A stretch of 49,437 nt of DNA from Saprospiraceae bacterium. GTDB taxonomy: Bacteria; Bacteroidota; Bacteroidia; Chitinophagales; Saprospiraceae. The notes beneath the pieces were generated by a model, which saw only the letters and a list, made by a program, of their open reading frames with translations, was not told the origin of the DNA and did no database searches. Numbering within the stretch: the first letter of the stretch is position 1; each line of letters begins with the position of its first letter. The position numbers and the translations under genes are program-made. This document shows, in pieces, positions 1 through 49,437 of this stretch. Location of the stretch: assembly GCA_020847915.1 (NCBI GenBank), contig JADLBE010000111.1:1-49437 (forward strand). Reading direction: 5' to 3'.

Positions 1-39
1 GGCACAACCACTTGTCTTTTACCCTAAAAGCGACGGTTA

Positions 40-1260
40 CTACTCCTCCCTAAAAAACGACGGCACCCTTACAGCCCTGGCAGCAGGTGCAAAGGACGCC
101 AAAAGCCCAATGCCAAGAACCACACCTATGACCGGCAGAAAATCGGCAGCGCGCATGGCGATGGGATAACTTTCCACAAGAAATCCCTGCGGAACCGTGA
201 CAATACCCAGTGTTTTTTGGGCGATGTAAATGCCCACACCAAGTGCCAATCCGATGCACAGGCCCAAACCCGTCAGCAACAAACCTTCGGTAAGGAAAAT
301 GCGCCGGATGGTCAGGTCGGAGGCGCCAAGGCTTTTAAGGGTGGAAATGTCTTTTTGTTTGTCGAGCACAATCATCCACAAGGCGCCCACCATGTTGAAA
401 GCCATGAGGATGAGCATCAGGCTGGTAATGGCGAAGCCCATCCATTTTTCAAGTTTCATCACTTTGAAAAAAGCCTCGTTTTGCTCGTAATGGTCCCGAA
501 TCTGGTAACCGTCGCCCAAAATGGCGCCAAGATCGGATTTGACTTTTGCTACATCTGCCCCGGACTTGCACTTAAACTCCAGGGAAGAAACGGTTCCGGG
601 TGATGTTTCGAGCAGTTCGCGCATAAACTGCAGGTTGGTAAGAACGTATTGGTTGTCGTATTCCTGCTGGATGGCAAACGATCCCATGGGATACACCAAC
701 CGTGTTTTAAACGGATTTTGGAGCAGTTTACCGCTGTCTTTGGTGGGCATGTACACCGTAATGGTGGCTACCGGATCGCTGATGTTGATCCCAAGTTTGT
801 TGCGCACGCCGGCGCCCAGCACCACACCGTTTCTATCCTCCGACCGTAGCAGGTAACGTCCTTCAAAAACCGTGGAATCGATGTTGTTGATGCGGGCAAA
901 ATTGTCGTCGACCCCCTTCAATATCCCGAAATCCTGGGAAGTTCCGTATTCGAAAAAGGCAATTTCTTCAAGTGATTCGCTCAGGTACAACACACCGGGT
1001 ACTTCGCGCATACGCACCAGCACAAGGCTGTCTGGCTCAAATGTTTTGCCTTTGGCCGGCGTAATTTTAATTTCGGGATTAAAATGCCCGAAAAGTCCGG
1101 AAAGCAGATCTTCAAAACCATTAAACACAGACAGGATGAGTAACAATGCGGCGGTGCCTACGGCAATGCCAAAAACAGAGATTCCTGTAATGATGTTGAT
1201 GGCGTTGGTACTGCGTTTGGCGAAGAGGTAGCGCCGGGCAACAAGGAAGGAGAAGTTCAC
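40..1260 (-). CDS. LolC/LolE-like FtsX-family ABC transporter permease
   Basis: This 406-residue inner-membrane permease has the MacB/LolC/E layout: one N-terminal membrane segment at about residues 20-46, a large periplasmic domain, and three C-terminal membrane segments with the FtsX-type region from about residue 275. Proteins of this type couple a cytoplasmic ATPase to extraction of lipoproteins from the inner membrane, or to related export. No ATPase gene is nearby, so the substrate is inferred only from family resemblance. The start is GTG (1260), because the N-terminal sequence NFSFLVARRYLFAKR is the usual family start and no better ATG lies upstream. It lies 31 bp downstream of marR on the same strand and has its own -7 element in that gap. 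Confidence 0.85.
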   Translation of the reverse strand: MNFSFLVARRYLFAKRSTNAINIITGISVFGIAVGTAALLLILSVFNGFEDLLSGLFGHFNPEIKITPAKGKTFEPDSLVLVRMREVPGVLYLSESLEEIAFFEYGTSQDFGILKGVDDNFARINNIDSTVFEGRYLLRSEDRNGVVLGAGVRNKLGINISDPVATITVYMPTKDSGKLLQNPFKTRLVYPMGSFAIQQEYDNQYVLTNLQFMRELLETSPGTVSSLEFKCKSGADVAKVKSDLGAILGDGYQIRDHYEQNEAFFKVMKLEKWMGFAITSLMLILMAFNMVGALWMIVLDKQKDISTLKSLGASDLTIRRIFLTEGLLLTGLGLCIGLALGVGIYIAQKTLGIVTVPQGFLVESYPIAMRAADFLPVIGVVLGIGLLASFAPAARAVRVPSFFREE

Positions 1261-1278
1261 GGTTCAACGGTTGTACGG

Positions 1279-1286
1279 CAAAAGTA
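1279..1286 (-). promoter_or_regulatory. Candidate -7 element of the permease gene
   Basis: Reads TACTTTTG on the minus strand, a full match to the Bacteroidota -7 consensus TAnnTTTG, 18 nt before the GTG start of the permease. No TTG is seen at the usual -33 distance. Confidence 0.45.
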
Positions 1287-1291
1287 CACTT

Positions 1292-1720
1292 TCAACCGCA
1301 ATTGGCGATGATGCGGTTGAGCACCTGCTGCAACGCCTCGATTTCGGAGGGTGAGATACCCTGGAGAGCCGTATCCCTGTAGTTTTTAACAATGGGCGAT
1401 ACCCTTGCCAACAATTCGCGGCCTTTTTCAGTAACGTTGAGTTTGAACCGCCGCCGGTCGCCCGGATGTGCATTCCGCTCGAGGTAGCCCTTCAGTACCA
1501 GGAGCTCTACGATGCGTGTGATGGAAGCTGTATCCTTAAAAACGGCCTCCGCAATTTCATTTTGATACCGTTCACCGTCTTCTTCAATAAGCCGAAGTAC
1601 AAGCCATTGGTCGATGGTGATGTCGAGCCCGGCTTTGCTGATGCTTCTTTGCGCAAACTGCCGGTAGGTCTTGATGGCCTTTTCAATCGAATAAAAAATG
1701 ACGGATTCCAGTTTTTCCAT
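1292..1720 (-). CDS. MarR-family transcriptional regulator
   Basis: A 142-residue winged-helix repressor of normal MarR length. Residues about 45-110 hold the recognition helix region (NEIAEAVFKDTASITRIVELL) and the wing (GYLERNAHPGDRRRFKLNVTEKG), both very typical of MarR. The N- and C-terminal helices would form the dimer interface. It diverges from a GNAT gene; the 101-bp spacer holds a perfect 10-bp inverted repeat overlapping a strong promoter, so autoregulation and control of the divergent gene are likely. The permease downstream may be co-transcribed. The ligand is unknown. Confidence 0.9.
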   Translation of the reverse strand: MEKLESVIFYSIEKAIKTYRQFAQRSISKAGLDITIDQWLVLRLIEEDGERYQNEIAEAVFKDTASITRIVELLVLKGYLERNAHPGDRRRFKLNVTEKGRELLARVSPIVKNYRDTALQGISPSEIEALQQVLNRIIANCG

Positions 1721-1779
1721 TTCCCAAAAAAAGTAGCTGATACATCAATTAAAATGTCAAGGTATGAATTCATGCACAA

Positions 1780-1807
1780 AACAACAAATTTACCCATATT
1801 TGTTGTT
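1780..1807. promoter_or_regulatory. Palindromic operator candidate between marR and GNAT gene
   Basis: Perfect inverted repeat AACAACAAAT-N8-ATTTGTTGTT. The left arm overlaps the -7 element of marR, and the right arm ends 14 bp before the GNAT start codon. Size and position fit a MarR dimer site. Assignment is inferred from position. Confidence 0.6.
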
Positions 1808-1818
1808 CATTTTACAAA
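1785..1818 (-). promoter_or_regulatory. marR promoter (TTTG-N22-TAAATTTG)
   Basis: On the minus strand TTTG (1818-1815) is followed after 22 nt by TAAATTTG (1792-1785), a full match to the Bacteroidota -33/-7 promoter pattern. It overlaps the inverted repeat at 1780-1807. Transcription would start near 1780, about 60 nt before marR. Confidence 0.6.
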
Positions 1819-1821
1819 GAC

Positions 1822-2328
1822 ATGACCGAGCCAACGTCTGCCCGTCTTCGTTTCCGGGTACCTGAAAACAGGGATTTTGATTTTGTATACAGCCTCCAAA
1901 GCGATCCGGAAACCATGTCGTTTATCCGGGCCCCGGAAATCGATCCGACAGCGGTACGCGAACGTATGCAACAATGGGAAAGTTACCGCGAACAAAATCC
2001 GGGCCTTGGCGTGTGGATTACTTCATTTGGCGACACCGATGAAAACGTGGGGTATTGTGTTTTGCGCCATGTCAACTTTACACCCGGCAACGACCTCGAA
2101 CTTGGCTACGTCATCGCTCCCGCCTATTGGGGGCAGGGTATGGCCACCGAAGTGACGCATGCCCTGCTCAACTTTGCCATTGAAAAATTTGGCGCTGCCA
2201 AAGTGGTGGCTTTTACCGATCCCGGCCACCTGCTATCCCAAAAAGTACTTTTAAAATGTGGGTTCAAAGCGGCAGGCACGGCAAAAGTGTATTCGGAAGA
2301 GGATGCTTATTTTGAGTTTAAAGTTTAA
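1822..2328 (+). CDS. GNAT family N-acetyltransferase (RimJ/RimL type)
   Basis: A 168-residue acetyltransferase of the RimJ/RimL-like GNAT group, which transfers acetyl from acetyl-CoA to an amine. The N-terminal TSARLRFRVPENRDFDFVYSL strand-helix and the central ELGYVIAPAYWGQGMATEV segment (acetyl-CoA binding motif A, with the Q/RxxGxG/A-like WGQGMA) are diagnostic. The C-terminal KVLLKCGF segment is also typical. The last residues (EFKV) and the TAA stop are encoded by the GTTTAAA tandem array that starts the next palindrome. The substrate is unknown; control by the divergent MarR is likely. Confidence 0.88.
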   Translation: MTEPTSARLRFRVPENRDFDFVYSLQSDPETMSFIRAPEIDPTAVRERMQQWESYREQNPGLGVWITSFGDTDENVGYCVLRHVNFTPGNDLELGYVIAPAYWGQGMATEVTHALLNFAIEKFGAAKVVAFTDPGHLLSQKVLLKCGFKAAGTAKVYSEEDAYFEFKV

Positions 2329-2474
2329 AGTTTAAAGTTTAAAGTCAGCTTGGAATATCAATAAAGAATGCCCAATCATTTGAGATACAAACGATTGGGC
2401 ATTCTTTAAACTTTAAACTTTAAACTTTAAACTTTAAACTTTAAACTTTAAACTTTAAACTTTAAACTTTAAAC
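2316..2474. repeat. Palindrome P1: GTTTAAA x4 / hairpin / TTTAAAC x10
   Basis: Four exact GTTTAAA heptamers (2316-2343) face ten exact TTTAAAC heptamers (2405-2474), the reverse complement. A perfect 15-bp hairpin lies between them. The left array contains the last two codons and stop of the GNAT gene; the right array ends 3 bp before the stop of the convergent T9SS gene. Confidence 0.95.
2363..2407. terminator. Bidirectional hairpin terminator between convergent genes
   Basis: Perfect 15-bp stem (AAAGAATGCCCAATC / GATTGGGCATTCTTT) with a 15-nt loop. Its A-rich 5' and T-rich 3' flanks would serve both convergent genes. Confidence 0.75.
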
Positions 2475-2477
2475 TAT

Positions 2478-3953
2478 TTACCGGTACACCACTTTTTTCA
2501 CCTGTACGTTGCCTTCATTTTCTACCTGAAGCATGTACATGCCTTGGCCGAACGGACGCAGATCGATGCGGTCTCCGTTGTTCATCAGTTGGTCGATGAG
2601 CAATTTGCCATCGGTGCGGAACAAACGTACCCTTGCCTGATCGCTGTTTTGCAGGTTGAGGCGGGTGAGGCCCTGGGTGGTTGGGTTGGGCGAAACAAAG
2701 AAAGCGGCCACATCAACCGGCTCGTTCACCGCGGTTGTGCCAACTTGAACCGTTTGTTGGAATGTTTCGCTGGAACACCAGTTGGAGGCGGTAAGACTTA
2801 CTTCGTACGTGCCGTCCTGCAAATAGGTATGTGTCGGATTTTTTTCATTGCTTACGGTTCCGTCGCCAAATTCCCAGCTCCAGCTGGTAGCCCAAAGCGT
2901 TGTGTTTTGGAAAGCCACTTCGTTGTCGTCGCCGGTTTGAGCTACAAACTCGGGTTCAACAATCAACAGTGAATCGCCGTTGAGGCTTTCAATGCCGATA
3001 AACACGCCGGAGTCGAATATCCCGTCGCCGGCATCTGCAATGGCCAGACGCACATGGTAGGTTTCACCTGCTGTGACCGGCAATTTTGCCCAAAGCGTCG
3101 TGGTGAAAGCGTCGTATTGAACCGTTGTACCACCGGCATTTTCAATAAAATACTGGGTATTGATGAATTGGTTGAGGTTGTTGATGGCCACCGGTAAGTT
3201 GGTGTTGGGCACAAGTGCGATGTTGGTGCCGCCGGGCGACACGTACCAGTAACCTGGGTAAATAACGGTGTCCAACGGACAATTAGGGTCCTGAAAACAC
3301 CAGGTTGTGAGCGTATCGGTTTGAATCCAGCACGAATCGATCATTTGAAGTGAATCGTAGGTACACACCTGGTAGCTATTGAGCAGGAACGTATCCACGC
3401 AGATGGTGCAGGAATCGCTGTAATAGTAGGACGTATCGGCTTCCACATAGATGCTGTCGCCGGACGGCAGTCCTGGACCATCCACCAGAAAAGCAAACAG
3501 GTCGTTGAAATTGCTGTTGACATACTCGAGGTACTCTTCCGAACCAAAAACATATTGGAAGCAAAGCGTGTCGGTGGAGGGCACCACATCCATTTCGATC
3601 ACGGAAGCATCAAAAGTCGGGTAAGTGTAATTCATCAGGGCATCGAGCCATGGTGTGCCCGGTATACCCATGTTTACACCTGCGCTTTCATCATCGTTTG
3701 GACCTACGGCCGCATTTACATCGCCGGTCGTCATGAGCAATCCGGCATTCATACCGATGTTTGATTGGCTGCCTTCGAAAAAGCCGAGCGACAACGGGGT
3801 ACCGGTGTACGTTACGTTCGACACCGTTACGCCGGCGCCATTAAAAAATGAGGTGATCATTTGTTCAGCCGTGTAGTTGGGATCGACGAACAACTGGGCG
3901 CGCATTTGCGTGCTGAAAAGAACAAGCAGGAGGGTTAAGTAGCGAATTTTCAT
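2478..3953 (-). CDS. Secreted choice-of-anchor L / PKD protein with T9SS sorting domain
   Basis: A 491-residue surface protein. It starts with a signal peptide (MKIRYLTLLLVLFSTQMRAQ). Next comes a choice-of-anchor-L-type domain to about residue 320 (SNIGMNAGLLMTTGDVN; VFGSEEYLEYVNS). A PKD domain follows at about 333-406 (SWSWEFGDGT, PTHTYLQDGTYEVSLTAS), then a type IX secretion C-terminal domain (FFVSPNPTTQG ... GMYMLQV). It is therefore exported, carried across the outer membrane by the T9SS and probably anchored on the surface. The ORF-track start (4064) is rejected because its extra 37 codons run through the AGCAGGC repeat ahead of a clean signal peptide. A role in adhesion is likely but not shown. 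Confidence 0.88.
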   Translation of the reverse strand: MKIRYLTLLLVLFSTQMRAQLFVDPNYTAEQMITSFFNGAGVTVSNVTYTGTPLSLGFFEGSQSNIGMNAGLLMTTGDVNAAVGPNDDESAGVNMGIPGTPWLDALMNYTYPTFDASVIEMDVVPSTDTLCFQYVFGSEEYLEYVNSNFNDLFAFLVDGPGLPSGDSIYVEADTSYYYSDSCTICVDTFLLNSYQVCTYDSLQMIDSCWIQTDTLTTWCFQDPNCPLDTVIYPGYWYVSPGGTNIALVPNTNLPVAINNLNQFINTQYFIENAGGTTVQYDAFTTTLWAKLPVTAGETYHVRLAIADAGDGIFDSGVFIGIESLNGDSLLIVEPEFVAQTGDDNEVAFQNTTLWATSWSWEFGDGTVSNEKNPTHTYLQDGTYEVSLTASNWCSSETFQQTVQVGTTAVNEPVDVAAFFVSPNPTTQGLTRLNLQNSDQARVRLFRTDGKLLIDQLMNNGDRIDLRPFGQGMYMLQVENEGNVQVKKVVYR

Positions 3954-3958
3954 GTAGA

Positions 3959-4157
3959 AGCAGGCAGCAGTTAGCAGGCAGCAGGCAGTTAAAAAACCAG
4001 TAAGCTTGCAGCCAATTGTTAAAAGGTTTGGGTTTGTTTCGTTAAAGATACAATGACTGGACAATTCGCTGTTTTTAAAAATATGTTTAAATTCGACATC
4101 TGTCCACTATAATTTGCCTGCTACCTGCAGCCAGCTAACTGCTGCCAGCTGCCTGCT
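3959..4157. repeat. Palindrome P2: AGCAGGC-type heptamers flanking a divergent promoter region
   Basis: Left array 3959-3986 has four 7-bp units (AGCAGGC, AGCAGTT, AGCAGGC, AGCAGGC). Right array 4116-4157 has six units in the inverse sense (GCCTGCT, ACCTGCA, GCCAGCT, AACTGCT, GCCAGCT, GCCTGCT). The 129 bp between them carry the divergent start regions of the T9SS protein gene and mfd. The same heptamer recurs at 10346-10473. Confidence 0.85.
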
Positions 4158-4164
4158 AATTTCG

Positions 4165-4172
4165 TACCTTTG
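4165..4172 (+). promoter_or_regulatory. -7 element immediately before mfd
   Basis: TACCTTTG matches TAnnTTTG in full and ends only 4 nt before the GTG start of mfd, so a transcript from it would be leaderless or nearly so. No clear -33 TTG is visible in the repeat upstream. Confidence 0.5.
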
Positions 4173-4176
4173 CACC

Positions 4177-7100
4177 GTGCAAAACATAGCCTACCTGCTC
4201 GAACGCTACCGCGATCACGCGAAGCTCAATGATTTTTCCGATGCCATCATCCAAACGCCTCCAGCACGGCTGCAATTCAGCGGACTCAAGGGCGCTCAGG
4301 AGTCGTTGGTGTTTGCCGGGGCTTTGCTGGGACCGCGTGAAAAACCCGCGCTGCCCCGTACCCATTTGTACATCGCCAACAGCAAGGAAGAAGCTGCTTA
4401 CCGGCAAAACGACCTGGCGGGTTTGTTTCCCGATCAGGTGATCCATTTTTTCCCCGACAGCTTCAAACGCCCCGCATACTTCGAAGACCTGCACCCTACC
4501 CAGGTGTTGCAACGCTCTGAAACCATCAACAAAATTACTGCGGCGCCAGGCCAAACACACGTCGTGGTAACCTATCCCGAAGCACTGTTTGAAAAAGTGG
4601 TGTCGCCGGAGGTTTTGGAAAAAAGTCGCATCGAAATCGCCAAAGGGGAAAAACTCGACATCGATTTTATGATGCAGGTTTTGGTGGAATACGGCTTCGA
4701 ACGCACCGATTTTGTGTACGAACCCGGCCAGTTTAGTCTGCGAGGTGGCATCATCGACCTGTTTTCGTACGGCAACGACCTGCCCTACCGCATCGAATTG
4801 TTCGACGATGAGGTGGAAAGTATACGCACCTTCGATCCGCTTACACAGCTTTCAAAAACCAACATCGTCCACGTCAGCATCGTACCCAACCTCAATACAC
4901 GCTTCCGCAATGACCAAAAAGTGTCGCTTCTGCGCGTTTTGGCACAAGGCACCGTGGTGTGGGTGAAGGATCTTCAGTTTTTGCTCGACCGTTTACAATA
5001 CTGCTTTGAACGCGCCGAACAATTCGCCGACAAAGTGACCAAACTCGAAGAACCCGAGCTTCGGGAAATTTTCCGCGACCGGGCCTTTTTGTACCCTTCC
5101 GACGTACTTGAAGACCTTTCCGAACTTCCGCTCGTTTTCCTGGAAGGGGGCAGGGAACACCCCGAAAAAATTCTGGAAAGTTTGGGCTACAGTGCTTCGC
5201 CGGTGCAACATGTTCATTTTGAAAGCAAACCCCAGCCCAGTTTCAACAAAAACTTCGACCTGCTCATACGCCACCTGCACGAGAACCAGGCCGCCGGTTA
5301 TGAGACGTTTATGTTTTCCGAAAACGTGAAACAGTTTGACCGTTTGGGAAAAATTTTCTCCGACCTCAAAGCCAAGGTGCAGTGGTCGCCGGTGGAAACC
5401 GCCATCCACGAAGGATTTTTGGACGACGACCTGAAACTCGCCTGCCTTACAGACCACCAGATTTTCCAACGTTTTCACCAGTACAAACTGCGTACGGGTT
5501 TTTCCAAAGAGCAGGCACTCAACGTGCGTCTGTTGCGCGAACTGCAACCAGGCGATTTTGTGACGCACATCGACCATGGCATCGGCAAATTTTCGGGCCT
5601 GCAAAAAATTGAAATCGGCGGACAAATGCAGGAAGCCGTACGCCTCGTTTACAAAAACAACGACATCCTGTACGTCAGCATTCACTCGCTGCACAAAATC
5701 AGCAAGTTTCAGGGACAGGACGGCACGCCTCCCGTGCTCAGCAAAATCGGTTCCGACTCCTGGAAACAACTCAAGGCGCGTACCAAAAAGAAAATAAAGG
5801 ACATTGCGGCCGAGCTTATAAAATTATACGCCAAACGCCGCGCTGCCAAAGGTCACGCCTTCCCGCCCGACGGATACATGCAAATTGAACTGGAAGCCAG
5901 CTTTATGTACGAAGACACGCCAGACCAGTTCAAAAGCACGCAGGATGTGAAAGCGGACATGGAAAAAGCATTTCCGATGGACCGCCTTATTTGCGGCGAT
6001 GTGGGTTTTGGCAAAACCGAGGTCGCCATCCGCGCTGCTTTCAAAGCCGCCACCGATGGTAAACAGGTGGCCATCCTCGTGCCCACCACCATCCTCGCCC
6101 TTCAACACTGGAAAACCTTTACCGAGCGCCTGAAGGAATTCCCCGTCACCATCGATTACCTCAACCGTTTCCGCACGGCCAAAGAGAAAAAAGAACTGCT
6201 GGCCAAGCTCAAAACCGGCGAAATCGACATCGTTATTGGGACACATGGCCTCCTGAGCAAGGATGTAGGTTTCAAAGACCTGGGCCTGCTCATTGTAGAC
6301 GAGGAACAAAAATTTGGCGTAGCCTCCAAAGAAAAATTACGCGCGATAAAGGTGAATGTGGATACCCTTACCCTCACCGCTACGCCCATTCCACGCACGA
6401 TGCAGTTCAGCTTGATGGCCGCGCGCGACCTCAGCATCATACGTACACCTCCTCCCAACCGGCAACCCATCAACACGGAAATTCGGGTATTCGACGAAGA
6501 CCTCATCAAAGACGCCGTGTATTTTGAAGTGCATCGGGGCGGACAGGTGTTTTTTGTGCACAACCGCGTACTCGATTTGCCCAAAATTGTGGAAATGTTG
6601 CGCCGGTTGTGCCCCGACCTCAACATCGCCATGGCCCATGGCCAGATGGACGCCGAGCACCTCGAACAAGTCCTGGTTGAATTCATCGACCGCCGCCACG
6701 ACGTGCTTGTGTGTACCAACATCATCGAAACGGGTCTCGACATACCGAACGCCAACACCATCCTCATCAACCGGGCCGACATGTTTGGCTTGAGTGACCT
6801 GCACCAACTTCGCGGGCGTGTCGGACGCTCCAACCAAAAAGCTTATTGCTACCTGCTCTCCCCGCCCCTCAGCGTACTTACCCAGGAGGCCCGCAAACGC
6901 CTGCGCACCATCGAGGAGTTCAGCGACCTGGGTTCGGGTTTCCAGGTGGCCATGCGCGACCTCGACATCCGTGGCGCCGGCAACCTGCTTGGCGGCGAAC
7001 AAAGCGGTTTCATCGCCGACATCGGTTTTGATACCTACCAGAAAATTCTGGACGAGGCCATTCAGGAACTCAAAGAAACCGACTTCAAAGATTTGTTCAA

Positions 7101-7593
7101 AGAAGAAATCGCCCAACGCGGCTCCTACGTGCGCGATGTGGTGATCGAAACCGACGTGGAAATGCTCATTCCGGACGAATATGTGAGCAATACCCAGGAA
7201 AGGTTCAACCTCTACACCGAGCTTGATGCCATTGAAAATGAAAACGACATCGCAGCTTACGCCAAACGTCTCGAGGACCGTTTCGGCAAACTGCCCCACC
7301 AGGTGCACGCCCTGTTCGAAGCCCTGCGCCTGCGCTGGTTGTGCCGAAAACTGGGTTTTGAAAGGCTGATTTTAAAAGGCGGCAAAATGCGCTGTTATTT
7401 CCTCGGCGATCCGCAGTCGTCGTTTTTCGAAACTGCGCAGTTCCAAAAAATCATGGGTTTTATTCAGCAAAAAGGCCGCATCATGGGCCTCAGTTTGAAA
7501 CAAACCAACAAGGAACTTATCGTTGTTCAGGATGAGGTACGCAGCATCAAACAAGCGAAAAGCACGCTTGAACAAGTTATTTCGGTGCTTTGA
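4177..7593 (+). CDS. mfd: Transcription-repair coupling factor
   Basis: A 1138-residue Mfd, near the usual length of about 1150. Mfd is a DNA translocase that removes stalled RNA polymerase and recruits UvrA to lesions. Order: UvrB-like N-terminal modules (to about residue 330), CarD-like RNA polymerase interaction domain (GDFVTHIDHGIGKFSGL), then the SF2 helicase core and a TRCF C-terminal domain. The helicase core shows Walker A GDVGFGKTEV near 607, DEEQ near 708, TATPIPRT and LRGRVGRSNQKAYCYL. The start is taken as GTG at 4177; the track's 4114 start would translate the AGCAGGC-type repeat as 21 extra residues. It stands alone. Confidence 0.97.
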   Translation: MQNIAYLLERYRDHAKLNDFSDAIIQTPPARLQFSGLKGAQESLVFAGALLGPREKPALPRTHLYIANSKEEAAYRQNDLAGLFPDQVIHFFPDSFKRPAYFEDLHPTQVLQRSETINKITAAPGQTHVVVTYPEALFEKVVSPEVLEKSRIEIAKGEKLDIDFMMQVLVEYGFERTDFVYEPGQFSLRGGIIDLFSYGNDLPYRIELFDDEVESIRTFDPLTQLSKTNIVHVSIVPNLNTRFRNDQKVSLLRVLAQGTVVWVKDLQFLLDRLQYCFERAEQFADKVTKLEEPELREIFRDRAFLYPSDVLEDLSELPLVFLEGGREHPEKILESLGYSASPVQHVHFESKPQPSFNKNFDLLIRHLHENQAAGYETFMFSENVKQFDRLGKIFSDLKAKVQWSPVETAIHEGFLDDDLKLACLTDHQIFQRFHQYKLRTGFSKEQALNVRLLRELQPGDFVTHIDHGIGKFSGLQKIEIGGQMQEAVRLVYKNNDILYVSIHSLHKISKFQGQDGTPPVLSKIGSDSWKQLKARTKKKIKDIAAELIKLYAKRRAAKGHAFPPDGYMQIELEASFMYEDTPDQFKSTQDVKADMEKAFPMDRLICGDVGFGKTEVAIRAAFKAATDGKQVAILVPTTILALQHWKTFTERLKEFPVTIDYLNRFRTAKEKKELLAKLKTGEIDIVIGTHGLLSKDVGFKDLGLLIVDEEQKFGVASKEKLRAIKVNVDTLTLTATPIPRTMQFSLMAARDLSIIRTPPPNRQPINTEIRVFDEDLIKDAVYFEVHRGGQVFFVHNRVLDLPKIVEMLRRLCPDLNIAMAHGQMDAEHLEQVLVEFIDRRHDVLVCTNIIETGLDIPNANTILINRADMFGLSDLHQLRGRVGRSNQKAYCYLLSPPLSVLTQEARKRLRTIEEFSDLGSGFQVAMRDLDIRGAGNLLGGEQSGFIADIGFDTYQKILDEAIQELKETDFKDLFKEEIAQRGSYVRDVVIETDVEMLIPDEYVSNTQERFNLYTELDAIENENDIAAYAKRLEDRFGKLPHQVHALFEALRLRWLCRKLGFERLILKGGKMRCYFLGDPQSSFFETAQFQKIMGFIQQKGRIMGLSLKQTNKELIVVQDEVRSIKQAKSTLEQVISVL

Positions 7594-7608
7594 AGCCTGG
7601 TTTGAGCT

Positions 7609-7789
7609 GGATTTGATTGACGAATGATGATTACATGATTGTTGATTTTTGAATTGGATTTTGGGGATTTGCAGGATTTTGGCCACGAAAAAGGAACAAT
7701 GCTCCCTTACTTGTGCACAAAATCCTGCAAATCCCTAAAATCCAATTCAAATTTCAAATTTCGTACGTCGTCAATCGTCAATCAAATCC
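7609..7789. repeat. Palindrome P3 between mfd and Dabb gene
   Basis: Outer arms 7609-7623 / 7775-7789 are a perfect 15-bp inverted repeat. Inner arms 7651-7680 / 7719-7748 pair at 29 of 30 positions. The right half carries heptamers TCAAATT (x2) and CGTCAAT (x2). The inner 30-bp arm is the same sequence as in P4. It lies between convergent genes and could act as a bidirectional terminator. Confidence 0.9.
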
Positions 7790-7802
7790 CACAGGCGTTC
7801 CC

Positions 7803-8102
7803 TTACCCCACGGAGTCATAAATAAGCACTTTCGTCCACAGGTGTTTGTGTTCATCCACAAACTTCAGATGCACCGGATGCACCTGGTATTCTTTTTCGC
7901 CGGCGGCATCGTCGAAAACGGTGAGCAGGGAAAACGTGTAGGAGCGGTCGATCACCGGCCGGTCGGTTTCTGCGGGTGTACCCACGTTGAACATACGTAA
8001 GGTTTCGATGGCTCTCAGCGAACGGATGCCGTTTTCAAGTTGCTGTTTTTCAGCGGGTGTAGCATCGGGTGCCATCCAGAAAAATACATGGTGTACGAAC
8101 AT
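7803..8102 (-). CDS. Dabb (stress-responsive alpha/beta barrel) domain protein
   Basis: A 99-residue protein. It has the Dabb ferredoxin-like fold pattern: an N-terminal FVHHVFFWMAPDAT strand with the conserved histidine, a central helix, and a C-terminal YQVHPVHLKFVDEHKHLW segment. Family members are small dimeric cytosolic proteins of mostly unknown chemistry; some act as cyclases or stress proteins. The start is placed at 8102 (MFVHHVFFW) instead of the track's 8144, because the family begins there and the extra 14 residues have no support. It is divergent from an OsmC gene 56 bp away, and both may belong to one stress or detoxification unit. Confidence 0.8.
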   Translation of the reverse strand: MFVHHVFFWMAPDATPAEKQQLENGIRSLRAIETLRMFNVGTPAETDRPVIDRSYTFSLLTVFDDAAGEKEYQVHPVHLKFVDEHKHLWTKVLIYDSVG

Positions 8103-8158
8103 AAGGTGTTGTTTTGCCGCCAAAGTACGAACTTGCCCTCTCAAAACCAGACACTGTC

Positions 8159-8578
8159 ATGAACATGCACTTTCGCCGCTCACCCGACGGCGCACAACTC
8201 ATCGCAACCGACGAAGCCGGTATAGAAACCGGACTCTACATTCCCGTTGATGCCGACGGCGCCGGACAAGGACTGCGCGCCATGCAACTTATGATCATGA
8301 GCCTGGGCGCCTGCGCAACCGTCGACGTGCTCAGCATCCTCAAAAAACAACGCCAGGAAGTGGCGGGATATAACATTGAGGCGCATGCCGACCGCGATAC
8401 CAGCCACCTGCCGGCGCCCTGGGAAAAAGCACACCTCGTTTTTACGTTCACCGGAGGCAAAGTGGACCCCGAAAAGGCCCAACGCGCTGTAGAACTTTCC
8501 ATGGTGAAGTACTGCAGCGCCACGGAAACGTTGCGGCGTGCCGGAGCGGAAATAACGTGGGAAGTCATAATCCGTTGA
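8159..8578 (+). CDS. OsmC family peroxiredoxin-like protein
   Basis: A 139-residue OsmC/Ohr-fold protein. The two redox cysteines expected of the family are present: Cys52 in SLGACATVDVL and Cys119 in VKYCSATETL. Such proteins reduce organic hydroperoxides in the cytoplasm as dimers. The start is set at ATG 8159 (MNMHFRRS); the track's 8114 start would overlap the Dabb leader and adds residues without homologous character. The gene is divergent from the Dabb gene, and this pair is flanked on both sides by palindromes P3 and P4, which share a 30-bp arm. Confidence 0.9.
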   Translation: MNMHFRRSPDGAQLIATDEAGIETGLYIPVDADGAGQGLRAMQLMIMSLGACATVDVLSILKKQRQEVAGYNIEAHADRDTSHLPAPWEKAHLVFTFTGGKVDPEKAQRAVELSMVKYCSATETLRRAGAEITWEVIIR

Positions 8579-8581
8579 ATG

Positions 8582-8740
8582 ACGAGATACGAAATTTGAA
8601 ATTTGAAATTTGAATTGGATTTTAGGGATTTGCAGGATTTTGAGCTTGGGAAAGGAATCACTATTCCCTTTTTCGAGACCAAAATCCTGCAAATCCCTAA
8701 AATCCAATTCTAATTTCAAACTTCAAATTTCGTATCTCGT
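8582..8740. repeat. Palindrome P4: 60-bp arms with AAATTTG heptamers
   Basis: Arms 8582-8641 and 8681-8740 pair at 58 of 60 positions around a 39-nt loop that itself can form a small hairpin. The outer part begins ACGAGATACG followed by three AAATTTG heptamers; the inner part is the 30-bp arm shared with P3. It lies between the co-oriented OsmC and PLP-enzyme genes, so it may terminate the first transcript. The outer part is also the arm of P10. Confidence 0.95.
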
Positions 8741-8795
8741 AAATCAAAGTTGAGCTGCCAAAGGCAACATCACATCATTCCTTACAACCAACATC

Positions 8796-9971
8796 ATGGA
8801 AGAACAATACTCCCCCGAAACCCTGGCCGTGCGTATGCAAAACCGCCGCACACCCGAAAAAGAACACAGCACGCCTTTGTTCCTCACTTCCAGTTTTGTG
8901 TACGACTCGGCCGAAGACATGGCCGACGCCTTCACCAAAGACGACCCCGAGGTGAACATCTACAGTCGTTTTTCCAACCCGACGGTGGATGAATTTGTGG
9001 ACAAAATGTGTATGCTCGAAGGCGCGGAGGCGGGTGTGGCCACGGCTACGGGTATGGCGGCGGTGTTCAACACGTTTATGAGTTTGTTGCAGGCAGGCGA
9101 CCACATGCTGTCGGCTTCGGCGGTGTTTGGTTCCACCCACACCATCCTCACCAAATACATGCCCAAATGGGGCATCAGCAGCACGTATTTCGACATGAAC
9201 AAGCCCGAAACCATCGAGGCGCTTATCAGGCCGGAAACGAAACTGCTGTACCTCGAAACACCTTCCAATCCCGGGCTCGACCTCATCGATCTGGAGCTCG
9301 TGGGCGAAATTTGCCGTCGCCGGGGTATTTTGTTTGTGGTCGACAACTGTTTTGCAACACCTGTTTTGCAAAAGCCCATCCATTTCGGCGCCGATTTGGT
9401 AATCCATTCGGCTACCAAGTTTATAGACGGACAAGGGCGGGTGCTCGGTGGCGCCGTGTTGGGCCGCAAGGACCTCATCCACGACATTTACCTCATGACC
9501 CGCAACACGGGTCCGTCCATGAGTCCGTTCAACGCCTGGGTACTGAGCAAAAGTTTGGAAACCCTCACCCTGCGTATGGAGCGACACAGCGCCAGTGCCC
9601 TCGGTTTGGCAAAAGCACTGGAAGGCCATCCCGAAGTATCGCGCGTTCGTTACCCGTTTCTCAAAAGTCACCCACAATACGCCATCGCCCAAAAACAAAT
9701 GAGCCTGGGCGGCGGTATAGTGGCGTTCGAGTTGAAAGGCGGATTGGTGCACGGCCGGCGTTTTTTGAACAGCCTGAAAATGCTTTCCCGCACCAACAAT
9801 CTGGGCGACAGCCGAAGCATCGCATCGCACCCGGCCTCTACAACCCACTCCAAACTCAGCGAAGCCGAACGGCAGTTGGTAGGCATCACGCCGGGCTTAA
9901 TTCGGGTATCTGTGGGGCTTGAATCGCTCGTGGATATTGAAAGGGATGTATTGCAAGCGCTGTCGGCTTGA
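8796..9971 (+). CDS. metZ: PLP-dependent Cys/Met metabolism enzyme, probably O-succinylhomoserine sulfhydrylase
   Basis: A 391-residue fold-type I PLP enzyme of the Cys/Met metabolism family. The Schiff-base lysine is Lys208 in HSATKFIDGQGRVLGG. This lysine context with GQGRVLGG resembles O-succinylhomoserine sulfhydrylase more than cystathionine gamma-lyase. YSRFSNPT near residue 56 binds the phosphate and SVGLE near the C-terminus is also diagnostic. It would make homocysteine directly from an activated homoserine and sulfide in the cytoplasm. Cystathionine gamma-synthase or methionine gamma-lyase activity cannot be excluded by eye. No other methionine gene is nearby, and palindrome P4 lies just upstream. 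Confidence 0.8.
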   Translation: MEEQYSPETLAVRMQNRRTPEKEHSTPLFLTSSFVYDSAEDMADAFTKDDPEVNIYSRFSNPTVDEFVDKMCMLEGAEAGVATATGMAAVFNTFMSLLQAGDHMLSASAVFGSTHTILTKYMPKWGISSTYFDMNKPETIEALIRPETKLLYLETPSNPGLDLIDLELVGEICRRRGILFVVDNCFATPVLQKPIHFGADLVIHSATKFIDGQGRVLGGAVLGRKDLIHDIYLMTRNTGPSMSPFNAWVLSKSLETLTLRMERHSASALGLAKALEGHPEVSRVRYPFLKSHPQYAIAQKQMSLGGGIVAFELKGGLVHGRRFLNSLKMLSRTNNLGDSRSIASHPASTTHSKLSEAERQLVGITPGLIRVSVGLESLVDIERDVLQALSA

Positions 9972-10089
9972 TAACTATTTTAACGAAGTCTGTTTTAAAA
10001 TATCAAAAGATTTTGCAGCTTTGCAGCACAATGTCCAATACATATTTGGCATTGTGCAAGTAGTTCAAAATCCTATTAACAACAGACGC

Positions 10090-10347
10090 ATGGAAAATTT
10101 CAGCCCCGACCAATCGCCCTACGTCCCTGACGAGCAGTCGCAACAACTTGTGGAAAAAAACCGTCGCCTCGCACAACGCGGTCGATGGTGGCTTTGTGCC
10201 GGTGTTGGTTTGATGGGAGCAAGTTTCGGGGTAAATTTTCTGCTGTTCGACTCGGCGGATCATACCTTTTCCATGAGCATGTACATCCTCACTTCTTTGG
10301 GTACGTTGTGCATCGTTAAAAGCCTGGCGGATTTGCTGGGGTTTTAG
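10090..10347 (+). CDS. Small two-helix membrane protein, unknown function
   Basis: Not recognised. An 85-residue protein with a hydrophilic proline/glutamine-rich N-terminus, a basic stretch (KNRRLAQRGR), and two membrane segments (about 37-55 and 62-80). The track ORF starts at 9919 inside the preceding gene; ATG 10090 gives a compact protein with its own spacer, so it is preferred. A CATATTTG -7-like element lies about 40 bp upstream inside an imperfect palindrome. The TAG stop overlaps the first unit of the AGCAGGC array of P5. Confidence 0.6.
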   Translation: MENFSPDQSPYVPDEQSQQLVEKNRRLAQRGRWWLCAGVGLMGASFGVNFLLFDSADHTFSMSMYILTSLGTLCIVKSLADLLGF

Positions 10348-10473
10348 CAGGCAGCAGGCAGCAGGCAGCAGGCAGCAGGCAGCAGGCAGCAGGCAGCAAA
10401 AAAACACCCAAGCATTTGTTTTTCAAGTGATTGGGTGTTTTTTTTGCTACCTGCTGCCTGCTGCCTGCTGCCT
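10346..10473. repeat. Palindrome P5: AGCAGGC x7 / hairpin / GCTGCCT x4
   Basis: Seven exact AGCAGGC heptamers (10346-10394) face four inverse units (10446-10473: GCTACCT and three GCTGCCT) around a strong hairpin. The stop codon of the upstream gene overlaps the first unit by two bases. Same unit as P2, about 6 kb away. Confidence 0.95.
10398..10444. terminator. Bidirectional terminator within P5
   Basis: 14-bp stem AAAAAAACACCCAA / TTGGGTGTTTTTTT with a 19-nt loop and a T run on either strand, between convergent genes. Confidence 0.85.
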
Positions 10474-10481
10474 GCTAAAAA

Positions 10482-11315
10482 CTACTGCAGCTTGAACCGT
10501 ACCGGAAGCCTGTAGCGCACTTTTACCGGATGCCCGTTGGCTTCGCCGGGGCTCCATTTGGGCATGTTGCTCACCACGCGTACCGCCTCTTTACCACATC
10601 CGCCGCCGATGTCGCGTACGATGGTCACGTCGCTGACTGTGCCGTCCTTGTTGACTACAAACGACAGGTGTACAGCACCCTGAATCCTGTTTTCGTTTGC
10701 CAGGGCTGGATATTTGATGTTTTTGGCCAGGTAAAGCATCAGCTCGTTTTCACCTCCGGGGAAGCTTGGCGGTTTTTGTACGGTAAATATTTCGAACGTT
10801 TCTTCCTCTGCGGGCTTTTTGGGTTCCTCGATGATGCGCAGTTCCGTCGGGTTCTCGATGATGGCCGGAGGCGCTTCGTCCGTCCCTGTCTGGGTGGTGG
10901 CGCCGATATCGGCGGTGGATTGCACGAGTTCATCGACGGCCGTTTGTGGCGCTTCGTTTACGAGTTCGTCGGGGCGCACCACAGGCGGTACAAATTCGAT
11001 GGTGGAACGTGTTGGCGGCGGCGGCGTTTCAACCACCGGTGGCGGCGGCACTTTCTCAAGCTCTATAGGTGGTGCCTCCAAAATGGGTTTGTATTCCGTA
11101 TACGGATCAAGTGGCATTAAAGTTTTGGCAGCGCGAAGCAACAGGGGCGCCCCCAACCCGATGCCCACCAAAATTAAGGCAAAGATCAGGGCGTTGCGCA
11201 AACGGTTTGGGTATTCGCGGCGAAGCAGGTAAGCGCCGTAAGCGCGGTTGCGGTTGGAAAAGACGATGTCGAGCATGTCCCGGTAGGCGGGACCGCTATG
11301 CATTTCAGCAGCCAT
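10482..11315 (-). CDS. TonB family energy transducer (copy 1)
   Basis: A 277-residue TonB-type protein. After a short cytoplasmic segment (YRDMLDIVFSNRNRAYGAY) it has one membrane helix (about 38-60) and a proline-rich periplasmic spacer (PPPPVVETPPPPTR). The C-terminal TonB domain (SFPGGENELMLYLAKNIKYP ... VVNKDGTVSDVTIVRDIGGG) contacts TonB-dependent outer-membrane receptors. The start is set to 11315 by comparison with copy 2; the track's extra 17 residues are unsupported. It is the last gene after exbB-exbD-exbD-tonB, but a 342-bp gap with a terminator separates it from copy 2, so it may be transcribed separately. Confidence 0.9.
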   Translation of the reverse strand: MAAEMHSGPAYRDMLDIVFSNRNRAYGAYLLRREYPNRLRNALIFALILVGIGLGAPLLLRAAKTLMPLDPYTEYKPILEAPPIELEKVPPPPVVETPPPPTRSTIEFVPPVVRPDELVNEAPQTAVDELVQSTADIGATTQTGTDEAPPAIIENPTELRIIEEPKKPAEEETFEIFTVQKPPSFPGGENELMLYLAKNIKYPALANENRIQGAVHLSFVVNKDGTVSDVTIVRDIGGGCGKEAVRVVSNMPKWSPGEANGHPVKVRYRLPVRFKLQ

Positions 11316-11477
11316 GACGGAGGTGTTTACAGAATGATCGGAATGGCTCCAGGAATGTTGCAACATCCTGTACGTGAGCCGGTTAGTTAGTTGATCGATC
11401 TATAAAGTAAGATGCAGACTGCTTGATTTTTGGTGGGCGGGGGAAGGAAAAAAGTTTGGGGTTATGAGTTTGAAAAA

Positions 11478-11563
11478 TAACCACATTAGGCACATAAGTT
11501 TACCAAGGCACATTAGAGCTTTTTCTAATGTGCCTAAGTAATCTTATGTGCCTAATGTGGTTA
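11478..11563. repeat. Palindrome P6 between the two tonB genes
   Basis: Outer arms 11478-11498 / 11543-11563 form a perfect 21-bp inverted repeat; inner arms 11506-11517 / 11524-11535 add a perfect 12-bp stem. Both arms reuse the word GGCACAT(T/A)AG. The remainder of the 342-bp spacer holds a terminator, a 3x18-bp tandem repeat and no gene. Confidence 0.9.
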
Positions 11564-11566
11564 CAA

Positions 11567-11601
11567 AAAAGCCCTGCAACGACGAACGTTGCAAGGCTTT
11601 T
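11567..11601 (-). terminator. Terminator after tonB copy 2
   Basis: 15-bp stem with one mismatch (AAAAGCCCTGCAACG / CGTTGCAAGGCTTTT), 5-nt loop, followed on the minus strand by a T run. Confidence 0.8.
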
Positions 11602-11604
11602 ATT

Positions 11605-11658
11605 TGTCATCCCGTCAGGGATTGTCATCCCATCAGGGATTGTCATCCTGTAAGGAAT
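11605..11658. repeat. 3 x 18-bp tandem repeat (TGTCATCCCGTCAGGGAT type)
   Basis: Three consecutive 18-bp units at 11605, 11623 and 11641, the third diverged. It reaches the stop codon of tonB copy 2. A related GTCATCC..TAGGGA repeat lies at 33713-33780. Confidence 0.85.
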
Positions 11659-12497
11659 TACTCGAGTCGGAAACGAACTGGAAGCGTGTAGCGCACCTTT
11701 ACGGGGTGGCCGTTGGCTTCACCGGGGCTCCATTTGGGCATGGTACCTACCACGCGCATGGCTTCTTTGCCACAGCCGCCGCCGATGTCTTTTACGATGG
11801 CCACATCGCTTACCGAACCGTTTTTGTTCACCACGAAGGTGAGTGCAACCACGCCCTGGATGTTGTTTTCGCGGGCGAGCGGTGGGTATTTGATGTTTTC
11901 CGCGAGGTACTTGAGCAGTTCGCCTTCACCACCGGGGAAACTTGGTGGTTTCTGGATGTCGAACATCTCGTAGGTTTTTTCCTCTACGGGCGCTTTGGGT
12001 TCTTCAACAATTTTCAACTCGGAAGGGTTGTCGAGCAGGGCCGGGGGCGCGTCGTCGTTGCCTTCTTTGTTTTCTTTGCCGATGTCATCGTCGATCAACT
12101 TAAGATCTTCGGTGGCGATTTGTTTTTCTTCCACCACTTCCTCGTCTTTTTTCACCACAGGCGGCACGAATCTAACCGTGGTACGTGTAGGCGGCGGCGG
12201 GGTTTCCACCGGCGGAGGCGGGGGCGGGGGTGGCGTATTCGGATCGATATCCGGAGGCGGACCGAGTTCGGCCACCACATCTACGGGTTTTTCCTGGGGT
12301 ACCAGCGACTTCACGGCGCTCATTACAAACGGCACGATGACGAAGGAGGCAACGAGGAGCAACGCATAAAGCAGGGCGCGACGCAGGTGCTTAGGATATT
12401 CGCGACGGAGGAAGTAGGCTCCGTACGCTTTGTTTCGATCGGCGAAGACGATGTCGAGCATATCCCTGTAGATGGAGGTGCTTCTTTCTTCTGCCAT
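11658..12497 (-). CDS. TonB family energy transducer (copy 2)
   Basis: A 279-residue TonB-type protein with the same plan as copy 1: cytoplasmic RDMLDIVFADRNKAYGAYFLRREYP, one membrane helix (about 40-62), a periplasmic proline spacer (PPPPPPPPVETPPPPTR) and a C-terminal TonB domain ending VRYTLPVRFRLE. The two copies are clearly paralogues, nearly identical in the C-terminal receptor-binding part and divergent in the acidic middle. It follows exbD by 42 bp, so it belongs to the exbB-exbD-exbD-tonB operon and would transmit proton-motive force to outer-membrane receptors. Confidence 0.93.
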   Translation of the reverse strand: MAEERSTSIYRDMLDIVFADRNKAYGAYFLRREYPKHLRRALLYALLLVASFVIVPFVMSAVKSLVPQEKPVDVVAELGPPPDIDPNTPPPPPPPPVETPPPPTRTTVRFVPPVVKKDEEVVEEKQIATEDLKLIDDDIGKENKEGNDDAPPALLDNPSELKIVEEPKAPVEEKTYEMFDIQKPPSFPGGEGELLKYLAENIKYPPLARENNIQGVVALTFVVNKNGSVSDVAIVKDIGGGCGKEAMRVVGTMPKWSPGEANGHPVKVRYTLPVRFRLE

Positions 12498-12539
12498 GAT
12501 TTCGTTAGTTTTTAAAGATAAACGGTTGTGGCGTTTGTG

Positions 12540-13157
12540 TTACTGCGCAGGTTCGGATTGCACCGTAGGATTGAAATTCATGCCTTTGGCAGGATCCTTG
12601 ATGAAATCTTCCTCCAGTTTGGAAACGTCGAGGATAACGTAGTAACGCACCTTGGTAATGGACATCTCGTCAAGTACGTCGACAAGGTTTTTATACTTGG
12701 CGTCTTTGGTAGGTTTGATCAGAACGTTCAGGAATGATCCTTTGCGTTGTTCTTTGGTTTTGAAGTCTTCGAACTCTTCTTCACCAAACATCTCTTTTAC
12801 CTTGACTTGTTTGTCGAGGATCACCCTGCGAACGCCTTCGGCGGAAAAATCCGTCGAATCAAGCTTGGGTTCGGTGATGCCTTCGTAGTAGTATACCTTG
12901 TCGTCTTTGCCGAGGATAAGGGTCAAAACTTTCGATTCCTTTACAGGTTCTTGTTCGTCTTTTTTGACATCTTTCTCGGGCATGACCAGTGCCATAATCT
13001 GCGGTTTGGCCAGCGTTGTGGTAAGCATAAAAAATGTGATGAGCAGGAACCCAAGGTCCACCATCGGCGTAAAGTCGATGCGGGTGGACATTTTTTTGGA
13101 TCTTACCTTACCACCTTTTTTATGACCGCCTCCACTGTCTTGTGATAATTCAGCCAT
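12540..13157 (-). CDS. exbD: ExbD/TolR family biopolymer transport protein (ExbD-2)
   Basis: A 205-residue ExbD with a cytoplasmic basic N-terminus, one membrane helix at about 28-50 and a periplasmic domain. The helix carries the proton-path aspartate Asp34 (FTPMVDLGFLLITFFML). It is longer than the E. coli protein (about 140 residues), as is usual in Bacteroidota. It works with ExbB to use proton flow to energise TonB. It lies 62 bp downstream of a second exbD and upstream of tonB. Confidence 0.92.
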   Translation of the reverse strand: MAELSQDSGGGHKKGGKVRSKKMSTRIDFTPMVDLGFLLITFFMLTTTLAKPQIMALVMPEKDVKKDEQEPVKESKVLTLILGKDDKVYYYEGITEPKLDSTDFSAEGVRRVILDKQVKVKEMFGEEEFEDFKTKEQRKGSFLNVLIKPTKDAKYKNLVDVLDEMSITKVRYYVILDVSKLEEDFIKDPAKGMNFNPTVQSEPAQ

Positions 13158-13219
13158 TGCGCTGTTGCTTTTTAAAGGATGAAGTGTAAGTGGATTTTAC
13201 ACAAAGGATCGAACAAAAT

Positions 13220-13867
13220 TTATTTGCCTCCCGGCTTTTTGTTCGGATCGGCCTCTGAGTTGGTGATCAGGTTGAACTTGTTCACGTTGATATCTGTCAG
13301 GGTATTGATGACATTTTGGACGGCCGGATAAGGCGTGTCTTTGTCAGCTTTTACCACAATAACATAATCATCATTCACTTTACCTTCCTGTTTCATCTTA
13401 AACTGTGCAAGGCGTGCGTTGTGCACCCACGGACCGAGTTCGTTGTTGGAAGTATCCGACGGAATGCCGTCTACCTTCAATTGCGAACGTTCGGAGGGCG
13501 GCAAATTGAGCCAACCTTTCAGTTTGGTACGCTCCACGCCGAATCCGCCTGCGATGCTGAACTTCAGTTTCTCTTCCTCGTTAAGGCCGAGTTGGTACTG
13601 CGAGTTCATGTCATCGATCAGCGCTTTGCGGGTGTGCTGGCCGGCCATATCGAGGAAAACCTGCCCTTCTTTCGACACCAGGATGGTCAGGGTGCCTGCA
13701 TCGGGGAGTTTGGTTTCCGAAATGGACGACGGTGTATCCACCACCACCGATTCCTGCGGTTTCGCCTTGGCTGTGAGCATGAAAAACGTAAGCAAAAGAA
13801 ATGCTACGTCGGTCATGGCAGTCATATCAACGAGGGGTGAACCGCGTTTGGGCTTATGTTTTGGCAT
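13220..13867 (-). CDS. exbD: ExbD/TolR family biopolymer transport protein (ExbD-1)
   Basis: A 215-residue ExbD. The single membrane helix (about 14-34) carries Asp20 in MTAMTDVAFLLLTFFML, the conserved proton carrier. The long periplasmic part ends with the usual TDINVNKFNLIT strand. It differs strongly from ExbD-2 in the periplasmic domain, so the two may form mixed dimers or serve different partners. It sits 43 bp after exbB. Confidence 0.92.
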   Translation of the reverse strand: MPKHKPKRGSPLVDMTAMTDVAFLLLTFFMLTAKAKPQESVVVDTPSSISETKLPDAGTLTILVSKEGQVFLDMAGQHTRKALIDDMNSQYQLGLNEEEKLKFSIAGGFGVERTKLKGWLNLPPSERSQLKVDGIPSDTSNNELGPWVHNARLAQFKMKQEGKVNDDYVIVVKADKDTPYPAVQNVINTLTDINVNKFNLITNSEADPNKKPGGK

Positions 13868-13910
13868 ATGTCAGTTGCGCGTTGCGGGTTTTAAAAAAAC
13901 CCAGGGTGAT

Positions 13911-14735
13911 TTAGTGGTTGCGCGAAGCAAACGTTTGTGTCAGGCTGTAACCGGCTTCATCGATGCGGTAGGTCATGCTGTCGATACGGCTGGTAAAGAA
14001 GTTGTAAAAAATGATGGCAAGCGCCGAAGTACCGATACCGAGGGCGGTATTGATAAGGGCTTCGGAGATACCTGTAGCAAGCGCCGTGGAGTCAGGAGCA
14101 CCGGCAGTAGCAAGAGCCGCGAAGGCTTTGATCATACCAAGTACCGTACCGAACAGACCCAAAAGCGTGGCAACCGATGCGATCGTAGCCAGGATGTTGA
14201 GGTTCTTTTCAAGCATCGGAAGCTCAAGCGTTGTAGCTTCTTCCACTTCTTTCTGGATGGCCAGTACCTTCTGGTCCTTTTCCATACCCGAACCTACTTT
14301 TTCCATTTCAGCGTACTTTTCCAAACCTGCACGAACAACATTGGCGATCGAACCTTTTTGTTTGTCGCAAGCCGAGATGGCGCCGCTGATGTCGTTGCGG
14401 TCAAGCATGCCGCGGATACCTTTTACAAAATTGTCAACATTACCCGATCCACCGGCTTTACGCAGGGTGATGAAACGCTCAATAACAAAAACAATAACGA
14501 TCAGCAAAAGGCCCTGAAGTACAGGTACTACATAACCACCTTTGTAAATGGTGCCGATGTAATCGCCGGGCAGCGGATCTTTGGTGTTGTCGTTGTCTAC
14601 AAAGTGACTTGGATCACCGAAAATGAATTTAAAAAGCAGAAACGTTATAACAAAACAAACGGGGATCACGATGTAAGGAAAAAGCGCGCCCGAATTGTTC
14701 TGTTGGTTGGTCTGAGATGTTTTTGCTGCTGTCAT
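13911..14735 (-). CDS. exbB: MotA/TolQ/ExbB proton channel family protein
   Basis: A 274-residue ExbB. There are membrane helices near residues 19-40 and 68-86, a cytoplasmic region, then two helices holding the family signature (LNILATIASVATLLGLFGTVLGMIKAF and the TALGIGTSALAIIFYNFF helix). It forms the pentameric channel around ExbD. First gene of the minus-strand cluster exbB-exbD-exbD-tonB(-tonB). A 331-bp spacer upstream with a direct repeat probably holds the promoter. Confidence 0.93.
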   Translation of the reverse strand: MTAAKTSQTNQQNNSGALFPYIVIPVCFVITFLLFKFIFGDPSHFVDNDNTKDPLPGDYIGTIYKGGYVVPVLQGLLLIVIVFVIERFITLRKAGGSGNVDNFVKGIRGMLDRNDISGAISACDKQKGSIANVVRAGLEKYAEMEKVGSGMEKDQKVLAIQKEVEEATTLELPMLEKNLNILATIASVATLLGLFGTVLGMIKAFAALATAGAPDSTALATGISEALINTALGIGTSALAIIFYNFFTSRIDSMTYRIDEAGYSLTQTFASRNH

Positions 14736-15066
14736 GCTGCGAGTTAGTTTTGAGTTAATGAATGTTACGCAAAGTTTTGTGGGCAGTACAACGCTTCATT
14801 TTTCCGAACAATGATTTTTTACATTCAAAAACCAACAACTTCATAGATGCATGTTGCCTGGTTTTTGGTGGGCGAAGGCCCAAAAAAAAATCACTCCGTC
14901 AAAAAAAGGCGTTTTTCTGCGCCGTCAAATGGTTTTTCGCGGGGGTAAAAATAGTGTAAGACGTACAATTTCCAACCAAGCCTTTTAAATATTCATTTTA
15001 ACTTAGTGTAGAACCGTACAATTTTATTTGTTAAACATTGTTAATCCAACGTTTTTGCATTGATAC
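14736..15066. other. 331-bp spacer upstream of exbB with a 20-bp direct repeat
   Basis: No credible gene. A direct repeat, TAGTGTAAGACGTACAATTT at 14952-14971 and a one-indel variant at 15004-15024, is spaced about 52 bp apart, upstream of the exbB operon and downstream of kdsA. A short GGCG-loop-CGCC stem followed by seven T on the minus strand (about 14907-14924) could terminate kdsA. A weak -7-like AAACTTTG lies about 37 bp before exbB. Confidence 0.5.
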
Positions 15067-15882
15067 TCACATGGTTACCGCCTGGCGCAAACGCACCAAA
15101 CGTTCAAGCAATGCCTCCAGCCTATCAAGCGGCAACATGTTTGCACCATCCGATTTGGCCTCAGATGGCCTCGGATGGGTCTCGATGAACAAGCCGTCGG
15201 CTCCAACAGCGATGCCTGCCTTCGCAATCGTTTCGATCAAAGCAGGCCTGCCACCCGTTACGCCCGAGCTCTGGTTGGGTTGTTGCAAAGAGTGCGTACA
15301 GTCGAGCACCACCGGCACCCCAAACGACCGCATCACCGGTATGCCACGAAAATCAACCACCAGATCCTGGTAACCGAAGGTGGTGCCACGCTCGGTTAAA
15401 ACCACTCTGGGGTTGCCTTCTTCCTGCACTTTTTCCACGGCGAACTTCATGGCTTCCGGACTCACAAACTGGCCTTTTTTGATGTTGACCACTTTGCCCG
15501 TCTGGGCTGCCGCCACCAGCAAACTGGTTTGCCTGCACAAAAAAGCGGGTATCTGAAGGATGTCCACATACTTCGCCGCAAGCGCCGCCTCAGGCTCGGT
15601 ATGGATGTCGGTGGTGGTCGGGATATCGTAATGCTCCCCTACCCTTTTCAGGATGTCGAGGGCTACTTCATCGCCGATGCCCGTAAACGAATCGCGCTTG
15701 CTGCGGTTGGCTTTTCGGTAGGAACCTTTAAAGATGTAGGGTATCTGCAAACGGTTGCACATCTCGTTCACCTGTCCCGCAATGTCAAAAGCCATTTGCT
15801 CACCTTCGATGGCGCATGGACCGGCAATTAGGAAAAAATTGCCCGAACCGGTGTGTTTCAGGCGTGGGATGTCAAAAGTCAT
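15067..15882 (-). CDS. kdsA: 3-deoxy-8-phosphooctulonate synthase
   Basis: A 271-residue KDO8P synthase (normal length), which condenses phosphoenolpyruvate with arabinose 5-phosphate for lipid A-KDO synthesis in the cytoplasm. Diagnostic segments: FKGSYRKANRSKRDSFTG, LQIPAFLCRQTSLL, LTERGTTFGYQDLVVDFR and HSLQQPNQSSG. The early AGPCAIE motif has Cys where the metal-independent E. coli enzyme has Asn; with FIETHP and SDGAN later, this points to the metal-dependent class. KdsA, not DAHP synthase, is supported by RSKRDSFTG. It is downstream of the M1 peptidase gene across a 403-bp repeat-filled spacer. Confidence 0.96.
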   Translation of the reverse strand: MTFDIPRLKHTGSGNFFLIAGPCAIEGEQMAFDIAGQVNEMCNRLQIPYIFKGSYRKANRSKRDSFTGIGDEVALDILKRVGEHYDIPTTTDIHTEPEAALAAKYVDILQIPAFLCRQTSLLVAAAQTGKVVNIKKGQFVSPEAMKFAVEKVQEEGNPRVVLTERGTTFGYQDLVVDFRGIPVMRSFGVPVVLDCTHSLQQPNQSSGVTGGRPALIETIAKAGIAVGADGLFIETHPRPSEAKSDGANMLPLDRLEALLERLVRLRQAVTM

Positions 15883-16285
15883 TATTGTCTGTTGGTCTGT
15901 TAGTCTGTTGGTCGGTTGGTCTGTTGGTCGGAAAAATCAGGTGTTTCGCTGCGGTACTAATGTATTGGGCAAATGAGGTGTCTCGCTACCGCTCGACATG
16001 ACACTTTTCAGGAACTATTTGGGGAAGGTGCGCGCGGGCCTGCGGCCGCGTGCACCTTCCCTTCTCCAACAACCGTGTGTCATGTCGACTGAAGGGAGAC
16101 ACCTTTTCATCTCACCTTGTCATGTCGAGCACAGCGAGACACCTGATTTTTCCGACCAACCGACCAATAGACTGGCCGACCAACCGACTAGTTTTCGCAA
16201 AGATGACGAAATAAACGGCTTAATGGCTGCCTCTACAACCTGTAAAAGCCGGTGAGCCGTCGATTTTTGTCCTTCAGTGGCATTT
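15883..16285. repeat. Palindrome P7: 8-bp unit arrays and nested repeats, 403-bp spacer
   Basis: Left array 15887-15931 is made of GTCTGTTG-like octamers; right array 16152-16191 has five inverse octamers (CCGACCAA type). Segments 15918-15944 and 16139-16165 pair at 26 of 27 positions. Inside are copies of a GTGTCTCGCT...CGACATGACA repeat (about 15975-16012, 16078-16105, 16119-16145) and a GC-rich hairpin GGGAAGGTGC...GCACCTTCCC near 16022-16061. No gene is visible. Confidence 0.85.
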
Positions 16286-19200
16286 TTACCTCAAATTGTT
16301 GTTTATGAGTGTCTGTGGATGCAAACCTTTGAGGTTTAAACTCCAGGATATCCAGTTGAAATAATTGCCGCCACCAAAAATTGCACCGTCGTCGGTGCCG
16401 CCACCGGCTTCAATGTAGCGGTCGCGCAATCCTTCCGAATTGACCAGCGGGAAATACACTTCCAAAACGCCGTCGAAAAACTCAAGCAGAAACCCGCCGC
16501 TCCACAAAAACTCTTGCGTATTTAACGCTCCGAGCGGCGTTGCATCGTTGTAATAACCCAGGTCGAAATAAGGTTTCAACGGCAATCCCAGGGGCAACCG
16601 GAATGGCAAATCGGATCGAAGGTTGAGCGACACTATGCCGCTGTTGGAGTTTCCGATCACGCCGGCAAACGGTGCACCAAACGCACCTTTGAAACCACCC
16701 TCGGTTTGGGCCACCTGCCTCGACAAAAAGCCTTCGTCCTCCGAACGGCCCAGATAATGTTCGTCGAAACGGTAATCGTTGAAACCCTGCGGATTGAGCG
16801 CAAAACTGGCCCGCGATTGGTCGTTCGATACATTTCCGGCGTCCCGTCGGGTGTTTTTTATAAAATAACCCGCAAAAAACCGCGCTGTGACTTTGCGTTT
16901 GGGCGAATAAAAAAACTTCTGACGCCATTCCAAACTGCTGCGCAGGTATTGCTCCGCCCTGCCTTCCGCATTGTCGTATTGCTGAAATTCCAGGGCTGCA
17001 GCAAACGTAAACGGATTGGTCAGCTTTTTTTGTTCACCGGCGTATTTAAGCTCGTGGATGGTACTTTTAAGGTAGGCCTTGTCCGTATAGGAGCCAAGCG
17101 TGTCGAAATTGGCGTTTTCTTTTCCTGTAAATAAGGTGCGCCATTGCACGCTGTGCAGGTAACTGTTCGATTTGCTGTTCAAATCGAGCTTTACCTGCGG
17201 CACCAAACGGTAAAATTTGCGGTAATACCCTTCCGTATCGTTGTGATCGAAATCGAAAGTTTTGCCCGTAACACCCACCGTAAGCCGTTCGGCAAATCCT
17301 CCCGTTGTTGTGCGGTAAAACACTTCGCCCAACCCGACAAACTGTTTTGAACCAAAGGCATAACCCGGCAGCAGGTTGTAACTCCAGCGTGGCGAGGGCG
17401 CCGGTGGACTGTACAAAACCACCCCAAGCATGGCTTTGTCGTAGTTGTTCCAGCCCACCCACGGAAGGATACCCACCGTGGTGCGGTTGTTGTTTTGAAA
17501 TGGCGCGATGGGTTGCACTTTTATGGGTTCAAACCCGGGAAACAAACCACTTGTCCTGCGGAAGTTGTTTTTTCGATTCAAATCAAGCGTCGTGTAACTG
17601 GCGTCAAGCACAAAGGCATCGGTGCCTTCATCCGCCTGCACAACGATGGTTGTATCGCCATAAAAGGCCGGTAGCCAAAGGGTATCCAAAGCCTGGCCAT
17701 CAATTATGGAGGACACACTGACCGGCGCATTAAGGGCGCCTTTGCTACTGATGGTCAGTTGGTATTCCGAGCCATCTGTTTGTTTAACTTTTTTCAGTTC
17801 AAACTCCGACTGTTTCCGCGTTTTCATACTTTCAAAAAACCACGGCGCCACCAACCCATGTTCAAGCCACGCCAGCTCCATGTCTTCCGGATACGGGTGT
17901 TTGAACTTCCATTTTTGGTAATAATACTGCATGGCCGCGTCAAACTTCTCCGTACCGACGGAGTTTTCCACCCACCGGGCGGCCATGGCGGGTTTCATGT
18001 ACACCAGCATTCCGTAACCAACGGAAGTAAACTTATCCGAACGCGAATCGGACGGCATGGCGCGGCCGTTGCGGGCCAGCAGTCGGTAGCCGATGTCGAG
18101 CAGCGGACCATTGGTTTTGGGGTCGTAAATAAATTTTGGCAAAGCCAGCAGCTCCCTCTCCTCGTAGTAGGTAGCCATGTACCGTTGTTCGTAGTAGGAA
18201 TTGATGCCTTCGTCCATCCACGGGTGGTCGCGTTCGTTGCTGGCCAGGATGCCGTAAAACCAGTTGTGGCCAACTTCATGGGTGATCACTTCGTCCAGAC
18301 TGCGGCCCGAACCCGAGTTGCCGATCACCGTAATCATGGGGTATTCCATGCCGCCGCCTGCACTCAGTGCGCTGTGCACCGCCGTTGCCTGTGGCCAGGG
18401 ATAAGCGCCCACGTTTTTGCTGTAAAACTCCACCGAGCGGCGCACGTAAAAGGCGCCTTTCGTCCACAGTTTGGCGTCGGAAGGCGTAAACATGGCCGTA
18501 CATTGCACTTTTTCGCCGTTTTCCAAAACAGCGGTGTCGCGCAGCACCATGAACCTTTTGTCGGCGAACCAGGCGAAATCGTGCACGTTTTCAGCCTTAA
18601 ATTTCAACGTTTTGTAGGTTGTGGAAGATGCCGGAAAATCGTCGTTGCCCGTTTCTTTTTTTTCCAGCCAAGCACGCGTTTCCTTTTCTTTTTTTTCCAA
18701 AAAAGTCAACTCGGAAGGTGTTTGCAAAACACCGGTAGCACCCACCACGTAGTTGTCGGGCAGCGTAATTTCCACATCAAAATTGCCAAATTCGCTGAAA
18801 AACTCACCCTGGTCGAGGTAGGGCATCTGGTGCCAGCCTTTGCGGTCGAACACCGCCGGTTTGGGAAACCACTGGGTGATTTGGTACGAAGTGCCCACGT
18901 GGCCAAGACGGGAAAACGACGCCGGCAGATCAACCACAAAAGGTGTGCTGATGCGCAATTGCCCACCCGGTTGCAGTGGTTCCGGCAAGGTGATGTACAG
19001 GATGTCCGGATTTTCGAAGGTTGGTTTGGAAGCAACGGTTACGCCGTTGATTTTGAATTCGAGGTTTTTGATGCGTCCAAGCGAACTGTCGGGGGCGAAG
19101 TAAAATTTAGCATCGCCCTGTTCGAGATGTTGTTTGCAAAACGCCGTGCGCCGATTTTTGAAGGCATTGGGCCAAAGGTGCAGGTACATTTCGTTCAGCG

Positions 19201-19378
19201 CGTTTGGCGCGTTGTTGAAGTACACCATATCGATGGTGCCTTCAAGCCGGTTTTGCTGGTCGTCGAGGCGTACACGAATGGTGTAATCGACGTGTTGTTG
19301 GAAATACGGCGATTGGGCCGAAAGGCTGCCGGTAAGGGCCAAAAGCAATAAGTTGGTTCCAAAAATAAAAAATTTCAT
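16286..19378 (-). CDS. Secreted M1 family zinc metallopeptidase
   Basis: A 1030-residue exported peptidase. It has a signal peptide (about 1-22) and an N-terminal M1 saddle domain. The catalytic thermolysin-like domain carries GGMEYP (exopeptidase motif variant) and HEVGHNW near residue 367. After HEVGH come 18 residues and the third zinc ligand Glu in MDEGINSYYE. The C-terminal about 450 residues are not helical-repeat-like; they look rich in alternating strands with YxF patterns, as in Bacteroidota M1 proteins acting at the periplasm or outer membrane. It probably trims peptides taken up for growth. It lies between palindromes P7 and P8, so it is probably monocistronic. Confidence 0.92.
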   Translation of the reverse strand: MKFFIFGTNLLLLALTGSLSAQSPYFQQHVDYTIRVRLDDQQNRLEGTIDMVYFNNAPNALNEMYLHLWPNAFKNRRTAFCKQHLEQGDAKFYFAPDSSLGRIKNLEFKINGVTVASKPTFENPDILYITLPEPLQPGGQLRISTPFVVDLPASFSRLGHVGTSYQITQWFPKPAVFDRKGWHQMPYLDQGEFFSEFGNFDVEITLPDNYVVGATGVLQTPSELTFLEKKEKETRAWLEKKETGNDDFPASSTTYKTLKFKAENVHDFAWFADKRFMVLRDTAVLENGEKVQCTAMFTPSDAKLWTKGAFYVRRSVEFYSKNVGAYPWPQATAVHSALSAGGGMEYPMITVIGNSGSGRSLDEVITHEVGHNWFYGILASNERDHPWMDEGINSYYEQRYMATYYEERELLALPKFIYDPKTNGPLLDIGYRLLARNGRAMPSDSRSDKFTSVGYGMLVYMKPAMAARWVENSVGTEKFDAAMQYYYQKWKFKHPYPEDMELAWLEHGLVAPWFFESMKTRKQSEFELKKVKQTDGSEYQLTISSKGALNAPVSVSSIIDGQALDTLWLPAFYGDTTIVVQADEGTDAFVLDASYTTLDLNRKNNFRRTSGLFPGFEPIKVQPIAPFQNNNRTTVGILPWVGWNNYDKAMLGVVLYSPPAPSPRWSYNLLPGYAFGSKQFVGLGEVFYRTTTGGFAERLTVGVTGKTFDFDHNDTEGYYRKFYRLVPQVKLDLNSKSNSYLHSVQWRTLFTGKENANFDTLGSYTDKAYLKSTIHELKYAGEQKKLTNPFTFAAALEFQQYDNAEGRAEQYLRSSLEWRQKFFYSPKRKVTARFFAGYFIKNTRRDAGNVSNDQSRASFALNPQGFNDYRFDEHYLGRSEDEGFLSRQVAQTEGGFKGAFGAPFAGVIGNSNSGIVSLNLRSDLPFRLPLGLPLKPYFDLGYYNDATPLGALNTQEFLWSGGFLLEFFDGVLEVYFPLVNSEGLRDRYIEAGGGTDDGAIFGGGNYFNWISWSLNLKGLHPQTLINNNLR

Positions 19379-19400
19379 GCTGGTATTTTGCCGCGTAAAA

Positions 19401-19620
19401 GAGGTTGTGTCAATAGCCCTGAAGGGGCGAAATATATCAGCGAGGGGTGAAGCCCCTCGTAATGATTAGATAATGTGTCTGAAGCCCTGAAGGGGCGAAA
19501 TAATCTCACTTAGAGTGTATTTCGCCCCTTCAGGGCTTCGGGGACTATTCCTGGCAATAACATGGGGCTTCACCCCATGCTGACATATTTCGCCCCTTCA
19601 GGGCTTTTCACACAACCCCT
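19401..19620. repeat. Palindrome P8: nested AGCCCTGAAGGGGCGAAAT repeats
   Basis: Four copies of a roughly 20-bp word: two direct (19415-19435, 19483-19503) and two inverted (19519-19537, 19585-19605). Two small hairpins, CGAGGGG-TGAAG-CCCCTCG (19441-19459) and CATGGGG-CTTCA-CCCCATG (19561-19579), have loops that are reverse complements. The ends (GAGGTTGTGT / ACACAACCCC) also pair. It fills the spacer between two minus-strand genes. Confidence 0.9.
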
Positions 19621-19633
19621 ACAAATATTTGAT

Positions 19634-21454
19634 TTATTTAACCGGTTTTACAAACAGGATACCGTTCATGTAATCGATGCTCAGCGTGTCTTTTTTGCGG
19701 TAAATATTGCCATCGCGGAGGATAAACATGGCTTTGTGTTTTTGTCCCTGCAATTCAATGGTGGCGTTTTCAACCGGTATGTTCAGGTAGCCGTTGGCGC
19801 CTTCGGCAAACCATTTTTGAAGCGCCGGAATCATGCTGAAACTGTCGACGGGCACACTTTGGGTGTTGGTGTTGGACATCATCACCATTTTGGCTTTGTC
19901 GGTAGATAACCGGAAATAACGCTTCGGTCTTACCGTCGCTTCACTGTAATTGCGGCTGTCCATGACGTTTATTTCAAAATACTCGGCATAACCCCGGATG
20001 TCCGTATAACTCTCGCTGGTCGCTTTGTTCACCGAAAGATTCAGGTTTTCCTTGCCGTCGGACGTGATGTTGGTAAACTGTCTGATGTTGAGCCAATAAG
20101 CAATGCGCGAGGCGGAATTGTAGGCATAGCTGTAGTTATCGTCCGCTTCGGGGAAACTGTCGTAATGCATGGGCAACCAGGACTGGATGTCGCCCAAAGC
20201 GTCGCGGGATTCGAGGTAGGACATGGCGGAAATGATGCGTTCGGCGTCTTCACCGGTCAAGGTTGTGGTGCGTTTTTGCACCTGTGTGCCGTCGAACCTG
20301 CCGTTTTTGGTGAGCAATTCGCGTATGATGGTCACCTGACTGCGCCGGGCCACGCGGTTGGCGCTGAAAGGTCCAGCCACGGCCACCAGTATAAACGCCG
20401 CCAGCGAGAGCGGAATAAACTTGATGTTGTCGTTTTTGGAAAACAAAAAATACAAACCCATGGCCAAAAGCCAAAGACCCGCATGGGCCACGTAAAAACG
20501 CTCCTCGGTGATGCCGTAATCGTTGATGCGCCGTCCGATGGCCACAAAAAGCAATACGGTAAGCGGCAACAACACCGGCCAGAACCATTTGTGGTAAAGG
20601 CGTACGGCATCGGTGCTGTCGAAAGCGGGCAGACGGTAATTGAGCAGGTAGGTAAAAATACCGGCAACGGAAAATCCGATCACCAGCGACGACACCCAGC
20701 CCCTCGGCAGTTCCCACATGGCGATGATTTTGGCGCCGTAGACGTACAAAATCAGGAAATACAACCCAACGATGGGGATCAGGATGAATTTGCAGAGGTT
20801 TACAAAAACCGTGGTGTAGGTGTATTCGTCGTCCTCTGTTTCATAATCCTGCGGGAAATGGTGCAGAAAAAAGGCCGTAAAAAAGATCAGTCCCAGCAAC
20901 AGGAACAGATGCACGTAAATTTCCGAATCGATGTTGAGGTCGAACAACTGATCCACCGCCAGGATGGCAAGCGCCAGACCGGCGTACAAAATCAGGGCAT
21001 ACACGGCGCCCACGATGAAGTTGGCAAAAAGCGTTTTGTTGAACTCCCAAAAATCTTCTACCCTGCCCCGTTTCAGGTAAGGCGACGTGGCGCTGAGCAG
21101 GTGTGCGATGGCCAAAAAGCCCAGGTATTGGGGCACGTATACATTTTCAAAATTTGTTATACCCGGATCAAGCTGAAAATAATACAACACCAGCAAACCC
21201 ACGCCGGCAACCTGAGGCGCCCAAAAACGCCAGCCTTTCAACTCGAAGGCTTCTCCGAAGGCGGTAATTGCGGTAAAAAGCGGAAGTCCCAACATGGCGG
21301 GCATCATCATTTTAACGCCTGCATCATCACTGCCATCTTCCACCAGCCACATCAATGCGCCACAGGCAACGGCAGCGCTGAGCATGGTTAAGGGGAAACG
21401 GCGCAGGGCGCCCACAAAGGCATCGACCAGCAACGACAGGGAAGGAAGTTTCAT
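19634..21454 (-). CDS. DUF4153 domain multi-pass membrane protein
   Basis: A 606-residue inner-membrane protein with about ten to eleven hydrophobic helices in the first 400 residues, followed by a soluble C-terminal domain of about 200 residues. The pattern (IAHLLSATSPYLKRG, DFWEFNKTLFANFIVGAVYA, WPVLLPLTVLLFVAIGRRINDYG) matches the DUF4153 family of Bacteroidota, whose role is unknown. It starts at ATG 21454 and is divergent from a secreted-protein gene 95 bp away. A TATTTTTC -7-like element lies 34 bp upstream. Confidence 0.8.
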   Translation of the reverse strand: MKLPSLSLLVDAFVGALRRFPLTMLSAAVACGALMWLVEDGSDDAGVKMMMPAMLGLPLFTAITAFGEAFELKGWRFWAPQVAGVGLLVLYYFQLDPGITNFENVYVPQYLGFLAIAHLLSATSPYLKRGRVEDFWEFNKTLFANFIVGAVYALILYAGLALAILAVDQLFDLNIDSEIYVHLFLLLGLIFFTAFFLHHFPQDYETEDDEYTYTTVFVNLCKFILIPIVGLYFLILYVYGAKIIAMWELPRGWVSSLVIGFSVAGIFTYLLNYRLPAFDSTDAVRLYHKWFWPVLLPLTVLLFVAIGRRINDYGITEERFYVAHAGLWLLAMGLYFLFSKNDNIKFIPLSLAAFILVAVAGPFSANRVARRSQVTIIRELLTKNGRFDGTQVQKRTTTLTGEDAERIISAMSYLESRDALGDIQSWLPMHYDSFPEADDNYSYAYNSASRIAYWLNIRQFTNITSDGKENLNLSVNKATSESYTDIRGYAEYFEINVMDSRNYSEATVRPKRYFRLSTDKAKMVMMSNTNTQSVPVDSFSMIPALQKWFAEGANGYLNIPVENATIELQGQKHKAMFILRDGNIYRKKDTLSIDYMNGILFVKPVK

Positions 21455-21521
21455 GTGTTCAATTTGGATGAAAGAATGGGAGTCGGCCGAAAAATAGCGT
21501 TTTTTCCAAGCGCGGGTTGTC

Positions 21522-21529
21522 TATTTTTG
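21522..21529 (+). promoter_or_regulatory. -7 element of the secreted-protein gene
   Basis: TATTTTTG, a full TAnnTTTG match, 20 nt before ATG 21550. No clear -33 TTG. Confidence 0.5.
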
Positions 21530-21549
21530 CCGCAAGAAATACAACAGAC

Positions 21550-22110
21550 ATGCGTACAGCCCTTGTTTTCCTTTGCTTTTTCGCTGCTCAACTCAACGCG
21601 CAGGACAGCCTGAGCGTTGCCCCGCGTTTCCCGGAAGACTGGGCAGGCGTGTGGCAAGGTGATTTGAACATCTGGAATGCCAAAGGTTTGAGCACCACCA
21701 TTCCCATGACGATCGACATCCTTCCCATCGATACGTCGACCACCGGACGGTACACGTTTGGACTTACGTACGGCAGCAAAAGTGAAGACTGGCGCCCGTA
21801 CGAACTTGTGCCGGTTAAACCCGAATTTGGTATGTGGCGTGTGGATGAAAAAAACACCATCGTGATGGAAAGTTACCTGCTCGGTCCCAAATTCCTTTGC
21901 TGGTTTGTGGTGGCCGGCGAACGTAGCACCCGTATTTTGTGCACTTACGAACGTCTGGACGCTGAAACCATGGCTTTTGAAGTGATCGCAGGAACCGAAG
22001 CGCCGGCCAGTACCACCGGCAAATCCAAACACGAAGGCGAAGACATCCCGGAAGTAAAAACCTATCCCGTCAACGGATTTCAGCGCGCTCTGTTGAAGCG
22101 CCAAAAATAA
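21550..22110 (+). CDS. Secreted protein of unknown function
   Basis: A 186-residue protein with a clean signal peptide (MRTALVFLCFFAAQLNAQ) and a mostly beta sequence. The opening WAGVWQGDLNIW and the spacing of later strands recall a lipocalin-like fold, but I do not recognise a named family. The start is ATG 21550 instead of the track's 21517, because the signal peptide begins there and the -7 element lies between the two. It is followed after 3 bp by the DUF457 hydrolase gene and then cdsA, so it heads a plus-strand operon. Confidence 0.7.
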   Translation: MRTALVFLCFFAAQLNAQDSLSVAPRFPEDWAGVWQGDLNIWNAKGLSTTIPMTIDILPIDTSTTGRYTFGLTYGSKSEDWRPYELVPVKPEFGMWRVDEKNTIVMESYLLGPKFLCWFVVAGERSTRILCTYERLDAETMAFEVIAGTEAPASTTGKSKHEGEDIPEVKTYPVNGFQRALLKRQK

Positions 22111-22113
22111 ACC

Positions 22114-23355
22114 ATGGACTCACTTACCCAGATAGTACTCGGCGCAGCATGCGGCGAAGTCGTGGCAGGCAAAAAACTCGGCAACCGGGCCATGTTGTGG
22201 GGCGCCATCGGCGGCACCATCCCCGACCTCGACGTGTTTGCCCAGTTGTTTGTCGACGAAATTACCGCAACCTCCTTCCACCGTGGGTTCATGCACTCGT
22301 TTTTGTTTGCAGCCATAGCGCCGTTTGTTTTGGCCAAAATGACCCAGTGGTTTTACCATGGTGGTGTGTACCGAAAGCAGGGTTACAAACTGCCCGCCAT
22401 GGTGTTGTGGGTGCTTTTTTACGTAGGCGCAGCGGCAGGCGTCAATTTTATACCCGTTTTGCTGGGTGAAGGACTGAGCTGGTACGTATTTGTGCCTACC
22501 CTCCTGCTGGGCATTGCGTTGGTGGTGAGTTTGTGGAAAAACTACCTGAACCGCGATTTGTCGCTCGTAGAGGCGCCTTACCGCACTTGGGTGATGTTGT
22601 TTTTCTGGAGCATTTTTACCCACCCCATCCTCGATTGTTTTACCAGTTGGGGCACGCAAATCTGGCAACCTTTTGCGGATACGCGGGTGCAGTGGACGAC
22701 GGTTTCGGTTGTAGATCCTTTGTACACCGTACCATTTGCTTTGTGTTTGCTCGTCGCAGCCTTTTTGTTGCGCACCAACAAAGCACGGGTATGGTGGAGC
22801 TGGGCAGGCATCCTTTGGGGTTGTGCCTACCTTGGTTACACTGTGTGGCACAAACGCAGCATGGGCCTTGTTTTTAAAGATTCTCTTCGGGAAAAAAACA
22901 TCGCCTACAAGCGTTTTTACACCGGTCCGACCATTTTTAACAACATCGTTTGGAGCGGCGTTGCGGAAGGCGATACGGCGTATTATTTCGGTTTGTACGG
23001 TTTTAACGACCCAGAAGAACGGATGAAAACCATTTCGGTGATACCTAAAAACCATCAGCTGCTCAATCACATACCGCCGGACGACCGTACGCGCAAGTTC
23101 CTGACCTGGTTTACCGACGGTTATTACAACGTGGTGCCTTACCGCGGCGACACCCTCCAGGTGAACGATTTGAGGTTTGGTTTGCTGGGCGACCGCCTGC
23201 GCGGCAACAACTACGTGTTCCCTTTTCTTTTGTTTAAAAATGAAAAAGGGGTGTGGGACATCAAACAAAACAACCGCAACAAGGAAAGTGTGGAAGACAG
23301 CGAACGCTCGTTTTCTGAACTCTGGGCCCGCGTCAAAGGGCACGTACCCGAATAA
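22114..23355 (+). CDS. Membrane-bound metal-dependent hydrolase (DUF457/YdjM type)
   Basis: A 413-residue inner-membrane protein of the YdjM/LexA-binding-hydrolase family. The signature runs MDSLTQIVLGAACGEVVAGKKLGNRA then GTIPDLDVF, followed by FHRGFMHS and, further on, HPILDCFTSWGTQ: the conserved Asp/His residues thought to bind metal. Four to six membrane helices occupy the first 260 residues; the last 150 are soluble. Its substrate is unknown. It overlaps neither neighbour but sits 3 bp after the secreted-protein gene and 15 bp before cdsA. Confidence 0.85.
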   Translation: MDSLTQIVLGAACGEVVAGKKLGNRAMLWGAIGGTIPDLDVFAQLFVDEITATSFHRGFMHSFLFAAIAPFVLAKMTQWFYHGGVYRKQGYKLPAMVLWVLFYVGAAAGVNFIPVLLGEGLSWYVFVPTLLLGIALVVSLWKNYLNRDLSLVEAPYRTWVMLFFWSIFTHPILDCFTSWGTQIWQPFADTRVQWTTVSVVDPLYTVPFALCLLVAAFLLRTNKARVWWSWAGILWGCAYLGYTVWHKRSMGLVFKDSLREKNIAYKRFYTGPTIFNNIVWSGVAEGDTAYYFGLYGFNDPEERMKTISVIPKNHQLLNHIPPDDRTRKFLTWFTDGYYNVVPYRGDTLQVNDLRFGLLGDRLRGNNYVFPFLLFKNEKGVWDIKQNNRNKESVEDSERSFSELWARVKGHVPE

Positions 23356-23370
23356 ACAGCAACCAACTTC

Positions 23371-24210
23371 ATGAAGCAACGCGCCATTTCTGCCGTCCTA
23401 TTTGTTTTAGCCATGCTTGGTGGTGTTTTTGGCGGCGCCATACCTTTTTTCCTGCTTTTCGGGCTCATCACCGGTGGTTGTTTGTGGGAACTCGGCGGCA
23501 TCCTTTTTGGAAAAGAAAACGAATACGTGACCTTGCGCCGTGTATTGGCCACAGCACTTGGTATGATGCCTTACCTTGTTTATGGTGGCATTAAAACTGG
23601 ATTGTTTAACGTAAAAGGTGGTACAGAATCCTTACTTCCCGGCCTTGTCGCCGTGGTGATGGTTGTGGTGTTTCTGCTTATCCTGCTCGAACTGTTCCTG
23701 GCTTCGGCACAACCTTTCACCAACGTAGGTCATTACCTCACCGGACTGGCGTATGTGAGCATACCTTTTGCCATGTTTTTGGGTATTGCGCATTGGGACG
23801 ACCAATATACGCCGCTGCGGGTGATCGGGCTTTTGTCGCTCAACTGGGCCAACGATACGTTTGCTTACCTCGTGGGATCACAAATTGGTAAAACGCCGTT
23901 TTTTAGTCGAATTTCGCCCAAAAAAACGTGGGAAGGCACCATCGGCGGTATGGTATGCACCTTTTTGGCAGCCTGGCTTTTGTCACATTACATTCCCTCG
24001 TTCAGTTTTGGACAATGGATGGCCCTTGCGGCGTGTGTGGCCGTGTTTGGCACCCTGGGCGACCTGGTGGAAAGCATGCTCAAACGCAGCGTGAACATCA
24101 AGGACTCGGGCGCTATTTTGCCCGGGCACGGCGGTTTCCTCGACCGTTTCGATTCCTTCATTTTTATTCAACCATTCGTGTGGCTGATTTTTTGGCTTCA
24201 GACCTCATGA
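23371..24210 (+). CDS. cdsA: Phosphatidate cytidylyltransferase
   Basis: A 279-residue CDP-diacylglycerol synthase, multi-pass in the inner membrane. It makes CDP-diacylglycerol from phosphatidate and CTP, the branch point of phospholipid synthesis. The CDS signature is intact near the C-terminus: SMLKRSVNIKDSGAILPGHGG then FLDRFDS. An upstream FFSRISPKKTWEGTIGG segment is also typical. It is the last gene of the plus-strand run starting at 21550, and its 3' end overlaps the convergent pnuC by 13 bp. Confidence 0.95.
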   Translation: MKQRAISAVLFVLAMLGGVFGGAIPFFLLFGLITGGCLWELGGILFGKENEYVTLRRVLATALGMMPYLVYGGIKTGLFNVKGGTESLLPGLVAVVMVVVFLLILLELFLASAQPFTNVGHYLTGLAYVSIPFAMFLGIAHWDDQYTPLRVIGLLSLNWANDTFAYLVGSQIGKTPFFSRISPKKTWEGTIGGMVCTFLAAWLLSHYIPSFSFGQWMALAACVAVFGTLGDLVESMLKRSVNIKDSGAILPGHGGFLDRFDSFIFIQPFVWLIFWLQTS

Positions 24211-24776
24211 GCTGCGACTTCCTGTTTTTTCCAATTTATATAGCCTAAAACGGCGAGTACCAGGAAAACGGCGTACAACCCCATGGTGAGGTAAAGTTCC
24301 TTGACGCCGTATTGGTAGAGATACACGAAATCGACAAGGATCCAAAGCACCCAGTTTTCGAGGTATTTTTTGTTCATCCACAACTGTGCGATGAGCGACA
24401 AAGACGTGGTACCAGCGTCGAGCCACGGCAATGCGGCATCGGTGAAACGGCTCATCAGGTAACCGATCACAACCGTACCTGCCACCAGCAAAACACCCGA
24501 CAACAACCAGCTTTGAGGTGTAAAACGCCGCACGGCAATGCGTTCGTCGGAGGCTTTTTCTCCCCGGCTCCAGGCGTACCATCCCTGTATTTGCAGGACG
24601 ATGTACACCACCTGCAGCGCCATGTCGGAGTAAAAACGGGCATTGTAAAAAATGACCACGTACATGGCTACGTTCACGATGCCCAGGGGAAAAGCGAGGA
24701 TGTTGCGCCGGGCCAGCAGCCAAACGCTCAGGGCGCCGAAAATGGCTGCGGTGAGTTCGAACCAATCAATATTCAT
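24198..24776 (-). CDS. pnuC: Nicotinamide mononucleotide/riboside transporter PnuC
   Basis: A 192-residue membrane protein with about seven hydrophobic segments and PnuC signatures (LVWLLARRNILAFPLGIVNV-like start, LQIQGWYAWSRG, LWMNKKYLENWVLWILVDFVY). PnuC imports nicotinamide riboside by facilitated diffusion for NAD synthesis. The start is placed at ATG 24776 (MNIDWFELTAAIFG); the track's extra 36 residues come from the repeat in the spacer. A TACCTTCG element ends 4 nt before this ATG. It faces cdsA, and the two genes overlap at their 3' ends. Confidence 0.9.
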   Translation of the reverse strand: MNIDWFELTAAIFGALSVWLLARRNILAFPLGIVNVAMYVVIFYNARFYSDMALQVVYIVLQIQGWYAWSRGEKASDERIAVRRFTPQSWLLSGVLLVAGTVVIGYLMSRFTDAALPWLDAGTTSLSLIAQLWMNKKYLENWVLWILVDFVYLYQYGVKELYLTMGLYAVFLVLAVLGYINWKKQEVAAHEV

Positions 24777-24780
24777 GATG

Positions 24781-24788
24781 CGAAGGTA
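24781..24788 (-). promoter_or_regulatory. -7-like element directly before pnuC
   Basis: TACCTTCG on the minus strand (one mismatch to TAnnTTTG), 4 nt before the start codon: the same spacing as for mfd and the DUF4271 gene. Confidence 0.35.
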
Positions 24789-24856
24789 AAAATCCGTTTC
24801 AATCCGCGTTTGCTTGCATCCGCGTACTCCGCGTTCCCATGCGACGTCGAAATGGG

Positions 24857-25206
24857 ACACGGATGACACAGATGCAAGCAACACGGATTAAAACGGATTT
24901 TAAACAATTATGGATTTGGCCAAATGTTACAATTTCGCGGGCATTGAGGTGAGGTGTCATCTGCGAGGCACGAGCAGGTGACATCTCACCTTGTCTCGAT
25001 GCCCAGGCATTATTGAAATTGTGACCAGACATTTTCACCTCCCAAAGATGCCCGAAATGCGGTTTCATTCGTTGTTCGGAAGCAATTCTGGGCAGGACTC
25101 CGATAACGCCTGGCCGCTCAGCTGGGTGAGATGTCACCTGCTCGTGCCTCGCAGATGACACCTCACCTCAACGCCCCGGTGTTGCTTGCATCTGTGTCAT
25201 CCGTGT
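24857..25206. repeat. Palindrome P9: nested perfect 47-bp and 28-bp arms in a 536-bp spacer
   Basis: Inner arms 24944-24990 and 25125-25171 are a perfect 47-bp inverted repeat; outer arms 24857-24884 and 25179-25206 are a perfect 28-bp inverted repeat (CACGGATGACACAGATG...). A word AACGGATTTTAAACA is repeated directly outside (about 24892 and 25240). The central 134 bp show further short inverted words (ACAATTTC / GAAATTGT). No convincing gene in 24777-25312. Confidence 0.95.
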
Positions 25207-25254
25207 GCCAATCACAACGTCGTGCATCACGGATAAAAAACGGATTTTAAACAG

Positions 25255-25290
25255 AATATGGGTCATCCCGATATCGGAATGACCCATATT
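25255..25290 (-). terminator. Terminator after the 70-residue protein gene
   Basis: 36-nt near-perfect inverted repeat (AATATGGGTCAT ... ATGACCCATATT with inner CCGAT/ATCGG, one mismatch), 22 bp past the stop of the small gene. Confidence 0.7.
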
Positions 25291-25312
25291 AACCTAGGAA
25301 CGGATGATCGTG

Positions 25313-25525
25313 TTATTGTGGGATGGGACCGGAAAACGTATCGTTCAGTTTCTTTTTAAACTGAGGAAACATTTTCTGGATTTCGCTGCTGCCGTGGATC
25401 TTATTCATCTCCTCGAGCGAAAGACCGTCCTGCTGGAATGCATCCAGCCGGCTCGGCAGAACCTCACCCGACGCAGCGTCGGCCGGGAAAGTCCTTTTGA
25501 AAAGATTGCTTAAAATTGAACGCAT
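25313..25525 (-). CDS. Small 70-residue protein, unknown
   Basis: Not recognised. Basic N-terminus (MRSILSNLFKRTF) followed by a probably helical stretch rich in charged residues (LSLEEMNKIHGSSEIQKMFPQFKKKLNDTF). No membrane segment. The best promoter in the window lies upstream (TTTG-N19-TACCTTTG), and a terminator follows, so a real, independently transcribed small gene is likely. The opposite-strand 69-residue ORF over the same bases is a shadow. Confidence 0.6.
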   Translation of the reverse strand: MRSILSNLFKRTFPADAASGEVLPSRLDAFQQDGLSLEEMNKIHGSSEIQKMFPQFKKKLNDTFSGPIPQ

Positions 25526-25552
25526 GCGTAAAAACGGTATGTTTTGATGCTA

Positions 25553-25583
25553 CAAAGGTAGTAAAATACTATGAAACGGCAAA
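25553..25583 (-). promoter_or_regulatory. Promoter of the 70-residue protein gene (TTTG-N19-TACCTTTG)
   Basis: On the minus strand TTTG (25583-25580), 19 nt, then TACCTTTG (25560-25553): full match to both Bacteroidota promoter elements with ideal spacing, 27 nt before the start codon. Confidence 0.75.
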
Positions 25584-25727
25584 ACGCTTTGTATTAATTT
25601 CCCCCACCATCTTTCTAACAACCTTGTTGAGCGGGCTTTTTCACCCGTTCAGGTGATTAGTTTTCCCTTTCACCCTGCATAGGTTTTACCTTCGACACCG
25701 GATTTCTATACGAACGTCCGACTTCAA

Positions 25728-26276
25728 ATGTTTCTTATGTCTACCAGCGTTTTGTTTTTTTTCCTGCACGCTTTTGCATCGGTGTTCGCCGGACCTGTGT
25801 ACCGCTGCGACAACGGCCGGATTTTGCTCCGTTCCGACGCGCCCCTGGAAGCCATCGAAGCATCCAGCGGCAGTTTGCGCGGCATCATCGACGCCGAACA
25901 ACAAACCTTCGCGTGGTCGGTTGACATCAAAACGTTCGACGGCTTCAACAGCCCCCTGCAGCGCGAACATTTCAACGAAAATTACATGGAAACCAAACGT
26001 TTCCCCAAAGCAACTTTTTCCGGAAAAATCATCGAAAAAACGGATTTTAGCCAAAACGGAACGTACACGGTACGCGCCAAAGGTTTGCTCAACATTCACG
26101 GCGTGGAACAGGAACGCATCATCAAAAGTACCATCGAAGTGAAAAACGGCCAGCTCAGGATCAAATCGCAGTTCACCGTCCCGCTGTCCGATCACAACAT
26201 CACCATACCCAAAATTGTACACCAGAAAATTGCGGAGGAAATCAAGGTTACGGTAGAGGCCGTGTTAAAAATTTAA
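25728..26276 (+). CDS. YceI-like family protein
   Basis: A 182-residue secreted protein with a signal peptide (MFLMSTSVLFFFLHAFASVFA) and a YceI-like beta-barrel lipocalin domain. Typical elements are DIKTFDGFNSPLQREHFNENYMETKRFPKATFSGKI, then GLLNIHGVEQ and the VPLSDHNITIPKIV segment. YceI proteins bind isoprenoid-type lipids in the periplasm. The start could be ATG 25728 or ATG 25737; both give a signal peptide. A TACCTTCG -7-like element lies at 25687-25694. Palindrome P10 follows 17 bp after the stop. Confidence 0.85.
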   Translation: MFLMSTSVLFFFLHAFASVFAGPVYRCDNGRILLRSDAPLEAIEASSGSLRGIIDAEQQTFAWSVDIKTFDGFNSPLQREHFNENYMETKRFPKATFSGKIIEKTDFSQNGTYTVRAKGLLNIHGVEQERIIKSTIEVKNGQLRIKSQFTVPLSDHNITIPKIVHQKIAEEIKVTVEAVLKI

Positions 26277-26293
26277 GTGGGTGGAATTTGAAT

Positions 26294-26440
26294 GACGAGA
26301 TACGAAATTTGAAATTTGAAATTTGAATTTAGGATTAACAGGATTTTGGTCTGTGGTGAACCTGGACCTTCAATAACCCACAGACCAAAATCCTGTTAAT
26401 CCTAAATTCAAATTTCAAATTTCAAATTTCGTATCTCGTC
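26294..26440. repeat. Palindrome P10: perfect 63-bp inverted repeat
   Basis: Arms 26294-26356 and 26378-26440 are perfect reverse complements over 63 bp around a 21-nt loop. The outer 34 bp (GACGAGATACG plus three AAATTTG heptamers) match P4; the inner part (AGGATTAACAGGATTTTGG) is a variant of the P3/P4 core. It lies between co-oriented YceI and kinase genes and would stop transcription or form a cruciform. Confidence 0.97.
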
Positions 26441-26491
26441 TTTCCTCTTCGAGTCTGGAACAATGAGAAAATCAATAAAGCTTTCAAATAA

Positions 26492-29362
26492 TTGAAAATC
26501 AAACATTTAATAATATTATTTTATCTAACAATAGCTGTGCCCCTGCAAGCGCAGACCCCCATTTTCCGTCCGCAGCGGCTCCAGGAACAAAGTGAAAACC
26601 TCCAGGTAACTTTCCTTTACCAGGACAAAAAAGGTTGGATATGGTGCGGCACCGAGCAGGGACTTTTCCGTTTCGACGGCTTTACGTGCACCCGGGTGCC
26701 GGCGCCCGACAGTCTGGACCACGCTCCGGTAACCGCCATCGGTGAAATGTCGGGTTTCCTCTGGGTGGGCTACCGCAGCGGCGCCATAACCCGGCTGCCG
26801 ACTGGCGCCGCACTCGTACCTGAAAACCAGGATGGCATAAACCAGCATGCTCCACCGGTTATGGAACGCTGGATGCCCGAAGAAGGCACACCGGCCAAAC
26901 CGATCACAGCTTTTGCCCAATCCACAGACGGGGTCCTGTGGATCGCGACCTACGGAGAAGGTATCTACGGATACCGCAACGGCAGGATGTACCAGTTCGG
27001 ACAATCGGGCGAAGGCCTGCCTTCCGACGACATTTACGCCCTGGCCACAGACCCCATGGGTTGTGTTTGGGCCGCCACAGACGGTGGCCTGAGCTGCTGC
27101 AAATTCGACGAAACCGGACGCAAAAAAACGACCAACTTCACCACCGCCGACGGCCTGCCCGACGAGATCGTCACCGCCGTAACCACCGACGGCAAAGGGA
27201 ACCTCTGGATCGGCACCTACGACCACGGTGTAAGCCGTTTCGACCTGAAAACCAAACGTTTCGACGTTTATTCGGGCGGCTGGACGCACGGTCCCGTAAC
27301 CAGTCTGACCGCATACGGCAACACCGAAGTCTGGGCTGGCACGGCACACGAAGGCGTTGTACGTTTTGACGCCGTTTCGGGTGCAACCCATGTTTTGCCC
27401 AACGGCAACAACCTCCGTACGGCGCGTGTAAAACAATTGTTGAAGGACCGTGAAGGACTGCTTTGGGTGCTGGCCGACAAGGGACAGGTGTTTACCGCCA
27501 ATGTGCGTTTCGGCGCTTTGGAAACACCTTTGGGCCAGGTACAAGCCGTGTGTTCGGACCGGCAAAAACGCCTTTGGGCGGGTGCACAAAGTGGCCTGTA
27601 CGTGCGTGAAAACGGCGCGTTCCGGCTTGTTTTGAAAGAAAACATCCTTTCGCTTTGGGAAGCGCCCAACGGACTGTTGTGGGTCGGCACTTTTGGCAAA
27701 GGCGTGTTTGTGCTCGACGGTAACGGCCGCGTAAAACACCGCATCACCGAAGGACCGATGCTCAACAACGGGAGCATCCTTTCCATCGCGGGCAACCAAC
27801 AACTCGTTTGGCTCGCAACGCTTGGTGGCGTAACCGCTTTTGACCCCGAATCTTTTTTACGATCCACGATCAGCGATCAGCAAACCACAAACAACTACGT
27901 TTACAAAGTGCTGGCCGACAGCAAAGGACGGTTCTGGTTCGGTACCGACGGCAACGGTCTCAGCGTTTGGGAAAACGGCGTTTTTAAACAATACACCGAA
28001 GCGGCAGGACAGCCGTTAAAAACCATTTATTGCATTGCTGAAGACAAAAACGGGCACCTGTGGTTCAGCACCGACAAAACGGGTTTGTTCCGTTTCGATG
28101 GCAAAACTTTCCGCCATTACACACGCCGCGAACACCTGCACAGTACCGCCATCACAGGTTTGGCGGTGGACGGCAACGGGCAGGTAATCATCGCTTACGA
28201 GGACGGTTTCGATGCTTTGAACCCCGCGACCGACCATGTGGCTTTTTACAACAGCAGCGCCGGAGCGCCGTCGGCAGACATCAACCTGAACGCCATGTTT
28301 ACCGATGCGCAGGGCCATGTGTGGATGGGTGGCAGCAACGGACTTATACGCGCCGCTGCGTTTCAGGAAACCTTTTTCCACGATCCGCAACCCAGCATCA
28401 CGGCGGTTTCGGTGTTTATGCAGGCGCTGGACTACCAAAAAACCACCCGTTTTGCCCACAACAACAACTACTTCATTTTTAATTTTACGGGGTTGTGGTA
28501 CACCAATCCGGATGTCGTGCGTTACCGGTACCGGCTTGAGGGTTTTGATCCCGATTGGAAGGTTTCCAAGGACCACCTGGCCTCCTACCCCAACCTACCG
28601 CCGGGTTCGTATGTTTTTCGCTTGCAGGCCAGTGAGCACGGTAGTTTTGAAAATACGCCCGAAACGGTGTACGCCTTTACCATCAGTCACCCGTTTTGGG
28701 TGCAGTGGTGGTTCATCGTTTTGTGCACCATGCTGGCCGTCGCGGCGATTTATGCGTACATCCGTTACCGCGAGGGTGTTTTGAAACGGGAAGCTCAGTT
28801 GAAACGGGAAAAGATTGAATATCAGTTTGAAGCGTTAAAAAGCCAGATCAACCCGCATTTTTTGTTCAACAGTTTCAACACCCTCATCACCGTCATCGAG
28901 GAAAACCCCAATGTGGCGGTGTCGTATGTGGAACATTTGTCGGACTTCTACCGCAGCATGCTGGTGTACCGCGAGCGCAACCTGATTTCCCTGAACGAGG
29001 AAATGGAACTGGTGCGGAATTTTCACTTTTTGCTGAAACAACGTTTTGAAAACAATTTTACCTTAAACGAAAACCTGAACGGCGCCGAAGGGCGCATCAT
29101 GCCGCTGACCCTACAAATTTTGGTGGAAAATGCCGTCAAACACAACGTCATCGCCGCCAAACGTCCGCTTACCGTGGATATTTTTGTAGAAAACGGGCAA
29201 TACGTTGTGGTGCGCAACAACTACCAACCCAAACTCAAACCAGAATCGGGCACACGTTTCGGTTTGCAAAGCCTGGTGAAACGTTACCTGATGCTGGGCG
29301 ACAAACCCGTGGAGGTGCATCAGGACGAACACTTTTTTACCGTAAAAATCCCCCTATTGTAA
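26492..29362 (+). CDS. Two-component sensor: propeller domain plus LytS-type histidine kinase
   Basis: A 956-residue sensor. The signal peptide (MKIKHLIILFYLTIAVPLQAQ) is followed by about a dozen two-component-regulator propeller repeats (GWIWCGTEQGLFRFDG, LWIGTYDHGVSRFD) and a Y_Y_Y domain (YRYRLEGFDPDWK). One membrane helix follows near residue 748, then a His_kinase domain. The phospho-acceptor is His789 in INPHFLFNSFN and the ATP-binding N box is ILVENAVKHN. Such proteins sense extracellular, often glycan-derived, ligands in the periplasm. The start is TTG (26492): no in-frame ATG precedes the signal peptide. It lies 2 bp upstream of its LytTR partner. Confidence 0.93.
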   Translation: MKIKHLIILFYLTIAVPLQAQTPIFRPQRLQEQSENLQVTFLYQDKKGWIWCGTEQGLFRFDGFTCTRVPAPDSLDHAPVTAIGEMSGFLWVGYRSGAITRLPTGAALVPENQDGINQHAPPVMERWMPEEGTPAKPITAFAQSTDGVLWIATYGEGIYGYRNGRMYQFGQSGEGLPSDDIYALATDPMGCVWAATDGGLSCCKFDETGRKKTTNFTTADGLPDEIVTAVTTDGKGNLWIGTYDHGVSRFDLKTKRFDVYSGGWTHGPVTSLTAYGNTEVWAGTAHEGVVRFDAVSGATHVLPNGNNLRTARVKQLLKDREGLLWVLADKGQVFTANVRFGALETPLGQVQAVCSDRQKRLWAGAQSGLYVRENGAFRLVLKENILSLWEAPNGLLWVGTFGKGVFVLDGNGRVKHRITEGPMLNNGSILSIAGNQQLVWLATLGGVTAFDPESFLRSTISDQQTTNNYVYKVLADSKGRFWFGTDGNGLSVWENGVFKQYTEAAGQPLKTIYCIAEDKNGHLWFSTDKTGLFRFDGKTFRHYTRREHLHSTAITGLAVDGNGQVIIAYEDGFDALNPATDHVAFYNSSAGAPSADINLNAMFTDAQGHVWMGGSNGLIRAAAFQETFFHDPQPSITAVSVFMQALDYQKTTRFAHNNNYFIFNFTGLWYTNPDVVRYRYRLEGFDPDWKVSKDHLASYPNLPPGSYVFRLQASEHGSFENTPETVYAFTISHPFWVQWWFIVLCTMLAVAAIYAYIRYREGVLKREAQLKREKIEYQFEALKSQINPHFLFNSFNTLITVIEENPNVAVSYVEHLSDFYRSMLVYRERNLISLNEEMELVRNFHFLLKQRFENNFTLNENLNGAEGRIMPLTLQILVENAVKHNVIAAKRPLTVDIFVENGQYVVVRNNYQPKLKPESGTRFGLQSLVKRYLMLGDKPVEVHQDEHFFTVKIPLL

Positions 29363-29364
29363 AG

Positions 29365-30141
29365 ATGAAAGCACTGATCGTAGAAGACGAAAACGCCGCC
29401 GCACGCAGGCTCGAAAAACTTCTTTTGGAAATCAATCCCGGCATGGTGGTATTACAACGGCTCGACAGCGTGGAGACCGCCGTGGCCTGGCTGCAAAACA
29501 ATCCGGCGCCCGACCTGATGTTCCTCGACATCCAGCTTGCCGACGGTTCCAGTTTTGATATTTTCGAACACGTCAACATTTCTTGTCCGGTTGTTTTTAC
29601 CACCGCTTTCGACGAGTACGCCCTGCAGGCCTTCAAGGTACATGCCATCGATTACCTGCTCAAACCCATCAAATCCAACGAACTGGCGGCGGCCCTGGAG
29701 AAATACAACCGGCTCTACCCTGCCCCGGCGCCCGATTACAACGCCCTGATGGACAGTTTGCGCAAAACCGGCGCCGCCAAATACCTGCGGCGTATGCTGA
29801 TCAAACTGGGCAACAGCATCAAACTGGTGGACATGGCCGATGCGGCTTATTTTTACACCAAAGACAAAATCACCTTCCTGGTAAACAAATCCACGGGCAA
29901 ACGTTTCCCCGTGGATTATCCGCTCGACAAGCTCGAAAACATGCTGGATCCCGATGTTTTTTTTCGCATCAACCGCCAGTTCATCGTCAACATCCACGGC
30001 ATCAAGGAAATGCAACCTTATTCGAAAAGCAGGGTAAAAGTGGTGCTTGAGCCCCATACCGACCAGGAAACCATCGTAAGCACCGAAAGATCGGCCGATT
30101 TCAAACGCTGGCTGGTGGGTAGTGGCGCCGACGAGTTATAA
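29365..30141 (+). CDS. LytTR-family response regulator
   Basis: A 258-residue regulator with an N-terminal receiver and a C-terminal LytTR DNA-binding domain (about 140-250). In the receiver the phosphorylated residue is Asp55 in LMFLDIQLADG, with acidic EDE at 8-10 and the conserved Lys in YLLKPI. The LytTR domain has KLGNSIKLVDMADAAYFYTKDK and RINRQFIVNIHGIKEM. It is the partner of the propeller kinase 2 bp upstream and binds DNA direct repeats once phosphorylated. No polysaccharide locus is adjacent, so the target genes are unknown. Confidence 0.95.
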   Translation: MKALIVEDENAAARRLEKLLLEINPGMVVLQRLDSVETAVAWLQNNPAPDLMFLDIQLADGSSFDIFEHVNISCPVVFTTAFDEYALQAFKVHAIDYLLKPIKSNELAAALEKYNRLYPAPAPDYNALMDSLRKTGAAKYLRRMLIKLGNSIKLVDMADAAYFYTKDKITFLVNKSTGKRFPVDYPLDKLENMLDPDVFFRINRQFIVNIHGIKEMQPYSKSRVKVVLEPHTDQETIVSTERSADFKRWLVGSGADEL

Positions 30142-30203
30142 GTTCTCATTTTAAGTTATTTTTAAGTTCTGTTGAACCTTTTTTGCGATTACTTTCGTAA
30201 ACA

Positions 30204-30234
30204 TTTAACAGAACCGGCTGTTATACTATCTTTA
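30204..30234 (+). promoter_or_regulatory. Candidate promoter of the MerR gene
   Basis: TTTA-N19-TATCTTTA, one mismatch in each element. Two inverted copies of a GTTCTGTT(G/A)AA word flank the area (about 30168-30179 and 30204-30215) and could be an operator or the LytTR gene terminator. Confidence 0.4.
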
Positions 30235-30359
30235 CATCGAAGACCTTGACAGCACTTACCACTCAGCAACTACAACCAAGACGCAACTTGTCCTTACCAA
30301 GTGGTGTCTCATTGATGTCACGGAAAAAAACTCCGTTTACTTACACAGGAAATCGAACA

Positions 30360-31256
30360 ATGGCGATATACTCTATCCGGGATTTAGAAAAACTCACGGG
30401 TATCAAAGCGCACACCATACGCATTTGGGAGCAACGTTATCGTCTCATCGAACCTGCACGTACCGACACCAACATTCGGTACTATACCGACGAAAATCTC
30501 CGCCACCTTTTCAACATTGCTTTGCTGAACCGCCACGGCTACAAAATTAGTCGTCTGGCCAAAATGCAGCCCGAAGAAATTGCGGCGAGGGTGTCGGAAA
30601 TAGCCGAAAACAACGGCAGTCAAAACGCCCAGATCGATGCACTCACCCTGGCCATGATCGACCTGGACGAGAGCACGTTCGACCGGATTTTCCAGGCGTA
30701 CACCTGGGAGCACAGTTTCGAAAAAACCATGCTGGAACTGGTGTACCCGTTCCTCGACAAATTGAATGTGCTGTGGCTTACGAACAGCGTTAGTCCGGCC
30801 CACGAAAAATTCATCGGCAACCTCATCCGCCGCAAATTGATGTGCGCCATCGACAAAGAGTCGGTAGAAACCACCCGCGACGCACCTACATTTCTGCTGT
30901 ACATGCCCGAAGGAGAAAGTCAGGAACTGACCTTGTTGTTTATGCATTACCTGCTGCGCCACCGCGGCCACCGCGTCATTTACCTCGGCGCCAATACTTC
31001 CGTGAACGACCTGCGCGACGCGTGTCAGCCCATCCGTCCACAGTTCATTTTTACCATTCTGCAAGAGCCTTTGCCACGCCAATCGATCCAAAATTACATC
31101 GATGCGGCCAGCAATGCCGTAATGGGTGGCCAAATGTTGCTTACCGGCTCACAACTCTTCGTGAACCCCGTAAAACTGCCTTCCAATGCAACCGTATTGA
31201 ACGGCCTGCAGGACACATTGCAGTTTTTGGATGCGCTTAAGGTGAAAAAGAAGTAA
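30360..31256 (+). CDS. MerR/LitR-like regulator with degenerate B12-binding domain
   Basis: A 298-residue regulator. Residues 1-70 are a MerR helix-turn-helix (YSIRDLEKLTGIKAHTIRIWEQRYRLI). The rest matches the helical plus Rossmann cobalamin module of LitR/CarH photoreceptors (KLNVLWLTNSVSPAHEKFIGNLIRRKL, then HRGHRVIYLGANTS). The cobalamin-coordinating His (GExHELG in CarH) is replaced by Gln188 in GESQELT, and the following Gly by Thr, so light/B12 sensing is probably lost. The start is ATG 30360; the track's 38 extra residues precede a natural MerR N-terminus. Its stop is 3 bp from the convergent SUMF1 gene. Target genes are unknown. Confidence 0.85.
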   Translation: MAIYSIRDLEKLTGIKAHTIRIWEQRYRLIEPARTDTNIRYYTDENLRHLFNIALLNRHGYKISRLAKMQPEEIAARVSEIAENNGSQNAQIDALTLAMIDLDESTFDRIFQAYTWEHSFEKTMLELVYPFLDKLNVLWLTNSVSPAHEKFIGNLIRRKLMCAIDKESVETTRDAPTFLLYMPEGESQELTLLFMHYLLRHRGHRVIYLGANTSVNDLRDACQPIRPQFIFTILQEPLPRQSIQNYIDAASNAVMGGQMLLTGSQLFVNPVKLPSNATVLNGLQDTLQFLDALKVKKK

Positions 31257-31259
31257 ATT

Positions 31260-32645
31260 CTACCGCGCCACGCGGAATCCAAAGGCATCAAATCGCCCGG
31301 CAGGCACATCATCGTAACGGCGCCCCACTTCGGCCAGGGATGCGCCGAAAACACTGTTTCCACCTCGGAACACACGTTCTGTACCACTTTGCGGCCCGTG
31401 GTAATTGGCAGGAACTTCATCAGGGAAGGTATCTCCCCAATCCCAGCACCACTCCAAAGCGTTGCCGCTCATATCGTACAGATAAAAAGCATTGGTTCTG
31501 AGCCTTTTAACGGGGTGCGTACGGCCCCCGCTGTTTTTTTCAAACCAACCAACCAGTTCGAGGGTGTCGCTCCCGGCATATTTGGTGCGCTTTTGGGCGC
31601 GCGCTGCAAACTCCCATTCAATTTCCGTGGGCAGCCGGTAGCCAATAATTGTGGTATCGAGGCTGTAATCGTTGTCCGAAGTACCACTGATGGAATTTTT
31701 ATGTCCCAAACGTTGGTTCAGCCATTGGGTGTAGGCTACGGCTTCGTACCAGGAGACTTTGACAACAGGATGATCACCTTTGGGAACTTCTTTTGCGGGA
31801 AAGTTTAAACCTTGTGATTTGCAATACAAACCGTATTGCCACCAGGTCGTTTCCGTTTCAGCCATTTGAAAAGGCGAAACCCGGATCGGCACACTGCCAA
31901 ATGAGTCAGTTCCGCCGGGGATGTCCACCATTTTAGGATAATAACGTGCCTCGAGCGCCTGAAACCTCGTCCTGCTCAGCGCTTCGATGGCTGTGCGGAT
32001 ACCCAGGCGGTCACCTTGTCCATGGTGCAGGCTATCGCCTCGGAGCAGATAAACCGTGTCCATAATGCCCCAGGCGCGGTGGAGTGTCCCGGTTTCGGCA
32101 TACCAGTAAGCAAATTCAAGCAGTGAATCGCTGACCATTCCGGAAGCGACACCAAGCGCTACGGCTTCTGCCATTTGTTCGTATGCTTTGCCGTAGTTCA
32201 ACTGAAAACGGTAATGGTACGATTGTTCCAGAAACAGTTTGGCAAGTCTTATTTTTTCTTCCTCCAGCAGCTTTAAGGTTTCTTCAACGGCTTTTTGGTT
32301 TTTTTTCAGTTGGTCGTCGGACTTCCGGTGTCTGCGGGACGTGTTTGCCTCAGCTTTTTTTCGAACAACTTCCGCCTGCAGCGAATCAACCCTGGCTTTT
32401 TGAATAATGATCTGCGCTGCCTGAATATTTTGGACAACAGTTTCCTGTTCGGACCGGGCCAATTGAATTTCGTTCTTCGCGTTGCGTTCTGAAGCTTCGG
32501 CTTCTTTTGTTTTTGCTATGGCCAAATCCATCAAAACATTTGCCTCAACATGTGTTTGCCACGATTTCCACATCAGCAGCAAAGCAATGGCCAAAAGCAA
32601 CAAAGAAAAGCGGTTCACAACAGGGGATGCATTCACTGGTTTCAT
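31260..32645 (-). CDS. Membrane-anchored SUMF1/FGE-fold protein with coiled coil
   Basis: A 461-residue protein with one N-terminal membrane helix (about 12-28) and a long charged coiled coil (about 35-135; KTKEAEASERNAKNEIQLARSEQE). A helical linker follows, then a C-terminal formylglycine-generating-enzyme-like domain (PFQMAETETTWWQYGLYC, YRLPTEIEWEFAARA, YDMSGNALEWCWDW, RVFRGGNSVFG ... FGFRVAR). The catalytic cysteine pair of true FGE is not seen near RVFRGGNS, so this is probably a binding or structural SUMF1 domain. It starts 12 bp after the EAD11-like membrane protein gene, so the two form an operon; no sulfatase is nearby. Confidence 0.82.
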   Translation of the reverse strand: MKPVNASPVVNRFSLLLLAIALLLMWKSWQTHVEANVLMDLAIAKTKEAEASERNAKNEIQLARSEQETVVQNIQAAQIIIQKARVDSLQAEVVRKKAEANTSRRHRKSDDQLKKNQKAVEETLKLLEEEKIRLAKLFLEQSYHYRFQLNYGKAYEQMAEAVALGVASGMVSDSLLEFAYWYAETGTLHRAWGIMDTVYLLRGDSLHHGQGDRLGIRTAIEALSRTRFQALEARYYPKMVDIPGGTDSFGSVPIRVSPFQMAETETTWWQYGLYCKSQGLNFPAKEVPKGDHPVVKVSWYEAVAYTQWLNQRLGHKNSISGTSDNDYSLDTTIIGYRLPTEIEWEFAARAQKRTKYAGSDTLELVGWFEKNSGGRTHPVKRLRTNAFYLYDMSGNALEWCWDWGDTFPDEVPANYHGPQSGTERVFRGGNSVFGASLAEVGRRYDDVPAGRFDAFGFRVAR

Positions 32646-32657
32646 AAAATCTTCATG

Positions 32658-33698
32658 TTAATCCGCCGCTTTTTTCAAAGGCAATGTTTTCCTGCGCACA
32701 TCCAGCTGAGTTTTCCGGATGGGAGTCTTGTCGTTGGCAGCCAGCAATTCCCGCATTTTGTTGTCGTCTGAAGTAGGCGTATTGATGCGATTGAGCCATT
32801 TGAGAGCCAACGCTTCATTTCTTTCACGGATGGCCATGATGGTGCAGATGGAAAAAACGGCATCTTCAAGGGTTCGCCGGTACATTTTGCCTTTGGTGAG
32901 TGCAGGAAGGTTGGGCACCGACTGAAAATCGGTTTTGCCCGTGCGTTTTGTTTGGGTAAAAACGTAACGGACCTCAACTTCCAATGCGTCGCGGGAGTGG
33001 CCGTACTGGCCCCAAATGACAAGATCAGCGCTGCAATTACTACCAATATCAGCGGCTTTGTCGAAATCAGGTGTGCTGTTGGACTGCAATGCTCCCTTGT
33101 ACACTTCAACCATGGAAGGCAAATTATTATTTGTGGTCAGCTCACTTATTATTTTTTGGAAGGCCAACTCAGGTTTGTCTGTATCACTACCGTACGATTG
33201 AAAGGGAAGGATCAAAACCCGCACGCCTTCGCGTGTGTAGGTGGGACAAACATCCGCTTTTTCTGTGGTAATCGATGCTTTGGACAATTTGGACGCATAA
33301 GACTTTTCAAACACCACCCATCCTGCAACAACCAAAAAAAGCAGTGAAAAAATAGCAACCAGTGCTTTTCGGGAAGAAGATGAAGTTGTTGGGGCCGGGG
33401 CCGTGTCGGCAATCCGGCCCGTTTGGGGCACACGTCCGCGCTCGAGCTCGTCGACGATGCCGTGGATGCTGTTGATGGCTTTGCTGTAAATCGGCCGGGC
33501 TTCATTGTAGGTTAAAATGCCTTTGCGTTCGTTTTGTTTGGCGCTCAACACTTCGGTTTCGATGACACGAAGGGTGCGAACCACTTCATCGTACACATCG
33601 TTGTCCTTCAACTTTTCGATCAACAAGTGCAGGGCGCCCGGCGTATCATCGTCGCGCAGCAGCAGGCGTACCTGTTCGAATAAAGCGTTGTTTTCCAT
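32658..33698 (-). CDS. EAD11-like, single-TM protein of a possible conflict/signalling module
   Basis: A 346-residue protein. Residues 1-85 resemble effector-associated domain 11 (FEQVRLLLRDDDTPGALHLL ... KGILTYNEARPIYSKAINSIHGIVDEL). A Ser/Thr-rich linker and one membrane helix (about 110-128; ALVAIFSLLFLVVAGWVVF) follow, then a domain with VRVLILPFQSYG and SADLVIWGQYG, a TolB/FlgO-like pattern. EAD domains recruit partner effectors by homotypic contacts. Start candidates are 33698 (MENNALFEQ) or 33707 (MTFMENN); the track's 33731 start reads into a repeat. It is followed by the SUMF1 gene. Confidence 0.65.
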   Translation of the reverse strand: MENNALFEQVRLLLRDDDTPGALHLLIEKLKDNDVYDEVVRTLRVIETEVLSAKQNERKGILTYNEARPIYSKAINSIHGIVDELERGRVPQTGRIADTAPAPTTSSSSRKALVAIFSLLFLVVAGWVVFEKSYASKLSKASITTEKADVCPTYTREGVRVLILPFQSYGSDTDKPELAFQKIISELTTNNNLPSMVEVYKGALQSNSTPDFDKAADIGSNCSADLVIWGQYGHSRDALEVEVRYVFTQTKRTGKTDFQSVPNLPALTKGKMYRRTLEDAVFSICTIMAIRERNEALALKWLNRINTPTSDDNKMRELLAANDKTPIRKTQLDVRRKTLPLKKAAD

Positions 33699-33712
33699 AA
33701 AGGTCATTTTAT

Positions 33713-33780
33713 GTTCCCTACGGGATGACAAGGTTCCCTACGGGATGACAAGATTTAGTCTTGGTCATCCTGTAAGGACC
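33713..33780. repeat. 20-bp tandem repeat x2 plus inverted copy (GTCATCC family)
   Basis: GTTCCCTACGGGATGACAAG at 33713-33732 and 33733-33752, then an imperfect inverse copy at 33760-33780. The inverse copy encodes the last residues of RfbD (LQDDQD). Related to the 18-bp tandem repeat at 11605-11658. Confidence 0.85.
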
Positions 33781-34627
33781 TCTTCAGACTTTCCCGCCAG
33801 TGCGGTATGGTTAACCCGAAGGCTTCTTTGATTTTTCCTTTGTTCAAAACGCTGAAAGGCGGTCGGAGCGCAGGTGTTGGATATTCCCTGCTTTCAATCG
33901 GCAAAACGCGGCAGTTTAAACCTGCAATTTCCATCACGGCGCAGGCAAAATCGTACCAGCTGCATACGCCTTCGTTGGAATAATGCCAGATTCCTTCCAA
34001 TTTTTCCTGGGCAAGTTCGTCTTTTTCCACCTTTTGAACAAGATGCAAAACAGCTTCAGCCATATCCGGCGCATACGTCGGTGTACCTATCTGGTCGAAC
34101 ACAACACGCAATTCCGGCCGTTCATTGCCCAAGCGCACCATGGTATTTACAAAGTTGGCGCCTTCGCGTGCATACACCCACGACGTGCGCACGATCATGG
34201 CGCCTGGCAACATGCGTTGAACGGCTTTTTCGCCAGCGAGTTTGGTACGGGCATACACCCCTTTCGGACTGGTGGCATCGTCTTCCCTGAACGGCGTATT
34301 TTGTCGGTTGTGGTACACGTAATCCGTCGAAAAATGCACCATGCCCGCACCCGTTTCCGCACAGGCGTGTGCGAGGTTGGCGGCGCCGGTCACGTTGACG
34401 GCGCGGGCGCGGGCGGGCTCACTTTCCGCTTTGTCCACAGCGGTGTAGGCCGCGCAATTCAACACCCACGTGATGTTGTTTTTTTTAAAAAAAGCGTTCA
34501 CGGCGCGGCGGCTGGTGATGTCCAAATCCGATGAAGTGGCGAAAAGGAACTTCAGTTCCGGGTAGTCCGGTGCGAGCTTCTGAAAACAACGGCCGAGCTG
34601 GCCGCCTGCGCCTGTAATAAGAATCAT
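33755..34627 (-). CDS. rfbD: dTDP-4-dehydrorhamnose reductase
   Basis: A 290-residue RmlD/RfbD, a short-chain dehydrogenase that reduces dTDP-4-keto-L-rhamnose to dTDP-L-rhamnose for cell-surface glycans. It shows GAGGQLG (6-12, NADPH binding), STDYVY with Thr101, and the catalytic YARTK (Tyr125, Lys129). The start is ATG 34627 (MILITGAGG). The track's extra 27 residues are translated from the GTAAGTC heptamer array and are not real. Other rhamnose genes (rfbA, B, C) are absent here. The last residues are encoded by a GTCATCC-type repeat. Confidence 0.92.
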   Translation of the reverse strand: MILITGAGGQLGRCFQKLAPDYPELKFLFATSSDLDITSRRAVNAFFKKNNITWVLNCAAYTAVDKAESEPARARAVNVTGAANLAHACAETGAGMVHFSTDYVYHNRQNTPFREDDATSPKGVYARTKLAGEKAVQRMLPGAMIVRTSWVYAREGANFVNTMVRLGNERPELRVVFDQIGTPTYAPDMAEAVLHLVQKVEKDELAQEKLEGIWHYSNEGVCSWYDFACAVMEIAGLNCRVLPIESREYPTPALRPPFSVLNKGKIKEAFGLTIPHWRESLKRSLQDDQD

Positions 34628-34632
34628 AAGTT

Positions 34633-34667
34633 GTAAGTCGTAAGTCGTAAGTCGTAAGTCGTAAGTC
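34633..34667. repeat. P11: GTAAGTC x5 heptamer array at the rfbD start
   Basis: Five exact GTAAGTC units, 5 bp upstream of the rfbD start codon on the minus strand; the adjoining ATAAGTT (34626-34632) is a sixth, variant unit that overlaps the start codon. Confidence 0.95.
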
Positions 34668-34760
34668 CGAGTTACGATGTCATGGGTGTTGCAGATTTCA
34701 AACAGCAAACATAGCGTTTGTTGTAGGGGAAATGATTGAAACAGGGGTTACTTTTGCACT

Positions 34761-34935
34761 CAGTGGTCAGTGGTCAGTGGGCAGTTTTAGTCGACAGTCG
34801 ACAGTCGACAGTCTTCTAACGCTTGAACATTGCGATGCATCCTGGTGAACCGACTGTTGACCGTCGACTGTTAACTGTCGACTGTTGACTGTCGACTAAA
34901 ACTGACCACTGACCACCAACCACTGACTACTAAGT
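34761..34935. repeat. P12: CAGTGGT/AGTCGAC heptamer palindrome upstream of DUF5916 gene
   Basis: Left: CAGTGGT x3 (34761-34781), spacer unit CAGTTTT, AGTCGAC x3.5 (34789-34813). Right: twelve consecutive heptads 34852-34935 (GACTGTT, GACCGTC, GACTGTT, AACTGTC ... ACTGACC, ACTGACC ... ACTAAGT) reading as the reverse complement of the left side. The array ends one base before ATG 34937. P11 and P12 together fill the 309-bp spacer; no gene is seen there. Confidence 0.93.
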
Positions 34936-34936
34936 T

Positions 34937-37213
34937 ATGAAACTGCCCTTACTCCTTTTACTCTTTTGCCCTTTCCTTTTGTTTTCACAAACCGGCATCA
35001 CGGAAGGTGAAAACGCACTGGGTTTGAAACGCGTCACCACAGCGATCAAACTTGACGGCCACATCGACGAGGCCGACTGGCAAAACGCGCCGGTGGCCAC
35101 CGGTTTTATACGCACGTTTCCGGTGGATACGGGATTGGCGAGTACCCAAACGGAGGTACGGCTTTTGTTCGACGACAAATTTTTGTACGTCTCCGCCGTT
35201 TGCCGGCAGGCACAAAACAGCTATACGGTAACCAGCCTCAAACGCGATTTCCCCATCGGCACATCCGATGAGTTCAACGTGCTCATCGACCCGTTCAAAG
35301 ACGGTCTGAACGGTTTCCTTTTCGGCGTAAACCCGCTCAATGTACAACACGAGGCGCTCATCGACAACGGCACCACCCTTTCATTTGAATGGGACAACAA
35401 ATGGTTTTCGGCCGTGCACAACGAAGCGGAATCGTGGACCGTTGAAATGGCCATTCCTTTCAAAACCCTGCGTTACAAAAGCAACGACGACGGCAGCGAA
35501 AACCATTGGCGCATGAACTTTGTACGAAGCCGCATGCAAAATTGGGAGGTGAGCACCTGGCAGCCTTGTCCGCGACAATTCAATACCCACAACCTTGCGT
35601 TTGCCGGACGCATCAACTGGGAGCAGGCGCCACCCAAACCCGGCGCCAACATAGCGATTATACCCTATGCTACCGGCAGCGGAACGGTGCTTTATACGCC
35701 CGATCCCCTCACCCAGGAACGCGAAGGCACCGCCGATTTCGAATTGGGTTTTGGCGGCGACGCCAAAATAGGCATCACCCCGTCGCTGAACCTCGACCTC
35801 ACGTTTAATCCCGATTTTTCCCAGGTAGAGGTAGACCGACAGGTGGCCAACCTGAGCCGTTTTGAACTTTTTTTTCCCGAACGAAGGCAGTTTTTTCTTG
35901 AAAACCGCGATTTGTTCGCCATGTTCGGCTTCCCGGACAGCAGGCCTTTTTTCTCCCGCCGCATCGGACTTGCCGATACCTCCGCCGACGCTTCCAGCCG
36001 TTATGCCCAGGTGCCCATCATCGCAGGCGCCCGATTAAGTGGCAAACTGAGCGACAACCTGCGCATGGGTTTTCTCAACATGCAAACCGCCAAACTGGAC
36101 CTGAGCGGCGACCGGAGTTTGCCGGCTTCCAATTTTACGGTAGCCACCCTGCAACGCAAAGTGTTCGATCGCAGCGCCATTAGCGCCATTTTTGTAAACA
36201 AACAAAATTTCCTCGACGGACTAACCGACACCGAAAAAGCCCGGTACGAACCCTGGAACCGCGTGGCCGGGCTCGAGTACAACCTGTATTCGGCAGACAA
36301 CCGCTGGGAAGGCGAATGGTATTACCACCGCTCCTTTTCACCCGACGAAAAACAACGCGGACAAACGCTTGCCAGTTTCCTGGGGTACAACGACAGGCAT
36401 TTCAATGCCAATCTGGGTTACATGATGATTGATAGTTTTTACTCAGCCGAGGCCGGATTTGTTCCCCGTATCGGCGTACAAAACTTTTATCCGGGCTTTG
36501 GATATACATTTTACCCCGACCACAAACGACTTAACACCGTTTCGACGGGTTTGGAGGGCGGCGTTTCTGCCAGCCTTGATTTCCAGGAAACCGACCGCGA
36601 CTTGTCGTTGTATGTTGATGCTTCTTTGAAGGACCAGTCCGGGCTTACCCTCCTGGCTTACAATACCTATACGTACCTGTTTGAACCATTTAACCCCAGC
36701 AACGTAAATGAGCCTGGGGTTTTGCCGCTGCCTGGCATGGCCGGTTACACCTATTCGGGTTTTGGCGCCAACCTGTACACCAGTCCGAGCCACGATTTAC
36801 AGGGGAACCTTGAAATGCGTGTCGGGCAATATTTCAACGGCAACTGGGTAAGGGCGGAAGGAGAGATCAGTTACCGCTGGCAGCCTGTGGGAACCCTGGC
36901 GTTGAGTTACAGTTACACCGACATCAGTTTGCCCGAGCCGTATGCTTCAACCAGCTTTTGGATCCTTGGTCCACGTGCCGAATTGGCCTTCAGCAGAAAG
37001 GTATTTTTCAGCGCATTTTTCCAATACAATACACAATTCAACAACATCAACGTTAATACACGACTGCAATGGCGTTTTGCGCCGGTTTCGGATGTGTTCC
37101 TGGTGTATACCGACAATTCATTTGCCGAACCGGTGCCAGGTGCAGACATTCGGTTCGGTACGCCCAAGAACCGTGCTTTGGTGCTGAAGGTTGTGTATTG
37201 GTTGAATGTGTAA
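34937..37213 (+). CDS. CBM9-like / DUF5916 outer-membrane protein
   Basis: A 758-residue exported protein with a signal peptide (MKLPLLLLLFCPFLLFSQ). An N-terminal carbohydrate-binding family 9-like domain (about 35-210) has TTAIKLDGHIDEADWQNAP and DEFNVLIDPFKDGLNGFLF. A long DUF5916 region rich in alternating strands follows, consistent with an outer-membrane beta-barrel (FNPDFSQVEVDRQVANLSRFELFFPERRQFF is typical), ending in an aromatic-rich strand VVYWLNV. Function is unknown; the family is common in Bacteroidota near peptidase or polysaccharide genes. Its ATG directly follows the P12 heptamer array. Confidence 0.88.
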   Translation: MKLPLLLLLFCPFLLFSQTGITEGENALGLKRVTTAIKLDGHIDEADWQNAPVATGFIRTFPVDTGLASTQTEVRLLFDDKFLYVSAVCRQAQNSYTVTSLKRDFPIGTSDEFNVLIDPFKDGLNGFLFGVNPLNVQHEALIDNGTTLSFEWDNKWFSAVHNEAESWTVEMAIPFKTLRYKSNDDGSENHWRMNFVRSRMQNWEVSTWQPCPRQFNTHNLAFAGRINWEQAPPKPGANIAIIPYATGSGTVLYTPDPLTQEREGTADFELGFGGDAKIGITPSLNLDLTFNPDFSQVEVDRQVANLSRFELFFPERRQFFLENRDLFAMFGFPDSRPFFSRRIGLADTSADASSRYAQVPIIAGARLSGKLSDNLRMGFLNMQTAKLDLSGDRSLPASNFTVATLQRKVFDRSAISAIFVNKQNFLDGLTDTEKARYEPWNRVAGLEYNLYSADNRWEGEWYYHRSFSPDEKQRGQTLASFLGYNDRHFNANLGYMMIDSFYSAEAGFVPRIGVQNFYPGFGYTFYPDHKRLNTVSTGLEGGVSASLDFQETDRDLSLYVDASLKDQSGLTLLAYNTYTYLFEPFNPSNVNEPGVLPLPGMAGYTYSGFGANLYTSPSHDLQGNLEMRVGQYFNGNWVRAEGEISYRWQPVGTLALSYSYTDISLPEPYASTSFWILGPRAELAFSRKVFFSAFFQYNTQFNNINVNTRLQWRFAPVSDVFLVYTDNSFAEPVPGADIRFGTPKNRALVLKVVYWLNV

Positions 37214-37230
37214 ATGTTCTGTTATATTTG
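37202..37230 (+). promoter_or_regulatory. Candidate promoter upstream of the LysM lipoprotein gene
   Basis: TTG-N18-TATATTTG, a full -7 match, straddling the end of the DUF5916 gene. Transcription would give a leader of about 270 nt. The 292-bp spacer also has a CCCCAA-N6-TTGGGG hairpin (37402-37419) and an A/T-rich stem (37255-37282) that could terminate the upstream gene. Confidence 0.4.
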
Positions 37231-37505
37231 TAGTCTGTTTCCTACACCGTCGTTGTTGAAAAAAAATTATTTTTTTATCAACATTTTTAACCGCATGATC
37301 GGTGTTACGGTTTTTTGAGGGAACGAATACATTACAAAAAGCAACGGATTGAAAATTGATTTACCGCAGTTTGCATTTTATAAAACATGTCCTTTGAAGA
37401 GCCCCAAACACCCTTGGGGAAGCCTGCAGTTGTCATGTATGGCAACATATTTGCCAGCGTAAACAACAGGACGAAATTGCATTATCCATAAAAAAAAGAT
37501 TTCGT

Positions 37506-39077
37506 ATGAAACATACTATGTTCGGATTGTCGATTGTTATTCTGTCATTGGCTTCAAGTTGCAGCCTTTTCAAAACCACTTCGAAAGGCGACTTGCCCAA
37601 TCCGGCGCCGGTAACCAGTGCTGCTTCGAAAACCTATGCCGCATCAACAGGTTCCAATGCTGCTGAAGTAGCGGGTGTGCCTGCCGACCGCAATACATCT
37701 TATGTGGATCAATATATGGAAGCAGCCGTGATGGAAATGCAACGGGGCGGGGTGCCTGCGAGCATTATCCTAGCACAAGGTATTCTTGAAAGCGGCGCCG
37801 GTACCAGCGCGTTGTCGATGGAGGCCAACAACCATTTTGGTGTAAAATGTGGCAGCGACTGGAAAGGTGAAACCTATTACAAAAAAGACGACGACCCCGG
37901 GTTGTCCTGCTTCCGCAAATACAACAGCGTTGCGGAAAGTTATTACGACCATGGCGAGTTTTTGCGCAACCCCAAAAAAGCAAGCATTTACGGCTTCCTT
38001 TTTGAACTTGATCCCACCGATTACAAAGGCTGGGCACGTGGTTTGCAGTCGGCCGGCTATGCTACGGCCAAAGATTACTCGGACAAATTGATCAACCTCA
38101 TCGAACGTTACCGCCTTTACGTTTACGACAAGCCGGGCGCCATATCGAACAACAGCAAACCAACCCAACCGGTACCCGTTACGCCACCTCCAACGACCAA
38201 TCCGACAACCAACCCAAACACCAACCCCAGCAACTATCCCCCAACAACTCCGGTTCAACCCGTCGTTGTTACACCTCCCGCCGACCGTATCGGCCGCGTT
38301 AATGAAGTCAAACTTTTGCTCAGTGCCGAGGGAGAATCCATCAGCAGCATCGCCAAAGCGCTGGGCATGAAACCGGAGGACGTGGTTCGGTACAACGAAA
38401 ACAAATACGCAGTTACACAACGCCTGAGCGCCAACCAGCGCATTTTTATACAATCCAAAAAAAGCGCCTGGAAAGGCCGGGCTACCTACCATTTTGTACA
38501 GGACAATCAGACCATGTTCGAAATATCCCAATTGTACGGCGTAACGCTCGACAAACTGTACGAACGCAACAAAATGTCTCCTGGACAAGAGCCGCTTTCG
38601 GGTGAAAAAATCCGGTTGAAAGGCAGTCCGTTAAGTGGTGAATCCGTTGCCCTGCGCAATGCAGCATCACCCACCAGTGACCAGCCAACAACGACGGAAG
38701 TTCCGACCTACAACACCGTACCACCACCGGCAAGTTCGGAACCTGAAGAATTTTTGTTTGAAGAAGAAGCTGTTCCCGTGGCCGAACAACCCAAATCTGC
38801 CCCTGCCCGTCCGGCTACCACCGATGTGCCCTACCCCAATGATCCGGTACCGGCATCGGCTACCACCACCACGAAGCCGGCAACAGACACCGCCACCACA
38901 AAACCCCAGCCTGCGCCACAAAAACCTGCTGACGGCACCCTTTACCACGACGTAGCGAAAGGTGATACGTTGTTCAGCATCGCCCGGAAATACAACACCA
39001 CGGTGACCAACATCAAAAAATGGAACAACATGCCCGATGATACGGTGAAGGTTGGTCAGAAACTGCGGGTCAAGTAA
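37506..39077 (+). CDS. Glucosaminidase lipoprotein with three LysM domains
   Basis: A 523-residue lipoprotein: signal peptide II with lipobox LASSC (Cys19), then an N-acetylglucosaminidase (FlgJ/Lyz2-type) domain at about 65-205. The catalytic Glu95 lies in ILAQGILESGAGTS, with NHFGVKCG and FRKYNSVAESYYDHGEFL. Three LysM domains follow (about 265-315, 325-370 and 480-523, the last YHDVAKGDTLFSIARKYNTTVTNIKKWN), joined by long Pro/Thr-rich linkers. It would bind and cut peptidoglycan from the inner face of the outer membrane, in septation or turnover. DUF4112 and Lnb-like genes follow closely. Confidence 0.93.
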   Translation: MKHTMFGLSIVILSLASSCSLFKTTSKGDLPNPAPVTSAASKTYAASTGSNAAEVAGVPADRNTSYVDQYMEAAVMEMQRGGVPASIILAQGILESGAGTSALSMEANNHFGVKCGSDWKGETYYKKDDDPGLSCFRKYNSVAESYYDHGEFLRNPKKASIYGFLFELDPTDYKGWARGLQSAGYATAKDYSDKLINLIERYRLYVYDKPGAISNNSKPTQPVPVTPPPTTNPTTNPNTNPSNYPPTTPVQPVVVTPPADRIGRVNEVKLLLSAEGESISSIAKALGMKPEDVVRYNENKYAVTQRLSANQRIFIQSKKSAWKGRATYHFVQDNQTMFEISQLYGVTLDKLYERNKMSPGQEPLSGEKIRLKGSPLSGESVALRNAASPTSDQPTTTEVPTYNTVPPPASSEPEEFLFEEEAVPVAEQPKSAPARPATTDVPYPNDPVPASATTTTKPATDTATTKPQPAPQKPADGTLYHDVAKGDTLFSIARKYNTTVTNIKKWNNMPDDTVKVGQKLRVK

Positions 39078-39113
39078 AGGTATTACCTTGGCCCCGGAAA
39101 ACGACACTACACC

Positions 39114-39602
39114 ATGAACACCACACCCGAACAGGATGCCGACATCAAACGCCTCGACAATCTTGCCGCATGGCTCGACGACCGCTTCCGCATTCCGGGA
39201 ACCAACATGCGGTTTGGGCTCGACGCCCTGGCCGGCCTGGTGCCTTACGCCGGTGATGTGAGCAGCTTTGTTGTTTCAGGCATACTTTTCCATACCATGT
39301 GGCGCAAGGGCGCCGGCGTAATGCTGATGCTGCGTATGATGGGCAACCTCGTACTCGACGCCATCGTGGGTGTGGTGCCGCTGATTGGCGACTTGTTTGA
39401 TTTCGGTTTCAAAGCCAACCGCCGAAACGTCAATTTGCTGAAAGCCTATTACGCCGACAACAATCCAAAACCCAGCGCAAAAATGTCGCTCTTTGTATTG
39501 GGGCTGCTTTTTCTGGCCATGTTCATAGCCCTGCTCTGGGCGTTGTGGACGGTTTCGGCTTACCTTTTTACTGCCCTATGGAACCTGATAGCCAGTTCCT
39601 GA
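39114..39602 (+). CDS. DUF4112 domain membrane protein
   Basis: A 162-residue membrane protein with the DUF4112 pattern (LAAWLDDRFRIPGTNMRFGLDALAGLVPYAGD then LDAIVGVVPLIGDLFDFGFKANRRN). The membrane segments are near 70-95 and 125-155. Function is unknown. It lies 36 bp after the LysM gene and 25 bp before the Lnb-like gene, so the three are probably co-transcribed. Confidence 0.87.
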   Translation: MNTTPEQDADIKRLDNLAAWLDDRFRIPGTNMRFGLDALAGLVPYAGDVSSFVVSGILFHTMWRKGAGVMLMLRMMGNLVLDAIVGVVPLIGDLFDFGFKANRRNVNLLKAYYADNNPKPSAKMSLFVLGLLFLAMFIALLWALWTVSAYLFTALWNLIASS

Positions 39603-39627
39603 TGTCCATCTTTTTTAAAAACAAACC

Positions 39628-40773
39628 ATGCGCCGGTTGCTCTTTTTCCTTTTGTTGTTGCTGAATACAAGTCTTTTCGCCCAAATTCCACTCAGCGACA
39701 GCGCCACCATCAGTCTGGTCACGGTGGCTCCTGGCACCGAGTTGTACAGCATTTACGGGCACAGTGCCCTGCGCGTGCGCGACCGTGCCCAAAACCTCGA
39801 CCGGTGCTTCAATTACGGCACTTTTGATTTCGATCAGCCCGGATTTATCGTAAAATTCATGCGGGGCAAACTGCTGTACTACGTGAATCCGGAACCCGGC
39901 CGCGCCTTCGAACGCGGCAACCTCGCCGATCACCGAAGCATGGTGGAACAGGAACTCAACCTCACTTTCGACCAACGACAGGAACTTTACCGCCTGCTGC
40001 GGGAAAACGTACGTGAGGAAAACAAGTATTACAAATACGATTTTTTCTACGACAACTGTGCCACACGCATCCGCGACATCGTTAAAAAACCGTACGGCGA
40101 CAAACTTACCTACAGTTCCAACGGTTCAGACAGTAAAACAACCATGCGGCAACTGCTGGATCCGTTTCAGCGCAATTACCCCTGGACGGATTTTGGCATC
40201 GACATCATACTCGGCATGCCTGCCGACCGGATAGCTTCGCCCGAGGACCACATGTTTTTGCCCGAAGGCATGATGAAGGTTTTTAATCAAACCAAAACGC
40301 CCGACGGGAAACCACTGGTTTCATCGGTCAGAAACATTCCCGATCCGCCACCGGGAGAGGTTATTATGCCTTACAACAGGTTTACCAAACCCATGTTTAT
40401 CAGCTTGCTGGTTTTCGCCCTGGGTTTGTTCACCATGCGGTACCCCAAAGCCGAACGTTGGTTCAACGGCGTTTTTTACTTCGTATTGGGCGTTGCCGGT
40501 TTGATCATTTTTTTCCTGTGGTTCCTCACCGACCACCAGGCCACCAAAAACAACCTCAACATCTTTTGGGCCCTGCCCGCCAACCTGTTTTACTTTTGGA
40601 GAAACCCGCGCGCAGCAAACATGCTCCTCTACCAACGCATTACCGGGGGACTGGCCGTGCTCGTGCTTTTGCTTTGGCCTTTCGGTATTCAGGAATTTCC
40701 ATTGCCGGCACTGCCGTTGGTGGCTCTTATCGCAATCAAGGGCCTCAAAACAAGTTTAAAGTTTAAAGTTTAA
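39628..40773 (+). CDS. lnb: Lnb-type (DUF4105) protein, candidate lipoprotein N-acyltransferase
   Basis: A 381-residue protein. The signal sequence (MRRLLFFLLLLLNTSLFAQ) is followed by the DUF4105 / Lnb N-terminal periplasmic domain with a probable catalytic pair: His45 in IYGHSALRVRD and Cys144 in YDFFYDNCATRIRD. Four membrane helices occupy about residues 250-375. The domain is known from Bacteroides Lnb, which N-acylates lipoproteins instead of Lnt; the assignment here is by family resemblance. Co-location with a lipoprotein gene is suggestive. The last residues (LKFKV) and TAA stop are encoded by the GTTTAAA array of P13. Confidence 0.75.
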   Translation: MRRLLFFLLLLLNTSLFAQIPLSDSATISLVTVAPGTELYSIYGHSALRVRDRAQNLDRCFNYGTFDFDQPGFIVKFMRGKLLYYVNPEPGRAFERGNLADHRSMVEQELNLTFDQRQELYRLLRENVREENKYYKYDFFYDNCATRIRDIVKKPYGDKLTYSSNGSDSKTTMRQLLDPFQRNYPWTDFGIDIILGMPADRIASPEDHMFLPEGMMKVFNQTKTPDGKPLVSSVRNIPDPPPGEVIMPYNRFTKPMFISLLVFALGLFTMRYPKAERWFNGVFYFVLGVAGLIIFFLWFLTDHQATKNNLNIFWALPANLFYFWRNPRAANMLLYQRITGGLAVLVLLLWPFGIQEFPLPALPLVALIAIKGLKTSLKFKV

Positions 40774-40856
40774 AGTAGGCAACAGCTTGGCTTATGAAGT
40801 TCACCTTGAACTCAGCCCCCCTTTAAACTTTAAACTTTAAACTTTAAACTTTAAAC
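40754..40856. repeat. Palindrome P13: GTTTAAA x3 / TTTAAAC x5
   Basis: Three GTTTAAA heptamers (40754-40774) face five TTTAAAC heptamers (40822-40856) between convergent genes. Each array supplies the last codons and the stop codon of its gene (both proteins end FKV). Same unit as P1, about 38 kb away. The 47-bp middle has no strong hairpin, unlike P1. Confidence 0.95.
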
Positions 40857-41740
40857 TCCCAGATTGCCATTGTTCGGTCGTCGCTGCAGGAGATCAGCCC
40901 TTCTTCCATCCACAGCAGTTTGTTCACCGAATTGACGTGTCCTCCGTAACGGATCGTATCGATCACTTTTAAGAGTTCGACGGTTTGGGCGTCCCATATT
41001 TTGATGGTACGATCGCGGCTGGCGGTGGCCAGGTAATGCCCGTCCGGTGAAAACACGAGGTGGTTCAGGGTGAACCTGTGCGCCGGCCAGGCATTGATGG
41101 GGGTATTTGATTCCAGGTTCCAGAGGCGCAGCATGGCATCGCGGCCGCCGCTGAAAAGTTGTTTACCACCTGGTTTGTACAGCAGGCAAAACACCGATGG
41201 GTCGTGGGCATTTTTCAAAACTGTTTTGATGGCAAAAGTATTGGCGTCGAGCAAATAAATGTTGCCGTCGCTGGCGCCGATGGCAAGTTCGTTAAGTTCG
41301 GGACTGTACGTCAGGCAGCGCAGGGATTTGTTGCTGAGGTGGAGACTTTCCAAAGCCCGGCCGGTGAGGACATCCCAGCGGGAGAGTATGCCGTCGCCAC
41401 CAACGGAAAAGACATGGTTTCCCACCTGTTGAAGGTCGTACACGCCTTTTTGATGGTGCTGGATGTTGCGGGTTAGTTCCGGATGGCTGAGGTTGATCCA
41501 ATGTACACCACCGTTCATGTTGCCGGCTACAACGGTGTTGTGTTCGGGCAAAGCGAGCAGGGAAAAAACCTGGGCTTCGACTGACGCGAGCAATCGGCCT
41601 GTTTCCGGATCCTGCTGGTCCCAGGCTACTACCCAGCCATCACCGCCGGCCGATAGCCATTGGTGCGGTTGTAATCCGGCACACAACGCATAAATCGCTG
41701 CGTTGTGGCCGGTACAGGTATGTTTCTTTGTTATTTGCAA
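40844..41740 (-). CDS. WD40 repeat protein (seven-bladed propeller)
   Basis: A 298-residue protein made of seven WD40 repeats and little else (e.g. LSAGGDGWVVAWD, FSVGGDGILSRWD, FSGGRDAMLRLWN, LATASRDRTIKIWD, ISCSDDRTMAIWE). It is probably a cytoplasmic propeller that scaffolds partner proteins. The start is taken as TTG 41740 (MQITKKHTCTGHNAAIY), 4 bp after the stop of the dehydrogenase; the track's longer start lies inside that gene. Its last codons (EFKV, TAA) come from the P13 heptamer array. It probably forms an operon with the upstream dehydrogenase gene. Confidence 0.85.
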   Translation of the reverse strand: MQITKKHTCTGHNAAIYALCAGLQPHQWLSAGGDGWVVAWDQQDPETGRLLASVEAQVFSLLALPEHNTVVAGNMNGGVHWINLSHPELTRNIQHHQKGVYDLQQVGNHVFSVGGDGILSRWDVLTGRALESLHLSNKSLRCLTYSPELNELAIGASDGNIYLLDANTFAIKTVLKNAHDPSVFCLLYKPGGKQLFSGGRDAMLRLWNLESNTPINAWPAHRFTLNHLVFSPDGHYLATASRDRTIKIWDAQTVELLKVIDTIRYGGHVNSVNKLLWMEEGLISCSDDRTMAIWEFKV

Positions 41741-41744
41741 GATC

Positions 41745-42698
41745 TTATTTATCGTCGCCGAAAAAGGCCAAGATTTTATCGGCCAGTTCCATACCGATGT
41801 AACCCTGTGCTTCGAGGGTACTTGCACCGATGTGGGGCGATACGGAAACGAGCGGATGTTTGAGCAGACTTTCGCGGGGACTGGGTTCGTTTTCGAATAC
41901 ATCCAAACCGACACCGCCTACTTTTCCGCTGTCGAGGGCAGCTAGCAGGGCTTCTTCATCGATGGAGCCACCGCGGGCAGTATTGATGAGCACAACACCA
42001 TCGCGCATTTTTGCGATTTCTTCGGCTGCGAGCAACGGTTTGCCTATGCCTGGAAGGTGCAGGGTAAGCACGTCTGATTCGCGGATGATTTTTTCAAACG
42101 ATTCTGTGCGCACCGTAACATTGAGTTTCAGATCGGGAAACTGGTGCAGTTGGATGCTGATTTCAGCTTCCTGTACGAAGGGGTCGTGGGCGCGAACGTT
42201 CATACCCAAACCAAGCGCAATTTTGGCAACTTCCTGACCGATGCGGCCGAAACCGAGGATGCCCATGGTTTTGCCACGCAGTTGCGTACCCGTTTCGTAA
42301 TTTTTCTTAAGACGTTTGAAATCACCGCCGGCCATTTCACGGTTGCTGCGCTGCAGCATGCGCGAAAGGGCGAACATGTGTGCAACCGCCAGTTCGGCAA
42401 CGGCACGCGACGAAGCTTTGGGCGTATTGAATACCGCAATGCCTTTGCTTTCGGCGTATTCCACGTCGATGTTGTCGAGTCCGACACCACCACGTGCGAT
42501 GATTTTCAGGTTTTTGCCCGCATCAATGACTTCACGGGTTACTTTGGTGGCACTACGCACAATGAGTACGTCGAAATCGCCAATGCGTGAGGGCAAGGCC
42601 TCCTGCGGAATCTTATCTTCTTCTACAAGGTAATCTGCCTCTTCAAGGAGTAGTTTGCCGTCGGGATGTATCCCGTCGTTTGCCAAAATTCTGATCAT
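41745..42698 (-). CDS. serA: D-3-phosphoglycerate dehydrogenase (short type, no ACT domain)
   Basis: A 317-residue D-2-hydroxyacid dehydrogenase. The Rossmann motif is GILGFGRIGQE. The catalytic triad is Arg242 (NTARGG), a Glu in DVFENEPSP and a His in SPHIGAST. The substrate motif VRSATKVTREVIDAGKNLKIIARGGVGLDNID is the one usual in phosphoglycerate dehydrogenases. It oxidises 3-phosphoglycerate for serine synthesis; the regulatory ACT domain is missing, as in short bacterial forms. serC is not adjacent. It has its own TACCTTTG promoter element and is followed by a WD40 gene. Confidence 0.88.
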   Translation of the reverse strand: MIRILANDGIHPDGKLLLEEADYLVEEDKIPQEALPSRIGDFDVLIVRSATKVTREVIDAGKNLKIIARGGVGLDNIDVEYAESKGIAVFNTPKASSRAVAELAVAHMFALSRMLQRSNREMAGGDFKRLKKNYETGTQLRGKTMGILGFGRIGQEVAKIALGLGMNVRAHDPFVQEAEISIQLHQFPDLKLNVTVRTESFEKIIRESDVLTLHLPGIGKPLLAAEEIAKMRDGVVLINTARGGSIDEEALLAALDSGKVGGVGLDVFENEPSPRESLLKHPLVSVSPHIGASTLEAQGYIGMELADKILAFFGDDK

Positions 42699-42755
42699 GT
42701 CGTAATGAGTGGATTTAGCGCTGATGCGTTCAATTTGTTTTCACGTGCGGGACCG

Positions 42756-42763
42756 CAAAGGTA
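42756..42763 (-). promoter_or_regulatory. -7 element of serA
   Basis: TACCTTTG on the minus strand, full consensus, 57 nt before the serA start. Shows that serA need not depend on the nSTAND transcript. Confidence 0.55.
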
Positions 42764-42812
42764 GTTCTTTGAACATGGAAAAAAGGCACTTCCTGTGTTT
42801 TCAGCGAAATCC

Positions 42813-44999
42813 TCATCGAATACCGCGACGGGCAAGTTTTTGCCTGCAATCTTCCATCGCATTTTGAACAAACGTTTTTGGATTCTGGTTCAGATTAACG
42901 GCCGACTGCAGGATGTCAAGGTCATCCGCCTGTTCGGGCAACAACTGTTGCATGATTTGTAAATTGTACAAAGCCTGGTTCCAGGCGCCGGCCTCATAAA
43001 AAGTCTCGTACATCCGCTGACGTATGCTGAACTGGGAAATCATGGTTTTCAGGGTACTTTGGCTGCGCAACAACAACGTGCGTTTCCATTCGGTGATGTG
43101 TGCCTGATCTACGCGGATGCGGTTGGGTTTGATGCGCAATTCGACGATGTGGTTCAGGCTGTCGTAGGCTTTCAAACTGTCGAGGGAAAGGTAATAATGG
43201 TGCAAAGCCAGGGCGTATTCATCTTTAAAAAAAAGCGAATCGCCCAAAAAGAGGTTTTCCTGAACAATGGAATGGTGCAGTTGCTGAAACCGGCGGGTAA
43301 TGCCGAGTTCGCGTTCCGGATCGGCTGGTGGAATACCCTGACTCAACACCCATGATTTGAACGGATTGGAGGCCAGCTCCTCCAGGGCCGGGACGGCGGC
43401 GTTGTAAAGTTCGTCGGCGGCATTGCGCGAAGCCTGGCGCATGTCGCTGTGGAGGGTATGTACCCAGTTCCAACCGAACCAGACGGCAAATATCAGGGTT
43501 AAAATAAGCGATGCGACCGACCACACCGCCACCCGCCGTGCCAGCCTGCGCCGTTCGGAAAGGTCACGAATTTGGGCTTCGGTAGCTTCGCGGCGTTTGG
43601 CTTCCTCGAGCAGGCGCTGTTCCAGTTCCGCCTTTTCCCTGTCTGCCTGCTCCATGTTGCGCCTGGTATCGCGCGAAGTGATGATGGCAGGCAACAACGT
43701 ATCGTGGCTGATTTCGTAGTAATAATCGTCTAGCCTGAGTTCTTTGCGCAGCAGGCGTGTCTCTACCAGTGTATCCAGAAAATCATGGTTGACGCTCCAG
43801 GTGTTGGTCAGGAAATCATCCACCATACTGCACCGGCGTCCAACGGGTGTAACCAAACTTTCCTCAATGAGGCAACGGGCCGTACGGATAAACATGGCCG
43901 GATCATCGATCCGACGACCGGTGCGACGCGCGTAGGTTTCCGGCAAATTTTGCAGTTGTTTCTGGTAAAAATCGCGGATTTCCCGGTCGAGTCCGGCATG
44001 CCCGTCGTAATAAGTACTGCCCACCAAAAAACCTGCCGGCTGGTTCTCAGCGATGATTTTTTCCTCAATGTGCTGACAGAGGATTTGCAGGTTGAACGCT
44101 TCAATTTCATCGCGTTGCCGGAGCGTCGGAAGTGCTTCCCCGGCTGTTTGCACGTCCCTGTCGCTGCGTCCGGCCAAAAAATCGAGTATTTCCGCCATGG
44201 ATTCCGGATGGTAACCAAACGTCGGACTGGCCCATGCACCCGCCGCAGCGGCCGGCGCCTCAATGGCCGCCTGAGCCTGTCTGCGGTTGAGCGGCTGAAG
44301 CTGGTATCTGTTTCGGAGGATGTTGGGTATAAGCGGGCTGATGTCGTCGAGCAGGTGCAAAAAATCGGAACGGATGGAAATGACCACCCGCAGCTCGGGT
44401 TGTTTTTCCCACCATTGCATGAGCTCTGAAGTGAGGCCTGCTTCACCAGACTGGAACCGTTGCAAAAGGTCATAACGCACAGCTTCGGGCATGGCTTCGT
44501 TGGCCAAATCGGCCAGGTCTGCCAGAAATTGTTTCCTGCTGCTATCGCTGTGGGCCAGGGTGAACACCTCTTCAAACTGGTCGAGCAGCAGCACCGGTGT
44601 GGCGGGCATACCGTCGAGATCGAAATCGAGTCGTTTTATGTTTTCCCAAAGCGTGGGATTCATGGTGTGCGCGGCATCGCGGCTGTCTGTTTGTCCTACA
44701 AACGGGTGTTTGCCCAGCACCGTGCGCACATGGTCGTTGAGGGGTATTGTCGTATTGTCGAGGCGCAAAAACAAAGGTGCGAAGCCCTGTTTTTCAAGTT
44801 CGGGCGCCACGCCTGCCTGGAGCAGGGAAGTTTTGCCAATGCCCGATTTGGCAAACATAACCACCAGTCTTTCCCGTACGATGAGGTTGGCCAGCCTTTG
44901 GATGTCCTCCATACGGCCGTAAAACACGCCGCTTTGGCTGCGCTCAAAGGGTTTCAGGCCCGGATAACGACGCGGAAGCTGCTCGGCGTTGTTGCTCAT
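42813..44999 (-). CDS. nSTAND1-type NTPase with membrane helix and C-terminal helical repeats
   Basis: A 728-residue STAND-class ATPase. The N-terminal YPGLKPFERSQSGVFYGR box is the nSTAND1 hallmark. Walker A is KSGIGKTS (51-58) and Walker B is LLLDQFEEVF (137-146). The arginine-finger region (VVISIRSDFL), a winged-helix-like segment, a coiled coil (about 445-485), one membrane helix (about 495-520) and TPR-like helices to the end follow. STAND proteins are signal switches that oligomerise on ligand binding. It starts 50 bp after the SIR2-like/TIR gene. The EAD or effector domain found in many relatives is absent, which suggests the upstream protein is its effector or sensor. Confidence 0.85.
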   Translation of the reverse strand: MSNNAEQLPRRYPGLKPFERSQSGVFYGRMEDIQRLANLIVRERLVVMFAKSGIGKTSLLQAGVAPELEKQGFAPLFLRLDNTTIPLNDHVRTVLGKHPFVGQTDSRDAAHTMNPTLWENIKRLDFDLDGMPATPVLLLDQFEEVFTLAHSDSSRKQFLADLADLANEAMPEAVRYDLLQRFQSGEAGLTSELMQWWEKQPELRVVISIRSDFLHLLDDISPLIPNILRNRYQLQPLNRRQAQAAIEAPAAAAGAWASPTFGYHPESMAEILDFLAGRSDRDVQTAGEALPTLRQRDEIEAFNLQILCQHIEEKIIAENQPAGFLVGSTYYDGHAGLDREIRDFYQKQLQNLPETYARRTGRRIDDPAMFIRTARCLIEESLVTPVGRRCSMVDDFLTNTWSVNHDFLDTLVETRLLRKELRLDDYYYEISHDTLLPAIITSRDTRRNMEQADREKAELEQRLLEEAKRREATEAQIRDLSERRRLARRVAVWSVASLILTLIFAVWFGWNWVHTLHSDMRQASRNAADELYNAAVPALEELASNPFKSWVLSQGIPPADPERELGITRRFQQLHHSIVQENLFLGDSLFFKDEYALALHHYYLSLDSLKAYDSLNHIVELRIKPNRIRVDQAHITEWKRTLLLRSQSTLKTMISQFSIRQRMYETFYEAGAWNQALYNLQIMQQLLPEQADDLDILQSAVNLNQNPKTFVQNAMEDCRQKLARRGIR

Positions 45000-45049
45000 G
45001 TTGGGTAAAAAGTGTGTTTAATTGGCTTCAACTGGTTGACAAGGTAAGG

Positions 45050-46414
45050 TTAGCCCAGTGTTTCCACGTATTTTTTCAACGTTTCAGCAATGTCGGAAAG
45101 GTGCATGTCTTCCTGTCCGTTGCCAAATACCGGTTGGTTTTTGGTGGGCCGTGTGGTTTTCAACATGCCCAGGGGTGTACCGTCGAGGCTCATGGTTTTG
45201 AGCACGATGGGCATCACCAGGAAACGTGCGCGCGGGTTGTTGCGCGTGGCCAGGTCGTCGAGCAGGGCAAGTGCCGGATTGGCGTCGTCGAAAAAGTCGG
45301 CCGAAATGAGTGGCAAAACCACCTGGCATTGTTCCATTTTTTCCCTGATCCAGACCCCGACATCACCGGCACCGACGGCCTCGCGCAGGGTGTGTACGCG
45401 GAGTTTGAGGGGTTTGAGGTGTTTGATGAGCTGCTGACAGGCCTGGTCGTCGGTGCTTTCGTTGTGCAGGATAAGCACGTCGGCAAGGGCTGAACCGGAG
45501 TCGCTCACAGCATGCCCTTCGATGTTGTGAAAATGTCCGGTAAGGTTGGATACAAACGTTTCGATGTCAACTTTGGGAAATTCCATGCGGAATTCGCCCT
45601 GAAAAAACACCTTCGCGTGTGGCCCTGCATCGGGTTCGCCTTTCAACGGGTAAGCGAAAGGTTGGATGTTGTTGCGGCTGCTTTTAAACAACGCGTCGAA
45701 AAGCAGGCGCATGCTCCAGTCCTCAAAATCAAAACCCATAAACAGGTAAAAGCGCGGCATGTTGAAAGCCGCAAGCAGACTGTCCGGCAACCTTTCGTGT
45801 TGTGCGCCGGTAATTTTATTCACATAGCCAAGCTGGTCGCCGTAGGTAAGCACCAGCGATTCGGGTTTTTTGTAAAAACCAAAAAGGTTGTACACGAGCG
45901 GCGGTGCATCGTCGCCGAAAGTGTAAAGCGGGTCGGGACTGCTTTTGCGGAAATTGTAAAAATCAAACTGGTAATCGCGCACCGACTGAGCGTAGTAACG
46001 GGCGAAAAAGTCGTCGGGCGACGTGTTGATGATGATTTTAAATGGCAGGTCTGCCAATTGCTCGAGCATGGGGTGCAGCTCGGCTTCCCGCTCTGCTTTT
46101 TGGTAAAACTCCTGAACGGCCGCGATGATCATGGTGTCGGACAGGATGTTGCGCATGCGAAGGGTGCTGCACACCTGGGTAAGCGAGTCTTCTTCCGAAG
46201 GGGTAAGGGATAAGTTGTGTACCTGTACCAGGTGTCGGGCGCACATTTCGGTAAGTGGCTTGTAGGAGCCGTCAGGTTGCCGGGCGGCGATGGCGGCGGG
46301 ACCCAGAAAAAGCACACAACTGCCGTCTCGGATTTGTCGGGCAATGTTCTGGTACAAAACGGCCGGTAGTTCGGCAGACGTACCGGCGTCAGGACGGATA
46401 TCGGTTTGCGGCAT
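45050..46414 (-). CDS. SIR2-like plus TIR-like protein (possible defence or signalling effector)
   Basis: A 454-residue cytoplasmic protein. Residues about 22-300 follow the SIR2_2 pattern (IRDGSCVLFLGPAA; IINTSPDDFFARYY; YNLFGFYKKPESLVLTYGDQL; FYLFMGFDFEDWSMR). The usual catalytic residues appear replaced: T-N-Y-D reads TSPD, and LHG reads LFG. Residues about 308-454 look like a TIR domain (ADVLILHNESTDDQ, CQVVLPLISADFFDD). TIR and SIR2 domains commonly cleave NAD in antiphage systems; here the SIR2 part is probably non-catalytic, and TIR activity is unproven. It is the first gene of a pair with nSTAND1, with heptamer repeat P14 in its leader. Confidence 0.75.
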   Translation of the reverse strand: MPQTDIRPDAGTSAELPAVLYQNIARQIRDGSCVLFLGPAAIAARQPDGSYKPLTEMCARHLVQVHNLSLTPSEEDSLTQVCSTLRMRNILSDTMIIAAVQEFYQKAEREAELHPMLEQLADLPFKIIINTSPDDFFARYYAQSVRDYQFDFYNFRKSSPDPLYTFGDDAPPLVYNLFGFYKKPESLVLTYGDQLGYVNKITGAQHERLPDSLLAAFNMPRFYLFMGFDFEDWSMRLLFDALFKSSRNNIQPFAYPLKGEPDAGPHAKVFFQGEFRMEFPKVDIETFVSNLTGHFHNIEGHAVSDSGSALADVLILHNESTDDQACQQLIKHLKPLKLRVHTLREAVGAGDVGVWIREKMEQCQVVLPLISADFFDDANPALALLDDLATRNNPRARFLVMPIVLKTMSLDGTPLGMLKTTRPTKNQPVFGNGQEDMHLSDIAETLKKYVETLG

Positions 46415-46420
46415 GATTAT

Positions 46421-46460
46421 AAGTTCGAAGTCCGAAGTCCGAAGTCTTCGGACTTCGAAC
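46421..46460. repeat. P14: AAGTCCG heptamers forming a 15-bp hairpin
   Basis: Units AAGTTCG, AAGTCCG, AAGTCCG, AAGTCTT, then an inverse stretch; 46423-46437 and 46446-46460 are a perfect 15-bp inverted repeat. It lies 7 bp upstream of the SIR2-like/TIR start codon. A TACCTTTA -7-like element is at 46471-46478. Confidence 0.9.
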
Positions 46461-46586
46461 TCTGAACTGATAAAGGTACAAATTATACCTTACAAAATAC
46501 GTACCGCTTTGCATGGGTGTTGCTTGCGGGGTGGAGCGTTATCTGGCTGACGCTTCTAATGAACCTCTCGGCTGATTGGTTATTGC

Positions 46587-46860
46587 GCCAACCACGAAGT
46601 GGTTGAATATGAATAGCTCCGGGTGAAACCCGGGGTTATGGTCCCCACGGGCCCGCAACCGCGAAGCGGTTGAATATGAACTCAGCCAGGAAAAGAGTGT
46701 AATCAAGCATTATTTCAAAAAGTCTGATCTGATGGCTATAATGTATTGTACAATAGCTTTATTGAGTTCATGTTCAACCGCTTCGCGGTTGCGGGCCCGC
46801 GGGGAAAACTACCCCGGGTTTCACCCGGAGCTATTCATGTTCAACCGCTTCGCGGTTGGC
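46587..46860. repeat. Palindrome P15: 98-bp arms with AACCGCGAAGCGGTT modules
   Basis: Arms 46587-46684 and 46763-46860 pair at about 89 of 98 positions. Each arm is itself a chain of short palindromes (CCAACC..GAAG..GGTTG, CCGGGTGAAACCCGG, GGGCCC, AACCGCGAAGCGGTT). Together with P14 and the hemD terminator it fills the 581-bp spacer 46415-46995. A GTGTCATGTCGAC...GGGAGACACC copy (46884-46910) is related to repeats in P7. No gene is seen. Confidence 0.92.
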
Positions 46861-46938
46861 AACTCACGGTTCATGCTCGGTTGGTGTCATGTCGACAGGA
46901 GGGAGACACCTGATGCCGCCGCATCAAAATAAATAAAA

Positions 46939-46971
46939 AAGCGTCGCCCCGAAACCATCGGGGCGACGCTT
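46939..46971 (-). terminator. Intrinsic terminator of hemD
   Basis: 14-bp perfect stem AAGCGTCGCCCCGA / TCGGGGCGACGCTT, 5-nt loop, followed on the minus strand by TTTTTTATTTATTTT; 24 bp past the hemD stop. Confidence 0.93.
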
Positions 46972-46995
46972 GTATCGCAGTTGAACAGAACCGAA

Positions 46996-47781
46996 TTACT
47001 GTGGTTTGTTCGAAATTTTCAGGTAATTTTCCAGAGCAACGGCGATGGAAGGAACTTCCGGGGTGCCGGCCTGTATGTTAACGGTCATACCACTTTCCGT
47101 AACGGCTTTGTTGGCAGCGGTACCAAACACGCAAATACGTCGGTCGTCTTGGCTGAAGTCCGGGAACTGTTCGAACATCGATTTGATTTCAAGGGCCGAA
47201 AAGAACGCGATGATGTCGTATTTGATGTCTTTCAGGTCCGTCAAATCGGTGTTCACCGTACGGTACATCACGGCTTCCTGGATGGGCACCTTGAGGTCGG
47301 CGAAAAACTTGAACAATTCAGGATTGCCCTGATCGGAGCAGGGGATGAAGAATTTTTCCTCCTTGTTGCGCTGAACATAGGCTTTAAGTTCCATGATGGA
47401 CTTATTGCCATTGAATACCTTACGTTTCCTGAACATGATGAACTTCTGCAGGTAGTTGGCGATGGTTTCCGTAGCGCAGAAGTACTTGGTCTCTTCCGAC
47501 ATCTTGATGCGCAGTTCGGCGCAGAGTCGAAAAAAGTGGTCCACAGCCGTCTTACTGGTAAATACGATGGCCGTGTAGTCGTTCGGATAAACGCGATTTT
47601 TGCGGTACTCCTTCTCCGTAAGTCCCTCAACGGTTACAAACGGCACAAAATCGATGCGCACGTTGAAACGTTTTTCCAAATCGTCGTACTGCGAACGCAC
47701 GGCCGGGTTGGGCTGTGAAATGAGGATGTTGTGAACTTTCTTGAAGGCTTCTCCTTGAACAGGTGCAGCGGTTGCAGACAT
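46996..47781 (-). CDS. hemD: Uroporphyrinogen-III synthase
   Basis: A 261-residue HemD of the Bacteroidota type, which closes and rearranges hydroxymethylbilane to uroporphyrinogen III in haem and sirohaem synthesis. Recognisable parts: VHNILISQPNP, FVPFVTVEGL, DYTAIVFTSKTAVDHFF, YFCATETIANYLQKF, VMYRTVNTDL and IIAFFSALEIKSMFEQFP with VFGTAANKAV. The sequence is weakly conserved across phyla, so recognition rests on this chain of motifs and on the DUF4271 neighbour, a pairing that is common in this phylum. The 57-bp gap to the upstream gene suggests one operon. Confidence 0.88.
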   Translation of the reverse strand: MSATAAPVQGEAFKKVHNILISQPNPAVRSQYDDLEKRFNVRIDFVPFVTVEGLTEKEYRKNRVYPNDYTAIVFTSKTAVDHFFRLCAELRIKMSEETKYFCATETIANYLQKFIMFRKRKVFNGNKSIMELKAYVQRNKEEKFFIPCSDQGNPELFKFFADLKVPIQEAVMYRTVNTDLTDLKDIKYDIIAFFSALEIKSMFEQFPDFSQDDRRICVFGTAANKAVTESGMTVNIQAGTPEVPSIAVALENYLKISNKPQ

Positions 47782-47838
47782 TCGGGAGCTGTGTTTATGT
47801 GAAGTGAGGTTTCAGAGTTCCGGGGAATCTGGCCATCA

Positions 47839-48732
47839 TCAGGAGCCCATTTGCAGCATCGCCAACTTGACCAAAAGCACCACGGGTGCTATTTCAACGG
47901 TGCAAAGGTACAACAAAAAATGAAATGGGTTGTCCTGCAAAATTTTGCGGCCTATGGAACTGGCCCTTAAAGCGCGGTAGGCGTAAAAAACAAGGACCAG
48001 GCCCAGCGTCCAAAAAACCAAAAAACCATCAAAACGCCCTGAAAAAGCGATTAAAAAGTTGAATGGCAACAAAAACAGACCCAGTACACAGTTGAAAATG
48101 ATGATCATAAAATGATATCGACCCACCTCCGTATCCACCGGAAAAAGTGTTCTGGCAATGCCAAGCAACACATGTTTTGAGGAAAAAACGATGATGGCAA
48201 GTGCCATACACAGTGCCAGGAAGAGTCCGTTGTTGTACCGCTCTCCAACAAAATAACGTATCACCAGAAACATGAACAGCCCCGCATTGAGCAAAAAATT
48301 GACATACAGCAACAGGTAAGGGCCGTTGCCGATAAGGCCTGTGGCTTCACGTTGCACAAGCGTAAGGGCGTTGTCGTTTAAAAAACCACGCCATGCCTTG
48401 TACACGGCTTGCCTGTTCACAGCCACAGAAAAGGTAAAAAATCCCAACACAAGTGCAAACACCCAAAACAAAACGGAAATTTTTAAACTGTTGCCTTTGG
48501 GCAATTCGCGTATGGGACGAAAAGTTTCACCGATGGTAGCCGATGCACCCGGTTCGGTATGCGGAATAACGTCGAAAGGGTTGACCAAAGCGGCAGTATC
48601 GGCCATGGAAGCAAGCAAAACAGCCTTCGGAAGACGGTGTACCAGGTCGAACGGATTAAGCGCAACCTCTTGCCCGGTCACCGAACAAAACGCCGCAACG
48701 CAAAAAACCAACAGGTACAACCTTCGCCTCAT
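47839..48732 (-). CDS. DUF4271 domain membrane protein
   Basis: A 297-residue protein with a signal-like N-terminus (MRRRLYLLVFCVAAFCSVTG), a soluble periplasmic stretch, then about seven membrane helices from residue 85 on (e.g. LFWVFALVLGFFTFSVAVNRQ, YHFMIIIFNCVLGLFLLPFNFLIAF, FLLYLCTVEIAPVVLLVKL). The C-terminal LYLCTVEIAPVVLL is characteristic of DUF4271. Function is unknown; it is often next to hemD in Bacteroidota. A TATCTTTG element ends 4 nt before the ATG, so the mRNA may be leaderless. Confidence 0.88.
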   Translation of the reverse strand: MRRRLYLLVFCVAAFCSVTGQEVALNPFDLVHRLPKAVLLASMADTAALVNPFDVIPHTEPGASATIGETFRPIRELPKGNSLKISVLFWVFALVLGFFTFSVAVNRQAVYKAWRGFLNDNALTLVQREATGLIGNGPYLLLYVNFLLNAGLFMFLVIRYFVGERYNNGLFLALCMALAIIVFSSKHVLLGIARTLFPVDTEVGRYHFMIIIFNCVLGLFLLPFNFLIAFSGRFDGFLVFWTLGLVLVFYAYRALRASSIGRKILQDNPFHFLLYLCTVEIAPVVLLVKLAMLQMGS

Positions 48733-48736
48733 GCCA

Positions 48737-48744
48737 CAAAGATA
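48737..48744 (-). promoter_or_regulatory. -7 element directly before the DUF4271-hemD operon
   Basis: TATCTTTG on the minus strand, full consensus, 4 nt before ATG 48732. No TTG at -33 is apparent. Confidence 0.5.
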
Positions 48745-48863
48745 CAGATGCTGCTAAGATTCCCCACTTCCCGACCAATTTCTTACGACAATTACCTTAC
48801 CTTCGCCACTTCTTTAACCGACCATCAGGCGCCAATACCTGCAATAACCAGCTTCCTCCACAC

Positions 48864-49437
48864 ATGCAAATAGACGTCATCCTCGGCCTGCAATGGGGCG
48901 ACGAGGGCAAAGGCAAGATTGTTGATTACCTCGCGAGCCAATACGACATCGTAGCCCGTTTCCAGGGCGGCCCGAACGCCGGCCACACCCTCAAGTTCGG
49001 CGGTAACAAATACGTACTGCACACCATCCCTTCCGGCATCTTCCGACCAAGTCTGATCAACCTCATCGGAAATGGCGTGGTGCTCGACCCCGTGGTTTTT
49101 GAACGCGAACTGCGCTCCCTCGAACAAAGCAAGGTTAAGTTCCGCAAACGCCTGCTCATTTCGCGCAAAGCCCACCTCATATTGCCAACCCACCGCTGGC
49201 TCGACGCCGCAAGCGAAGCCCACAAAGGCGCCTCCAAAATCGGCTCCACACTGAAAGGCATCGGTCCGACCTACATGGACAAAACCGGTCGCAACGGTTT
49301 GCGCGTCGGCGATACCGAACAGCCAGGTTTTCGGGATATGTACAACACGCTCAAACAAAAACACCTTGAGCTCCTGAAAATTTACCCTGAAGTGCCGTTC
49401 GACCTGGAAGCAGCAGAAAAAGCATTTTTCTCCAGCA
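48864..49437 (+). CDS. purA: Adenylosuccinate synthetase (5' part, cut by window end)
   Basis: The first 191 residues of PurA (full length about 430). The enzyme joins IMP and aspartate with GTP on the way to AMP. The opening MQIDVILGLQWGDEGKGKIVDYLA holds the P-loop and catalytic Asp; FQGGPNAGHT and STLKGIGPTYMDK follow, all diagnostic. The frame is open to the last base, so the ORF track omitted it. It is divergent from DUF4271; a TACCTTCG -7-like element lies at 48798-48805, about 58 nt upstream of the ATG. Confidence 0.96.
   Translation, partial: MQIDVILGLQWGDEGKGKIVDYLASQYDIVARFQGGPNAGHTLKFGGNKYVLHTIPSGIFRPSLINLIGNGVVLDPVVFERELRSLEQSKVKFRKRLLISRKAHLILPTHRWLDAASEAHKGASKIGSTLKGIGPTYMDKTGRNGLRVGDTEQPGFRDMYNTLKQKHLELLKIYPEVPFDLEAAEKAFFSS

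Follow-up and report, generated by a model that had tools for sequence, protein, structure and literature searches.

What does a regulator built like a B12-dependent photoreceptor do once the residues that should hold its cobalt are gone? The question is raised by a merR gene of a Saprospiraceae bacterium, located at positions 30360-31256 (forward strand) of the window, by which we mean the whole 49,437-nucleotide stretch of DNA that was analysed. The open reading frame runs from an ATG start to a TAA stop and encodes a B12-ligand-free CarH/LitR-family regulator of 298 residues. The original prediction, made from sequence, held that the protein keeps the MerR head along with the helical and Rossmann parts of the photoreceptors, and this was borne out by full-length alignment with CarH, a Pfam MerR_1 match and the modelled fold. 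The closest solved relatives are the Thermus CarH structures 3whp and 5c8d, which align over residues 2-258 with E about 2e-14 (phmmer E 1.8e-14).

Three domains are recognizable. The MerR winged-helix DNA-binding domain (aa 1-71, 30360-30572, +) matches PF13411 MerR_1 over aa 4-71 with E 2.7e-14, and its residues R21, W23, E24 and R26 are invariant among the 71 homologs compared. A four-helix cap resembling B12-binding_2 (aa 88-166, 30621-30857, +) matches PF02607 with E 3.9e-4 and a score of 21.0 bits, below the 23-bit cut-off, and its helices span residues 88-100, 104-118, 120-140 and 146-166 in the AlphaFold2 model. The Rossmann-like domain (aa 174-298, 30879-31253, +) is modelled with strands alternating with helices from residue 177 onward and gives a trace match to PF02310 (E 0.15). 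The model, computed from 71 window and locus sequences, has a mean pLDDT of 93.6. Its top Foldseek match and best PDB match is full-length CarH 5c8d (E 2.1e-14); TM scores for isolated cobalamin domains are about 0.75-0.84 by target length. Overall, the shape of the sensor domain is predicted to be intact.

Alignment of 239 homologs with CarH, using CarH residue numbers from the literature, located the ligand positions. The cobalt-ligating CarH H177 corresponds to Gln188 (30921-30923, +) and the Gly of ExHxxG to Thr191 (30930-30932, +), exactly as originally described, and the check for a conserved His at the ligand positions returned Q188 and K150 instead. CarH E141-H142 corresponds to Glu149-Lys150 (30804-30809, +), and CarH H132 to Leu140. 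The reading of AHEKF in place of EH was thus correct as sequence, but the Glu of Wx9EH is retained and the loss is of the His alone. CarH W131 is likewise kept, as Trp139 (30774-30776, +). Ser214 (30999-31001, +) occupies a position that is Pro in CarH and in 85/89 homologs with both His residues. Misalignment masking a real His was ruled out, as 89 proteins in the alignment have His in exactly these columns.

For further comparison the homologs were classed as both-His (n=89), ligand-less (without His at 150 and 188, n=122) and half-ligand (n=16). Position 188 is Gln in 113 of the 122 ligand-less proteins and, by definition of the class, His in 89/89 both-His proteins; judged from these sequences, such uniformity of Gln is more than chance. 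N, S or K is the usual replacement at position 150. At position 191, both-His proteins carry G (50), S (21) or A (13 of 89), and ligand-less ones mostly S or T; the Pro at 214 is replaced mostly by Ser or Thr. The other cap residues persist throughout the ligand-less class, with Trp139 in 117/122 and Glu149 in 121/122. From these residues we infer that the window protein probably does not use cobalamin in its sensor domain.

CarH homologs have been defined by the presence of both the B12 motif and Wx9EH (PMC8156234). In the window protein the ExHxxG...SxV/T...GG motif lacks its Co-ligating His (Q188, with T191), and Wx9EH is reduced to W139 and E149. The NCBIfam model for the HTH-type transcriptional repressor CarH (NF052513) is its best match, over aa 2-258 with E 6.2e-23, but scores 81.5 bits where the cut-off is 400. 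Because both defining motifs fail and the NCBIfam score falls far below cut-off, the protein, as read from its sequence and predicted structure, is a member of the CarH/LitR superfamily by descent and fold, yet not a CarH. Common descent with CarH extends over the full length, from the phmmer alignment and from the nesting of the window protein among both-His Bacteroidota homologs in the tree described below. With CarH and class I LitR of Thermus thermophilus, Bacillus megaterium and Streptomyces coelicolor it shares the order of MerR, cap and Rossmann domains, the fold, Wx9E and an apparent carotenoid context; it differs in lacking the cobalt His and the Wx9EH His, in being unlinked to crt genes and in its predicted independence of B12.

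Two known relatives also depart from the CarH pattern. CarA of Myxococcus xanthus, in which B12 binding and B12 dependence are separable (PMC8156234), is a B12-independent CarH relative in carotenoid control, a character that the window protein is predicted to share (PMC9304148, PMC8156234). However, in CarA the B12 motif and EH are intact and the Trp is missing, whereas the window protein keeps the Trp and has lost both His residues. CarA can also bind B12 and has a paralog beside it in CarH, whereas merR is present in one copy in the window genome, where a search for a second, canonical CarH-like copy returned none at E <= 0.01. CarA responds via CarS (PMC8156234). Class II LitR proteins (Pseudomonas PplR/PmlR2), also of the CarH/LitR family, are judged unable to bind B12 and mediate a light response via a short LOV protein (PMC9758184). 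Their only recognizable B12 domain is the helical B12-binding_2 part, whereas the Rossmann domain of the window protein is predicted with high confidence to be intact, and a Pfam scan of nine merR neighbours found no LOV domain.

The original prediction had suggested that a B12-free branch of the family would be worth defining, by phylogeny with mapping of the ligand residues. Among 162 Bacteroidota homologs placed in a tree, which was built by a quick method with the motif columns excluded and contains long branches, 85 sequences form a single clade with SH-aLRT 100, in which ligand loss is concentrated, so that such a branch can indeed be defined. Of its members, 65 belong to the same family as the window, 16 to Saprospiraceae and one to Lewinellaceae, and three are unplaced; nearly all are therefore Saprospiraceae, the window's family being assigned there by its closest named relatives. 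Within it, 69 proteins have neither His, 13 lack only the equivalent of His150, one lacks only that of His188 and two (L184, L225) have both; Q stands at position 188 in 62 and H in 15, whereas only 3 have H at position 150. Outside the clade (n=77), His188 occurs in 74, His150 in 75 and both in 72. From the mixed residues inside the clade, the sequences indicate that His was lost on several occasions or partly regained, and since 15 members keep His188 and two keep both residues, B12 use may survive in some of them.

A scan of species genomes confirmed at least 577 candidates, of which the best 80 (43-77% identity) were retained, and matches at E <= 1e-20 occurred in 81/393 genomes sampled across the phylum and in 139/150 sampled within the family. 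Positions 150 and 188 covary in the top set (n=81), with both His in 21, neither in 58 and a mixed state in 2.

Retention of the sensor domain is not a matter of incomplete decay. Median dN/dS for close pairs of the ligand-less group was 0.019 for the HTH, 0.015 for the helical and 0.032 for the Rossmann domain, and values of about 0.02 mean that purifying selection on the sensor domain is strong. A pseudogene or sequencing error was ruled out by the open frame, the 43-77% identity of the best 80 relatives and the same dN/dS. Loss of B12 from the host was likewise rejected as the cause of ligand loss, because the window genome encodes a cobalamin adenosyltransferase (PF01923, E 3.3e-61) and several B12-binding proteins, with five PF02310 matches above cut-off. 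Equal-score adenosyltransferase matches lie on opposite strands of one contig (L249 and L250, G000:C529:17202-17690 and 89081-89569), possibly as an inverted duplication or an assembly artefact.

Gene neighbourhoods differ between the classes. Within about 6.5 kb, crtI is present at 53 of the 89 both-His loci, crtB at 35 and an ECF sigma gene at 43, versus 0, 0 and 5 of the 122 ligand-less loci, of which 35 instead have YceI nearby and 55 a gene for a Por-secreted protein; YceI also lies near merR in 13/16 half-ligand loci. In the window, merR follows genes for a YceI-like protein (25728-26276, +; PF04264 E 9.7e-13), a two-component propeller/Y_Y_Y histidine kinase (26492-29362, +), whose position beside merR is conserved in the window's own subclade only, and a LytTR response regulator (29365-30141, +), which precedes merR in that subclade. 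Taken alone, gene order would suggest that the branch has left carotenoid control. In many ligand-less or half-ligand loci YceI lies immediately downstream of merR (e.g. L022:3616-4287), and it is found within about 6.5 kb in 48/138 of them. Convergent with merR in the window (31260-33731) are genes for an FGE-sulfatase-like protein and for a neighbour in which the effector-associated domain EAD11 is weakly recognizable, which together look like a conflict-system pair. In six Pontibacter loci (L056, L058, L063, L072, L073 and L079), the merR-ECF-crt cluster adjoins, by eye, putative phenylacetate degradation genes and an enoyl-CoA hydratase gene.

Promoter sequences point to a different conclusion from gene order. 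Expectation maximization on upstream regions of ligand-less merR genes recovered an element, TAAAC-N16-TGTT, which in the window reads TAAACATTTAACAGAACCGGCTGTT (30198-30222, +) and which motif discovery and pattern counts found to be common to the crtI promoter. The pattern TRAACNWWT-N12-TGTT precedes 67 of the 122 ligand-less merR genes, with 1 and 2 occurrences for the reversed and reverse-complement controls, and 68 of its 70 sites in 1.14 Mb of ligand-less loci lie before merR. Upstream regions of both-His merR genes gave no comparable element, the top motifs being coding-like and tRNA-like repeats. The crtI-crtB operon of the window genome (C327, L082) is unlinked to merR, and its promoter, before a CrtID-type desaturase gene, carries TAAACAAAATTCGGTATAGACTGTT with equal spacing. 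Among the 30 nearest crtI promoters of the family, 29 contain TAAAC-N16-TGTT, with zero occurrences at spacings 11-15 and 17-23; the strict form is found in only 15 of 40 more divergent ones. The relaxed AAAC-N16-[TC]GTT peaks at spacing 16, in 47/70 crtI and 77/122 merR promoters.

A narrower pattern, TAAACAWWW-N11-CTGTT, is matched perfectly at just two places in the 5.22 Mb window genome, merR and crtI, a uniqueness that is partly circular because the pattern was written after inspection of both promoters; for the same reason more weight rests on the counts across the family. A wider regulon was not apparent, with 14 genome sites at up to one mismatch versus 31 for the reversed-pattern control and no excess beyond merR and crtI, and a looser pattern gave 10 sites versus 13. 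Another gene of the CrtI family (L083, G000:C138:179-1633), on a short contig and with a CruF-like gene after it, has no TAAAC-N16-TGTT in the roughly 170 upstream bases examined. Across genomes, crtI is missing from 10 of the 11 that lack merR versus 14 of the 139 others (Fisher 1.7e-8, with ancestry ignored and four crtI-less genomes inferred). From these sequences the branch appears to be wired to carotenoid genes in trans, a point absent from the original prediction.

An ECF sigma factor could supply the connection. In Streptomyces, LitR acts through the ECF sigma factor LitS on crt genes (PMC12705666), and crt operons of both-His loci here usually contain an ECF sigma gene preceded by TGTTTAA/TTAAACA half-sites (91 upstream of ECF genes versus 5.1 expected from shuffles). 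An ECF match at E <= 1e-20 was present in 100/100 family genomes searched, and most carry a copy about 60-80% identical to a merR-adjacent one. That of the window genome (C255), unlinked to merR, shows 70% identity to a merR-adjacent copy and 45% to the Pontibacter crt-operon sigma factor. Half-sites occur in 45 of 48 family ECF sigma promoters, often as TTTGTTTAA-N8-TAnnTTTG-N-TTYAACA, in which TTTGTTTAA and TTYAACA form an inverted repeat around a sequence resembling the housekeeping -7 element of Bacteroidota. The window genome's own ECF promoter has one good half-site only. Before merR, a possible but weak left half-site, TGTTGAACC (30170-30178, +), was read by eye as a variant of TTTGTTTAA. 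No anti-sigma gene was evident by eye next to the ECF sigma gene in nine loci. In L332, L334, L337 and L338, a MutY adenine glycosylase-like gene (by eye) often follows the ECF sigma gene, hinting at a link to photo-oxidative repair.

We consider it probable that this Saprospiraceae CarH/LitR-type regulator no longer uses cobalamin and still controls carotenogenesis via an ECF sigma factor. The regulator would bind the putative inverted-repeat operator at the promoter of the unlinked, LitS-like sigma gene, and the sigma factor would recognize TAAAC-N16-TGTT promoters, transcribing crtI-crtB from one and, in a feedback loop, merR from another. By analogy, the proposed layout is that of Streptomyces LitR-LitS-crt with a B12-free regulator, the features observed in the sequences being the orthologous ECF sigma gene, the half-sites and the element common to merR and crtI. 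Direct control without a sigma relay is also possible, if rather unlikely: TAAAC-N16-TGTT would then be an imperfect inverted repeat serving as MerR operator at merR and crtI, both of which the protein would repress or activate, with the ECF sigma gene a third target or incidental. The presence of the element at both genes fits such an operator, as does the form of most crtI sites, TTAAACAAAA, which when reverse-complemented gives the TTTTGTTTAA half-site. However, merR promoters have TAAAC-N-TTTT rather than TTAAACAAAA, and the rigid 16-nt spacing, together with TAAAC-N16-CGTT variants among crtI promoters, resembles the paired -35 and -10 elements of an ECF promoter. That the branch serves a new regulon of YceI and envelope genes or the adjacent two-component system, with no role in carotenoid synthesis, would account for the absence of crtI from ligand-less neighbourhoods (0/122 versus 53/89) and for YceI near 35/122 ligand-less and 13/16 half-ligand loci, but we consider it improbable given that the merR element recurs at crtI. 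As a target of the regulator YceI was rejected, its promoters containing 5 half-sites versus 3.9 expected.

The nature of the signal bears on the remaining alternatives. Constitutive action, one of the original suggestions, is disfavoured by sensor-domain dN/dS of 0.015-0.03 and by the promoter element common to merR and crtI. The other two suggestions, a redox response or another small molecule as effector, may apply. It is doubtful that the protein remains a B12 light sensor, with cobalamin held through another lower ligand (Gln, water or base-on): retention of the cap Trp139 and Glu149 in about 96-99% of proteins, a fold matching cobalamin-bound CarH and the B12 proteins of the cell all speak for such binding, but most members lack both His residues, which belong to the two motifs by which CarH homologs have been defined (PMC8156234), and they also differ at positions 214 and 191, where Pro is conserved and Gly common in other homologs. 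For the proposed B12-free regulator, candidate inputs are a partner protein or a new ligand of the former B12 pocket. More tentatively, the old pocket might now accept some other ligand related to light, redox state or isoprenoids, to which Gln188 and Asn/Ser/Lys150 would provide new contacts; a B12 photoreceptor would then have been converted to another chromophore or metabolite with its carotenoid regulon kept.

The branch would offer a natural experiment on the scale of a whole family: a photoreceptor has lost its chromophore ligands and apparently retained its regulon. Because intermediates survive (13 without the upper His only, one without the lower only and two with both), it can be tested in which order the residues were lost and what the protein now senses. 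A further outcome is a predicted code of ECF sigma factor and operator by which Bacteroidota would control carotenoids, of which a limited literature search found no earlier report. One genome of the window's family, G162, carries a ligand-less copy together with two both-His copies (L152, L154 and L169), an arrangement comparable to the CarA/CarH pairing of Myxococcus.
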